From: Candidatus Wallbacteria bacterium GWC2_49_35
GTDB lineage: Bacteria > Muiribacteriota > UBA9980
NCBI GenBank assembly: GCA_001791795.1
Contig: MGFH01000146.1
Location: 1 to 43,094 of the forward strand
DNA: 43,094 bases
Direction: 5' to 3'
Shown: in pieces, positions 1 through 43,094 of the stretch
Numbering within the stretch: the stretch's first letter is position 1
How the letters are laid out: the number at the start of each line of letters is the position of its first letter
Position numbers and translations under genes: made by a program
The notes under the pieces: generated by a model
What the model was told of the DNA's origin: nothing
Databases searched by the model: none
What the model saw: the letters and a program-made list of their open reading frames with translations, nothing else

Positions 1-683
1 CAGTAGGTGCATCTGTAAGGGCAGCCGCTCGAAGCGAGAAGCGCTACGGAGTTGTTGAGTTCGGGAAGCAGATGATAGGCGGGGATAAGGCCGAAATCAC
101 CCCCGGACTGCCCGGAGAAATCGCCGGGCGGCGCGGGAATATTCAAAATATCTAATATTTTTCCTCGGACCTTGAACGCTCCGTATCCGGTCTCGACGTG
201 ATCGAACAGCATAGAACGCTCGGCGTGTTCCGGCATCAACCGCGCATAAATGCCGCCTATGGCTATTTTTGCTTGCGGCAGGACTTTTCTCGCGGACCGC
301 GCCGCCTCGAAGGCGCCCTGATACCAGTAGGTCATCATCGCGCTTATGAGCACCGCCGCGGGTTCGCCAGGCGGGATATTTCCGGCGGCCTCCGCAAGCC
401 GCGCTTCGAGTTCGTCCGTGCCGATGCCGTAGCGGTGGTAATTACGCCTGACCGTCTTGAAGCACTTCGGCTTTTCCGTCTGAACTCCGCTAAGTTTGCC
501 GGCACCGCGTTCGTATTCCTTCTTTTTTTGAAGTCTTTCAGGAACGCAGTCGATGAACGAAAGCCGGCATCGTTCGTCTTTTTCGAACGCCGCAGCTATG
601 TTAAGAAGCCCCAGCGGCTTTTCCCACAGGTTGTAATACGTGAAATCATATACCGGCGGGTTTATTAAAATAATATTATACAT
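1..683 (-). CDS. Radical SAM protein, N-terminal part (cut by window start)
   Basis: The frame runs from an ATG at 683-681 to the first base of the window without a stop, giving 227 residues and a partial codon. The N-terminus (MYNIILINPPVYDF, then KPLGLLNIAAAFEK) is typical of radical SAM enzymes that carry an N-terminal Rossmann-like B12-binding-type domain. The last residues read SGCPYRCTY, and the final two bases TG would start the third cysteine codon. This gives the radical SAM CxxxCxxC motif at about C221, C225 and 228, which binds the 4Fe-4S cluster that cleaves S-adenosylmethionine. The substrate cannot be told because the core and C-terminus lie outside the window. No strong Shine-Dalgarno (SD) sequence is visible before the ATG. 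Confidence 0.87.
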   Translation of the reverse strand, partial: MYNIILINPPVYDFTYYNLWEKPLGLLNIAAAFEKDERCRLSFIDCVPERLQKKKEYERGAGKLSGVQTEKPKCFKTVRRNYHRYGIGTDELEARLAEAAGNIPPGEPAAVLISAMMTYWYQGAFEAARSARKVLPQAKIAIGGIYARLMPEHAERSMLFDHVETGYGAFKVRGKILDILNIPAPPGDFSGQSGGDFGLIPAYHLLPELNNSVALLASSGCPYRCTY

Positions 684-741
684 AAAACAAATATAACAAA
701 TAAAGTGATAAAGTAAAGGTTAATTTTCCGGCATGAATTTT

Positions 742-883
742 AGTTGAGAGTTGAGAACGGAGAGTGGAGAGTTGATGATTTTTGACAAATAAAAATATCG
801 TTTTAATAATTAAATAATTTTATTGAATTTATCAAAAAGTCCTTTAGTTCTCCGCTCTCAACTTTCCACTCTCCGCTCAACGG
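742..883. repeat. Heptad-array inverted repeat element (copy 1)
   Basis: The left arm (742-774) is a run of 7-bp units such as GAGAGTT, GAGAACG and GAGAGTG. The right arm (847-883) is the approximate reverse complement, with units such as CTCTCAA and CTCTCCG. About 70 bp of AT-rich DNA lies between them. The right arm ends a few bases from the stop codon of the metalloprotease gene at 885. The inner edge of the right arm, read on the minus strand, is GGAGAACTAAAGGACTTTTT. Nearly the same edge recurs in other copies in this window. Confidence 0.85.
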
Positions 884-884
884 C

Positions 885-3740
885 TCACTGTCCGTTTATC
901 CTCAGGATAACGGCGCCTATGCCGCCGCCGCTCGAATCGGTCATGTTGAACTTATAGTCGGCCGCGCTCTGCGACGTGCATTTGACCGCGCTGACGGCGT
1001 ACTCGCTCAGCGACGGGCTCTTATAGGTCGTCGGCAGATACACCGTGCTGTTCAGCCTGAGCCCGCTCAGTTTGGTGCCGTCCTTCTGAACCGTTCTTAT
1101 ATTGATGCTCGTGAAATTATATTTAGCATCGTTCGTCACTCCGCTGTTCGATAGATATAACGCCGCCGCGAAATCTTCGAAGAATCCGTCGAAATCGCTT
1201 GCCGCGCCTATTCTTTTCACTTCGGCCTCCACGTTCGCGCGTCCGATCTTTGAGCTTTTAACCAGATTCATCGGATTGACGCCGCGGTCGGCGAGATATC
1301 TTGCGAAAAGATAAGCGTTGCCGTAGTAGCCGAGTCCGAACTGGAACTTGGTGAGCGAGTAAGATTCTGGATAGCGCAGGAAAGGCTCGATCACGAAGGA
1401 AAGCGTGCCGTACTGGTATCCGTAGCCGGCCTTGTCCTGCGCGAGCTGCGACAGCCCTTCGTTCAGCCACGATTCTTCGAGAATATCGGGATTGATAAGC
1501 GAATGCTGGTTCCAGTTGATCATGTGCTGAAATTCGTGCGCGAGCACTCCAAGCGTGTTAGTAAGATATGTTTCACCCTTGAGCGTGTTTTTGGGAACGG
1601 CCATGTAAAATATTTCTTTTTCGTTCGAGTAATATTTGTAACCCGACGAATTTTTATTATAATCGGCGCTCGAATCAAGGACCGCCTGTGTCAGCTGGTT
1701 TGTCGAATCGAAATAACCCGCCGCCGATTGCTTGTTCACGTTATAGGTGAATAAAATATACACGCGGCCGTCGCCGTCAATGCCGGGATTCGGTTCCGCG
1801 CCGAAATTTTTGGTTATAAGAGGATAAACCTCGTTGTCGAAAGAGTTTTTAATGCGTTCGGCCTCGGCGTCGGAAAGCGTCAGATAAGGATAAGGCGTCG
1901 AGGTGTCCTCATAGACGTAACAGCTGGCTCCTATCGCGCGCAGTTTAGCAGAAACGCGAGTCCAGTCGCTTTCCCGCGGCGGCCACGCCAGCGAGTTGAG
2001 CGAATAGAAATCTTTGAGATCGTCCGCCGCAACCTGTCTGTCAGCCGACCGCGGCGCCCTGGCGGCCCCCGCGGCGCGTTCCGCCGCTTCGCCGCCCCTC
2101 AGACGCGCCGCCGTGCGCTCGTTCGCGCGTCTGGCGAGGTCCATTTTTATAGCGGCGGCCTGTTCCGGCCCGAGGTTTTCATGGACGGCTGCCGCCCCCG
2201 CGAAATCCGCGCCTTCGCTTTCGACGACGGCCGCGGCCGGGCTTTTTAACGCTTCTGCGGCGCTGAGGTTGTATGCGGCCAGGCCGAAAGACGCGTAGGA
2301 CGAACTCTTGTTATATCCTATCGCCACGAGATGCTCCGTGGTTTTAAGGTTCTTTATTATGGTCGAAAGTCCGCCCGCGGGTTTGAGAACGGTTTTTGAA
2401 AAGGCGGCGCCGGAGAGCTCCGCTATCGAATTAGCCGCGGTCATAACGAATTTTTGCGTCTGAAAATAACCGCCCGCCGTTTCGGTTACGCGGATAACGG
2501 CGTTATAATCGCCATAGGCTGCCGGAGTGAATGTGAGAAGACCCGCCGCCGACACGGAGAGCCCTGAAGGCCCGTCGAGTTTTTCGAATTTATAGTTTCC
2601 GGCGGCCGACATCGTCATCTGGTATGAGAACTGCTGGTTGAGCTGCAGCAGCAGGCTCGCCGGATAAGAAGTTATGGAGAATTTCGACGCGGTTTTCCTT
2701 ATAACCTTCACGCGTCCCGCGCGCCCGACGACAAAGCCTTTACCATCTCTTACGCTTGCGTAAACGTCGGCGTAAGAGTAGATCTGACCTTCCGCCCACG
2801 CGACGAGCGGCGCCACCCACCGCGCGCGCGATTCGACGCTCCCGCCGGCCGCCGCGCTTTCGGTTTGAGCGCCGAAACTTCCGGCCGCCGCGCTCCATGC
2901 GAACGCGAGCGTCCCGCCGTTAGGGTTGTTCGAAACAACCGATATTTCAAGCGTTTCGCCCTCGGTGACCGCGGGTTCTGAAACGCCGGCGGGTCCGAAG
3001 TACAATCCTGAAACTTCCGGCCGCGTGAGGCCCGTTCCTGAAGGCACCATGACGACGGCTGCCGTCTGCGCTATGCCCGCTAACGAAATTATGTCGGCGC
3101 AGTCGGTGAAGCCGGCTTTGGCGGCTTTAATTTCGTGAGCGCCGCGCGTGATTTCCGGGAACGTGACGGTCCCTGCCGCGTCGGTGTATGCGTTCCGCGC
3201 GCCGTCGAGCGTCACCATAACATTCGCCGCCGCCGCTCCGGCGGCGTCTTTAGCGAAAATAGTGAGATCGCCGGTTTTCACGAGTTCTATCGGCGAGGAG
3301 CCTATATTGTATTCGTATTTGCCGCTTTCTACGGTGACGGCCAGTTCGCGCTTCAAAACGGCCGCGCCGTCAATGATACTGGCGGTTATTACATACTCGG
3401 CCGCCGAAAGATCAGCGAACGTGAATTTACCTTTCAGCGTGTAAACGGTCGCAAGGATAGTGCCGTAATCGTTCTTTTTTCTGAGTTCGACCGCGGCGTT
3501 ATTGACGAGATCTCCAGCCGAGGCGCGCAGAGGGGCTTGCGCTTCCGGCGCCGCCATGGCGGAGGTTTCTCCATAAGAGACATACCCGGTTATGAAGGCT
3601 TTGGGATCGATGGGCGGCGACGGCGGATCCACCGGATCGGGATTATATATTATGCTTCCGATTCCCCCGCCGCATGCGCCCAGGAAAAATAACGTACCTG
3701 AAATCATTATCGCGATCAAAAGTTTTTTAATTGCTTTCAT
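885..3740 (-). CDS. Lipoprotein zinc metalloprotease (M30/hyicolysin-like) with Ig-like domains
   Basis: This 951-residue protein has a lipoprotein signal peptide ending in the lipobox LGAC, with C23 as the predicted lipidated residue. Two carboxypeptidase-regulatory-like beta domains lie at about 45-235. A PKD/Ig-like region follows at about 240-345 and a putative Ig (He_PIG-like) domain at about 350-435. The C-terminal protease domain contains HEFQH at 735-739, then WLNEG with E761 as the likely third zinc ligand. This pattern resembles peptidase family M30. The protein probably acts at the cell surface on other proteins. AAGGAGA lies about 11 nt upstream of the ATG. The gene is 31 bp downstream of the helicase gene, so the two may be co-transcribed. 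Catalysis is well supported; the substrate is unknown. Confidence 0.85.
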   Translation of the reverse strand: MKAIKKLLIAIMISGTLFFLGACGGGIGSIIYNPDPVDPPSPPIDPKAFITGYVSYGETSAMAAPEAQAPLRASAGDLVNNAAVELRKKNDYGTILATVYTLKGKFTFADLSAAEYVITASIIDGAAVLKRELAVTVESGKYEYNIGSSPIELVKTGDLTIFAKDAAGAAAANVMVTLDGARNAYTDAAGTVTFPEITRGAHEIKAAKAGFTDCADIISLAGIAQTAAVVMVPSGTGLTRPEVSGLYFGPAGVSEPAVTEGETLEISVVSNNPNGGTLAFAWSAAAGSFGAQTESAAAGGSVESRARWVAPLVAWAEGQIYSYADVYASVRDGKGFVVGRAGRVKVIRKTASKFSITSYPASLLLQLNQQFSYQMTMSAAGNYKFEKLDGPSGLSVSAAGLLTFTPAAYGDYNAVIRVTETAGGYFQTQKFVMTAANSIAELSGAAFSKTVLKPAGGLSTIIKNLKTTEHLVAIGYNKSSSYASFGLAAYNLSAAEALKSPAAAVVESEGADFAGAAAVHENLGPEQAAAIKMDLARRANERTAARLRGGEAAERAAGAARAPRSADRQVAADDLKDFYSLNSLAWPPRESDWTRVSAKLRAIGASCYVYEDTSTPYPYLTLSDAEAERIKNSFDNEVYPLITKNFGAEPNPGIDGDGRVYILFTYNVNKQSAAGYFDSTNQLTQAVLDSSADYNKNSSGYKYYSNEKEIFYMAVPKNTLKGETYLTNTLGVLAHEFQHMINWNQHSLINPDILEESWLNEGLSQLAQDKAGYGYQYGTLSFVIEPFLRYPESYSLTKFQFGLGYYGNAYLFARYLADRGVNPMNLVKSSKIGRANVEAEVKRIGAASDFDGFFEDFAAALYLSNSGVTNDAKYNFTSINIRTVQKDGTKLSGLRLNSTVYLPTTYKSPSLSEYAVSAVKCTSQSAADYKFNMTDSSGGGIGAVILRINGQ

Positions 3741-3771
3741 TGAATATCTTTAAATCTCCTTGCTTTTCTAT

Positions 3772-5505
3772 TTATTGAATTAATTTAACGTCGCATCCAA
3801 TCCTTTTACGGCTCATGAATTCCGCCGCGTCGAGGATATAATATTTATAGCCCTGCTCGGTCAGATAAAGCTGGCGATGCATCGAAAAATCGGCTTCCAC
3901 GGAGTCGGCGGTGACCACCGTATAAAAATGCGCCTCGCGCCCGTCTCTTTTAGGCCGCAGGACGCGCCCCAGCCTCTGCGCCTCTTCCTGCCGCGAGCCG
4001 TAGGCGCCTGAAACCTGTATCGCGCACGAGGCGTCCGGAAGGTCTATCGCGAAATTCGCCACCTTCGAAACTACGAGCGCGGCCAGAGAGCCGCTCTTGA
4101 ATTCGGCGTAAAGTTTCTCGCGCTCCTGCGACGGCGTCGACCCGTTTATTACCGGCGCTCCGAGCGTTTTCGCGATCGCGCCCAGCTGGTCGAGGTACTG
4201 CCCGATTATCAGGATCGGCTCCCCTGGATGGTTTTCAATGATCTTTAAAATGACGTCTATTTTGTCGTGGTTGACTGCGCAGATCCTGTGCTTGTTGGCC
4301 TTTTTGGCCACCGCGTAGTCGTATTTGACGGCCTCCGGCATTTTCAGGCGCACCTCGTAGCAGTTAGCCTTCGCTATATGCCCCTGTTTTTCGAGGCTCT
4401 TCCACGGCAGCTCGTATATTTTCGGGCCGATAAGTGAAAACACGTCGCACTCGAGCCTGTCTTCGCGCACCAGCGTCGCCGTCAGCCCCAGCCGCCTCTT
4501 CGCCTGTATCTGCGCCGTGACGCGAAAGATCGGCGCCGGCAGCAGATGGACCTCGTCGTATATGACAAGGCCCCATTCCCCGTCGGTCAAAAGGCAGAAA
4601 TGCGGGTAGTGGTCGTCGTTTCCCCTGTGCCACATGAGTATCTGGTATGTCGTGACCGTCACCGGCCTGATCTGTTTTTTATCGCCGCTGTATTCGCCGA
4701 TATCCTCTTCCCGAAGGCCCGTCTTATCGCGCAGCTCGCTCATCCACTGCCTCACCGCGACGGTGTTGGTGGTGATGACCAGGGTCCTTGCGCCGACCTT
4801 AGACATCGCGCCTATTCCGACGCACGTCTTGCCCGCGCCGCAGGCCAGCACGACCACTCCGGAGCCGCCCTCGGCCCCGCCCGAACGGTAGAACGCTTCG
4901 CAGGCATCCCGCTGGTAGCCGCGCAGCTCGAACGGCTCGCCGTCGGAAGCTCTGGCCGACCTCAAATTGATATCAAACGGCGCGCCCTCGACGTATCCGG
5001 CGATATCGCGCACGGGATAATTCAGCTTGATAAGCGCGCGCTTGATTTCGCCGCGCGCCCGAGCCTTTATGAGCAGGTTATAATCGTCTTTCTTCGAGTG
5101 GATGAAATCGGCGAAAGCCTGGTTGCCGCATATTTCCATTATAATAAAACGATCCTTCGAATTGAGGTTGAGAAGGCCGTCCGCTCCGCCGCTTTCGAGC
5201 GTCAGTATCCCGTAGCGCGAGCAGTAATAGTTTATTTCATGGATGACGCTCTCCGGTACGCTGAAGCGCGAATAGGCTTTCAGCGTGCGCGTGATATCGT
5301 CCGCGTCCGTTCCGAGGGCGGCGGCGTTCCACAGCGAGACCGGCGTTATCCGGTATGTGTGCATATATTCGGGGGATTTTACGAGTTCCGCGAAAACCGA
5401 TATTTTAGCCCGGCATTCTTCAAAAAGTTCGTGCGCCGCATCGAGCAGCGCGCAAAGGTCGCTCTGGACTATCAATGGCCCGTTTCCGCCCTGATTTTCA
5501 AGCAT
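3772..5505 (-). CDS. XPB/ERCC3-type DNA helicase
   Basis: This 577-residue superfamily 2 helicase has motifs in canonical order: ACGAGKT (221-227, Walker A), DEVH (317-320, Walker B), LTAT (341-344) followed at once by the XPB-specific RED triplet (347-349), and QRLGRVLR (510-517, motif VI). The first 195 residues correspond to the N-terminal damage-recognition region of XPB-like proteins. XPB homologues unwind DNA in repair and transcription; bacterial members are known in several phyla. The gene lies 40 bp downstream of the Hint-like gene and 31 bp upstream of the lipoprotein protease. No nuclease partner such as Bax1 is next to it. Its reading frame is uninterrupted, with no intein. Confidence 0.93.
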   Translation of the reverse strand: MLENQGGNGPLIVQSDLCALLDAAHELFEECRAKISVFAELVKSPEYMHTYRITPVSLWNAAALGTDADDITRTLKAYSRFSVPESVIHEINYYCSRYGILTLESGGADGLLNLNSKDRFIIMEICGNQAFADFIHSKKDDYNLLIKARARGEIKRALIKLNYPVRDIAGYVEGAPFDINLRSARASDGEPFELRGYQRDACEAFYRSGGAEGGSGVVVLACGAGKTCVGIGAMSKVGARTLVITTNTVAVRQWMSELRDKTGLREEDIGEYSGDKKQIRPVTVTTYQILMWHRGNDDHYPHFCLLTDGEWGLVIYDEVHLLPAPIFRVTAQIQAKRRLGLTATLVREDRLECDVFSLIGPKIYELPWKSLEKQGHIAKANCYEVRLKMPEAVKYDYAVAKKANKHRICAVNHDKIDVILKIIENHPGEPILIIGQYLDQLGAIAKTLGAPVINGSTPSQEREKLYAEFKSGSLAALVVSKVANFAIDLPDASCAIQVSGAYGSRQEEAQRLGRVLRPKRDGREAHFYTVVTADSVEADFSMHRQLYLTEQGYKYYILDAAEFMSRKRIGCDVKLIQ

Positions 5506-5545
5506 AATTTATCGTCCGGTACGGGAATTGCCGCCGTTCTAATTA

Positions 5546-6478
5546 TTATTGAGGTTTGATTATAAAATTATTGATCACGACCGTCGGTTGTTCGGTTTTG
5601 AAAAGGAATACGCGGGTGCGCTCCACCGAGACCCTTATGTCTTTGATCCTTATCCATATATGCGTATCGGAGCAGGGCGTGGGGTTGCTCGATACGTTGA
5701 GCTGGTACTCTTTATTTTTTGTATATATGATATTTGCGAGTTTTTTATTCATGCGGCAGTAAATATACCAGACGACGAACATGAGACGGTCGTCGAGCGT
5801 TGAGGCCGGCCTGGCCGGGTCGAAGAAAAAGCCGTTAAAGATCGCGGACTGATACCTGAGCGGCAGGTGCAGAAGGACAAGCGGGTTTTCTATCAGGGTG
5901 GCCATATAACTCGAAAGGTTAGGGTTGAGAAGTACCGTGCCATTAACGGTAGGTATCTTGTTGATCTCGTCCGGAAACTTGATGAGTCTCATTTCATCCT
6001 GAAATAATTGGAGCGTAATGCGGTTGGCCTCTATTTTAGGCATTTTATCGATCGCGACCCGGTTCAGGATAGCGCCCACGAGGAACCAGAAATTATCTTT
6101 ATCGATGGGAAGGTTGAGCGGAAGCATTTCGGGTATTTCCTGAAGGAAAGGGACCGCCATATATTCATAAATGCTTATGGCGCTGGCTTTTTCGAACCCG
6201 GGCTTTTCGAGATTGGTACGGATGTCTTTCGGATCGCGTGTTTCCAGGAAATCGACGTTCTTGATTCTGTAAACGAGGTGGTCGGGCGTGCATTTAAGCG
6301 TGAAAGGTATCGCTTTAAAGCAGAATTCATAAAAGTATCCGTAATAATCGTCTATGTATGTGGCTAATACGTCTTGAAACTCGCCGTTGCCGTCGAGCAG
6401 CCTGGTAACCTTTTTGATAGATTTCAGCTGCTTGTGGCCTTCCGGCGTTATTATGCTCATGTCTTCGTGTATCGGCAT
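5546..6478 (-). CDS. Stand-alone Hint (intein-like) protein with degenerate LAGLIDADG region
   Basis: The 310 residues resemble an intein with no host protein. Residues 7-20 (SIITPEG) match intein block A without the catalytic Cys1. Residues 45-70 (YYGYFYEF, then LKCTPDHLVY) match block B with the T-x-x-H signature at 64-67. FLVGAILNR (132-140) and RYQSAIFNGFFFDP (208-221) sit where the two LAGLIDADG helices of a homing endonuclease would be, but the acidic catalytic residues are not obvious. RVFLFKTEQPTVVINNF (289-305) matches block F, and the protein ends where the final His-Asn of block G should be. Splicing therefore looks impossible. AGGCGGG lies upstream of the ATG. An in-frame Cys codon three codons before the ATG falls within that ribosome-binding region and has no start codon. 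Function unknown. Confidence 0.6.
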   Translation of the reverse strand: MPIHEDMSIITPEGHKQLKSIKKVTRLLDGNGEFQDVLATYIDDYYGYFYEFCFKAIPFTLKCTPDHLVYRIKNVDFLETRDPKDIRTNLEKPGFEKASAISIYEYMAVPFLQEIPEMLPLNLPIDKDNFWFLVGAILNRVAIDKMPKIEANRITLQLFQDEMRLIKFPDEINKIPTVNGTVLLNPNLSSYMATLIENPLVLLHLPLRYQSAIFNGFFFDPARPASTLDDRLMFVVWYIYCRMNKKLANIIYTKNKEYQLNVSSNPTPCSDTHIWIRIKDIRVSVERTRVFLFKTEQPTVVINNFIIKPQ

Positions 6479-6526
6479 TAATATGCACCCGCCTTTTGGC
6501 TTAATTATTTCTTTAGAGCGCCGCCG

Positions 6527-7300
6527 TTATAACTTAACGGTGAAATAGGCGTCCGCTTCTATTATGGCGCTGTCTCCCGCCCCTTCGAGCATCTCGACCG
6601 CGGTCCTGCTGTATCCGGTCAAAAACGACAGCCTGAATCCCCTGCATGACGCGCTTATACAGAGAAATCGTTCCCGCGAATACTGGTTGAGCACCTCGGC
6701 GTAACCGTTAAGGTCGGCCGTTATATGGGCGAAAGGCGTCATTTCGACGGGAGTTTCGTCGCGGTTAACCGATTTCAGGCAGACTATCGAATTTTCGCTC
6801 GCGCCAGGTTTCTGGTCGTGTGCGCCGGCGTATTTTTTTTCGTCGCCGTATACGCTCATGGTGTCGCCGAGAATGAACCCGTTTATCGAAACCGCTGAAG
6901 GTTTGGACGAGGCGGGATGCTTTCCGGCGTTCTTTGACGCGAGCAGGAAGTTAATAACTTCGGCATGGAGTTTTAAGATGAGATCCGGGTTTTTAGGGTC
7001 GATGATCTCGACCGCGGCGGCGCCGCGAGCCCGGTTGGATTCGAAGGGAGACATTTGCGAAATTTGTGAAAAACACTTGAAAGGCGCATCGTAGCATGCG
7101 AGGACGCTGAGGACCTCATCGCCGCTGTAGCAGCCCCACAACGAAATTTTTTCGTCGAGCTGATACACGAAATACGCGTCTTTCGCGTTCAATGAAATGT
7201 CAATCTGCCGCCCGTTGGAGATAATATCTTCCGCCAGGGCTATATATCCCTCGCGATAGGCGGCCATCGATAAACCGATGTTTTCCAATACTTCTTTCAT
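6527..7300 (-). CDS. Conserved-looking hypothetical protein, 257 aa
   Basis: No family was recognised. The protein has no signal peptide or membrane segment and looks cytoplasmic, with mixed alpha/beta composition and several cysteines. It starts with MKEVLENIGLSMAAYREGY and ends ADAYFTVKL. It is the first gene behind a good promoter (7339-7367), and the Hint-like gene follows 48 bp downstream on the same strand, so the two are probably co-expressed. No strong SD precedes the ATG. The length, codon use and position in a compact operon support it being a real gene. Confidence 0.75.
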   Translation of the reverse strand: MKEVLENIGLSMAAYREGYIALAEDIISNGRQIDISLNAKDAYFVYQLDEKISLWGCYSGDEVLSVLACYDAPFKCFSQISQMSPFESNRARGAAAVEIIDPKNPDLILKLHAEVINFLLASKNAGKHPASSKPSAVSINGFILGDTMSVYGDEKKYAGAHDQKPGASENSIVCLKSVNRDETPVEMTPFAHITADLNGYAEVLNQYSRERFLCISASCRGFRLSFLTGYSRTAVEMLEGAGDSAIIEADAYFTVKL

Positions 7301-7338
7301 CTTAACTCATGACCGTACACATCATTTTATTAAGATGA

Positions 7339-7367
7339 ATTTTATCAAATTATTTAATTAAAGTCAA
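7339..7367 (-). promoter_or_regulatory. Sigma-70-type promoter for the 7300-to-885 operon
   Basis: On the minus strand TTGACT (7367-7362) and TAAAAT (7344-7339) are separated by 17 bp, about 40 bp upstream of the ATG at 7300. Confidence 0.65.
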
Positions 7368-7410
7368 TTGAAATATAATTGAAATGTGATGAAATGTAAT
7401 TGAAATTAAA
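7365..7410. repeat. Short AT-rich tandem repeat (about 11 bp unit)
   Basis: About four imperfect copies of a unit like ATTGAAATGTA occur in a row just upstream of the promoter at 7339-7367, between the stop of the secretin-like gene and the start of the next operon. This could be an upstream promoter element or slippage sequence. Confidence 0.5.
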
Positions 7411-7426
7411 TTTCCCGCCGGGGGAT

Positions 7427-9532
7427 TTATCTCAGATAAAGGTCGAGTTCCATAGCTTCGGGTTTGCCTGCCAGTTTGACCTTTTCTTCGTTTATAAGTC
7501 TGATGAGAGCGTCGAGTTTTTGTATGTTTTCAGCCAGTTTGTTGTTGCCGCCGTCGATTTTAACGGCTTTTTTGAGTTCGTTGCGCGCGGAAACGTAAAG
7601 TTTCATTTCTTTGTAAACGCTTCCCAGGGCCACTCTTACATTTACGGCCGAAGGGTTTTCCGCCAGATATTCAGCGGCCGCCGCCCGCGCTTGTTCGTAT
7701 CCGCCGGCGTCGATATGACGTTTTATTTCAGCCAGAACAGTTTTTTCGGTTTTAATGCCGGCGTTCACGGCATTTCCGCCGGTTTCGTTTGCTTTGTTAT
7801 TCAGGTTCAGAGCGAGTTTCAGATCTTTTTTATGCTCTTGGATTATAAGATTTTCATTGTTATTCTTCGACTTTATTTTGAATATCGCTTTTTTATTTTC
7901 CACGCCGGGTTTCGAGGCTGCCGCCGTTCTTGCCGCCGCAGCTTTATTCGCGGTTTCAGGTCCGGTTGCGCGTTCCGGTTCCGGCCGCTGGACGAAATTT
8001 TCCGCTCCCGCCGGCGCCGAAAAAATATTGAGATAACTCATATCGGATGAAAATGAATCGGGCCCTGATCCAGAGTAGCAGTTCTGCGAGTCCAGATGGA
8101 GAAGATTTATGAAGGAATATCTGGCGACGCCGGCGTTGGTCTTCGCCGTTGAGAGTTCGATCGTCATTAAAATAAAGTCGTCCTGCCCGCCCGCCGCCTC
8201 GTCTGAGTCCGCGGAAGCGGTGCGATGGACGCTTTCGTTTACGCGTTTTATCGAAGGCATATACGATAAAAATTCACTGAAACAAGTCTGGTTGATCATA
8301 TCGACGAAGGATTTTTCGAATCCCCTGGCGATGACCGCGTCGTTTTCGCCGACCTCGAAGTCATAGTTGCCGGTTTTAAAGCGTATGGTCTCGTTGAAAG
8401 CCTGCGCTTCTTCCTTCAGGCCGATGCTGACTCTGTATCCTGAATTCAGGTTGATATAGGGCTTGATGGAGATCCTCGAGCTGATGGACTTATGAAGGAC
8501 CTTGATCTCAGCGTTCTCGCTGGAGTCGCATGACAGGCTGGCGGAATTTTTAAGATATTTTTCCAGTAAAGAAAAAAAGTGGTTCTTGTTTTTTACTACT
8601 GAAAAGCCCAGATCGGCCAGGCCGATATCACGGGCGTCGTAGTAGCTGAGTCCCGCCAGATCTTCGAGCACGGCGCGGGGCACTTTGTAGAATCTGTAAT
8701 TTATGACCGGCACTCCGTTGGCGTTTTCGAGTCCCGAAATGCGCGCGCTTATTTTATTGAGCGTTTCCATTTCGTCGGAGACGATAAGCGAATTCAGATC
8801 GTAGTTGGGATAGGCGCTGCCGTGTTTCGAAAGCGTTTTTTCAATCCCGGCGAAAGCTTCCTTCAAATTCACATTTTTCAAAACGAAAAGTTTGGTCTGC
8901 AGCGACGCCTGAGCGCCTTCGGATTCGCGCGAGTCCATGACGTCGATCTTGTTTATCTCGCTGATTATGCTGTCGGCGATTTCGGGGCGTTCGTCCAGAA
9001 CCAGCACTCCGCTTTTTTCGTCGCAGGCGACCGAAGAGTCGTCCGATCTCATCGATTCGACGATCCGTTTGATTTCGCCGATCTTTACGAAAGCGGGCGC
9101 GATCATTACCCTTTTAAACCCGATGCGGTCGCCGGTAATTGAAAAAGCGCCCCCGCGCTTGCTTTCAATCACGATGGCGTCTTTTTCGAGTTTGTAACCG
9201 TATGAGCTGCCCTTTAATATCGAGGCAAGTGCGTCGCCCAGCGAAACGCTTATGAGGTTGACGCTGGCGATCCCTTTTATTTCGACGCCTGAGCGTATCT
9301 TAATTCCGTGGTCGATGGATATCTTTCTGAGGATATCGCTTATCGCGGCGGATTCGAACTTGTATGAAACCCTGACCGCGGCGAGCGGAGAATCCTGGGT
9401 AATGCGGCTGTCGCCGCTTCCGATCTTCGCGCTTCCTGAAAGCAGGAAGGACGCGAACAGGATCGAAACGAACGACAGCAGCGGAAGCGTTTTTTTCAGC
9501 ATGTTATTTTTGTACGGTTTTGCATTATACAC
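7427..9532 (-). CDS. Exported secretin-like N-terminal (STN/N-domain) protein with TPR tail, no barrel
   Basis: The 701 residues begin with a signal peptide (LPLLSFVSILFASFLLSGSA, about 17-36). An STN-type domain follows at about 55-125, then two secretin N-domain-like units at about 148-197 (EIKRIVESM, SGVLVLDE) and 216-269 (FVLKNVNLKEAFAGI, NSLIVSDE). These resemble the periplasmic rings of PilQ/GspD. The conserved secretin beta-barrel is not recognisable. The C-terminus, about 605-690, looks like TPR helices (EQARAAAAEYLAENPSAVNV). The protein may be a periplasmic assembly or peptidoglycan-linked partner of a secretin or type IV pilus machine. The start chosen is GTG at 9532, with GAGG 5 bp upstream. 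An ATG at 9502 would also leave an intact signal peptide. The LysM gene lies 52 bp upstream in the same direction. Confidence 0.75.
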   Translation of the reverse strand: MYNAKPYKNNMLKKTLPLLSFVSILFASFLLSGSAKIGSGDSRITQDSPLAAVRVSYKFESAAISDILRKISIDHGIKIRSGVEIKGIASVNLISVSLGDALASILKGSSYGYKLEKDAIVIESKRGGAFSITGDRIGFKRVMIAPAFVKIGEIKRIVESMRSDDSSVACDEKSGVLVLDERPEIADSIISEINKIDVMDSRESEGAQASLQTKLFVLKNVNLKEAFAGIEKTLSKHGSAYPNYDLNSLIVSDEMETLNKISARISGLENANGVPVINYRFYKVPRAVLEDLAGLSYYDARDIGLADLGFSVVKNKNHFFSLLEKYLKNSASLSCDSSENAEIKVLHKSISSRISIKPYINLNSGYRVSIGLKEEAQAFNETIRFKTGNYDFEVGENDAVIARGFEKSFVDMINQTCFSEFLSYMPSIKRVNESVHRTASADSDEAAGGQDDFILMTIELSTAKTNAGVARYSFINLLHLDSQNCYSGSGPDSFSSDMSYLNIFSAPAGAENFVQRPEPERATGPETANKAAAARTAAASKPGVENKKAIFKIKSKNNNENLIIQEHKKDLKLALNLNNKANETGGNAVNAGIKTEKTVLAEIKRHIDAGGYEQARAAAAEYLAENPSAVNVRVALGSVYKEMKLYVSARNELKKAVKIDGGNNKLAENIQKLDALIRLINEEKVKLAGKPEAMELDLYLR

Positions 9533-9584
9533 TGTAGCCTCGATTTAAGAATTTTATTGCCGCCGCAGCCGCCATCCGCCTTGA

Positions 9585-10649
9585 TTAAAAGTTGAGGCGC
9601 TCTATCTGCGAAGCGTATTTTTCTATCTGTCTCTTGGTTTCCTCGAGCGAAGCGTCGCTCGTGTTGCGCGAAAGATGGAACCTTTTGACGGGTTCGGAGT
9701 TTCCGGCCGTTTCGGCGGTTTCGATCGTATCATTTAAAGTTTCGGCCATGTCGTCGGTTTCGCCGGCCGCGGCTGCAGCGGTTCCCGCCTGGTTAACGGT
9801 GAATTGAACGGGTATCAGGAGCGTGTCGCCCGGATTGATTTCGCTCTTTTCATTCAATTTAGCAAGCGCTTTGGGGCTTATTTTATTCTGCGTGTATTTT
9901 TCGGCGATGGAGTCGAGTGTGTCGTTCTCGCCGGCCTGCACCTGGTGGAAAACGATGCGCAGGTTCTGGCCTTCGTTGAGTTTATAAGGCGCTTTGACCT
10001 CATTCACGGTCGATATATTTTTGAACATGAAAGCGTCTTTGTAAAAATTTTTCGATATGCCGGCAAGCGTGTCGCCCTGCTTCACTTCGTAATTTTTGAT
10101 CACGGTGGGAAGGTCGGAGCGGATCGAAAGCGATTCGCCGTTGGCTCCGGTGAGTTTTTTAGCGATAAGCGCGTCGATCTCGGCGTCGATGTCGCGGTCT
10201 TTGAATTTCGCGCTGACGTTGCGTTTGACGGCCATTTCTTCAATTCGTTCTTTATAGCGTGAAATCTGTGTTTTTGTTTCTGACGCCGTCGCGGCTGTTG
10301 TCGAGGCCGTCGTAGCGGCCGCGGCGGTCGTGTTTTCTTCCGCGGTTTCCGTGTCGGTTTCTACTTCATCGACGGGCGTAGTGTAGGTTTTGGTTTCCAC
10401 ATTGGCGGGGCTCAAAGCCTGGGCGTATTTGTTCTGAAGATCCAGTTTAGCCAGCTGTTCAGGTTTCATTGTGCTTTTGAGTTTGTTGATGCGCTCGGAC
10501 GTTTGCTGCGAGATCCTGGCGAATACTTCATCGTAGTTTTTAGCGCCGTCGGTTTCTTTAGCCTTGGCTTCATTTTTTTTCGAAGAGTAAGAGTTCAACA
10601 AGTCCTGAGTGCGTGCCGAGATTAAGTCGTTACTTCTTAAGTTTTCCAT
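9585..10649 (-). CDS. Double LysM-domain protein
   Basis: The 354-residue protein has two LysM modules near the C-terminus, at about 187-234 (YEVKQGDTLAGISKNFY) and 235-283 (ENDTLDSIAEKY, INPGDTLLIP). LysM modules bind the GlcNAc backbone of peptidoglycan. The first 90 residues are charged and helical. Residues 95-125 form a Thr/Ala/Glu linker and 130-170 a coiled-coil-like stretch. No signal peptide is visible, so localisation is unclear. It may reach the wall by another route or be part of a cytoplasmic or inner-membrane assembly. AGGGGG lies 8 nt before the ATG. The secretin-like gene follows 52 bp downstream and is probably co-transcribed. Confidence 0.85.
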   Translation of the reverse strand: MENLRSNDLISARTQDLLNSYSSKKNEAKAKETDGAKNYDEVFARISQQTSERINKLKSTMKPEQLAKLDLQNKYAQALSPANVETKTYTTPVDEVETDTETAEENTTAAAATTASTTAATASETKTQISRYKERIEEMAVKRNVSAKFKDRDIDAEIDALIAKKLTGANGESLSIRSDLPTVIKNYEVKQGDTLAGISKNFYKDAFMFKNISTVNEVKAPYKLNEGQNLRIVFHQVQAGENDTLDSIAEKYTQNKISPKALAKLNEKSEINPGDTLLIPVQFTVNQAGTAAAAAGETDDMAETLNDTIETAETAGNSEPVKRFHLSRNTSDASLEETKRQIEKYASQIERLNF

Positions 10650-10770
10650 TATTAAAACCCCCTGTTATTTTTCTATTTTTTTATTTTTATACACTGACTA
10701 TCGGATAAAAATTAAAATAATTAAGGGGGGATTATATTTTTTCTTAAGTTACGTTGAAGAAAATTGATAG

Positions 10771-10845
10771 AAGTGGAGAACGGAGAGTGGAGAGTGGAGA
10801 GTTAAAGGACTTTTTTAATGATTTAAAATAATATAGATCTTATTG
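10771..10845. repeat. Heptad array (copy 2, single arm)
   Basis: Purine-rich heptads (GGAGAAC, GGAGAGT repeated) at 10771-10804 are followed by TTAAAGGACTTTTTTAATG, which matches the inner border of the other elements. No complementary second arm is visible. The array is not adjacent to a stop codon, unlike most other copies. Confidence 0.75.
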
Positions 10846-10879
10846 ATTAGTTGAGTAAATAAAAGATGTCAGGGGTGAC

Positions 10880-10907
10880 GGAAAAAAACGCGGCACCCGC
10901 CTGTCAC
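10880..10907 (-). terminator. Possible weak terminator after the DUF445 gene
   Basis: Read on the minus strand, GCGGGTGCCGC (4-bp stem, 3-nt loop) is followed by seven T residues just downstream of the DUF445 stop codon. The stem is short, so this is tentative. Confidence 0.3.
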
Positions 10908-10918
10908 TACCGGCTAAA

Positions 10919-12154
10919 TCAGCCGATGTAATTTTTGAAAATATAGATCACCAGGCCTACAAGACCGCCCACTATGGCGCCGTTGAGCCTTATGTACTGA
11001 AGGTCGTCGCCGACCTTGTCCTCGATCTGCGCGACGAGTTCGTCGTCGTTGACGCCGTCGATATTGGCCCTCACGATCTCGCCGATCTGCGAGTGGTTTT
11101 CATTGACGAAAACCGATATTTTATTTTTCAGCCACGAATTGAACTTGCCCTTCACGTCTTCGTTCATTTTAAGGTCGGCCGCGGCCGCGGAGGCGGTGTT
11201 GAAAAGGAATGCGACGACTTCTTCCCTGTTATCCCTTATCATTGCGGCGGCGAGGCCGTTAAAATCGGCGCTTTCGGCCGCGTGGCGGAGCATCAGAGAA
11301 GGCAGCGCGTCGATCATGGGGTTCTGCCTTATTTTTCCGATCATATTTTTCAGCGTGTGGTTGAGCTGCGCGTTAAGTTCGTGGTCTTCGTTCGCGCGCG
11401 CGCTTTCCAGCTCGGCGTTCAGAAGTTTCACCAGCTCCTGCGCGATCGAGTCGTAATTTAAAACGCCTATCGTTTCGCCGAATTCAACGGCGGTTTTGAT
11501 TATTTCGTATTTCTGGGCATAACTCAATATTATGCGCCTGAGCTTTTCGCGCAGCACGAAGTTGGTGTCGGGCATGACAAGCCAGGTTTCGACCTCGGAT
11601 ATTATTATCGTTCTGAAAAAGTCCAGGTTCGATTCGAGCGCGCCCGCCAGAGGCGTTTTGAAGTCGATCGCCGCGAGTTCGCGTTCGACCGATTCCAGCG
11701 CCTTCGAAAGGTCTATTTTAGCGCATCCGCCGTTTTTGCTCGTCAGCCTGGAGGCGAGTTCGTCGGCCATAAATCCGAAAAAACTTTTGGCGTCTTCGTT
11801 GCCGCTGGATAAAAGGGCCGCGGATATCTCGGACGAAAAATCGTAGCCTTCGAGTTTTTTCAGGATCGCGTCCCGCGTCAGCCACTGCGTCTGAAGCATC
11901 TCGACGATGCGGTCCGTTATTTTGCGTCTGTTCTTTTTGATGATCGAGGTATGCGGTATGGGCAGGTTCAGCGGGTGCCTGAAAAGCGCGACTACCGCGA
12001 ACCAGTCCGCGAGGCCGCCCACCATGGCCGCTTCGAAAAAAGCGTGCGCCAGTTTAAGCGCCTCGGGCCCCGCGCTCAGGGTAAGAAGGTATCCAATCAT
12101 GGCGAGCACAAGAGATGCCGGCGCCAGGTATGTAATGTTGAAATATCTTTTCAT
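10919..12154 (-). CDS. DUF445 family membrane protein
   Basis: The 411-residue protein has the DUF445 signature GGLADWFAVVALFRHP near its N-terminal hydrophobic segments. It also has the family's C-terminal hairpin pattern (LQYIRLNGAIVGGLVGL) ending in a last membrane segment. The middle is a long, mostly helical soluble region. Members are membrane-associated proteins of unknown role (YheB/YjiN-like). The ATG at 12154 is preferred. A TTG at 12196 would extend the frame by 14 residues, but that TTG forms the -35 box of the likely promoter. GAG lies 4 nt upstream of the ATG. Confidence 0.88.
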   Translation of the reverse strand: MKRYFNITYLAPASLVLAMIGYLLTLSAGPEALKLAHAFFEAAMVGGLADWFAVVALFRHPLNLPIPHTSIIKKNRRKITDRIVEMLQTQWLTRDAILKKLEGYDFSSEISAALLSSGNEDAKSFFGFMADELASRLTSKNGGCAKIDLSKALESVERELAAIDFKTPLAGALESNLDFFRTIIISEVETWLVMPDTNFVLREKLRRIILSYAQKYEIIKTAVEFGETIGVLNYDSIAQELVKLLNAELESARANEDHELNAQLNHTLKNMIGKIRQNPMIDALPSLMLRHAAESADFNGLAAAMIRDNREEVVAFLFNTASAAAADLKMNEDVKGKFNSWLKNKISVFVNENHSQIGEIVRANIDGVNDDELVAQIEDKVGDDLQYIRLNGAIVGGLVGLVIYIFKNYIG

Positions 12155-12167
12155 AATCTCAATAATA

Positions 12168-12196
12168 TATATAACACAATAACATTTTTTTTTCAA
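12168..12196 (-). promoter_or_regulatory. Possible promoter for the DUF445 gene
   Basis: On the minus strand TTGAAA (12196-12191) and TATATA (12173-12168) are 17 bp apart. The leader would be very short, only a few bases before the ATG at 12154, so the exact -10 is uncertain. Confidence 0.4.
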
Positions 12197-12204
12197 TCAA
12201 TATA

Positions 12205-12244
12205 TTGAAAAATCGCGGAAACGCTTGTGGGCATCTCCGCGATT
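12205..12244 (-). terminator. Intrinsic terminator downstream of the MBL-fold gene
   Basis: A 9-bp inverted repeat AATCGCGGA/TCCGCGATT (12211-12219 and 12236-12244) is followed on the minus strand by a T run. It sits about 85 bp past the stop codon at 12329. Confidence 0.55.
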
Positions 12245-12300
12245 AATTTGATAAACTTATTTTCCGTTATCGTTATTATTTTTATTTATGCTTATTTTTT

Positions 12301-12320
12301 TTCTCTATTCTCTACTATCC
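12301..12320. repeat. Short heptad array (copy 3)
   Basis: On the minus strand this reads GGATAGT AGAGAAT AGAGAA, beginning 8 bp after the stop codon of the MBL-fold gene. The units and polarity match the other heptad arrays. Confidence 0.65.
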
Positions 12321-12328
12321 GAATGTTG

Positions 12329-14968
12329 TTATTTTGCTATCTTGAGAGACTTGTGATAGAGTTCTTCGAGTGCTTTTATCTTTTCGCCGGCTCTTTCCAT
12401 TACTTCGGAATTTTCGGCTGCCTGATAGCGTACGCGGTCGAGAACTTTTTTGATGACGCCGCTGAAGCTGGGTATATATTTAGCGTTGTCACCGTCGAAG
12501 AACCTTATGAAGTGCTCGATCGACGATTCGATCTTGTCGCTGCTGTAGTCGAATTCTTCGAGCAGCTGAGCGGCGATCTTTTCTGCGCGGATGGCGGTGC
12601 CTATAACGGCCGACTGATTGAGGCTGCCTTCGGCTATGGTGTTTTTGGTGTCGTCGCTGATGTAGGTCATTTCGGTCGAAAGTTCATCGACGCGCTTTTT
12701 AGCGGGAGAAGCGAGCCATTTTATAACATCGTAGTTGTAAACGTGCGTCTGGTTGTTGTTTGTGTAGGTGTAGGCGCCGCTGTCGATGTGGAAGCCGCCG
12801 AATACCGCTACTTTTCCGCCGCCGGGAAGAACCTCGCCCGCGTCGACCACCACGGTAGCGCCCGCGGGATAGATGACGCCGTCGCCGGCGTTGTCTGAAT
12901 CGATGTTGTAGGTGTCGTCGTCGCCGTAGGTTATGGGAATTATGGTTTTATCGGCTGCTGTTATGGGTTTCATTTTTGCGTTGAGCATCGATGCGCTGCC
13001 TTTGATGACGATCATATTTACTTCGGGCGATACGATCTTTCTTTCGAACAGATGCATGAACAGAAGGAATGCCATGTTCTGGCCGGGGCTGTTGGTCGGA
13101 TCCAGTACTTCGTCGTCGTTGGCCCTGATGTTGGAGCCTATCTGTTCTAATACTTTATTTATGGTCTGCGGTTCGGAGTAATTGCCGAAGTCGGCTTTAG
13201 TGAGCATCAGGAGGCCGCCGCCATTGTCGACGAACTTTTTGACAAGTGCGAGTTCGGCCGCGTTGATGCCAGCTTCGGTGGTCGAGTTTTCGGACATCAC
13301 AAGCACCGATGCGTTTTTGAGCGTGTTCGCGGTGAAGCGTTCTGTAATGTCGCCGACTTCGAATCCGCGGCTGTAAAGGTCGACCTTGCAGCTTTCATAT
13401 TTGGTGGCGTTGAGGTTTTTGTGCGCCAGGTCGAAAAGAACGAGCTTTCTGGTTACCAGGGCTTTCATCGAGCCTACGGCCAGAGTTTTTTCGCCGTCGG
13501 TGACGACGAAGAGCAGTTCGTACTGTTTGCTCTGCTGCGGGGTCCAGGCCAGGGCCGCGATGCCGCTGGCGGGAATAGTGACGGAGCCGACCTTGTTTTT
13601 GGCTATGATGCTGTCTTCGTAAAGCGTTACTTTCGATTTCGCGGGAGCGCCTTCGATTTTCGCGCTCAGTTTGACCGGCTCGTAAATGAGGGCGGTCTTC
13701 GGGCTCATGTTCATCGAGGCGATCTTGACGCCCGCGGCGCTTTCTTCGGCAGTTTTGAACGTGCCCTGCGCGGTGAGTATCTGGGTCTGGTCTTTAACCG
13801 CTATGGATTCTATTTCGAAATTATACGAAGTGTTCGGCGTAAGGCCGGTGAGCGTGAGCTGGTGATGCTGCTGCTTGTCGGAAGCGAGCTTGGTCTGGCC
13901 GCTCGCCGCGCCGGCGGCGTTGAATTTGACCTTCGTTGAAGAAAGGTGGGTGGTTTCCCATTCGATCGTCGCGCTGTAAGGGGTTACGCTGGTGACGACG
14001 GGGCCGCTGACCAGGGCGTTGGGCGTGCTGTTGCTCGAATATTTGAATTCTACGCCGTCGGTCCATGTTTCGACGGTTTTATCTTCGTCGGTTCTGAGGC
14101 TGTTTTTGCTGTAGTAACCGAGATTCTGGACCGTTATGGGCGACGGGTGCTTGAATTTGTTGTTTAATCCGCACGATATGACGCTCAGCGCCGGCTTCAG
14201 TTTATTTAAATAGCCGGGGTCGGAAGAGGTTTTCGAGCCGTGGTGCGCTACTTTATAAACAGTGCAGGGGAACATGCTTTCGGGATTCATTTTCAGCATG
14301 TGCTCTTCGGCCTGTTTTTCGGAGTCGCCGGGGAAGTGGTAGACGATGTCTTTGAACTGCAATCTGAGCGTGACGGAGAAGTTGTTGAGGTTTTCTTCGC
14401 CCTCCGTAGAATCGACGTTGCCGTCCTGGGTGCTCATGTCGATCGATTCGCCCTGCAGGCCGTACCATTCGCGTGACGGATGCATTACAGTAGTTTCGAT
14501 GCCGTCGCCGAAATCGAGTTTGTCGCCCTTCCAGGCTTTGATTATGGGGACTTTTTTCTTTTTGAGAAGGTTGATGATCTCAGCGTAGATCTGAGATACT
14601 GAAGGCTTGCTTTCGTAAACCGCGCCTATGTCGTATTTGGGTATTATCTTCAGAAGTCCGCCGATGTGGTCGCGGTGAGCGTGTGAGATTACGAGGTAAT
14701 CTATTTTTTTGATGTCGTTGGCTTCAAGATAGGGAATGATATATTTTTCAGCCGCGTATTTGGTGTCGTCGCCGGCGTCGATCATAATTACTTTGCCCGA
14801 TGGAGTGCGGATTATGACGCAGTCGCCCTGGTCGACGTCTAAAAACGTCACCCTGAGCAGTTTGGAATTGTCGGCAGCTTCGGCCCCCAGCGGCGCGAAA
14901 CCCGAAAATAAAAACATGACGGCCGTAAGTACCGCCACAAGCAATAGCCCTCTTCTCGAATACTTCAT
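12329..14968 (-). CDS. Exported ComEC-like metallo-beta-lactamase fold protein with FN3 and Ig-like domains
   Basis: The 879-residue protein has a signal peptide (about 1-32). The MBL-fold hydrolase domain at about 38-300 resembles the C-terminal domain of ComEC. It has SHAHRDH at 95-101, D215 in FPGDS, HHG at 242-244 and H274 in KHPSP, so the metal ligands look complete. A fibronectin type III domain (about 323-408) and an Ig-like domain (415-505) follow. The next region, about 508-765, resembles class I glutamine-amidotransferase-like/DUF4350 folds (LVLFDLAHKN, NGGGLLMLTKADFG). The C-terminal 100 residues are helical. It is probably a periplasmic or surface nuclease or phosphodiesterase, by analogy only. 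GGGGG lies before the ATG. It is divergent from rpsF. Confidence 0.83.
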   Translation of the reverse strand: MKYSRRGLLLVAVLTAVMFLFSGFAPLGAEAADNSKLLRVTFLDVDQGDCVIIRTPSGKVIMIDAGDDTKYAAEKYIIPYLEANDIKKIDYLVISHAHRDHIGGLLKIIPKYDIGAVYESKPSVSQIYAEIINLLKKKKVPIIKAWKGDKLDFGDGIETTVMHPSREWYGLQGESIDMSTQDGNVDSTEGEENLNNFSVTLRLQFKDIVYHFPGDSEKQAEEHMLKMNPESMFPCTVYKVAHHGSKTSSDPGYLNKLKPALSVISCGLNNKFKHPSPITVQNLGYYSKNSLRTDEDKTVETWTDGVEFKYSSNSTPNALVSGPVVTSVTPYSATIEWETTHLSSTKVKFNAAGAASGQTKLASDKQQHHQLTLTGLTPNTSYNFEIESIAVKDQTQILTAQGTFKTAEESAAGVKIASMNMSPKTALIYEPVKLSAKIEGAPAKSKVTLYEDSIIAKNKVGSVTIPASGIAALAWTPQQSKQYELLFVVTDGEKTLAVGSMKALVTRKLVLFDLAHKNLNATKYESCKVDLYSRGFEVGDITERFTANTLKNASVLVMSENSTTEAGINAAELALVKKFVDNGGGLLMLTKADFGNYSEPQTINKVLEQIGSNIRANDDEVLDPTNSPGQNMAFLLFMHLFERKIVSPEVNMIVIKGSASMLNAKMKPITAADKTIIPITYGDDDTYNIDSDNAGDGVIYPAGATVVVDAGEVLPGGGKVAVFGGFHIDSGAYTYTNNNQTHVYNYDVIKWLASPAKKRVDELSTEMTYISDDTKNTIAEGSLNQSAVIGTAIRAEKIAAQLLEEFDYSSDKIESSIEHFIRFFDGDNAKYIPSFSGVIKKVLDRVRYQAAENSEVMERAGEKIKALEELYHKSLKIAK

Positions 14969-15247
14969 ACGATTCCCCCTTCTGTATATCTATATAAAAA
15001 ATAAAAAAATCGGCTTTTCGTTAGAAACAGCTCTTTCGTGAACCTGTCTTGACAATGCAAAAAGCGAATTTTAGGTGGCATTCGGTTAATATTAATGTTG
15101 TTTTAGTGATTTTAATAAATGTCCTTATAATTTTACTTCATAAAAAACCTTTTGTCAACACTCTGATAAAAAATATTAAATTTACTTTAAAAAATCTTGA
15201 TCTGCGATGCCGCAAATTTCTTCCGCCCGAAAAATATTATTAAACGG
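14969..15247. other. Intergenic region between divergent genes, AT-rich
   Basis: This 279-bp stretch holds the ribosome-binding site of the minus-strand MBL gene near 14975. A TTGACA at 15050-15055 has no matching -10 box. A possible 64-codon frame at 15049-15243 has no ribosome-binding site and is rejected. Nothing else was recognised. Confidence 0.5.
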
Positions 15248-15276
15248 TTGACAAACGCAAAGGATCATGTTATAAT
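15248..15276 (+). promoter_or_regulatory. Consensus sigma-70 promoter for rpsF operon
   Basis: Perfect TTGACA (15248-15253) and TATAAT (15271-15276) boxes are separated by 17 bp. The expected start near 15283 gives a leader of about 87 nt before rpsF. Confidence 0.9.
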
Positions 15277-15303
15277 TATGTGGCTTTTATATGTTATCTC
15301 TTT

Positions 15304-15340
15304 GCTCCCGATGCGAACGCATGCATTAAACGGGGGCCGA
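15304..15340 (+). promoter_or_regulatory. Structured rpsF leader, possible S6:S18-binding autoregulatory RNA
   Basis: GCTCCCG (15304-15310) can pair with CGGGGGC (15331-15337). An inner ATGC/GCAT hairpin (15311-15322) and an unpaired stretch lie inside, and the distal strand runs into CCGAA. Many bacteria carry a leader motif before rpsF that is bound by the S6:S18 complex and shuts down translation, with a conserved CCG-containing bulge. The position and the CCGA sequence fit, but no covariance check was possible. Confidence 0.5.
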
Positions 15341-15369
15341 ATTTTTGACCAGGAGGAGGTGAAACATAA

Positions 15370-15696
15370 ATGAAGGCTTACGAATGTATGGTTCTTCTCG
15401 ACCCGACTTTCAACGAGACCGATATCGAAAAGATGATCGCTAAAGTTGAAGAACAGATCCAGAAAAGCGGCAACGTGCTCGAAACGACCAACCGCTGGGG
15501 CAAGCGCAAACTTGCTTACGAAATCAAAAAAGTCAACGAAGCTTATTACGTATTATTCAATTACAAAGCTAACACTCAGTTCAACGTCGAGCTCGATAAA
15601 ACGATGAAGTTTACGACCGGCGTACTGCGTCACATGATCATAGCGAGCTATGTAGAAAAGAAAAAAGCTCCGATTAAAGCTATGCAGGCTGTGTAA
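15370..15696 (+). CDS. rpsF: 30S ribosomal protein S6
   Basis: The 108-residue protein matches S6 along its length (KAYECMVLLDPTF, TTNRWGKRKLAYEIKK, YYVLFNY, VLRHMII). S6 binds the 16S rRNA central domain as a heterodimer with S18, which is encoded just downstream. AGGAGGAGGT lies 9 nt before the ATG. It is the first gene behind the promoter at 15248-15276. In many bacteria ssb follows rpsF. Here only 86 bp of non-coding DNA separates it from rpsR. Confidence 0.98.
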   Translation: MKAYECMVLLDPTFNETDIEKMIAKVEEQIQKSGNVLETTNRWGKRKLAYEIKKVNEAYYVLFNYKANTQFNVELDKTMKFTTGVLRHMIIASYVEKKKAPIKAMQAV

Positions 15697-15782
15697 TTTT
15701 ATTTCCGCGTTTAATTCGCGTTTAAATTTTTGAATTTTAATTTCAATCGCATTATTAATAATAAGAAGGAAGGAGGATAACT

Positions 15783-16058
15783 ATGGCAATGTCACAAGGA
15801 GGCCGCGGCGGATCCAGGGACGGCAAAAAGAGAATGATGCGCACCCCCCGCTCGAAAGTCTGCATGTTCTGCAAAGACGGCGTCGATTATCTCGACTATA
15901 AAGACACCAAAATAAGAAAATATGTTAACGATAGAGGCAAATTACTCCCCAGACGCGTTACCGGCAACTGCGCAAAACATCAGCGCATGATCACGATATC
16001 GGTAAAACGCGCTCGTGAAATCGCGCTTCTCGCGTTCGTAAGCGAAAGAGTGGTTTAG
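15783..16058 (+). CDS. rpsR: 30S ribosomal protein S18, zinc-ribbon form
   Basis: The 91-residue protein has the S18 core ([44 protein letters not shown]). C27, C30, C63 and H66 make a complete CxxC...CxxH zinc site, so this is the zinc-binding (C+) form. GGAAGGAGG lies upstream of the ATG. It sits between rpsF and the DUF2232 gene as in many Gram-positive-type gene orders. Confidence 0.98.
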
Positions 16059-16098
16059 GCCGCTGTTTATAATACAAAACTATTGAAAGCGAAGTTTA

Positions 16099-17178
16099 AT
16101 GCAGTTCCAGCCAGGCGCGCCGACGCGCGTTAACGGATTAAATCAGACGACGCTCGGGGCGTTGTTCGCCGCGATACTCGTCGTGCTCTTTCTAATCGGC
16201 CGATACCTGCCGGTGATCGGGACCATAGCGATGTTTTTCTGCCCGGTCCCTCTGGTTTTAATGCACGTCAGGTTCGGCAATATAAAAAACACCGCGCTTG
16301 TCGCCCTCGTGGCTACGGCGTTGGTAAGCATTATGACGGGGAGCCCCTTTTCGGCCTTCTTTTTCCTAATAGGAGTCGGCCTTCAGGGCATCGTTCTGGC
16401 CTACATGATAGGCGCCCGGAAAAGCGCGTTAAGCACTATTTTCGTCTGCGCCCTGTCCGTGATGGCCTCGACGGTCACGCTTCTTTTAGTGGCGGCGCCG
16501 CTTATGGAAATGGATCTTTCCGTCAAAAAGCAGCTCGAGGTCATGTCCGAAACTTTCAAAAAGGCGGGCGAGGCCAACGTCGAATCGCTCAAAAAGAGCG
16601 GCGCTTCGGAGGAGCAGATCAAAAACATGGAGCAGTTCTACAGCCAGGCGGCCGAGGCCGTGCGCGGCATGTACATCTACGCTCCGCTGTTTCTGCTCGG
16701 CTCGGCGCTGATCTCGGCCTTTATCAATTACATGGCGGCTGCCGTCGTGTTGAGAAGGCTGAATTGCGAAGTTCCTCCACTGCCGGAGTTCAAACTCTGG
16801 CGCGTTCACTGGACGGTCATCTGGGTGTTTATATGCGGCTTGCTGCTTATAAACCTTACGGGCGGCGGTGCCGGAGAGCGGACCGGGGCGGCGAAATACC
16901 TCGGCCTTATCGGCCATAACATCAACGGCGCTTTTCTCATGCTGTTTTTTATAAACGGGCTCGCGGTCGTTCATTTTTATATGGTCCATTTCAAGGTGAA
17001 TATGGCCGCCAGAATGTTTTTATATTTCCTGATATTCTTCCACCCGCTGTTTTACATGGCGGTGCTTTTTTCGGGACTCGCCGATCCGTGGATCGACATC
17101 AGGAGGCTGGATACTCCGCAAACTCCAGATTCAAACGGTACTGACGATAATTCAAACGAAGGAGGTTTAGATAAATGA
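16099..17178 (+). CDS. DUF2232 family membrane protein (YybS-like)
   Basis: The 359-residue protein has about eight hydrophobic segments and a helical loop at about 130-190 rich in Lys/Glu. Its place between rpsR and rplI is the usual place of DUF2232 (YybS-like) membrane proteins, and the pattern of paired transmembrane helices fits. The function of this family is not established. The C-terminal tail (about 330-359) is polar. The stop codon overlaps the rplI start as ATGA, so the two genes are translationally coupled. No strong SD is seen before the ATG at 16099. Confidence 0.85.
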   Translation: MQFQPGAPTRVNGLNQTTLGALFAAILVVLFLIGRYLPVIGTIAMFFCPVPLVLMHVRFGNIKNTALVALVATALVSIMTGSPFSAFFFLIGVGLQGIVLAYMIGARKSALSTIFVCALSVMASTVTLLLVAAPLMEMDLSVKKQLEVMSETFKKAGEANVESLKKSGASEEQIKNMEQFYSQAAEAVRGMYIYAPLFLLGSALISAFINYMAAAVVLRRLNCEVPPLPEFKLWRVHWTVIWVFICGLLLINLTGGGAGERTGAAKYLGLIGHNINGAFLMLFFINGLAVVHFYMVHFKVNMAARMFLYFLIFFHPLFYMAVLFSGLADPWIDIRRLDTPQTPDSNGTDDNSNEGGLDK

Positions 17179-17627
17179 AGGTTATACTGACCTCCGACAT
17201 AAAAAATGTCGGAAAAAAAGGCGAAATTATAAACGTAAAAGAAGGTTATTATAATAATTTTCTTCTTCCGAACGGCAAGGCGGTAATGGCTTCCGGCAAT
17301 AACATGAAAAATCTCGAAGCTACCATTAAAAACGCTCAGCTGCGCGAACAGAAAGAAAAATCGAAAGTGGAAGAAATCTCGAAATCACTTAAAGATTTCA
17401 ACTACGTTATCAAAACGAAATCGGGCCCTTCGGGCAAGCTTTTCGGTTCGATCACCGCTTCCGACGTCGCAAAGCTTATAAAGAACCTTACTAAATACGA
17501 TATCGACAAACGCAAGATCGAAATAGAAGGTAACGGAATTAAAACCATAGGCTCGCACGACGTTAAGCTGAAACTTCATGCCGAGGTCGAAACTTCGATC
17601 AAGGTAAACGTGGAAGCTACTGAGTAA
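17175..17627 (+). CDS. rplI: 50S ribosomal protein L9
   Basis: The 150-residue protein has the L9 N-terminal RNA-binding domain (MKVILTSDIKNVGKKGEI, VKEGYYNNFLLPNGKA), the long connecting helix and the C-terminal domain (SGPSGKLFGSITASDVA). AAGGAGGT lies inside the end of the DUF2232 gene. The ATGA overlap couples its translation to that gene. A terminator follows about 45 bp downstream. Confidence 0.98.
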   Translation: MKVILTSDIKNVGKKGEIINVKEGYYNNFLLPNGKAVMASGNNMKNLEATIKNAQLREQKEKSKVEEISKSLKDFNYVIKTKSGPSGKLFGSITASDVAKLIKNLTKYDIDKRKIEIEGNGIKTIGSHDVKLKLHAEVETSIKVNVEATE

Positions 17628-17671
17628 CGCGGGTTTGCGCTCCGTATTTACCGGACGCGCGAAAAATATAT

Positions 17672-17722
17672 AAGCATAAGGCGGCGGACGGTGTTTACAA
17701 CGCCGTCGCCTCTTGCTTTTTA
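17672..17722 (+). terminator. Terminator of the rpsF-rplI operon
   Basis: AGCATAAGGCGGCGG pairs imperfectly with CCGTCGCCTCTTGCT, followed by TTTTTAT. It lies between rplI and the heptad element. Confidence 0.65.
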
Positions 17723-17869
17723 TAGAGAACAGATAAAAGTGAACAGAGAACAGATGTGGATTTTTTTACGAATTTAAATAAACGCCATTTATTTTTTTAA
17801 TATTTTTATAAAAAGTCAAAAGTCATCCTCTATTCTCTATTCTCTGTTCTCTGTTCTCTATTCACTAAT
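17721..17869. repeat. Heptad-array inverted repeat element (copy 4)
   Basis: The left arm (17721-17758) holds AGAGAAC/AGTGAAC-type heptads. The right arm (17827-17869) holds CTCTATT and CTCTGTT units, complementary in type. The core is about 70 bp of AT-rich sequence with AAAAAGTCAAAAGTC at its inner edge. The right arm ends about 10 bp before the dnaB ribosome-binding site, so an RNA hairpin here could affect dnaB expression. Confidence 0.85.
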
Positions 17870-17886
17870 TAGACAAGGGTGGATAG

Positions 17887-19257
17887 ATGGCACAGAGAAA
17901 CAGCCAGGACGCGATAGCTGCGCAATATAAAACCCCGCCGAACAACTCCGAGGCCGAGCAGGCTCTGCTGGCCTCGATGCTGCTCGACCGCGAGGTGCTC
18001 ATAAAGGTGACCGACCTTTTGACCGAGCATTGCTTTTATCAGAAGGCGCACTCGATCATTTTCCGCGCCATGGGCGAAATTTACGAATCGGGCTCAGCGC
18101 TCGACCTGGTAATTCTGTCCGACCATCTGCGCTCGAAGAACCTCATAGAAGAAGTCGGCGGCGCGACCTATCTGGTCGTCATGGCTAATTCCGTGCCGTC
18201 TTCGGCCAATTTCGAATCATACCAGAAGATTGTTTACGAAAAATATCTGCTGCGCACGCTCATAAATTCCGGCAATCAGATCGCCCGCATGGGCTACGAC
18301 GAGGCAGAGGAAGCCGACGATCTCGTCGAAAAGGCCGAAAAGCTCATCTTCAGCATGACGCAGAACCGCCTCTCGCAGGACTTCGTCGCGATAAAATCGC
18401 TCGTCAGGGAGTCTTTTGACACCATAGAAAAACTTTTCCGCCGCAAGAGCATGGTAACGGGCATATCGACCGGTTTTTACGATATGGACGCCATGACGGC
18501 GGGTTTCCAACCTTCCGACCTGGTCATCCTGGCGGCGCGCCCCTCGATGGGAAAGACCGCCTTCGTGCTGAACCTCGCGACGAACATGTCCATGGGAGCG
18601 GGCGCCGGCGTCGGGATATTCTCGCTTGAAATGTCGAAGCAGCAGCTGGTGCACCGTATGATGTGCACCGAGGCCCGCGTTTCGGCGCATAAGGCCCGCA
18701 CGGGCCAGATCGACGGCAGCGACTGGTCGAAATTCGCCACCGCGGCCGGAAAGCTCAATGAAACTCCCATCTATATCGACGACACGCCCGGGCTCACGTT
18801 CTCGGAGCTGCGCTCGAAGGCGCGCAAACTCTACGCCGAGCACAGGGTGGGCGTCATAATCATCGACTATATGCAGCTGATGCAGGGGCGCGCCACCAAA
18901 GACGCGAACCGCCAGCAGGAAATATCCGAAATATCGCGTTCGCTCAAGGGGCTCGCGCGCGAGCTGAACGTCCCCGTCGTAGCCCTTTCCCAGCTGTCGC
19001 GCGCCGTCGAGCAGCGTCCCGACAAGCGCCCGATGCTTTCCGACCTTCGCGAATCCGGAGCCATAGAGCAGGACGCCGACGTCGTAATGTTCATATACCG
19101 CGACGAATATTACACCAAAGATGAATGCAAAGAGCCCGGCGTCGCCGAAATTATAATAGCCAAGCAGCGTAACGGCCCGACCGGCACTGCGAAGCTTCGC
19201 TTCTTCAAAGACGACATGCGTTTCGCCAACCTCTCCCACTCGCAGGAACCCAGATAG
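17887..19257 (+). CDS. dnaB: Replicative DNA helicase DnaB
   Basis: The 456-residue protein has the N-terminal primase-interaction domain (PPNNSEAEQALLASMLLD, 17-34) and the RecA-like helicase domain. That domain shows Walker A ARPSMGKT (217-224), Walker B IIIDYMQLM (about D327) and LSQLSRAVEQR. It forms the hexameric fork helicase. Many DnaB proteins carry inteins at the Walker A or neighbouring sites; this one has none. AAGGGTGG precedes the ATG. It is separated from rplI by a terminator and a heptad element and so may have its own promoter, which was not identified. Confidence 0.98.
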   Translation: MAQRNSQDAIAAQYKTPPNNSEAEQALLASMLLDREVLIKVTDLLTEHCFYQKAHSIIFRAMGEIYESGSALDLVILSDHLRSKNLIEEVGGATYLVVMANSVPSSANFESYQKIVYEKYLLRTLINSGNQIARMGYDEAEEADDLVEKAEKLIFSMTQNRLSQDFVAIKSLVRESFDTIEKLFRRKSMVTGISTGFYDMDAMTAGFQPSDLVILAARPSMGKTAFVLNLATNMSMGAGAGVGIFSLEMSKQQLVHRMMCTEARVSAHKARTGQIDGSDWSKFATAAGKLNETPIYIDDTPGLTFSELRSKARKLYAEHRVGVIIIDYMQLMQGRATKDANRQQEISEISRSLKGLARELNVPVVALSQLSRAVEQRPDKRPMLSDLRESGAIEQDADVVMFIYRDEYYTKDECKEPGVAEIIIAKQRNGPTGTAKLRFFKDDMRFANLSHSQEPR

Positions 19258-19261
19258 TTTT

Positions 19262-19450
19262 CATAGTGCATAGTTTACAGTGCATAGTGCCGGGCTTAGT
19301 GTAGAGTGGAGAACGGAGAGTGGAGAGTTAAGGTTGGGGGCCCGCTTCGCGGGCCTTTATAAATTATAAGGAAGTTTCCAATACTGAAAAATATTTTAAA
19401 ATTATCAAAAGGCCTTTAGTTCTCAACTCTCCACTCTGAACTCTCAACTA
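19262..19450. repeat. Compound heptad element (copy 5)
   Basis: Immediately after the dnaB stop, heptads ATAGTGC, ATAGTTT and ACAGTGC occur at 19262-19290. A second set (GGAGAAC, GGAGAGT) follows at 19301-19330 and a complementary arm (CTCAACT, CTCCACT, CTCTGAA) at 19419-19450. The inner edge of the right arm, on the minus strand, again reads GAGAACTAAAGGCCTTTTGA. The dnaB terminator sits within the core. Confidence 0.85.
19339..19358 (+). terminator. Hairpin terminator after dnaB
   Basis: GGCCCGC-TTC-GCGGGCC forms a 7-bp GC stem followed by TTTATAAA. It lies about 80 bp after the dnaB stop inside the repeat element. Confidence 0.7.
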
Positions 19451-19463
19451 TCAAAGAATTTTT

Positions 19464-20126
19464 ATGATAAAAGCAGAAAAGATTGTTAAGACATATCCTT
19501 CGCCCGCGGGGCCGAAGACCATACTCAGGTCGGTCGATTTTTCGATGGCGGCCGGCGAGGTCTGCGCCGTGTGCGGGCCTTCCGGTTCCGGAAAGTCCAC
19601 GCTGCTCAATATTCTGGGCCTCATAGACAGGCCGGACGGCGGCTTGCTGCACATCGGCGGCCGTGAAGTTTCGGGGCTCGCGCCCGAAGAGATATTGAAA
19701 TTCAGGAATGAAAAGATAGGCTTCGTTTTCCAGCACCATTTCCTGATACCGGAGCTGTGCGTCTGGCGCAATATCGCATATCCCGGCGCGCTGCGCGAAG
19801 GCGGTTTCAGCGTAAAACTGAAAGAACGCGCCATAGAGCTTCTTGAGTTTCTGAAATTGGGCCGTCTGGCCGAAGAATTTCCCGCGACGCTCTCTGGCGG
19901 AGAGTCTCAGCGCATCGCGGCCGCGCGTTCGGTGTTCAACGCGCCCGATATCCTTATAATGGACGAGCCGACGGGCAGCCTCGATCTCGACAGCAAGAGC
20001 GATGTCATAAACCTCATCCTCGCCCTGAACCGCGTATCCAATATAACGGTCGTTATCGCGACCCATGACGATTTTATCAAAAAGTCGTGCGGCAGGGTGT
20101 TCGATCTAGTCCCTCATCTTCAATAA
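19464..20126 (+). CDS. ABC transporter ATP-binding protein, LolD/MacB type
   Basis: The 220-residue ATPase has Walker A GPSGSGKST (38-46), the Q-loop at Q90, signature LSGGESQR (143-150), Walker B ILIMDEP (163-169) and the H-loop H200. The spacing and sequence (STLLNILGLIDRP) match the LolD/FtsE/MacB family. Members energise lipoprotein release or substrate export with a MacB/LolCE-type permease. No permease is encoded nearby, so the partner must be elsewhere. No clear SD precedes the ATG, which lies 14 bp after a heptad arm. Its last 21 bp overlap the convergent HD-domain gene. Confidence 0.93.
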   Translation: MIKAEKIVKTYPSPAGPKTILRSVDFSMAAGEVCAVCGPSGSGKSTLLNILGLIDRPDGGLLHIGGREVSGLAPEEILKFRNEKIGFVFQHHFLIPELCVWRNIAYPGALREGGFSVKLKERAIELLEFLKLGRLAEEFPATLSGGESQRIAAARSVFNAPDILIMDEPTGSLDLDSKSDVINLILALNRVSNITVVIATHDDFIKKSCGRVFDLVPHLQ

Positions 20127-20762
20127 TTCCGCGAGAAGTTCCTCCGCGGCCGGATGGAAGGCTATCTGCGTGAAAGTGACCCCGTTTTTCCAGAAGTCGC
20201 CGAGCGTTTTCGCTCCGGCTTTTTCGTATTCGACTGCCTGCAGGAGCATTTCGAGTTTGTCGGCGGCCTTGACGAGTTTTCCTTCGGGCGACGCGCCGGT
20301 TTCGAATTCGATCCAGAGATCGGAATAAAAGCCGGCGGGCATAAAGCCGAGAGGCTCGGTCAAATCGCGCACGGCCATGGTTTCGGCGGAGGTTTTGACA
20401 TGCGCGCCGATATATTTTTGCGCGGGATAAGGTATGTCGCCGGTGCGGCACTCGCATATTTCGTGCAGCACGGACATTCGCATGACTTTTTCGAAATCGA
20501 GGCGTTCCGCCGTTTTTTTCACCCGCGAGTTTATGTAGTCGCAAAGCGTCATGGCTATAATATTGACGCGGTAGCAGTGATCGGCGATCGACTCGCAGTC
20601 GGGGATGCTCCGCCACAGCCAGCCCGTGCGCGGGACCTTTTTAAGTATTCCGAGTTCATGGAAGAACGCGAGTATATTTTCCGCGTTCGCGTCGCGCTTT
20701 CCGGTCTTTTTTCCGGCCGTTCCTTTGGCTTTGCCCGCGTCGTTTTTCGTATTTTTTTTCAT
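20106..20762 (-). CDS. HD-domain phosphohydrolase, YfbR/HDDC2-like
   Basis: The 218-residue protein resembles 5'-deoxynucleotidases of the YfbR/HDDC2 group: LAFFHELGILKKVPRTGW, SIADHCYRV (H62), a LHEICECRTGDI segment and LVKAADKLEMLLQAVEYE. The segment that normally carries the HD doublet reads His100-Glu101, an acidic substitution at a metal ligand. Activity is therefore plausible but not assured. Family members dephosphorylate deoxynucleoside monophosphates. The first 25 residues are Lys-rich. The frame extends upstream to 20921, but that part covers an inverted repeat. The ATG at 20762, with GGAAAGAG upstream, is preferred. The 3' end overlaps the convergent ABC gene by 21 bp. Confidence 0.85.
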   Translation of the reverse strand: MKKNTKNDAGKAKGTAGKKTGKRDANAENILAFFHELGILKKVPRTGWLWRSIPDCESIADHCYRVNIIAMTLCDYINSRVKKTAERLDFEKVMRMSVLHEICECRTGDIPYPAQKYIGAHVKTSAETMAVRDLTEPLGFMPAGFYSDLWIEFETGASPEGKLVKAADKLEMLLQAVEYEKAGAKTLGDFWKNGVTFTQIAFHPAAEELLAELLKMRD

Positions 20763-20788
20763 TTTAATTTCTCTTTCCGTTTTTTTGG

Positions 20789-20874
20789 GGCCGGCAATAA
20801 TCTTTTCTCCGCTCGCTGGTCCTCGGCGCCTATGGCGCCTGCGGAGGCTTCGCTCCGAAAAATTATTGCCGGCC
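20789..20874. repeat. GC-rich nested inverted repeat
   Basis: Arms GGCCGGCAATAAT (20789-20801) and ATTATTGCCGGCC (20862-20874) are perfectly complementary. Inside lies a second palindrome, GGCGCC-TAT-GGCGCC. The unit could fold into a long branched hairpin upstream of the HD-domain gene. It may be a REP- or MITE-like unit or a regulatory leader. No second copy was seen in this window. Confidence 0.75.
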
Positions 20875-20912
20875 TTCCAATGTTTAACTAACTTATAGTT
20901 ATATACATCAAA

Positions 20913-20945
20913 ACTATGCACTATGCACTATGCGTTATGCACTGT
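20913..20945. repeat. Heptad array (copy 6)
   Basis: ACTATGC/ATGCACT heptads occur directly against the stop codon of the lytic transglycosylase gene. Read on that gene's strand they are AGTGCAT units, the same as those just after dnaB. Confidence 0.8.
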
Positions 20946-21860
20946 TTACGGTTCGTCGGCGTAAATTTCGTCGTCTTCGTCGTCCTGGCCGGACCCGAAG
21001 AGTCCGCCGCCGCCGCTTTTGCTCGAGGCGTCGAAAACGGCGCCGGCCATCTGCGCTGCGCTTGCGTTAACGGCCTGCATGGCCTTTTTTTCGTCCGCGG
21101 CGCTCCCGGCGCCGTCGTCGGGAATGAGCGGTTCGCCCGCGTTCCTGCCGGAGCTGGTCTTCAGGAAGCTCTCGTAATTTTTCAGGACTTTCAGCACGTA
21201 ATTCTGGGTTTCGGCGTAAGGCGGTATCCCGCCGTGGCGTATGACCGCGTTGGGGCCTGCGTTATAGGCCGCCAGAGCCAGTTTGAGGTCGCCCGAAAAT
21301 TTATCGAGCATCTGCTTCATGTAGCGCGTTCCGCCTTCTACGTTCTGGCTTACATTGTATGGATTTACGCCGAGTTCGCTGGCGGTTTCGGGCATGAGCT
21401 GCATGAGCCCTATCGCGCCCTTGTCGGAGACCACCGCGGGGTTGAAATCGGATTCGACGGCCATGATGGCCGATATGAGAAGAGGGTCGATCTGGTGTTT
21501 GCCGCTTTTTTCGACTATTATCGAGCCTATTTCGGCGCTCATGCCGGTGTCTTTAATGGAGATACCCGCGGCCTGAGATTTCGCCGCGCCGGCGCCCGCG
21601 GCGGGTTTCGAATTTCCGCTTTCGTAGGTGATCTTTGGCATTTTTATGGTGAGCTCCGCGAGCGGGTTCTTCGTCTTTTCAGACGTCGCGGCTGAAATGC
21701 CGCCGGTTTTGCCGGTTATGTTCTGTTCGAGCCGGCTTTGCGCTTTTTTGAAATGTTCATTGAACGCGGCGCCGCCGGCGAGCGAATTGATCCGCTGCTT
21801 AATGTTTTCTATGCGCCCTTCGATGCGGGCGATCCTGTTCATTAAATTATCTATTGACAT
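20946..21860 (-). CDS. Lytic transglycosylase (SLT domain)
   Basis: The 304-residue protein has an N-terminal coiled-coil-like segment (1-50), a low-complexity linker and a C-terminal SLT domain at about 115-230. The domain shows the catalytic glutamate E136 in AIMAVESDFNP, then GLMQLMP (151-157) and LAAYNAGP (196-203). Such enzymes cleave peptidoglycan glycan strands to make 1,6-anhydro ends. No signal peptide is visible, which is unusual for a wall enzyme; export through another machine is possible. Its ATG lies 4 bp after the stop of the carbonic-anhydrase-like gene, so the two are co-translated. A heptad array abuts its stop codon. Confidence 0.92.
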   Translation of the reverse strand: MSIDNLMNRIARIEGRIENIKQRINSLAGGAAFNEHFKKAQSRLEQNITGKTGGISAATSEKTKNPLAELTIKMPKITYESGNSKPAAGAGAAKSQAAGISIKDTGMSAEIGSIIVEKSGKHQIDPLLISAIMAVESDFNPAVVSDKGAIGLMQLMPETASELGVNPYNVSQNVEGGTRYMKQMLDKFSGDLKLALAAYNAGPNAVIRHGGIPPYAETQNYVLKVLKNYESFLKTSSGRNAGEPLIPDDGAGSAADEKKAMQAVNASAAQMAGAVFDASSKSGGGGLFGSGQDDEDDEIYADEP

Positions 21861-21864
21861 AATT

Positions 21865-22371
21865 TTATTTTTTATAATCTTTGATTATATTGACATAGCC
21901 CATGCAGTTAGCGGCGATGGATTTCAGCTCATCCGTTCCGAGTTCGCGTTTGATCTTCGCGGGCGAGCCCATGACCATCACGCCTTCGGGAACGGCCATA
22001 TTCGGGGGCACGAGCGAGCCTGCCGCGATGACGCTGTTTTTGCCGATCACGGCGCCGTCGAGTATTATCGCGCCGATGCCGATGAGCGCGCCGTCGCCGA
22101 TCTTAGCGCCGTGGATCATGGCCAGGTGCCCGACCGTGACGCCGGTTCCTATTTCGACGCCGAGTTCGTGCGTTACGTGAAGTACGGCGCCGTCCTGTAT
22201 GTTGGAGTTCTCGCCCACCTTTATTTCGTTGATGTCGCCGCGCAGCACCGCGCCGGGCCATACGGAAGCGTTTCTTGCGAGCGCTACCCGCCCTATGACC
22301 GAAGCGGCCTCGTCGACGTAAGCCGACCCGTCTATCCGCGGCTTGAAATCAAGATAATTTCTGACAGCCAT
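21865..22371 (-). CDS. Gamma-carbonic anhydrase-like hexapeptide-repeat protein
   Basis: The protein is a left-handed beta-helix of about 168 residues with isoleucine/valine-rich hexapeptide repeats. Family residues are present: WPGAVLRGD, NIQDGAVLH and GHLAMIHGAKIG. The three histidines (H65, H82 and H87 counted from the ATG at 22371) correspond to the zinc/iron ligands of the Cam/YrdA/PaaY family. Carbonic anhydrase or related activity is plausible; many members have unknown substrates. The ATG at 22371 is preferred over the one at 22380 because CGGGGATGA then gives normal SD spacing. It is the first gene of a pair with the lytic transglycosylase. Confidence 0.92.
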   Translation of the reverse strand: MAVRNYLDFKPRIDGSAYVDEAASVIGRVALARNASVWPGAVLRGDINEIKVGENSNIQDGAVLHVTHELGVEIGTGVTVGHLAMIHGAKIGDGALIGIGAIILDGAVIGKNSVIAAGSLVPPNMAVPEGVMVMGSPAKIKRELGTDELKSIAANCMGYVNIIKDYKK

Positions 22372-22407
22372 TGATATCATCCCCGTTTATTTTTTATGTC
22401 GTGTTAT

Positions 22408-22436
22408 ATTATACTTCAATTCAGCCTTATTAACAA
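22408..22436 (-). promoter_or_regulatory. Promoter for carbonic anhydrase-like/transglycosylase genes
   Basis: On the minus strand TTGTTA (22436-22431) and TATAAT (22413-22408) are 17 bp apart, about 37 bp upstream of the start. Confidence 0.65.
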
Positions 22437-22459
22437 GGCATAAAATTATTTTTTCGCCC

Positions 22460-22488
22460 TTGACGAAAGTCAGTTTATCAATTATAAT
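22460..22488 (+). promoter_or_regulatory. Promoter for the exported protein at 22569
   Basis: TTGACG (22460-22465) and TATAAT (22483-22488) are 17 bp apart. The leader is about 75 nt. Confidence 0.8.
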
Positions 22489-22568
22489 TGAAGAAACAAA
22501 AAAAAACTTTGTGATTTCGGCTATTTTTTTGAATAATATATTTTTTACATTATCTGGAGGCGGTAAAT

Positions 22569-23642
22569 ATGAAGAAATCCCTTTTAAGCGCAATATTGAT
22601 AATCGCACTTTCGCTTTCGATGTCGATGTCCGCGATGGCCGCTCAGCAGCCGTCCGGCAGTTTTTTAAAAGACCTTATCGGCCTCACCGGCGGCCTTTCG
22701 AGCTTTTTCGGCAGCGCGATGCAGTCGATGACTCAGGCTATCGGCTATCTCACCGGCGGCGTGCAGGCGGCTCATTTATTCCAGACCGGCACCAACATAG
22801 TCAACGGCATGCTCGTCAACGGCCCGAAGCCTCCTCAAATACCGCTTCCTCAGGTTACCATGCCCGGCGCTAACCCGCCCGCTCAGTCGCCCGATTCCGA
22901 TAACGCGGTTCCCGCCGCTTCCGGAAGCGCTCCGGCCACGTCTAACGAAGCTCCCGCCGCGGGCGCCGACGTTTCTCCCCAGTACGTGTCCAATGAAGAT
23001 TTCGCCGGTTTATTAAAAGGATATAACTCGCTTTCGATCGAAGAAAAAAATCTGGTCAACCAGATGAACGCCGCCCCCGAAGACGCGGCTATCAAAGAGC
23101 TCTACAACCAGGTGCAGGCGGCCAAACTCGAAAATTCTTCAAAGATCATAGCGTCGCTCAACTACGACATCGAAAAACAGCAGTTCTCGAAACTGAACCT
23201 TTTGATCGAATACGTCAACACCACCGGCCCTCAAACGGTCAAGATATTCGGCCAGATAATCGACTCGGCTCGCGGCAAACTCCAGTTCTGCCTCATCGAA
23301 GCTAAAAAATACGGTCTGAACATGGATATCGAAATAATCGAAGGCAAGCTCAAACTCGTTATGAGTTTAACCACGGGCAGTTTCATTCCTTCGGCCCCCC
23401 CCGCGTCCGCTCCCATGGGTGAAAAGCCGCCCGCGCCTCCGGCCGCTCCGAAACCCGAAGCCGATAACGCGGACAACGCTTCACGCCCGACCGATTTCAG
23501 CGCCGAGCCTTCGGCTTCGATGAATGAAAATATCGTGAACCAGACCCAGACCGGCGAAAAAGCCCCGGCTAAAACTAAAAAGAAAGCGCCCGCGAAAAAA
23601 CGCGCCGTCAAAAAAGCTTCCGCCGAAAGAGTCGCCGAATAA
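22569..23642 (+). CDS. Exported protein of unknown function, Lys/Ala-rich C-terminus
   Basis: The 357-residue protein begins with a clear signal peptide (MKKSLLSAILIIALSLSMSM, cleaved near AMA at 24). A hydrophobic glycine-rich region (about 30-75) follows, then a Pro/Ala linker (80-140), a helical segment (about 140-270), a second Pro/Ala linker and a strongly basic tail (KAPAKTKKKAPAKKRAVKK). The basic tail could bind nucleic acid or acidic cell-surface polymers; this is inference. No family was recognised. CTGGAGGCGG precedes the ATG. It is a single-gene unit with its own promoter and terminator. Confidence 0.85.
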   Translation: MKKSLLSAILIIALSLSMSMSAMAAQQPSGSFLKDLIGLTGGLSSFFGSAMQSMTQAIGYLTGGVQAAHLFQTGTNIVNGMLVNGPKPPQIPLPQVTMPGANPPAQSPDSDNAVPAASGSAPATSNEAPAAGADVSPQYVSNEDFAGLLKGYNSLSIEEKNLVNQMNAAPEDAAIKELYNQVQAAKLENSSKIIASLNYDIEKQQFSKLNLLIEYVNTTGPQTVKIFGQIIDSARGKLQFCLIEAKKYGLNMDIEIIEGKLKLVMSLTTGSFIPSAPPASAPMGEKPPAPPAAPKPEADNADNASRPTDFSAEPSASMNENIVNQTQTGEKAPAKTKKKAPAKKRAVKKASAERVAE

Positions 23643-23701
23643 TTTAAATTAACGAAAAAACGAAAAAAAATAACGAAATCCGACGATAAAAAATAACATT
23701 T

Positions 23702-23738
23702 AAAAAACCGCCGCGGATAAGCTCCGGGCGGTTTTTTT
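23702..23738. terminator. Bidirectional terminator
   Basis: AAAAAACCGCC and GGCGGTTTTTTT flank an inner CGG/CCG stem and a 7-nt loop. It serves the exported-protein gene and, on the minus strand, the MoaD-like gene that ends at 23760. Confidence 0.85.
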
Positions 23739-23759
23739 ATGTGTCTTTTGTGATGCTTT

Positions 23760-24047
23760 TTATCCGCCGTCGACCGCGGCGAGCAGTTCTACATGGTCCA
23801 GGTCGTGCAGTTCGACGTCGGCGAAGGTGATCTTTTTATTTATAATGACGAAGATGACGTCTTTTTCGGGGTCTATTCCCAGAAAAGCCAGAAGCCCGGC
23901 GACCGTCACGCGCCCTTCGGGACCGCTCGCGGCGGCGTTTTCCGGCATGACGAGCTCGAATTCGCCGGGCGCGCCGAGCGGCCTGACGCATTCCATTTTT
24001 TGAATATGGCTGATATCGTTGAGCAGAAGGGTGAGTTTGAATTTCAT
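23760..24047 (-). CDS. MoaD/ThiS-like ubiquitin-fold sulfur carrier
   Basis: The 95-residue protein has the beta-grasp pattern of MoaD/ThiS: TVAGLLAFLGIDP, then VIFVIINKK, then DLDHVELLAAVDGG. It ends in Gly-Gly. In this family an E1-like enzyme adenylates the terminal glycine, which then carries a thiocarboxylate for molybdopterin, thiamine or other sulfur transfer. No MoeB/ThiF, MoaE or molybdoenzyme gene is next to it, so its pathway cannot be told. No SD is evident. It lies 77 bp downstream of the exported helical protein and may share its promoter. Confidence 0.85.
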   Translation of the reverse strand: MKFKLTLLLNDISHIQKMECVRPLGAPGEFELVMPENAAASGPEGRVTVAGLLAFLGIDPEKDVIFVIINKKITFADVELHDLDHVELLAAVDGG

Positions 24048-24124
24048 ATTTATATTCGATAGGCCGTGAAACCGTTTTAAAGGCCAAAAATATCCCGAAA
24101 AAAGCGCTTATCGATTAAGCCGCG

Positions 24125-24955
24125 TCACTGCTTGAACCATTCTTTGTCAAGGCCGGTTTTGCGCTCGCGGATGAACACCTCGACGCTAGCCTTGAGCGCG
24201 GCCGCCTCGGGTTTGAGCAGCTCGCACGAAGCGGTGTCACGTGGCGGATTGACCATTATGTGATCGGCTTTTTTCGTTATGAACGAAACGAGGCTTTCTC
24301 TTTCGGCGGCGTAGCGCTCGTCGGGCGCTTTAAAGCTGAGGAGGCGTTCGGCCAGGCTTTTAATGTTGTTGGCGTGTATGGCGATTTCCGAGGTCTGATC
24401 GGAGACGAAACCCGCCAGCTCGATCTCTATGCTGTCGATCCTCGATTTTATAAGATCGAATACGTTCTGTTCCTGCATCGGGATGCGGTCGATATAGATG
24501 GCCGAGAAAGAATTGTAGGCCGCTTCGACCTGCTTGTGCGCTTCTTCGTGGCGGTTCTGGTTGACCAGCGTGAGTATCACTTTGATCTTCGAGTTCACGT
24601 CCGTAAGTTTGTCGCGCCATTTCGGGTCGTCGACGAACTGCGCCGGCGGGTTCTGAAAATAACTCAGGTAAAAATCGAAATAAGAGTCTATAAGTTTTCC
24701 GATCTCGGTCTGGGCGGTTTTGCCGTCCTTCTGGCTGAGCGCCACATCCAGGCGCTGAAAGGCGTCGTTGATCTTCAGAAGGCTGTCTTTAACCTTTTCG
24801 TTCAGCTTTTCGACCGACAAAAAAGCGTTGAGCACGTCCGTGCAGGCGTTCGCGGGCGGGGCGCAGAAGAAGAACATCGCGGCGGCCGCGGCGCACAAAA
24901 ATGCCGGCGCCGAAAAAATACGGGAAGGCGAAAAACGCGTTTCGTTTAAATTCAT
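24125..24955 (-). CDS. Exported helical protein, unknown function
   Basis: The 276-residue protein has a signal peptide (about 1-37, ending PPANA) followed by Cys38, which could be a lipidation site although the lipobox is imperfect. The mature part is predicted to be almost all helix (VKDSLLKINDAFQRLDVALS, EIAIHANNIKSLAERLLSF), like a four-helix bundle. There is no CxxCH haem motif. The ATG at 24955 is chosen because GAGG lies 5 nt upstream and because the promoter at 24993-25021 lies inside the longer alternative frame that begins at 25051. Confidence 0.8.
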   Translation of the reverse strand: MNLNETRFSPSRIFSAPAFLCAAAAAMFFFCAPPANACTDVLNAFLSVEKLNEKVKDSLLKINDAFQRLDVALSQKDGKTAQTEIGKLIDSYFDFYLSYFQNPPAQFVDDPKWRDKLTDVNSKIKVILTLVNQNRHEEAHKQVEAAYNSFSAIYIDRIPMQEQNVFDLIKSRIDSIEIELAGFVSDQTSEIAIHANNIKSLAERLLSFKAPDERYAAERESLVSFITKKADHIMVNPPRDTASCELLKPEAAALKASVEVFIRERKTGLDKEWFKQ

Positions 24956-24992
24956 GTCTGCCTCTTCGTTTATGGCGTTCACAGAGGCTTTT

Positions 24993-25021
24993 ATTATAAC
25001 CGTAACCGCGCCAAAAGTCAA
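24993..25021 (-). promoter_or_regulatory. Promoter for the exported helical protein and MoaD-like gene
   Basis: On the minus strand TTGACT (25021-25016) and TATAAT (24998-24993) are 17 bp apart, about 37 bp before the ATG at 24955. Confidence 0.8.
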
Positions 25022-25037
25022 TAGGATAAAAAATAGT

Positions 25038-25065
25038 TTGCAAATTCCCATTTTTTTGATATAAT
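25038..25065 (+). promoter_or_regulatory. Promoter for the 25172 gene and giant protein
   Basis: TTGCAA (25038-25043) and TATAAT (25060-25065) are 16 bp apart. The promoter is divergent from the one at 24993-25021. Confidence 0.7.
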
Positions 25066-25171
25066 AAATTAATATAAAAAGGGGACCTTAAAAAGCGTTC
25101 ATTGCGCGATAATTTTATTTTTGCCGTTCCCGTATTTTAATATGTCTATCTCGATAAAGGCGGATGTTTTT

Positions 25172-26482
25172 ATGCCTGCTGCCGTTGAATTTTTGAATTT
25201 TGAAACCCCGGACGGAGCCCGTTTCCGAAGCGAAGCGTTCAGGCCCTTTACAGCGGCCGCGCTCGTTATTCTAACGGTACTGGCGGCGCTCGCGTTTTTT
25301 TCGGGCGCGGCATTCGCGCAGGGCGACGCGGGGCTTTCGGAGCTCGAGCCTTCCGACGATTACCGTCCCGACGGCTATTACGAGCCTTACGATTTTTCGT
25401 TCGTAAAGACCGCGCCGGCGCCCGAAACTCCTTCGCCCACTCAGCACCCGCTTCCGCCCGAAGCATACGGCCAGCAGCCTTTTACCGGCGAGCAGCCCGA
25501 TTTCACGCCGCCGCAGAACCCGCCGCCCGGCGGCTATAACGATCCGCAGATGAGTCCCGAAGCGCCGGTAAACGCCCCGCCGCCCGACCTCGAGCCGATC
25601 GTCGTGCCCGATCCTCCCGATTTCAATTCCTTGACCGTAGCGCCGTCCCCCGGCCAGCCGAATTCGGTGGTCACCGATTTTTCGACGGTGCAGAACCCGT
25701 TCAACGAAACGGGCGCAGCGCCCGATACCGGAGCTTCCGCTCATCCTCAAAATTTGAATATCAGCTCTGCGCAGCCGGTTTCCAACCCCGCGGCCGGCAA
25801 GGCCGCCGAGGCCCTGAAGTTATTCGTGCGCAAGGGCAAAAAGCCCATCCGCTATAAACTGACCGACGAGGCCATCAGCGCCAATATCGAGCGGATAGTC
25901 GGAGGAAAGAGCCTTCTCGAATCCAACTGGAACGAGCTGCACGACGGCCTTCTGAGCCTCTACAGCGGCGCGGTCTCCAACAACCTGAGCGCCGCCGAGC
26001 CCCTCGACGAGGAGTTCGAGCGCATAAACTCCGTGCTGATGACCTACATGCTCAGCTACGGCGCGCCCGATTTCGACAGCGTCATAATCAAGTACAAAAC
26101 CTATTACTTCGCGTTTTTAGGCCCGCTCGCCGGCGTGCCCACGAATTTCAAGCCTTCCAATCCCGAGGCCAAATACAAGCTCCTGCGCCTTCTCGGCGGG
26201 GACATCATCAAAATCATTTCCGGCAGCACCATAATGTTTTCGCTCAAACCGCTTTCGTTCTGCGTCAGCGACATAATGCGCGAGGTCGCCAACGGCGAAT
26301 TCTACAAGCTCGAGGTCCTTTTCCGCGTAATGACCTCCGCCGACGCGCCCGTGCGCAATCTCGTCCGCCCGTTCTTCCAGCTTCTCAAATCGAAGATCAT
26401 GAGCGCGCGCGACCTCGAAAAATCGCCCGAGCCGCGCGCCAATTATTCAAAGGCGTACGAGCTGCTTAACAAGGTAAAATAA
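25172..26482 (+). CDS. Exported Pro-rich protein of unknown function
   Basis: The 436-residue protein starts with a long N-region and a signal peptide (TAAALVILTVLAALAFFSG, cleaved near AFA at 49). A Pro/Asp-rich, probably unstructured region runs to about 215. A helical C-terminal domain (about 220-436) contains KPIRYKLTDEAISANIERI and LRLLGGDIIKIISG. No family was recognised. The ATG at 25172 is preferred because AAAGGCGGA lies 8 nt upstream. The frame can extend to a TTG at 25121. The giant protein gene follows about 50 bp downstream with no terminator between, so the two are probably one operon and may work together. Confidence 0.82.
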   Translation: MPAAVEFLNFETPDGARFRSEAFRPFTAAALVILTVLAALAFFSGAAFAQGDAGLSELEPSDDYRPDGYYEPYDFSFVKTAPAPETPSPTQHPLPPEAYGQQPFTGEQPDFTPPQNPPPGGYNDPQMSPEAPVNAPPPDLEPIVVPDPPDFNSLTVAPSPGQPNSVVTDFSTVQNPFNETGAAPDTGASAHPQNLNISSAQPVSNPAAGKAAEALKLFVRKGKKPIRYKLTDEAISANIERIVGGKSLLESNWNELHDGLLSLYSGAVSNNLSAAEPLDEEFERINSVLMTYMLSYGAPDFDSVIIKYKTYYFAFLGPLAGVPTNFKPSNPEAKYKLLRLLGGDIIKIISGSTIMFSLKPLSFCVSDIMREVANGEFYKLEVLFRVMTSADAPVRNLVRPFFQLLKSKIMSARDLEKSPEPRANYSKAYELLNKVK

Positions 26483-26534
26483 AACTGCATAAAGTAAAAA
26501 ATAATTTTATAATAAATTAAAAGTGGAGGCGTTC

Positions 26535-29500
26535 ATGGAAAGGGGAACCTTTAAAGCGGCTGCTGTCCGCGTTAATTATAGTGGCGTAATATGGTTGAAG
26601 CCGGCCGCGGCCGTTATCGCGGCCCTGTTTTTTTTAACGACGTTCTTTTCTTTCGCGCCGGCCGCGGCGGAAGACGACGTCACCCTGCCCGGGAAACACA
26701 CGCTCAGGCCCATGTCGAAATTCAAAGTGGTTATGCCTTTCGCCGACATATCGAAGATATTCGAGAACAACCGCATGGTCATGATCGACTACGAAGAGCT
26801 CGACCGGCTCGTCGATAAAAACAACAAGATGATCGCCGAGCGCTATCCGCAGGGCGTAATAAAAGACAAAGAGCCGCCGGCCGATTACATAATAAATTCC
26901 GCGTCGTATAAATTCGTGAAAGACCACGATAACGTACTGTGCGGCCTCGACATCGAATTTTCGGTGCTCGCCGACGACAGATTCGTGCTCGTGCCCCTGA
27001 TAGGCGGCTCGCTCGCCCTCAGCGACGCCGTGATCGATGACACCATACCCGTAATAATATCGGAGCCCCTCACGTCCAAAGGCGAAGATAACGCGGCTCA
27101 GCAGATACAGCAGAGCATAAATTACCAGCAGAACAACATCAACGCCCCGCCCGTCGTGCAGACCTCCGACCCCGACTACAGCTACCAGCGCAACGTCATG
27201 AACGAAGGCGTTTCACGCCGCGCCGGACAGGGCGCCGCGGCTGCCAGCCGCTATTCGCTGCTCGTATCGAAAAAAGGCGCGCACACTCTCAGCCTGCGCT
27301 TCCTGCTGACGCCCAAAAAAGAGGGCGCGCAGTATTCGTTTTTCGTGCTCACGCCGAATTCGCCTAAAAATACGGTGTTATTCATGCACGACAACGCGGA
27401 CGCCGTAATCAAGATGATCCCCGCCATAGGCGAGAGGGCCTTCATACATCCCGAAACTAAAAAACAGGCCCTGGAAGCCGACTTCGGCTTCAGCGAGCGC
27501 CTGCACTTCACCTATTATTCCATAACCGCCGAGGAGAAAAAGGCGATAGAAACCGCCGCCGCGCCCGGCGCTGAATCCGGCACCGGCGAGACCGCTCTTT
27601 CGCCCGAAGACGGCGGCACGCTCGAGATAGAAACCGCCGCCGCGCCCGAAAAATACGAGGCCGAACCGGCCGCCGTGGGCTGCAACGTCAAATCGATATA
27701 TTCGATAGGCGACGGCCTCATACGCGGAAACCACGACATCACCTTCAACATCATAAAAGGCCAGATGTCGAGATTCTCGCTTGAAATGCCCATAAATACC
27801 GATATAGACGAAGTGCTCACCGATAACTACGACAAACGCCAGATCCGCCAGGTACGCACGGCGAACGGCGCCTCCGACTATTCATCGGTCGAGGTGTTCC
27901 TGAAATATCCCGTCACGACTGAATTTAACCTGACGATCACCACCATAACCAAGATCGACGACGCGTCATCCGAGGTCATCATGCCCGAACTCGCGTTCCA
28001 CGGCGTAGAAAGCGAGCGCGGCCACGTGGCCGTATGCGCCCTCACCAACGTGAAGATAGGCCTTTCCGCCGACCCGTTCAACCTCGAGCGCATCGACGCG
28101 CAGGAACTTCCCGAGCGCATAAAATTCTCGGTGGTCTCTCCGATACTCTTCGCGTTCAAATATTACAAGCACCCGTACCGCGCGCGCCTCGCGCTCACGA
28201 AGTATTCCGACTCCGAGGTCCTGGCGAGCGTGCTGACATCCAGCGTCGTCAATACATTTATAACCAGCCAGGGCAGGGCGGTTTCGAGCTGCGAGTTCCG
28301 CATAAAGAATAACGGCATGCCGTTTCTCAAGCTGATGCCCGACGACACCGTCGAAATACTCGACGGCGCGCTGGTGAACGATAAACTGGTAAAGGTTTCC
28401 TACGACCAGGACGCTAATTTCAAGATACCGATAGTCAAATCGCAATACGTCAACGAGGACATACTCGAATATCCCATCAGATTTAAAACATCTTCCGCGA
28501 CTCCGAAACTTTCGATATTCGGCGGCGTTACTCTCAGTCTGCCGCGCACCGAGGTGCCTTCGATGCACCTTAAATGGCGCGTCTATACGGCCGACGGCTA
28601 TATGTTCTACAACATGCGCGGCGTGCCCGACCTGAAACAGACTCCCGCGGTCCCGCTTATCTACCAGATACCCCTTAATTTTATAAACACGCTTGTCGCG
28701 ATATATAAATCGCCGCATTCCGTAAGTTTTCTCATTATCAGTTTTATGATCGTCGTGCTGGCCTTCATCGGCTACGTCATTTACATGGGCGGCGAAAAAG
28801 CATATGAAATGGGCGTTTTCAGTGCAATCTGGAACTTCATATACAACCTTTTCGCCAGGATATTCTCGTTCATATTCAGCCACGCGATAAGCCTGATCAT
28901 TCTCATAGTTATATTAGGCCTGCTCGCCGCCATGAGCGTGCCCAACTTCAACCGCGCGCGCCACGAGTCGAAATCGAAATCGTGCGTGGCGAACATGAGA
29001 ACCATTGAAGGTGCGGTCGAGCTGTTTATGATGGAAAACGGCTCCGTAACGTCGATGGACGTAAACACGCTTCAGAGAATGGGTTATTTGAAAGCCGTTC
29101 CGCAGTGTCCCGACGGATACAGCTACCAGATAGAGATCGGCCGTGGAAGCGGCGCAATGACCGACGTTATATGCCCGAAGCACGGCAGGCTCGGGCTTCA
29201 GGAAACCTCGGATAAAACGAAAGGCCTCGGCGGCGCCAAAGGCGACGAAGGCGGATTCGCCGCCAGATACGATTCCTCGCCCGCCCCGCCCGCTTCTTCG
29301 GTAAGCATGCAGACGTCCAACGAAATGCGCGAAGTGAAAAGCGAAGTCTCGGATCTCGACGAAGAGTCCGACTATAACGCTCCCTCGAAGAAGGGAATGC
29401 GTTCGAAAGACATGAAAGTTTCCGGAAAGGTTCAGTATAAAATGAAGATAAACGCCGAAGACCGCCTGCGCGCCGAGCGCCGTTCCCGGCCCGAAAGCCG

Positions 29501-32500
29501 CGGCATATTCTCTGTGCCGATAGCGCTTCCGAAAACCGGCCATTCGACGGTCGTCGAAAAGCGTTTCGTAATGTCGGGCGAGGAGGTAACATTGAAACTG
29601 TCTTACATGAGCGTTAAAATGTACCGCGCGCTCCTGGCCGTTCTTGTATTCATGGGATTACTGATCCCGTTTGCGGCCTCCCGCGCTCTTTTCAACGCGC
29701 AGGGCGCGCCGCTGTTCATACTGGCGGCGCTTTCGCTGCTGCTCGCCCTCGAAGCCGCCAACGCGATGATACCCGAAACGGCGGGCGCCTCGCAGCTCGG
29801 CATTCTCGCGGGTATAATAATTTTCGCGCTCTCTAAGACCGTCGCGAAACTCTCCAACCCGCGCGTCATGTCGAAGCTGATCGATATGCTTAAAACCCCC
29901 GTTACGTCTACCGATACCGCCGGCACCGGCGTGGTCATTCCCGCCCCCCTGAAAACGGGCGCCGCTGACGCTAAAACTCCCGCCGACGGCGGCCAGACCG
30001 GTCCCGACGGCAAAACGCCCGACGGCGGCGGCAATGGCGGAAACGGCGGCACCGGCGGCGGTCCCGGGCCTAAAACCGGCCTTATCATATTCGTGATCTT
30101 CGCGCTGGCCGCCGCCTTCGCGCTCGCGCCCGTATCCGCCGGGACCGCGCTCGCCGCGCCGCCCGAAAACCATCAGATAGAGCTGAATTACAACCCGTCG
30201 ACCCTCGAGGTGCAGACTTTTTATATGCTCGACATGGCCATGCGCCCGAACGAAAAGAAGGTCATGCTGCCCTATACCGACCTCAAATATCTCATAGATT
30301 CGGTCAACTCGATGGAATACACGGCCGACTCGAAAGAGCTCACCGCGCCCGCCGCGCCCCCGTACCGCGCCATGATCAAAAAAGCCACGCTTACGGGCAC
30401 GATCAAGCTTGACGTCGCCGAGCTCACTCTCGAATATTTCATAGACGTTTTCGACGACAATTACACCGGCGTCGAGCTCATCGGCGGCGACATCGCGCTC
30501 ACCGCGGCCGAATCCTACCTCATCAAGCCCTACAGTTTCGGGTTTTACGGCATGAGCGACAATTACATCGACAAGTTCGAGCGCGCCTACAAGAGCAAGA
30601 CCGACCGCGAAAAAATATCGCGCTACCGTCAGGCGAAATCGTTCGACACGGTATCGCGCTACGAAAACTTCAAGGTCAATCCGGCCGAGCGCAAGTACAG
30701 CGCGCTCTTCGAAGACCCGGGCGAATACATGGTCAAAATTTCCTTCAAAACCAACGTGATATTCAACGACAACGCCTATTATTTCAACTTATACCCCGCG
30801 AAAAGCGCCTGCATGAAGGTTTCGCTCGCGACTCCCGCCGAATACGACCTCATCGCCGACAACATGATAGTCGAATCGCGCGCTAAAGAGGGTTCCGGCG
30901 CCGACGCACGCAATATAACCAGCGGCGGCCTCATTCCCGCCGACGCCTACTCGTTCCGTCTAACGCTCGCCGAGCAGGCCCGCCGCGAACGCGAACGCGC
31001 GAAGCTCGAAGAGGAGCGCCGCATGCGCGAAGCCCGCGAACGTCTTCTGGCGCTGAAAAGCGAAGAGGTCACCGTCATAACCAAGAAGATAGAGCCGCGC
31101 GTTACGCTGGTTTCGGCGTGCCGCCTTACGGTGGACGAGGAGCGGTTCTCGGGTCTGGCCGACTGGCGGTACAACATCCAGAACACGGAATTGCGCGAAC
31201 TCGCCTTCGAGATACCGCGCAACACCATGATAACTCTGGTCGAAGGCGCCGGGGTTTACGACTGGAAGGTCACCGGCGGCGACAACGGCGGCGCAGGAAC
31301 ATCTGAAGCCGCCGCGGCCCCGCGCGAACTGAAGGTAATGTTCAAAAACCCGATACGCGGCGCGGTCAACATCAAGACCGGCTTCGAAACGGAGATATTC
31401 AACATGAAGGCGCCCGTGAAGGTTCCGTTCATAAGGCCGGCCGGCGCCGACGAATACAAGGGTTTTCTCGCCATCGACGCCGCGGTCAACGCCGAAGTGA
31501 GCGTGACCGGCGAGGTCGAGACGAATCTGGTTCCCATAGACGAGAAGGAGATCCCGGCGCTTCCTTCGGGCTACGCCTCGTCGTCGGTGCTTTTCGCCTA
31601 TAAATTCTCGAAAAAGCCCGACAATTTATTACTGGAGATCAAAAAGCACATCGACATAGCGGCCATTCCCTGCGCGATCGACATCGCCAACTATAAAACC
31701 TTCGTCACCCGCGAGGGGCACATGATAACCAGCGCCTATTACGAGGTGCGCAACAACAACGTGCAGTTCCTCGAGCTGAAGCTGCCCGCCGGCTCCGAGC
31801 CATGGAGCCTCAAGGTCGGCGAGCGCCTGTTCAAGCCCGGCTCGGGCAAGGGCGGCGTTATTTACATTCCGCTGCTCAAATCGCCCGACGACGGCCAGAA
31901 CTTCATGCCGTTCGCCGTTTCGCTGGTTTACTTCACGAAAACTCCGGCTTTCGGCGTTATCGGCGGCGGCCGCATGGAACTTCCGCGCCCCGGCGTTTTA
32001 TGTTCGAAGGTGAACTGGGAGATCCATTTCATAGATGAATACAATATGTTCAACTTCCGCACGAACCTGCGCAAGGAAGAGCTGAAAAGTTCCTCCGATT
32101 TCATGGAAAAATCATCGGCGTCGCGCCGCTCGACGGTCTCTATCGAGCAGATGCTTGACATGCAGTATAAGAAGATGGCAGTCACAAACGCCAGGGGCGC
32201 TTACGGTGAAACGCAGAGTTCCGTGCCCGCTTCTTCCGCCGGCGCCGCTTCCTACGGTTCAGGTTCGGGCGCCACGGTCAAATCCAGGATGCCGGTCTCG
32301 ATAACGGTGCCCTCGACGGCCAACGTCCACCATTTCACCGTGGAAAGTCTCGAAAAGATAAACGACGTGAACGACGCCACCGTGTTTTACGTAAAATACT
32401 CGTTCTACTCGAAGCCTGTTTTCGACCTGCTGACTTTTATCGGCTATCTGTTCGGCGTCGCGCTCGTTCTGCTGCTGCTGATCGCGCTGTTTAAAACCGG

Positions 32501-32684
32501 TTCTTACAGGCCTGTTTTGATAACCTTCGCGGTCTCGATCGTGTACGTGTCCGCGCTCGAATATATAACGGGCGGCACCATCCAGTATTTCATGTTCGGC
32601 TTCGTGATGGCGGCGCTTTTATACGCGGCGCACTTCATAGTAAGGCTTAATGAAGAAGAAAGGCGATTTTTAAAGATCAAATGA
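26535..32684 (+). CDS. Giant duplicated envelope protein with embedded pilin-like domain
   Basis: This 2049-residue protein has a signal peptide ending near A45 and two homologous halves. FAFKYYKHPY (539 on) and what follows (TSQGRAVSSCEFRIKNN, LKLMPDD, LSLPRTEVPSMHLKWRV) match FAYKFSKKPD (1687 on, with TREGHMITSAYYEVRNN, LKLPAGS, MELPRPGVLCSKVNWEI). Copy 1 has a membrane segment at about 730-751 and then a type IV pilin-like domain (about 781-885). That domain has LIILIVILGLLAAMSVPNF, SCVANMRTIEGAVE and a C858-C880 pair in PQCPDGYSY...CPKHG. More membrane segments (about 1025-1110), a Gly-rich linker (about 1150-1180) and an internal signal-peptide-like segment (1180-1208, ending ALAA) precede copy 2. 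Copy 2 contains a charged coiled coil near 1475-1515 and ends in several membrane helices. GGAGG precedes the ATG at 26535; a GTG at 26523 overlaps that SD. Function unknown. Confidence 0.85.
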   Translation: MERGTFKAAAVRVNYSGVIWLKPAAAVIAALFFLTTFFSFAPAAAEDDVTLPGKHTLRPMSKFKVVMPFADISKIFENNRMVMIDYEELDRLVDKNNKMIAERYPQGVIKDKEPPADYIINSASYKFVKDHDNVLCGLDIEFSVLADDRFVLVPLIGGSLALSDAVIDDTIPVIISEPLTSKGEDNAAQQIQQSINYQQNNINAPPVVQTSDPDYSYQRNVMNEGVSRRAGQGAAAASRYSLLVSKKGAHTLSLRFLLTPKKEGAQYSFFVLTPNSPKNTVLFMHDNADAVIKMIPAIGERAFIHPETKKQALEADFGFSERLHFTYYSITAEEKKAIETAAAPGAESGTGETALSPEDGGTLEIETAAAPEKYEAEPAAVGCNVKSIYSIGDGLIRGNHDITFNIIKGQMSRFSLEMPINTDIDEVLTDNYDKRQIRQVRTANGASDYSSVEVFLKYPVTTEFNLTITTITKIDDASSEVIMPELAFHGVESERGHVAVCALTNVKIGLSADPFNLERIDAQELPERIKFSVVSPILFAFKYYKHPYRARLALTKYSDSEVLASVLTSSVVNTFITSQGRAVSSCEFRIKNNGMPFLKLMPDDTVEILDGALVNDKLVKVSYDQDANFKIPIVKSQYVNEDILEYPIRFKTSSATPKLSIFGGVTLSLPRTEVPSMHLKWRVYTADGYMFYNMRGVPDLKQTPAVPLIYQIPLNFINTLVAIYKSPHSVSFLIISFMIVVLAFIGYVIYMGGEKAYEMGVFSAIWNFIYNLFARIFSFIFSHAISLIILIVILGLLAAMSVPNFNRARHESKSKSCVANMRTIEGAVELFMMENGSVTSMDVNTLQRMGYLKAVPQCPDGYSYQIEIGRGSGAMTDVICPKHGRLGLQETSDKTKGLGGAKGDEGGFAARYDSSPAPPASSVSMQTSNEMREVKSEVSDLDEESDYNAPSKKGMRSKDMKVSGKVQYKMKINAEDRLRAERRSRPESRGIFSVPIALPKTGHSTVVEKRFVMSGEEVTLKLSYMSVKMYRALLAVLVFMGLLIPFAASRALFNAQGAPLFILAALSLLLALEAANAMIPETAGASQLGILAGIIIFALSKTVAKLSNPRVMSKLIDMLKTPVTSTDTAGTGVVIPAPLKTGAADAKTPADGGQTGPDGKTPDGGGNGGNGGTGGGPGPKTGLIIFVIFALAAAFALAPVSAGTALAAPPENHQIELNYNPSTLEVQTFYMLDMAMRPNEKKVMLPYTDLKYLIDSVNSMEYTADSKELTAPAAPPYRAMIKKATLTGTIKLDVAELTLEYFIDVFDDNYTGVELIGGDIALTAAESYLIKPYSFGFYGMSDNYIDKFERAYKSKTDREKISRYRQAKSFDTVSRYENFKVNPAERKYSALFEDPGEYMVKISFKTNVIFNDNAYYFNLYPAKSACMKVSLATPAEYDLIADNMIVESRAKEGSGADARNITSGGLIPADAYSFRLTLAEQARRERERAKLEEERRMREARERLLALKSEEVTVITKKIEPRVTLVSACRLTVDEERFSGLADWRYNIQNTELRELAFEIPRNTMITLVEGAGVYDWKVTGGDNGGAGTSEAAAAPRELKVMFKNPIRGAVNIKTGFETEIFNMKAPVKVPFIRPAGADEYKGFLAIDAAVNAEVSVTGEVETNLVPIDEKEIPALPSGYASSSVLFAYKFSKKPDNLLLEIKKHIDIAAIPCAIDIANYKTFVTREGHMITSAYYEVRNNNVQFLELKLPAGSEPWSLKVGERLFKPGSGKGGVIYIPLLKSPDDGQNFMPFAVSLVYFTKTPAFGVIGGGRMELPRPGVLCSKVNWEIHFIDEYNMFNFRTNLRKEELKSSSDFMEKSSASRRSTVSIEQMLDMQYKKMAVTNARGAYGETQSSVPASSAGAASYGSGSGATVKSRMPVSITVPSTANVHHFTVESLEKINDVNDATVFYVKYSFYSKPVFDLLTFIGYLFGVALVLLLLIALFKTGSYRPVLITFAVSIVYVSALEYITGGTIQYFMFGFVMAALLYAAHFIVRLNEEERRFLKIK

Positions 32685-33319
32685 GCGAAATGAACCAGTC
32701 ATACATAACTGACGGCGGCGACCTTTTCGGCCAGACCGCGGGCGCCGCCGCCTTCGATTTCAACCGCGAGTACATGGGCGTGGTGCGCGATGTGGCCCGC
32801 GCCTGCGAGGAATTCGGCCACATCGACGCCGATCGTATAGCCGTTTCTTACTCGCTGGCTAAAACCAGCGCGAAGCACGGGCTTCAGGCTAAAATTTACC
32901 CGCTGCGCTTCGAGGGCGGCGCCCGCGAAAAATCGTCGAAAGGGTATAAATTCACGATACCGCCCGTATTTTACGACGGCGTCGAAATCTATTATATAAT
33001 ATCGTTCTGTATTCCGCGCTTTTTAAACCTGTCCATATCCGAAAAACTCGAAACCATAATTCACGAGCTGTTTCACATAAGCCCGCGCTTCAACGGCGAC
33101 ATCAGGCGGCTGTCGATGGGCTCGAAGGCGGCCCACGGCTCGAGTCACGAGATATTCGACCGCTTCGTCGCGAAGATAGTCAAAAGATATTTATATTCCG
33201 GCTCGCGTTCGCTTCTTCCGAAGTTCTTATACATGGATTATAAAAAATTGAAGCAGGCCTACGCAGATATCAAACTCGAAAAGCTCAAAATACCCAAAAT
33301 AATAACGGAAAAAGAGTAA
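32681..33319 (+). CDS. Small HExxH metallopeptidase-like protein
   Basis: The 212-residue protein has IIHELFHISPRFNGD with HELFH at 128-132 and a later HGSSHE, in which H152 or H156 could be the third zinc ligand. This resembles compact phage-type/YgjP/SprT-like metallopeptidase domains. No signal peptide is present, so it should be cytoplasmic. The first 25 residues and the Lys-rich tail look flexible. Its ATG overlaps the stop of the giant protein gene (ATGA), which implies coupled translation and a possible role in processing or quality control of that protein. Confidence 0.8.
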   Translation: MSEMNQSYITDGGDLFGQTAGAAAFDFNREYMGVVRDVARACEEFGHIDADRIAVSYSLAKTSAKHGLQAKIYPLRFEGGAREKSSKGYKFTIPPVFYDGVEIYYIISFCIPRFLNLSISEKLETIIHELFHISPRFNGDIRRLSMGSKAAHGSSHEIFDRFVAKIVKRYLYSGSRSLLPKFLYMDYKKLKQAYADIKLEKLKIPKIITEKE

Positions 33320-33508
33320 AAAAAAAAATTCAGGCGAAACTCGGAACTTTTTTTGAAAAAAATAGTATAATCTCGTGAGGCGAATTTTGTTGCCTTGAAA
33401 ATTCAGTCCGTAATTATTTGAAGACATCAATAATAATGCATAATGACGGTAATAACGGCGAAAAATAATTAAAATCAATAAAAAACACGAAGAAGGGGTT
33501 GGTGTTTT

Positions 33509-34516
33509 ATGAATAATCATCTTAAATCTTTAGCCTGCGCGATCGCGCTTTTAATGCTTGTAGCGGTATATCCGTCCGACCGGGCGTCGGCGGGCATCGA
33601 CGAAGTGGGCAAATCTCTCACGACGGGCGATACCAGCGCCGAGGGCGGCACGAACGGCAAGGGCGCGGGCGGAAACTCCACCGGCGTGGTAATGGCAGGC
33701 GTCCTCAACGTCAGAAGCGGCGCGTGGGGCGACGTCAAAGGCACATTAAAACAGGGCGCTAAGGTCGATATCGTTTCCAAACAGGGAAGCTGGTATCTTA
33801 TCAAATACGAAGGCGGCAACGCTTACGTTCATTCGGCTTACGTCACCACAGCCGAAGCTCCCGCCGCGGCCAACGACGGTTTCGTCAACACTCCGGGCAC
33901 TTACCTCAACGTGCGCTCGGGTCCCTGGGGCAGCATCATAGGCAAGCTCAACCACGGCGCGTCTATTGAAACGCTCGGCAAGCAGGGTGACTGGTACAAA
34001 ATCAAATACAACGGCCGCGAGGCTTACATACACAGCGATTATATTTCGAAATCGAAGGTCAGCGGCGGCGGTTCCGCTGCTCCCAGCGACGGCGGCTCCT
34101 CGGGCGGCGGCAATCCCAGCGCCGGCTTCGGCGGCAGGCCTGTAGCAGGCGGCCGCATCACATCCGACTACGGCCCGCGCAATCTTTTCGGCCACAGCTA
34201 CCATTACGGAATCGATTTCGGCGTCGGCACCGGCACCCCGCTGAAAGCGCTCGGACCCGGACGGGTAGTTTCAACGGGTTACGATTACGGCGGAGGCAAG
34301 ACCATAGTCATCAAATACGACAACGGCTATACCTCGATTTACTGCCACTGCAAGAGCGCCTCGGTATCCCCCGGCAGCCGCGTATCGGCCGGCCAGAACG
34401 TAGGCCAGACCAACAATACCGGCGCATGGACCACCGGTCCCCACCTGCACTTCGCCATGAAGAATTCCTCGGGCAATTACGTCAATCCGAGAAGCGTCCC
34501 CGGCGTGAAGATCTAA
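33509..34516 (+). CDS. Exported SH3b-M23 peptidoglycan endopeptidase
   Basis: The 335-residue protein has a signal peptide (about 1-28), two bacterial SH3 domains (about 57-113, VLNVRSGAWG...VHSAYV; and 126-180, YLNVRSGPWG...IHSDYI), a Gly/Ser linker and a C-terminal M23 (LytM) domain. The zinc site is complete: H232 and D236 in HYGIDFG, and H314 in HLHF, with H280 in YCHC as the general catalytic histidine. M23 enzymes cut peptide cross-links in peptidoglycan or act as EnvC-like activators. AAGGGG lies before the ATG. A -10-like TATAAT occurs at 33366-33371 without a convincing -35. A heptad array starts directly at its stop codon. Confidence 0.95.
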   Translation: MNNHLKSLACAIALLMLVAVYPSDRASAGIDEVGKSLTTGDTSAEGGTNGKGAGGNSTGVVMAGVLNVRSGAWGDVKGTLKQGAKVDIVSKQGSWYLIKYEGGNAYVHSAYVTTAEAPAAANDGFVNTPGTYLNVRSGPWGSIIGKLNHGASIETLGKQGDWYKIKYNGREAYIHSDYISKSKVSGGGSAAPSDGGSSGGGNPSAGFGGRPVAGGRITSDYGPRNLFGHSYHYGIDFGVGTGTPLKALGPGRVVSTGYDYGGGKTIVIKYDNGYTSIYCHCKSASVSPGSRVSAGQNVGQTNNTGAWTTGPHLHFAMKNSSGNYVNPRSVPGVKI

Positions 34517-34553
34517 ATAGTGAATAGTGAACAGAGAATAGAGAACAGAGAAC
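34517..34553. repeat. Heptad array (copy 7)
   Basis: ATAGTGA ATAGTGA ACAGAGA ATAGAGA ACAGAGA AC starts at the base after the M23 gene stop codon. No complementary arm was seen nearby. Confidence 0.85.
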
Positions 34554-34616
34554 GGCGCAAAGTGCGCAAAAGGATCTATTTTAACGGTATAAACTAAACA
34601 TCAAATTCAAAAATAT

Positions 34617-34646
34617 ACGGGCGCGACGGTTCGCGCCCGTTATAAT
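34617..34646 (+). terminator. Probable terminator after the M23 gene
   Basis: ACGGGCGCGA-CGGT-TCGCGCCCGT is a perfect 10-bp stem with a 4-nt loop. The tail TATAATTTG is only partly T-rich and runs into the next promoter. Confidence 0.65.
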
Positions 34647-34675
34647 TTGCAAAATTAAAAAAAATCTGATATAAT
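34647..34675 (+). promoter_or_regulatory. Promoter for the 34815 gene
   Basis: TTGCAA (34647-34652) and TATAAT (34670-34675) are 17 bp apart, directly after the preceding terminator. Confidence 0.75.
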
Positions 34676-34814
34676 TTGATCGAAGCGTTTTTAGCGATAA
34701 GTATAAGGCGGCAAGCGATAAAGCGTTTGCGATAATATACAGCCTAATAAGAAAAACCGCAAAATATTAAAACACAAACACAAATAAAAATAAATCAATA
34801 AGGGTGAGGCAACG

Positions 34815-35912
34815 ATGAAAAACACTATTGAAAACGGAAAAACCACGATAACCGGAAAACCATTCGCCGCCGCGCTTCTCGCGCTGATACCGGTCCTTGC
34901 GATCCTGCTCGGCTGCGCGCTTTTAGCCGCTCCCGCCATGGCGCAGGACAAAGCTCCCGCCGCCCCCGCGACCGCCGAGGTCGCGCTTCCCGATATAAAA
35001 GAAGGCAAAACCGTCGAAGTATGCGTCCTGGGCCTCGGCTCCGGCTCCGACTCGGTCGGACTGGGCTCCGAAACCACCCCGGCTTTCGCCTCTAACGGCC
35101 CGTCCTCGCTCGCCATCGATAAAGACGAGAACGTATATCTTCTCGACGCAATAAATTTCCGCGTCATAAAGATCGCCAGGGACGGAAAGATCGCCGCGCT
35201 GATAAACTATCCGCAGGGCGAGACCGACAAAAAAGACGACTGCTATTACATGTGCGATCTTGCGATATCGCCGGAGAACGGCAATATTTATCTGTTGAAT
35301 CAGACGCTTAAAAACGTATTCATTCTCTCTCAGGCCGGCGAGGTGCGCGGCACCATCGACGTTAAAGAGCATTGCGTGCTGCCGTACAAAATATTCGTGT
35401 CGAATTTCGGCGAAATACTGGTAAGCGACCAGGCGGACGGCAAAGTGATGGTTTATAACGCTGAGGGCACCGTTACGGGGCGTCTTAACGACGACACCGC
35501 CGGCGTTTATTCCGACAAGAAAGGCTTCATATTCGCGCTCGGCGAGATGGACAAAGACGGCCGCGACGTGCTGCTGATGGACGGCGCATCCAAACGCCAG
35601 CCCAGAGTTTACGCGAAGCTGGCCAAATCGATCAAGGACACCGAGCCTTACGACTACCAGATACTCGGCCTGGACGCCAATTACAACTTCTACGCATCCA
35701 TCGTCGAAAAGATAGCCGAAGACGTTATCCAGACGCTCGTTTACAAATTCGACGAAGCCGGAAAGGCCGTCGCCCGCGTCAAAATAATGCCTCTGATCCA
35801 TATCGGCGACACCATGCCGACCCGCTACTTCAATATATCGCCGAACGGGACCATCTACGGCGTCACATCTAATAATGACTTCACGAAATACGTTATCGTC
35901 AGAATCGAGTAA
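34815..35912 (+). CDS. Exported beta-propeller-like (NHL-type) protein, paralogue A
   Basis: The 365-residue protein has a signal sequence with two possible cleavage sites: a lipobox-like LLGC at 31-34 and APAMA at 39-43. The mature part shows repeated blades typical of NHL/six-bladed propellers (LAIDKDENVYLLDAINFRVI, LAISPENGNIYLLNQ, FVSNFGEILVSDQADGKVM). It is a paralogue of the protein at 37050: both share a Gly/Asp-rich lead-in, SP-S, then LLDA/ILDA-x-NFR. Such propellers usually mediate protein or glycan binding. GGTGAGG precedes the ATG. The stop codon is immediately followed by a heptad array. Confidence 0.8.
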   Translation: MKNTIENGKTTITGKPFAAALLALIPVLAILLGCALLAAPAMAQDKAPAAPATAEVALPDIKEGKTVEVCVLGLGSGSDSVGLGSETTPAFASNGPSSLAIDKDENVYLLDAINFRVIKIARDGKIAALINYPQGETDKKDDCYYMCDLAISPENGNIYLLNQTLKNVFILSQAGEVRGTIDVKEHCVLPYKIFVSNFGEILVSDQADGKVMVYNAEGTVTGRLNDDTAGVYSDKKGFIFALGEMDKDGRDVLLMDGASKRQPRVYAKLAKSIKDTEPYDYQILGLDANYNFYASIVEKIAEDVIQTLVYKFDEAGKAVARVKIMPLIHIGDTMPTRYFNISPNGTIYGVTSNNDFTKYVIVRIE

Positions 35913-36021
35913 CAGAGAACAGAGAATAGAGAATAGAGAACAGAGAACAGATGAGGATTTTTGACATTTAAAATATAAAAAAGTCATTTAGTTCTCCACT
36001 CTTCACTCTCAACTCTCAACT
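35911..36021. repeat. Heptad-array inverted repeat element (copy 8)
   Basis: The left arm (35911-35952) repeats ACAGAGA and ATAGAGA, overlapping the last bases of the 34815-gene stop codon. The right arm (35991-36021) has CTCCACT, CTTCACT and CTCAACT units. The core is only about 38 bp and contains GATTTTTGACATTTAAAAT. A terminator follows directly. Confidence 0.85.
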
Positions 36022-36025
36022 AATA

Positions 36026-36065
36026 AAAAAGCCGCCCGGAAGATCATCGGGCGGCTTTTTCTTTT
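36026..36065. terminator. Bidirectional terminator
   Basis: AAAAAGCCGCCCG and CGGGCGGCTTTTT form a 13-bp stem with a 9-nt loop between the convergent genes 34815-35912 and 36113-36811. Confidence 0.9.
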
Positions 36066-36112
36066 ACTGGACGGTGTTTTGACGGGCGTAATTCTTTCAG
36101 GGATTAATCCGT

Positions 36113-36811
36113 TTAATAATCTTTTTTGATGAAATAAACCTTCACGCCGCCGTTGAGTTCCTTTGACGCGAACAGTTCGCGCTTATCGGGGGATTCGATG
36201 TAGCCGCAGCCGAGCACGGCGGCCAGGCCGAGGGCTTTTTTGTTGAATTCAAGCGCGCAGTCGGACCTTTCAGCATCGCTGAAATCGACGATCTTTCCGT
36301 CTTTTTTAATTATGACGATCCTGTAATCCCACCACTTGCTGCTTTTCGATGTATGCGAGGCGCCGGAGACGCTGACGGCGAAAATATCGTCCGGCTCGAG
36401 GAACGGCGTTATGCTGCTCTGGTTGAAGAATTTGCGTCTGTAGTAGATCTTGCGCTCGGCGGTGTTGATGACGTAGAAATTATCGACGCCCGCCCGCATG
36501 AGTATCAGAATCAGGCCGATCGCCATTATAAATCCGGCGGGATAGGGTCCAAGCAGGTTCCAGGTGACATTGAGCAGGAAAAATCCCCCGAATATGATTA
36601 CGCAGCCGCAGCCCGGCAATATGCTTTCTTCGGCTATAGTGAAATCGATCTTGATATGCGGCGGCAGGCTGCCCGGCTCGGGGTCTTCGACCTTTACCGG
36701 AAAAGCCTCGATGCGGTAAGCTTCGTTTTGAGCGTTCTGCTCCGCCGCGGCCTGTTTCAGGTCTTCCGGTTCTTCGCTGAAATTTCCGCCGCCGATAAAA
36801 TTTAAACCCAT
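36113..36811 (-). CDS. Membrane protein of unknown function
   Basis: The 232-residue protein has a polar N-terminus (1-55), two adjacent hydrophobic segments (about 70-105: CGCVIIFGGFFLLNV, AGFIMAIGLILILMRAG) and a soluble C-terminal domain of mixed beta strands (FYVINTAERKIYYRRKFF, YRIVIIKKDGKIVDF) that looks PH- or YdbT-like. This fold guess is weak. The ATG at 36811 is preferred over a GTG at 36820 because GGGGGTG then has good SD spacing. Confidence 0.8.
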   Translation of the reverse strand: MGLNFIGGGNFSEEPEDLKQAAAEQNAQNEAYRIEAFPVKVEDPEPGSLPPHIKIDFTIAEESILPGCGCVIIFGGFFLLNVTWNLLGPYPAGFIMAIGLILILMRAGVDNFYVINTAERKIYYRRKFFNQSSITPFLEPDDIFAVSVSGASHTSKSSKWWDYRIVIIKKDGKIVDFSDAERSDCALEFNKKALGLAAVLGCGYIESPDKRELFASKELNGGVKVYFIKKDY

Positions 36812-36846
36812 ACTCAGCACCCCCGCGCAATTTTAAAAGTCTTTAA

Positions 36847-36875
36847 ATTTTAACACAAAACCGTCGAAAATGCAA
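36847..36875 (-). promoter_or_regulatory. Promoter for the membrane protein at 36113-36811
   Basis: On the minus strand TTGCAT (36875-36870) and TAAAAT (36852-36847) are 17 bp apart. Confidence 0.6.
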
Positions 36876-36898
36876 CGGGCGCGGTTAAAATCAATTTG

Positions 36899-36928
36899 TT
36901 GACAATCCGGCGCTTTTAGTGATAGAAT
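36899..36928 (+). promoter_or_regulatory. Promoter for the 37050 gene
   Basis: TTGACA (36899-36904) and TAGAAT (36923-36928) are 18 bp apart. The leader of about 115 nt contains two direct copies of ATAACGAAAAACAT (36980-36993 and 36995-37008). Confidence 0.75.
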
Positions 36929-36979
36929 AGGCCTCATGCGCCTCCGGCGCGCGCCTGAAAATAAAAAGCGAAAAACAAA

Positions 36980-37008
36980 ATAACGAAAAACATGATAACG
37001 AAAAACAT
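36980..37008 (+). repeat. Direct repeat in leader of the 37050 gene
   Basis: Two copies of ATAACGAAAAACAT are separated by one base, in an A-rich untranslated leader. Confidence 0.7.
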
Positions 37009-37049
37009 TAAAACATAAAAAATAAAAAAAGATCAAAGGCGGTATAGTT

Positions 37050-38159
37050 ATGAGATTTAAAAGAAACACGTTCATTTCGATGGTTCCGGCACTGTTTGTA
37101 TTGATCTGCCTTATTGCCGTTTCCGGCCTCGCGGCTTCCCCCGCGTCGGCGCAGCAGCATAATCAGCAGCGGCAGGCGAACGCCCCGGCCGCGCAGCCCG
37201 AGTGGCAGGCGCCCGGCGCGACGATGGCCGCGCTTAAATTCGGCCCCGGCGCCGATCAGGTCGGCTGCGTCGACGAGAAAACAGCGCTGTACGACTTCAT
37301 TTCGCCCACCAGCGTATTTTATAAGAACGGCGCGCTTTTCATACTTGACGCGCCCAATTTCAGGCTCAACAAATACACCGCGAAGGCGCCCGGCAAGCCG
37401 TTCACTTTCGACAGCGCCATAAAACTTTACAAAAAGCCCGCCTCCGACCCGGCCGAAACCGCGGCTGAAAACGCTCCTGCCGCGCCGCTGTTCACCGATC
37501 TGGCCGTTTTGGACAACGGCACCATCTTCGTCGCCAGCTCGCGCGAAAAGCTGATCTACCGCTACGACGCTTCCGGCGCGCTGACCGGCAAAATTTCACC
37601 CCGCATCAAACTCGACGGCATTACGCGCATCTGGGCCGACAGCGAAAAGAAACTGCTCATCGAAGACCCGTTCGCGGGAAAGATATTCGTGATTAACCAC
37701 GCCGGCGAGCTCATATACGAACTCGACCTCAATTTCCAGCCCGTGCTGCTTCCTTCGGGCGAGACGGTGCGCGTCGAGTATCCCGAAACCCCCGATTCTT
37801 CGCGCGAAATAAATGTCAAGATCTTCAAGATACCCGCCAAATTCGAAAGCGCCTCGATCAAGGCTGTTTTCCACATGCCCGTGCAGAACTTCATAGCGCT
37901 CGGCAGCGACGCCTCCGGCTCCAGCCTTTACGCCTACGTCGTTCTCGGCCCATTCAACGACGCCCCCGCCGAGGCCTGGTTCGTCAGCATAGATCTTTCG
38001 AGCGGAGCCGTCACGGCCAAAACCCCCGCGCCGATATCGCCCGAGATGTCGTGCATGCGCTATGTGCGCATGACCGGCGTCGAAGGCTCGTTCATATTCG
38101 CCCGTTCGAATGAGGACGAGTATCTGGTCACGAAGCATTCGCTAGTCGCTAGTCGCTAG
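37050..38159 (+). CDS. Exported beta-propeller-like protein, paralogue B
   Basis: The 369-residue protein has a signal peptide cleaved near ASA (34) and then a Gln/Ala-rich linker. The propeller-like body begins LKFGPGADQVGCVDEKTAL and SVFYKNGALFILDAPNFRL, clearly related to the 34815 protein. Blades such as LAVLDNGTIFVASS and KIFVINHAGELIYELDL follow. AAAGGCGG precedes the ATG. The end is odd. The final residues (about SLVASR) and the TAG stop are encoded by a (GTCGCTA)n heptad array, so the original C-terminus has probably been altered by repeat insertion. Confidence 0.8.
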   Translation: MRFKRNTFISMVPALFVLICLIAVSGLAASPASAQQHNQQRQANAPAAQPEWQAPGATMAALKFGPGADQVGCVDEKTALYDFISPTSVFYKNGALFILDAPNFRLNKYTAKAPGKPFTFDSAIKLYKKPASDPAETAAENAPAAPLFTDLAVLDNGTIFVASSREKLIYRYDASGALTGKISPRIKLDGITRIWADSEKKLLIEDPFAGKIFVINHAGELIYELDLNFQPVLLPSGETVRVEYPETPDSSREINVKIFKIPAKFESASIKAVFHMPVQNFIALGSDASGSSLYAYVVLGPFNDAPAEAWFVSIDLSSGAVTAKTPAPISPEMSCMRYVRMTGVEGSFIFARSNEDEYLVTKHSLVASR

Positions 38160-38162
38160 TTG
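38139..38162 (+). repeat. Heptad array (copy 9), overlapping a stop codon
   Basis: TTCGCTA GTCGCTA GTCGCTA GTT, period 7, reads through the last codons and the TAG stop of the preceding gene. Confidence 0.8.
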
Positions 38163-38235
38163 GCCGATCTTTAACGGCGATTCTTACTGTTTAAGAACTT
38201 GAATTTTTAAAAAATTAAAGGAAGGGTTTTAGATT

Positions 38236-39687
38236 ATGTTCGCCAACCGGATCAGGGCATTAATGGTAATACTTCTAGTAGCGGGACTCACTTCCTTCTA
38301 TGATTTTCTTCTGTTCTTCGACGGCTACCGCTCGTGGCTCGCCTCAAGTCCTCAGCTCAGCGCGCCGCTCGTCCTTTTCGCCGTGCCGTACGCCGTGATC
38401 GGTCGCAACCTTCTCAGCCTCATCGGCTCGATCTATGCTCCGCTGGCTCTTGCCGGGCTGATCTTCAGGGCGGGCCTTATCCGCTCGACGATCGCGGCCG
38501 CGGCATCCTTGCAGATCGGCGCCGCCGCGCTGCTCTTTCTGACATTCGGCTCTCTTTCCAGAATGGAAGATGCTCTGCTGTACGTAATTTTCGCCGCAAT
38601 GGTCTCGCTCTGGTCGAACGGCGCCGAAGCGAAAAAGGCTTTCGCCCCTGCGGGCGCGCCCGAAGTAAAAACTCAGTTCCGGCCTTTCTTTTTCTTTCTG
38701 ACCCGCGGCTTTTTTCTGGCCGCGGTTTTCGCCGGCTACATCGCCGCCGCGTATTACGTGACCTCGCCGCCCCCCGCTCCGGCGGTTTATGAAAGGCCCC
38801 GCGAGATCAAAATAAGCGGCGATTACAGGACCATCTATAAATACAGCGTTTTCGTTCCTGAAGGCTATAAAATGCAGAACGCCGCGGCTTCGGCCTCCGC
38901 GCCCCTGGCGTTTCCGAAAAACCTTGAATTCACATGTATTCTTACCAAAGGCGACGACCGCATTTTAATATCTGATAACCGTGACGAGGCTATGGACCGT
39001 CTGAAAAGTTTCGCGTTGTTCTTTCGTCAGCCGTCCGAACGCGAATTTTTGCGGACGATAGCGAACGAGCGTATCGGCTTTATAACCCTGGCATTAAAAA
39101 GGTTATTCAGCGGCCTGTTTACCCGCGAAGCGCTGACGCCTCATTTCACCGGGTTCTGCGCCGACGGCCCGCGTCCCTCGTCCGGCGGCGGCTTAAGTCC
39201 GGGATACAACCTCATGTTCACTCTCTGGGACCTCGACGCCTCCAATTCGGTCATGGCCGTTTTCAGCGGTTCGACCATCGCTTTCGACGCCCCGGTGATC
39301 TCGGCGGTCGTCTCGACGCTCAAGCTCGAAGACCGCGTTAAAAGCGCGGCCGATCATTATGCCGCCGGCGTTAAACTATACGGCGAGGGCCTGGCCGAGG
39401 AAGCGAAATACTCCTTCGCCGCCGCGCTTTATTACAACTTCAGCGACTACGCCGCGCATTATTACATAGCGCGCTGTTTTCACGATACGGGCGCCTCCGA
39501 CTCCGCGGTCGTATTCCATCTGAACAACGCCGTCACCATGATATCGGCGAACCGCTTTTTCACCGGCCCCGCCTCGCTCAAGCCCGTCACCGGCCCCGCC
39601 GACATAAAATCAGCCATGGAAGAGCTTTCTAAACTCATCGCCCCAGCCGCCGCTCCAGCCGTACCGATCCCCGGTTTTTTCTTTTGA
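38236..39687 (+). CDS. Multi-spanning membrane protein with soluble C-terminal half
   Basis: The 483-residue protein has about five or six membrane segments in residues 1-185 (IRALMVILLVAGLTSFYDFL, IYAPLALAGLIF, FFLAAVFAGYIAAAYY). An extracytoplasmic domain (about 190-370) follows. A helical, TPR-like stretch near 375-450 (AAGVKLYGEGLAEEAKYSFA, YYIARCFHDTGASDSA) and a Pro/Ala tail complete it. No family was recognised. GGAAGGG lies about 12 nt before the ATG. It is 76 bp after the propeller gene, with no terminator seen between them, so they may be co-transcribed. Confidence 0.8.
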   Translation: MFANRIRALMVILLVAGLTSFYDFLLFFDGYRSWLASSPQLSAPLVLFAVPYAVIGRNLLSLIGSIYAPLALAGLIFRAGLIRSTIAAAASLQIGAAALLFLTFGSLSRMEDALLYVIFAAMVSLWSNGAEAKKAFAPAGAPEVKTQFRPFFFFLTRGFFLAAVFAGYIAAAYYVTSPPPAPAVYERPREIKISGDYRTIYKYSVFVPEGYKMQNAAASASAPLAFPKNLEFTCILTKGDDRILISDNRDEAMDRLKSFALFFRQPSEREFLRTIANERIGFITLALKRLFSGLFTREALTPHFTGFCADGPRPSSGGGLSPGYNLMFTLWDLDASNSVMAVFSGSTIAFDAPVISAVVSTLKLEDRVKSAADHYAAGVKLYGEGLAEEAKYSFAAALYYNFSDYAAHYYIARCFHDTGASDSAVVFHLNNAVTMISANRFFTGPASLKPVTGPADIKSAMEELSKLIAPAAAPAVPIPGFFF

Positions 39688-39731
39688 CGGCCCCGCGGCC
39701 GGTCCCCGCCAGGCCTCAAAACCGGCGGAGA

Positions 39732-39761
39732 TTGCATATTGAGTCAGTATTGTGTTATAAT
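39732..39761 (+). promoter_or_regulatory. Upstream promoter P1 of the lipoprotein leader
   Basis: TTGCAT (39732-39737) and TATAAT (39756-39761) are 18 bp apart. Confidence 0.6.
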
Positions 39762-39803
39762 TATGAGATATAGTAAATAGGCATCACAAAAAAGCGAGGT
39801 AAA

Positions 39804-39812
39804 ATGTCATAA
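39804..39812 (+). other. Two-codon open frame ATG-TCA-TAA behind an SD
   Basis: GAGG (39796-39799) lies 4 nt upstream of ATG TCA TAA. It is correctly spaced for initiation and could be a minimal-ORF ribosome-stalling device or chance. Confidence 0.3.
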
Positions 39813-39874
39813 AACGCTTTAATTTTATCCGAATATTATTCCGCGGCAATTAACTAATTATTAAATATTTTATG

Positions 39875-39931
39875 AACCGGGCCCCAAAACGCCATTTAAC
39901 ACTAGTCAAAAGAAGCAACCGGGCCCCAAAA
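39875..39931 (+). repeat. Direct repeat AACCGGGCCCCAAAA
   Basis: Perfect 15-bp copies lie at 39875-39889 and 39917-39931, spaced 42 bp, each containing the palindrome GGGCCC. They sit just upstream of promoter P2 and could be operator sites. Confidence 0.75.
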
Positions 39932-39939
39932 AATTTTTC

Positions 39940-39968
39940 TTGACATTGAAAAAAAAATAATTTATAAT
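39940..39968 (+). promoter_or_regulatory. Consensus promoter P2
   Basis: TTGACA (39940-39945) and TATAAT (39963-39968) are 17 bp apart. Both boxes are perfect. Confidence 0.85.
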
Positions 39969-40012
39969 GCTTTTACTTTTATAACTCAATTATATCAGGG
40001 GTTATTTAGTTA

Positions 40013-40201
40013 ATGAGAAAAAGACTGATTTTTAGCGCATCAAACGAGCAAATTAAGGCCGTTCCCCAGACCATCGGGGAACCGGCAGCTCTCGAAATAT
40101 CCGCAGCGGTCCCTTCTTCGGGCGCCGAGTGCGGTATAGAAACACATAATCATAATTCCAAAAGCAACATTACAAGTATGAACATAAAAAGAGGGATCTG
40201 A
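40013..40201 (+). CDS. Possible small protein, 62 aa
   Basis: The frame starts 45 bp after promoter P2, with CAGGGG about 11 nt before the ATG. The product (MRKRLIFSASNEQIKAVP...) has no signal peptide and no recognised family. A hairpin lies inside the frame. It could be a real small gene, a leader peptide or chance; the strong promoter is the main support. Confidence 0.3.
   Translation: MRKRLIFSASNEQIKAVPQTIGEPAALEISAAVPSSGAECGIETHNHNSKSNITSMNIKRGI
40058..40086 (+). promoter_or_regulatory. Stable hairpin downstream of P2
   Basis: GTTCCCC (40061-40067) and GGGGAAC (40076-40082) form a perfect 7-bp stem extended by GCC/GGC past a bulge, with an 8-nt loop. No T tract follows, so it is not an ordinary terminator. 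It may be a leader RNA structure. Confidence 0.5.
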
Positions 40202-40389
40202 CCGATCCCGAAGTTTTAAAAGCATTTAAATTTTAATGGAGGTTATTGAGATCTTATTATATACTATAAAGGAAAACCGAAAAAATCTGTAACATGGTCT
40301 TAGCAATTTATCAAAAAGGAGGTATTGCTTATAAGTAAACCGAATTTTTAACCAATTTTTAACGGGCGATCAGGAATTAAAAAAAATTC

Positions 40390-40418
40390 TTGACATTTAT
40401 TTTTTAAAGTGTTAAAAT
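40390..40418 (+). promoter_or_regulatory. Promoter P3 for the lipoprotein gene
   Basis: TTGACA (40390-40395) and TAAAAT (40413-40418) are 17 bp apart. The -35 context TTCTTGACATT is identical to that of P2. The leader is about 90 nt. Confidence 0.8.
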
Positions 40419-40513
40419 CGCACTTTAGTAATCAAGGAATCAAAGTTTTAGTTTTAAAAACTTAAACAAACAACCAAACAACTTACAAAAACAACAAAGG
40501 AGTGGTTCACACA

Positions 40514-43094
40514 ATGTCTAAAAGGTTAGGTCTTCTAATCGTCATGATGCTTTTCGTATCGCTGATGACCGGATGTTTCGGCAGCGACGACGACAGCACC
40601 AGCACAACACCCGCAACGGCGGCTAGCGTAGTTATTACAGGTTCCATCCCGGCTTTATCAGCTCCGGCTGGCGCCCCGAACTACATGGTTGCTTACGGCA
40701 CGAACTATGAAATGGGCGTTTACAACGCCGCTACGATGACTGAAATTACCGGTTCCGCGGTAGTCATCACCGGCACTACTTACTCCGCTACCGTTGCCGC
40801 AGGCACTGCGAACGTTACGGCTGTAATAGTCATCAAACACAAAACTACCGGCAAGATCGTTTATTCGGCTCTCGTTGGTATCCTCCCGACTTCGACCGCT
40901 ATGAGCGCTGGTTCCGTTACCAAAGTAACGGTAAGCGGCGTTAATCTTACCAGCGAATCGACAGCTGTCGCTACTCTCGCTCGTGATAAAGGCATAGCAG
41001 CTTCTTCGGTTCCCGTTACTTCGACGTCGGTCACCACGATGTCGGCTTCCATTAAAACGGTTATTGAAGGCGCAGTTACTGCAGCTACATTAACGGCTGT
41101 TACCAGTGCCGTCAATTCGGTTCAGATAGCCATCAACGCACCCGGCGTTACCAACACTTCGATTTTAAGCGCACTTGGTACGACTTTAAACAGCGTTTTA
41201 AGCGCATTTGTTGAAGCCGTTAAAGTTGCGAGCGCCGCTATCACCAGCGGTCAGGGCGCTACTACAGTTACCGTTGGCGGCCAGGTCCTCACCGGCACCT
41301 CGACCACGACCGACGTTAATTCGGCTGTAAACGGCGTTACCGTCGTTTCGATCACCGCGGTTACCAATCCTGCTGACATCACCGTAGCAAGCGGCACAGC
41401 AGTATCGGCTATCACGTTCCCGACGACCGTTTCCGTAACCAAATCGAACGGCACCACCGCTACCGCATCGGTAGTATGGTCGACAGTTTCGGTTCCTGCT
41501 TACGTTGCAGCGACCTCGGGCACCTACGTATTCACGGGCACCGTTGACGGCACGACGCTTACCGCTAAAGTAAACGTTATCGTCGGCGCAGCAGCTCAGA
41601 CCGTAGCTACCCCGACTTTCAGCCCTGCAGCCGGCACATTCACCGCCGCTCAGAGCGTGACGATCGCTACTACGACCACTGGCGCTTCTATATATTACAC
41701 CACCGACGGCACCACCCCGACCACGGCAAGCACGGCTTACACGACTGCTATCAACGTAGCAGCTACGACCACGATCAAAGCGATCGCTGTAAAAACCGGC
41801 ATGACCAATTCGGCTGTTGCATCGGCTCTCTACACCGTTAATATTTCATTAATACCGGTTATCAGTGCTGAACGCGCTGTAAAACAGGCTAATGGCGACG
41901 TAGTTGTTACATGGACTACGGACATCGTTACCCCGACCGCAGCAAAAGTTATCATCCGCGGCTCAGTTCCTACACCGAGCGATCCTTCGGCTACCGAAAC
42001 GGCTTCGACGACAACTTCGCACACCGTAACGGTTCCCGCCGCTTCATTCCCGAGCAGCTATGACAAACTCGTCATCAGCTACATCATCGGCGAAGACGGC
42101 ACCTCGAAAGAGATCCTCAAAGCCGCTATCATTGAAGCAGCAAGCGTTGTTGCAGATCCCGCTATCAGCCCTGCAGCCGGCACTTATACCGCCGCTCAGA
42201 GCGTTACGATCACCTGCGCAACCACCGGCGCTTCGATCTACTACACCGTAGACGGCACCACCCCGACTTCGGCCAGCACGCTTTACTCGGCAGCTTTCAA
42301 CGTATCGGCTTCCGCTACTGTAAAAGCTATCGCTACCGCGACCAGCATGACCGATTCGAACGTAGTAAGCGCAGCTTATGTAATCAACATAGCTCCCGTA
42401 ACGAAAGTCGTTACCAGCTTAGCAATAGCAAAAGCTACCGACACCGTTGAAGCTAGCGTTGCTTACACGATGCCCGCAGCTACCGCTACTTACGATGATG
42501 CTACGACCGCTACCGTAACCGCAAGCTGGTTTGAAGGCGCTACCGCAGTTACCAGCCCCGTTACCAAAACGACGGCCGGCACCTACACCTTCACCGCTAA
42601 ATACACGGAAGGCACCGTTGAAGTAACAGCCGCTGACTTTACGTTAGTTGTTACCGAAGCAGTTCCCGTTAAAACCTTAGATTCATTAACAGTTGTTGCT
42701 ACGCCGACCGCTCCTACTTGCTTAGTAGGCGGCACCACTTCCGTAGCTTTAGTTGTTACTGCTAACTACCTTACCGGCACCGCTACTTCGGAAGCCGTTG
42801 TTACCACTTACACGACCGGCACCAACTGGGCTAACGGCGTATTCACTGCTGCTACAACCGTAGCTGGCACTGAAAACATCGTTGTTTCCTACACCGAAGG
42901 CGGAGTAACGAAAACCGCTAACGTAGCTGTTACCGTTTCGGCTGAAGCTCCTGTTGTTACCACCGTTACCGTTACTCTTCCTACGACGATGACCGAAGCC
43001 TCCTCAACCCAGGCTGTTGTTCTCGTTCAGGATCAGTTCGGCGCAACGATGACGACCGGCTTCACGACTGCATACGCTACTACGACGGGCACCT
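40514..43094 (+). CDS. Thr/Ala/Val-rich surface lipoprotein with chitobiase C-terminal-type repeats (cut by window end)
   Basis: The frame is open from an ATG at 40514 to the window end, 860 codons. The signal peptide ends in the lipobox LMTGC, with C21 lipidated, followed by FGSDDDS. Two CHB_HEX_C_1-type modules are clear, near 370-440 (PAAGTFTAAQSVTI, GASIYYTTDGTTPTTAS) and 550-620 (PAAGTYTAAQSVTI, GASIYYTVDGTTPTSAS). Other segments look like bacterial Ig (Big) domains. The sequence is almost free of charged residues over long stretches and uses GCT/GTT/GTA/ACC codons more than its neighbours, suggesting high expression or foreign origin. AAAGGAGTGG lies 8 nt before the ATG. It is probably an abundant cell-surface or S-layer-like protein; that role is inference. 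Confidence 0.88.
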   Translation, partial: MSKRLGLLIVMMLFVSLMTGCFGSDDDSTSTTPATAASVVITGSIPALSAPAGAPNYMVAYGTNYEMGVYNAATMTEITGSAVVITGTTYSATVAAGTANVTAVIVIKHKTTGKIVYSALVGILPTSTAMSAGSVTKVTVSGVNLTSESTAVATLARDKGIAASSVPVTSTSVTTMSASIKTVIEGAVTAATLTAVTSAVNSVQIAINAPGVTNTSILSALGTTLNSVLSAFVEAVKVASAAITSGQGATTVTVGGQVLTGTSTTTDVNSAVNGVTVVSITAVTNPADITVASGTAVSAITFPTTVSVTKSNGTTATASVVWSTVSVPAYVAATSGTYVFTGTVDGTTLTAKVNVIVGAAAQTVATPTFSPAAGTFTAAQSVTIATTTTGASIYYTTDGTTPTTASTAYTTAINVAATTTIKAIAVKTGMTNSAVASALYTVNISLIPVISAERAVKQANGDVVVTWTTDIVTPTAAKVIIRGSVPTPSDPSATETASTTTSHTVTVPAASFPSSYDKLVISYIIGEDGTSKEILKAAIIEAASVVADPAISPAAGTYTAAQSVTITCATTGASIYYTVDGTTPTSASTLYSAAFNVSASATVKAIATATSMTDSNVVSAAYVINIAPVTKVVTSLAIAKATDTVEASVAYTMPAATATYDDATTATVTASWFEGATAVTSPVTKTTAGTYTFTAKYTEGTVEVTAADFTLVVTEAVPVKTLDSLTVVATPTAPTCLVGGTTSVALVVTANYLTGTATSEAVVTTYTTGTNWANGVFTAATTVAGTENIVVSYTEGGVTKTANVAVTVSAEAPVVTTVTVTLPTTMTEASSTQAVVLVQDQFGATMTTGFTTAYATTTGT

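Follow-up and report, generated by a model that had tools for sequence, protein, structure and literature searches.

A type IV pilin domain in the middle of a duplicated envelope protein of the Riflebacteria

Pilins are treated as free subunits that are processed at their N-terminus, and a pilin-like segment lying 780 residues into a very large envelope protein raises two questions: whether it is a pilin at all and, if so, what it does there. The gene lies in the window, by which we mean the whole 43,094-nucleotide stretch analysed (contig MGFH01000146.1 of Candidatus Wallbacteria bacterium GWC2_49_35). The analysis assigns the window to Candidatus Riflebacteria, clade UBA6123. All features given below are on the + strand. 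The open reading frame (26535..32684) translates without a stop into 2049 aa (P0001), and G003, a genome of the same genus, has an orthologue with 71–74% identity. The ATG at 26535 is favoured as start codon over the GTG at 26523 because a GGAGG ribosome-binding site (26525..26529) sits five bases upstream of the ATG.

The embedded pilin and the protein around it

The preliminary description placed a type IV pilin domain inside this envelope protein. The segment (residues 782–893, 28878..29213) is indeed such a domain, as profiles, PDB match, tree and structure model agree, and the landmarks listed for it are all present in the translation: F781 at pilin position −1, S782 at +1, S786 at +5, G795 at +14 and P803 at +22, then NF and, after the hydrophobic start (α1N, residues 782–806), SCVANMRTIEGAVE, CPDGYSY and CPKHG. 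The cysteines of the head lie in CVAN, CPDG and CPKHG. Three checks that the description proposed (pilin and pseudopilin profiles, structure prediction and a search for the fusion in related genomes) came out in its favour. A free-pilin profile built from other genera of the phylum, with the window's genus left out, finds residues 785–890 at 83 bits (i-E 1.1e-25). The real segment scores 88.3 bits compared with 13.5 bits for the best of the shuffles that kept windowed composition (1942 of 2000 scored). GspG/PulG and ComGC share with the segment the α1 sequence pattern and a short pilin head, but they are free subunits, and the segment scores far below the curated cut-offs of their families [NCBIfam ComGC (NF040999): 7e-8, 32.5 of 75 bits; GspG (TIGR01710): 1.2e-6, 28.6 of 88.85 bits]. 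The best sequence match in the PDB is PulG (5wda, 1.1e-7). Closest to hand is the genome's own free major pilin (G000:C172:15659-16030, 141 aa), a prepilin with an intact AGFTLIELMIV that is encoded elsewhere in the genome; it is 62% identical over residues 784–900, and the similarity persists into its C-terminal tail, which corresponds to the LGLQETSDKTKGL stretch at the border of pilin and linker. The AlphaFold2 model, read for secondary structure only, has a long helix (761–835), a short helix (843–848) and two strands (865–868 and 876–880) with pLDDT about 80–90 across most of the segment, giving the long α1 and small β head expected of type IV pilins. Neither a chance likeness, in which two cysteine motifs happen to follow a hydrophobic helix, nor a chimera formed in assembly is tenable: the sole point in favour is that Pfam N_methyl does not report the embedded segment, against which stand the 83 bits to an independent pilin profile and a fusion conserved across the phylum, and a chimera is excluded because G003 has the whole protein and about 20 other members of the phylum have the same layout.

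The host is a duplicated, polytopic envelope protein with two ectodomains. According to hydropathy and the AlphaFold2 model, an N-terminal hydrophobic segment, signal peptide or anchor (residues 23–41, 26601..26657; model helix 23–39), precedes the β-rich ectodomain 1 (residues 45–725, 26667..28709) and TM helix 1 (residues 727–755, 28713..28799), which probably runs out-to-in. Residues 761–781 (28815..28877) correspond to a leader peptide, presumably uncut, that runs on into pilin α1 and ends with F781. In mid-protein the pilin stands where the second membrane helix would be; it is followed by a disordered linker (residues 894–1005, 29214..29549), three TM helices (residues 1031–1100, 29625..29834), a signal-peptide-like TM segment (residues 1182–1200, 30078..30134), ectodomain 2 (residues 1205–1960, 30147..32414) and three C-terminal TM helices (residues 1968–2036, 32436..32642). 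The two ectodomains share their fold leads (see below) and are homologous; the ectodomain 1 profile (A3) matches the protein's own second half (31056–32090, E 9e-39). This order of signal peptide, β ectodomain, TM, pilin, linker, three TMs, homologous ectodomain and three TMs is common to the homologues in the phylum. From the hydropathy, the pilin head would be outside the membrane and the segment still joined to the rest of the protein.

The known proteins that come nearest are the modular pilins of Streptococcus sanguinis, PilB and PilC, in which the class III signal comes first and the extra module follows the pilin; after cleavage they become part of the pilus, and the survey that describes them searched for N-terminal pilin modules only (PMC8179133). 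The pilin in the window differs in lacking the residues needed for cutting and in its position; rather than an N-terminal pilin with a grafted module, as in PilB, there is a signal peptide, a large ectodomain and a TM helix ahead of it, and further TM helices and a second ectodomain behind. The preliminary description knew of no protein with this architecture, and the open-licence PMC papers searched yielded none.

Relation to the free pilins of each lineage

Fusion at one and the same point, behind ectodomain 1 and a single TM helix, is seen in the window's genus, 17 Ozemobacteraceae genomes, G008, G009 and G014. In the pilin tree the embedded copies are closer to the free pilins of their own lineage than to each other: those of the window's genus nest inside the free pilins of that genus (99/86, 100/89), the G008 copy groups with the G008 free pilin (100/99), and a single clade of window-genus and Ozemobacteraceae copies is rejected (AU p = 0.0006). 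At least four changes are needed on this tree. It rules out one ancient insertion of the pilin followed by plain vertical descent. A single clade of pilin-bearing hosts is likewise rejected by the host tree (p 0.004), in which branches are long. The trees may reflect repeated insertion, or one insertion together with replacement by the free pilin and loss from the class B paralogues, two histories that the host tree cannot separate because of its long branches. These paralogues, found in Ozemobacteraceae, have no pilin. For a possible vestigial pilin helix in them the pilin profile gave no match, though the G034 class B copy keeps an E-to-P spacing like that from +5 to +22 of pilins.

The pilin module is mobile in Riflebacteria. 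It is also present in VIT-VWA proteins (844 aa), in secreted proteins of about 430–570 aa (C-terminal or twice) and three times in a 723-aa protein, while a 387-aa protein has three tandem heads; in the VIT-VWA and other secreted proteins it often comes without α1N. The duplication of the ectodomains, the tracking of the lineage's major pilin and the occurrence of the module in unrelated proteins had all escaped the preliminary description.

Our preferred reading, to which we give a probability of roughly 0.45, is that the lineage's major pilin is present in the protein as a membrane-tethered copy and that this copy docks either on the pilus or on pooled pilins. The complete pilin would lie at the centre, between two homologous β ectodomains connected across the membrane. 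Ordinary pilin–pilin contacts (α1 packing and head contacts) would bring it to the major pilins pooled in the inner membrane or to a growing type IV pilus or pseudopilus; the ectodomains would in this way be linked to the pilus, with the protein serving as an anchor, a nucleation point or a contact sensor. The arrangement suggests a very large Riflebacteria envelope protein that holds on to the pilus machinery, or senses it, while sitting in the membrane. A docking copy would be forced to fit the local filament and would therefore track the free pilin of its lineage, as the embedded copies do; however, likeness to the local pilin need not imply contact, because capture always draws on the local genome. 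Also in favour are the identity of the domain, the fusion at one site in several lineages, the joint fate of Gly-1 and E+5, the purifying selection (both below) and the pilus genes of the genome. Against docking, no pilus gene was recognised adjoining the fusion gene, and the embedded pilin evolves faster than the ectodomains. The preliminary description had proposed a search for PilD, PilB and PilQ; PilB and PilC families, four secretins, dozens of N_methyl matches and a 194-aa A24 protein (PF01478) are present, but PF06750 found no PilD in this genome, which is 77% complete.

The main rival, which we consider a real if tentative possibility, gives the module no pilus role. The pilin with its three-cysteine head would be a general extracytoplasmic unit for anchoring, oligomerisation or ligand binding, and unrelated secreted proteins would repeatedly have acquired it as a copy of the local major pilin gene; in the window it would merely replace a membrane helix and add a small head. 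Its spread through VIT-VWA and other secreted proteins, often without α1N, and the pilin-less class B paralogues fit such a generic module and count against docking. Against this rival stand the constant place of the pilin within one host family across several lineages and the Ozemobacteraceae copies that keep G-1 and E+5, residues that are sensible mainly if the pilin assembles or is a substrate of prepilin peptidase. Embedded copies that track their own major pilin are a natural experiment on pilin–pilin recognition, and whether a tethered pilin can join or block pilus assembly is open to test.

The prepilin-peptidase site

Glu at +5 is usual in processed pilins, found in most of them though not universal, and neither Thr nor Met at −1 is known to be tolerated by prepilin peptidase. 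The class III signal motif of the window protein is at residue 782 and not N-terminal, and it has neither Gly or Ala at −1 nor Glu at +5; the loss of both residues, as first described, is confirmed (Phe781 and Ser786, the latter codon at 28890..28892). The residue at −1 is Met in G003 and Thr in G001, and both have Ser at +5. Cleavage by the peptidase requires Gly or Ala at −1, and Glu+5 pairs with the free N-terminus (PMC10191384). The Ozemobacteraceae homologues are different: of the 17, 11 have the whole set of G-1, F+1 and E+5 (GFRLxE; GFRLxELMIV-type), 16 carry Gly or Ala at −1 and 13 carry Glu at +5. Gly-1 and E+5 are mostly retained together or lost together; G011 keeps both, with its pilin head gone. 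Inability to be cut is thus apparently a trait of the window's genus and not of the family. The fixed membrane anchor originally proposed apparently stands for the genus, given the lost site and the probable topology, but does not fit the family because most of the Ozemobacteraceae sites are intact. If the pilin docks, the tether in the window's genus would be permanent and uncut, because the residues at −1 and +5 are gone, whereas in most Ozemobacteraceae, with the internal site intact, cleavage and methylation may take place within the protein, and a membrane protein headed by the pilin would remain.

Also compatible with docking, and in our view doubtful, is a distinct proposal for the whole family: the ancestral precursor would have been cut internally into an ectodomain 1 fragment and a pilin-headed membrane protein able to enter the pilus, and the cut would have been lost in the window's genus. 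The intact Ozemobacteraceae motifs, the near-constant Gly or Ala at −1, a topology as prepilins need it, the retention of G-1 and E+5 in G011 despite its lost head, and A24 peptidases in the phylum (299-aa Peptidase_A24 proteins in G002 and G003) would be explained. Prepilin leaders are usually hydrophilic, however, and here the helix ahead of the site is hydrophobic or amphipathic; the site is absent in the window's genus, and cleavage of a class III signal at an internal position is, to our knowledge, without precedent. A wider proposal, that the Riflebacteria pilin is part of a conditionally cleavable giant receptor, with an internal PilD cut in Ozemobacteraceae and a fixed dock in the window's genus, we regard as unlikely. 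Were it true, the receptor would couple pilus biogenesis to ectodomain sensing, and the window genus would have an inner-membrane dock kept matching the major pilin. An internal pilin with the site intact in one family and lost in another poses the question whether prepilin peptidase can cut inside a large polytopic protein.

Neighbouring genes, selection and ectodomain folds

The preceding gene (25121..26482; 453 aa, function unknown) adjoins the fusion gene in G003 too. The next gene (32681..33319; 212 aa) encodes an HExxH metallopeptidase-like protein, its start overlapping the stop of the fusion gene (ATGA), as it also does in G003. Loci L046, L049 and L052 have the identical four-base overlap with a Peptidase_M50B-type protein (Pfam E 3e-48 in L052), and a TrkA-domain channel lies upstream of the gene in several loci. 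All this would suit a membrane sensor whose processing falls to the metallopeptidase of the gene directly downstream, a reading that we think distinctly improbable: the two downstream peptidases belong to different families, that of the window matches Pfam below cut-off only, and translational coupling is no proof of a substrate.

The embedded pilin is under purifying selection, with a dN/dS of about 0.15 (free pilin 0.24), values for which dS is near saturation. Its dN of 0.28 is lower than that of the adjacent linker (0.53) and higher than that of the ectodomains (0.17 and 0.11). The faster rate and the loss of G-1 and E+5 might mark a decaying pilin without function, but the low dN/dS, the intact predicted fold, and the cysteines and SCVANM, EGAVEL, CPDGYSY and CPKHG motifs common to G003 make such a relic very unlikely.

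Neither ectodomain has a Pfam match, in the window protein or in any homologue scanned, and profile searches of the PDB returned no relatives. Foldseek gives the same leads for both, ribophorin I, the inter-alpha-inhibitor heavy chain HC1 and the M1 aminopeptidase N-domain (E 1e-8 to 1e-5; TM-scores of the top matches 0.1–0.33, with large r.m.s.d.), which are fold leads without a sequence match and do not denote membership. With whole models as queries, the top 50 matches consist of ectodomain-like leads only.

The pilin segment and its surroundings in the protein

The open reading frame at 26535–32684 (+) is stop-free over 2049 residues, with GGAGG 5 bases upstream of its ATG. From the N- to the C-terminus the protein consists of a signal peptide, ectodomain 1, a transmembrane (TM) segment, the pilin, a disordered linker, three TM segments, a signal-peptide-like TM segment, ectodomain 2 and three final TM segments. 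The two ectodomains of this protein are homologous, a profile of the first matching the second at 9e-39. A Pfam scan gave no family covering either; Foldseek gave, at low TM-scores, matches to ribophorin I, inter-alpha-inhibitor heavy chain and M1 aminopeptidase N-domains, which we treat as leads.

A profile built solely from free pilins of other genera in the phylum matches residues 785–890 at 83 bits (i-E 1.1e-25), with a top score of 13.5 bits among the scored shuffles of the region. The segment also matches the NCBIfam families ComGC (7e-8) and GspG (1.2e-6), both below equivalog cut-offs, and PulG in the PDB (1.1e-7). The pilin proposed in the preliminary description is thus recovered by profile searches, and its numbering (F781 = -1, S782 = +1, S786 = +5, G795 = +14, P803 = +22) is exact. 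AlphaFold2, run on an alignment of 28 homologues, predicts a helix from 761 through 835 followed by a short helix and two strands; pLDDT is ~80–90 across most of the pilin, the whole-model mean just 67. We infer that residues 761–781 are cytoplasmic and the pilin head outside, the normal orientation of a prepilin.

Modular pilins, defined by an N-terminal pilin module (PMC8179133), are the closest described proteins but differ in that module, which the window protein lacks. Searches of open-licence PMC papers turned up no description of a pilin inside a polytopic protein.

Distribution and origin of the embedded pilin

Among named genomes, relatives identified by the ectodomain profile belong mainly to Candidatus Riflebacteria and Ozemobacteraceae; 'UBP16 UBA6123' is the nearest of them. 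The same fusion occurs in the window's genus, 17 Ozemobacteraceae genomes (some proteins cut by contig ends), G008, G009 and G014, with the pilin at the same place in proteins of ~1670–2090 residues. Two ectodomain matches labelled Methylomirabilis and Erysipelotrichia at NCBI contain the fusion and appear to be contigs G016:C24 and G039:C265, which a genome search places in the same phylum; L117, an ectodomain match under the label Akkermansia, gives no match to the pilin. Class B paralogues of Ozemobacteraceae have a TM segment at the pilin's place and no pilin match, and the G011 homologue (L063, 5262–10613) retains the helix with G-1 and E+5 but not the head (21.8 bits).

A tree was built for 78 pilin domains; its alignment is short (129 columns) and many of its forks are unresolved. 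In it the embedded pilins of the window's genus nest within the free pilins of that genus (99/86 and 100/89), the Ozemobacteraceae copies lie in one group adjacent to that family's free pilins (81/97) and that of G008 pairs with its free pilin (100/99). An AU test rejects a single clade uniting the copies of the window's genus with those of Ozemobacteraceae (p 0.0006), and the host tree without the pilin, with very long branches, does not unite the pilin-bearing hosts either (p 0.004). Therefore either the pilin was inserted at this site several times, or the free pilin gene replaced one early insertion again and again, with loss in class B. In the window, similarity to the free pilin continues beyond the head into its C-terminal tail (LGLQETSDKTKGL vs LSLQETTDKTKGL), so a whole mature pilin was taken.

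A decaying pilin is unlikely in the window: against the same-genus genome G003, dN/dS is ~0.15 with dS near saturation, and dN is half that of the following linker. The ratio is close to that of the free pilin (0.24), and the segment is therefore maintained.

Processing site and possible docking

In the window's genus position -1 is Phe, Met or Thr and +5 is Ser. The loss of processing residues in the preliminary description thus holds for this genus, whose tether is, by its sequence, without residues for cutting; it does not extend to most Ozemobacteraceae, where G-1, F+1 and E+5 are all intact in 11 of 17 copies (KGFRLAELMIV and similar). Position -1 is Gly or Ala in 16 of the 17, and prepilin peptidase cuts after Gly or Ala (PMC10191384); these pilins may be cut at the internal site.

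We favour docking, in which an inner-membrane-held copy of the local major pilin would make pilin–pilin contacts and so link both ectodomains to the base of the pilus or the pool of pilins, by an uncut tether in the window's genus and a possibly cut one in Ozemobacteraceae. Pilus genes are present in the window's genome (3.67 Mb, 77% complete), which is pilus-rich: it has 38 N_methyl matches, 4 secretins and ~11 strong matches to the T2SSE ATPase.

The chief rival makes the embedded pilin a generic extracytoplasmic module. The three-cysteine head also occurs in other proteins of the phylum, often without the N-terminal hydrophobic part of the helix, and pilin identity alone is therefore a weaker argument for a pilus role. 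A 474-residue secreted protein of the window's own genome (G000:C197, L077 5460–6881, +) has a C-terminal pilin domain, and an 844-residue protein with VIT and VWA domains by Pfam (L084 1996–4527, G024) has the head between VWA and a C-terminal hydrophobic segment. The head occurs twice in proteins of 527–568 residues and three times, mostly without a hydrophobic helix, in a 723-residue frame (L089, G015) and, in tandem, in a 387-residue one (L192, G038:C24). Docking draws its strongest support from a constant position combined with a sequence that tracks the local major pilin, and from G-1 and E+5 being mostly retained or lost together.

Neighbouring genes and minor occurrences

The fusion gene overlaps by ATGA the gene of an HExxH protein (32681–33319, +), as in G003, and by the same four bases a Peptidase_M50B-type gene in L046, L049 and L052 (5584–6273 in L052); the peptidases of the window and L052 lineages belong to different families. 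Several Ozemobacteraceae loci have a TrkA-domain channel before the fusion gene and an adenylate/guanylate-cyclase-like gene after it. These neighbours would fit a regulatory setting and prove nothing. Also nearby in Ozemobacteraceae is a small conserved gene of 125–141 codons (L041 10979–11365; L049, L055, L060, L075), whose product has a degenerate pilin-like helix without Glu+5 and a cysteine head (E 3e-7, G039 copy).

The gene after that of the 474-residue protein encodes 385 residues ending in an alpha1 segment alone. Proteins in G030, G032, G018, G039, G021, G023 and G038 are likely of the VIT-VWA type, judged by similar size and pilin flank, whereas in L084 alone Pfam shows VIT and VWA. 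An XPB/RAD25-like helicase gene lies at 3772–5505 (-) in the window.
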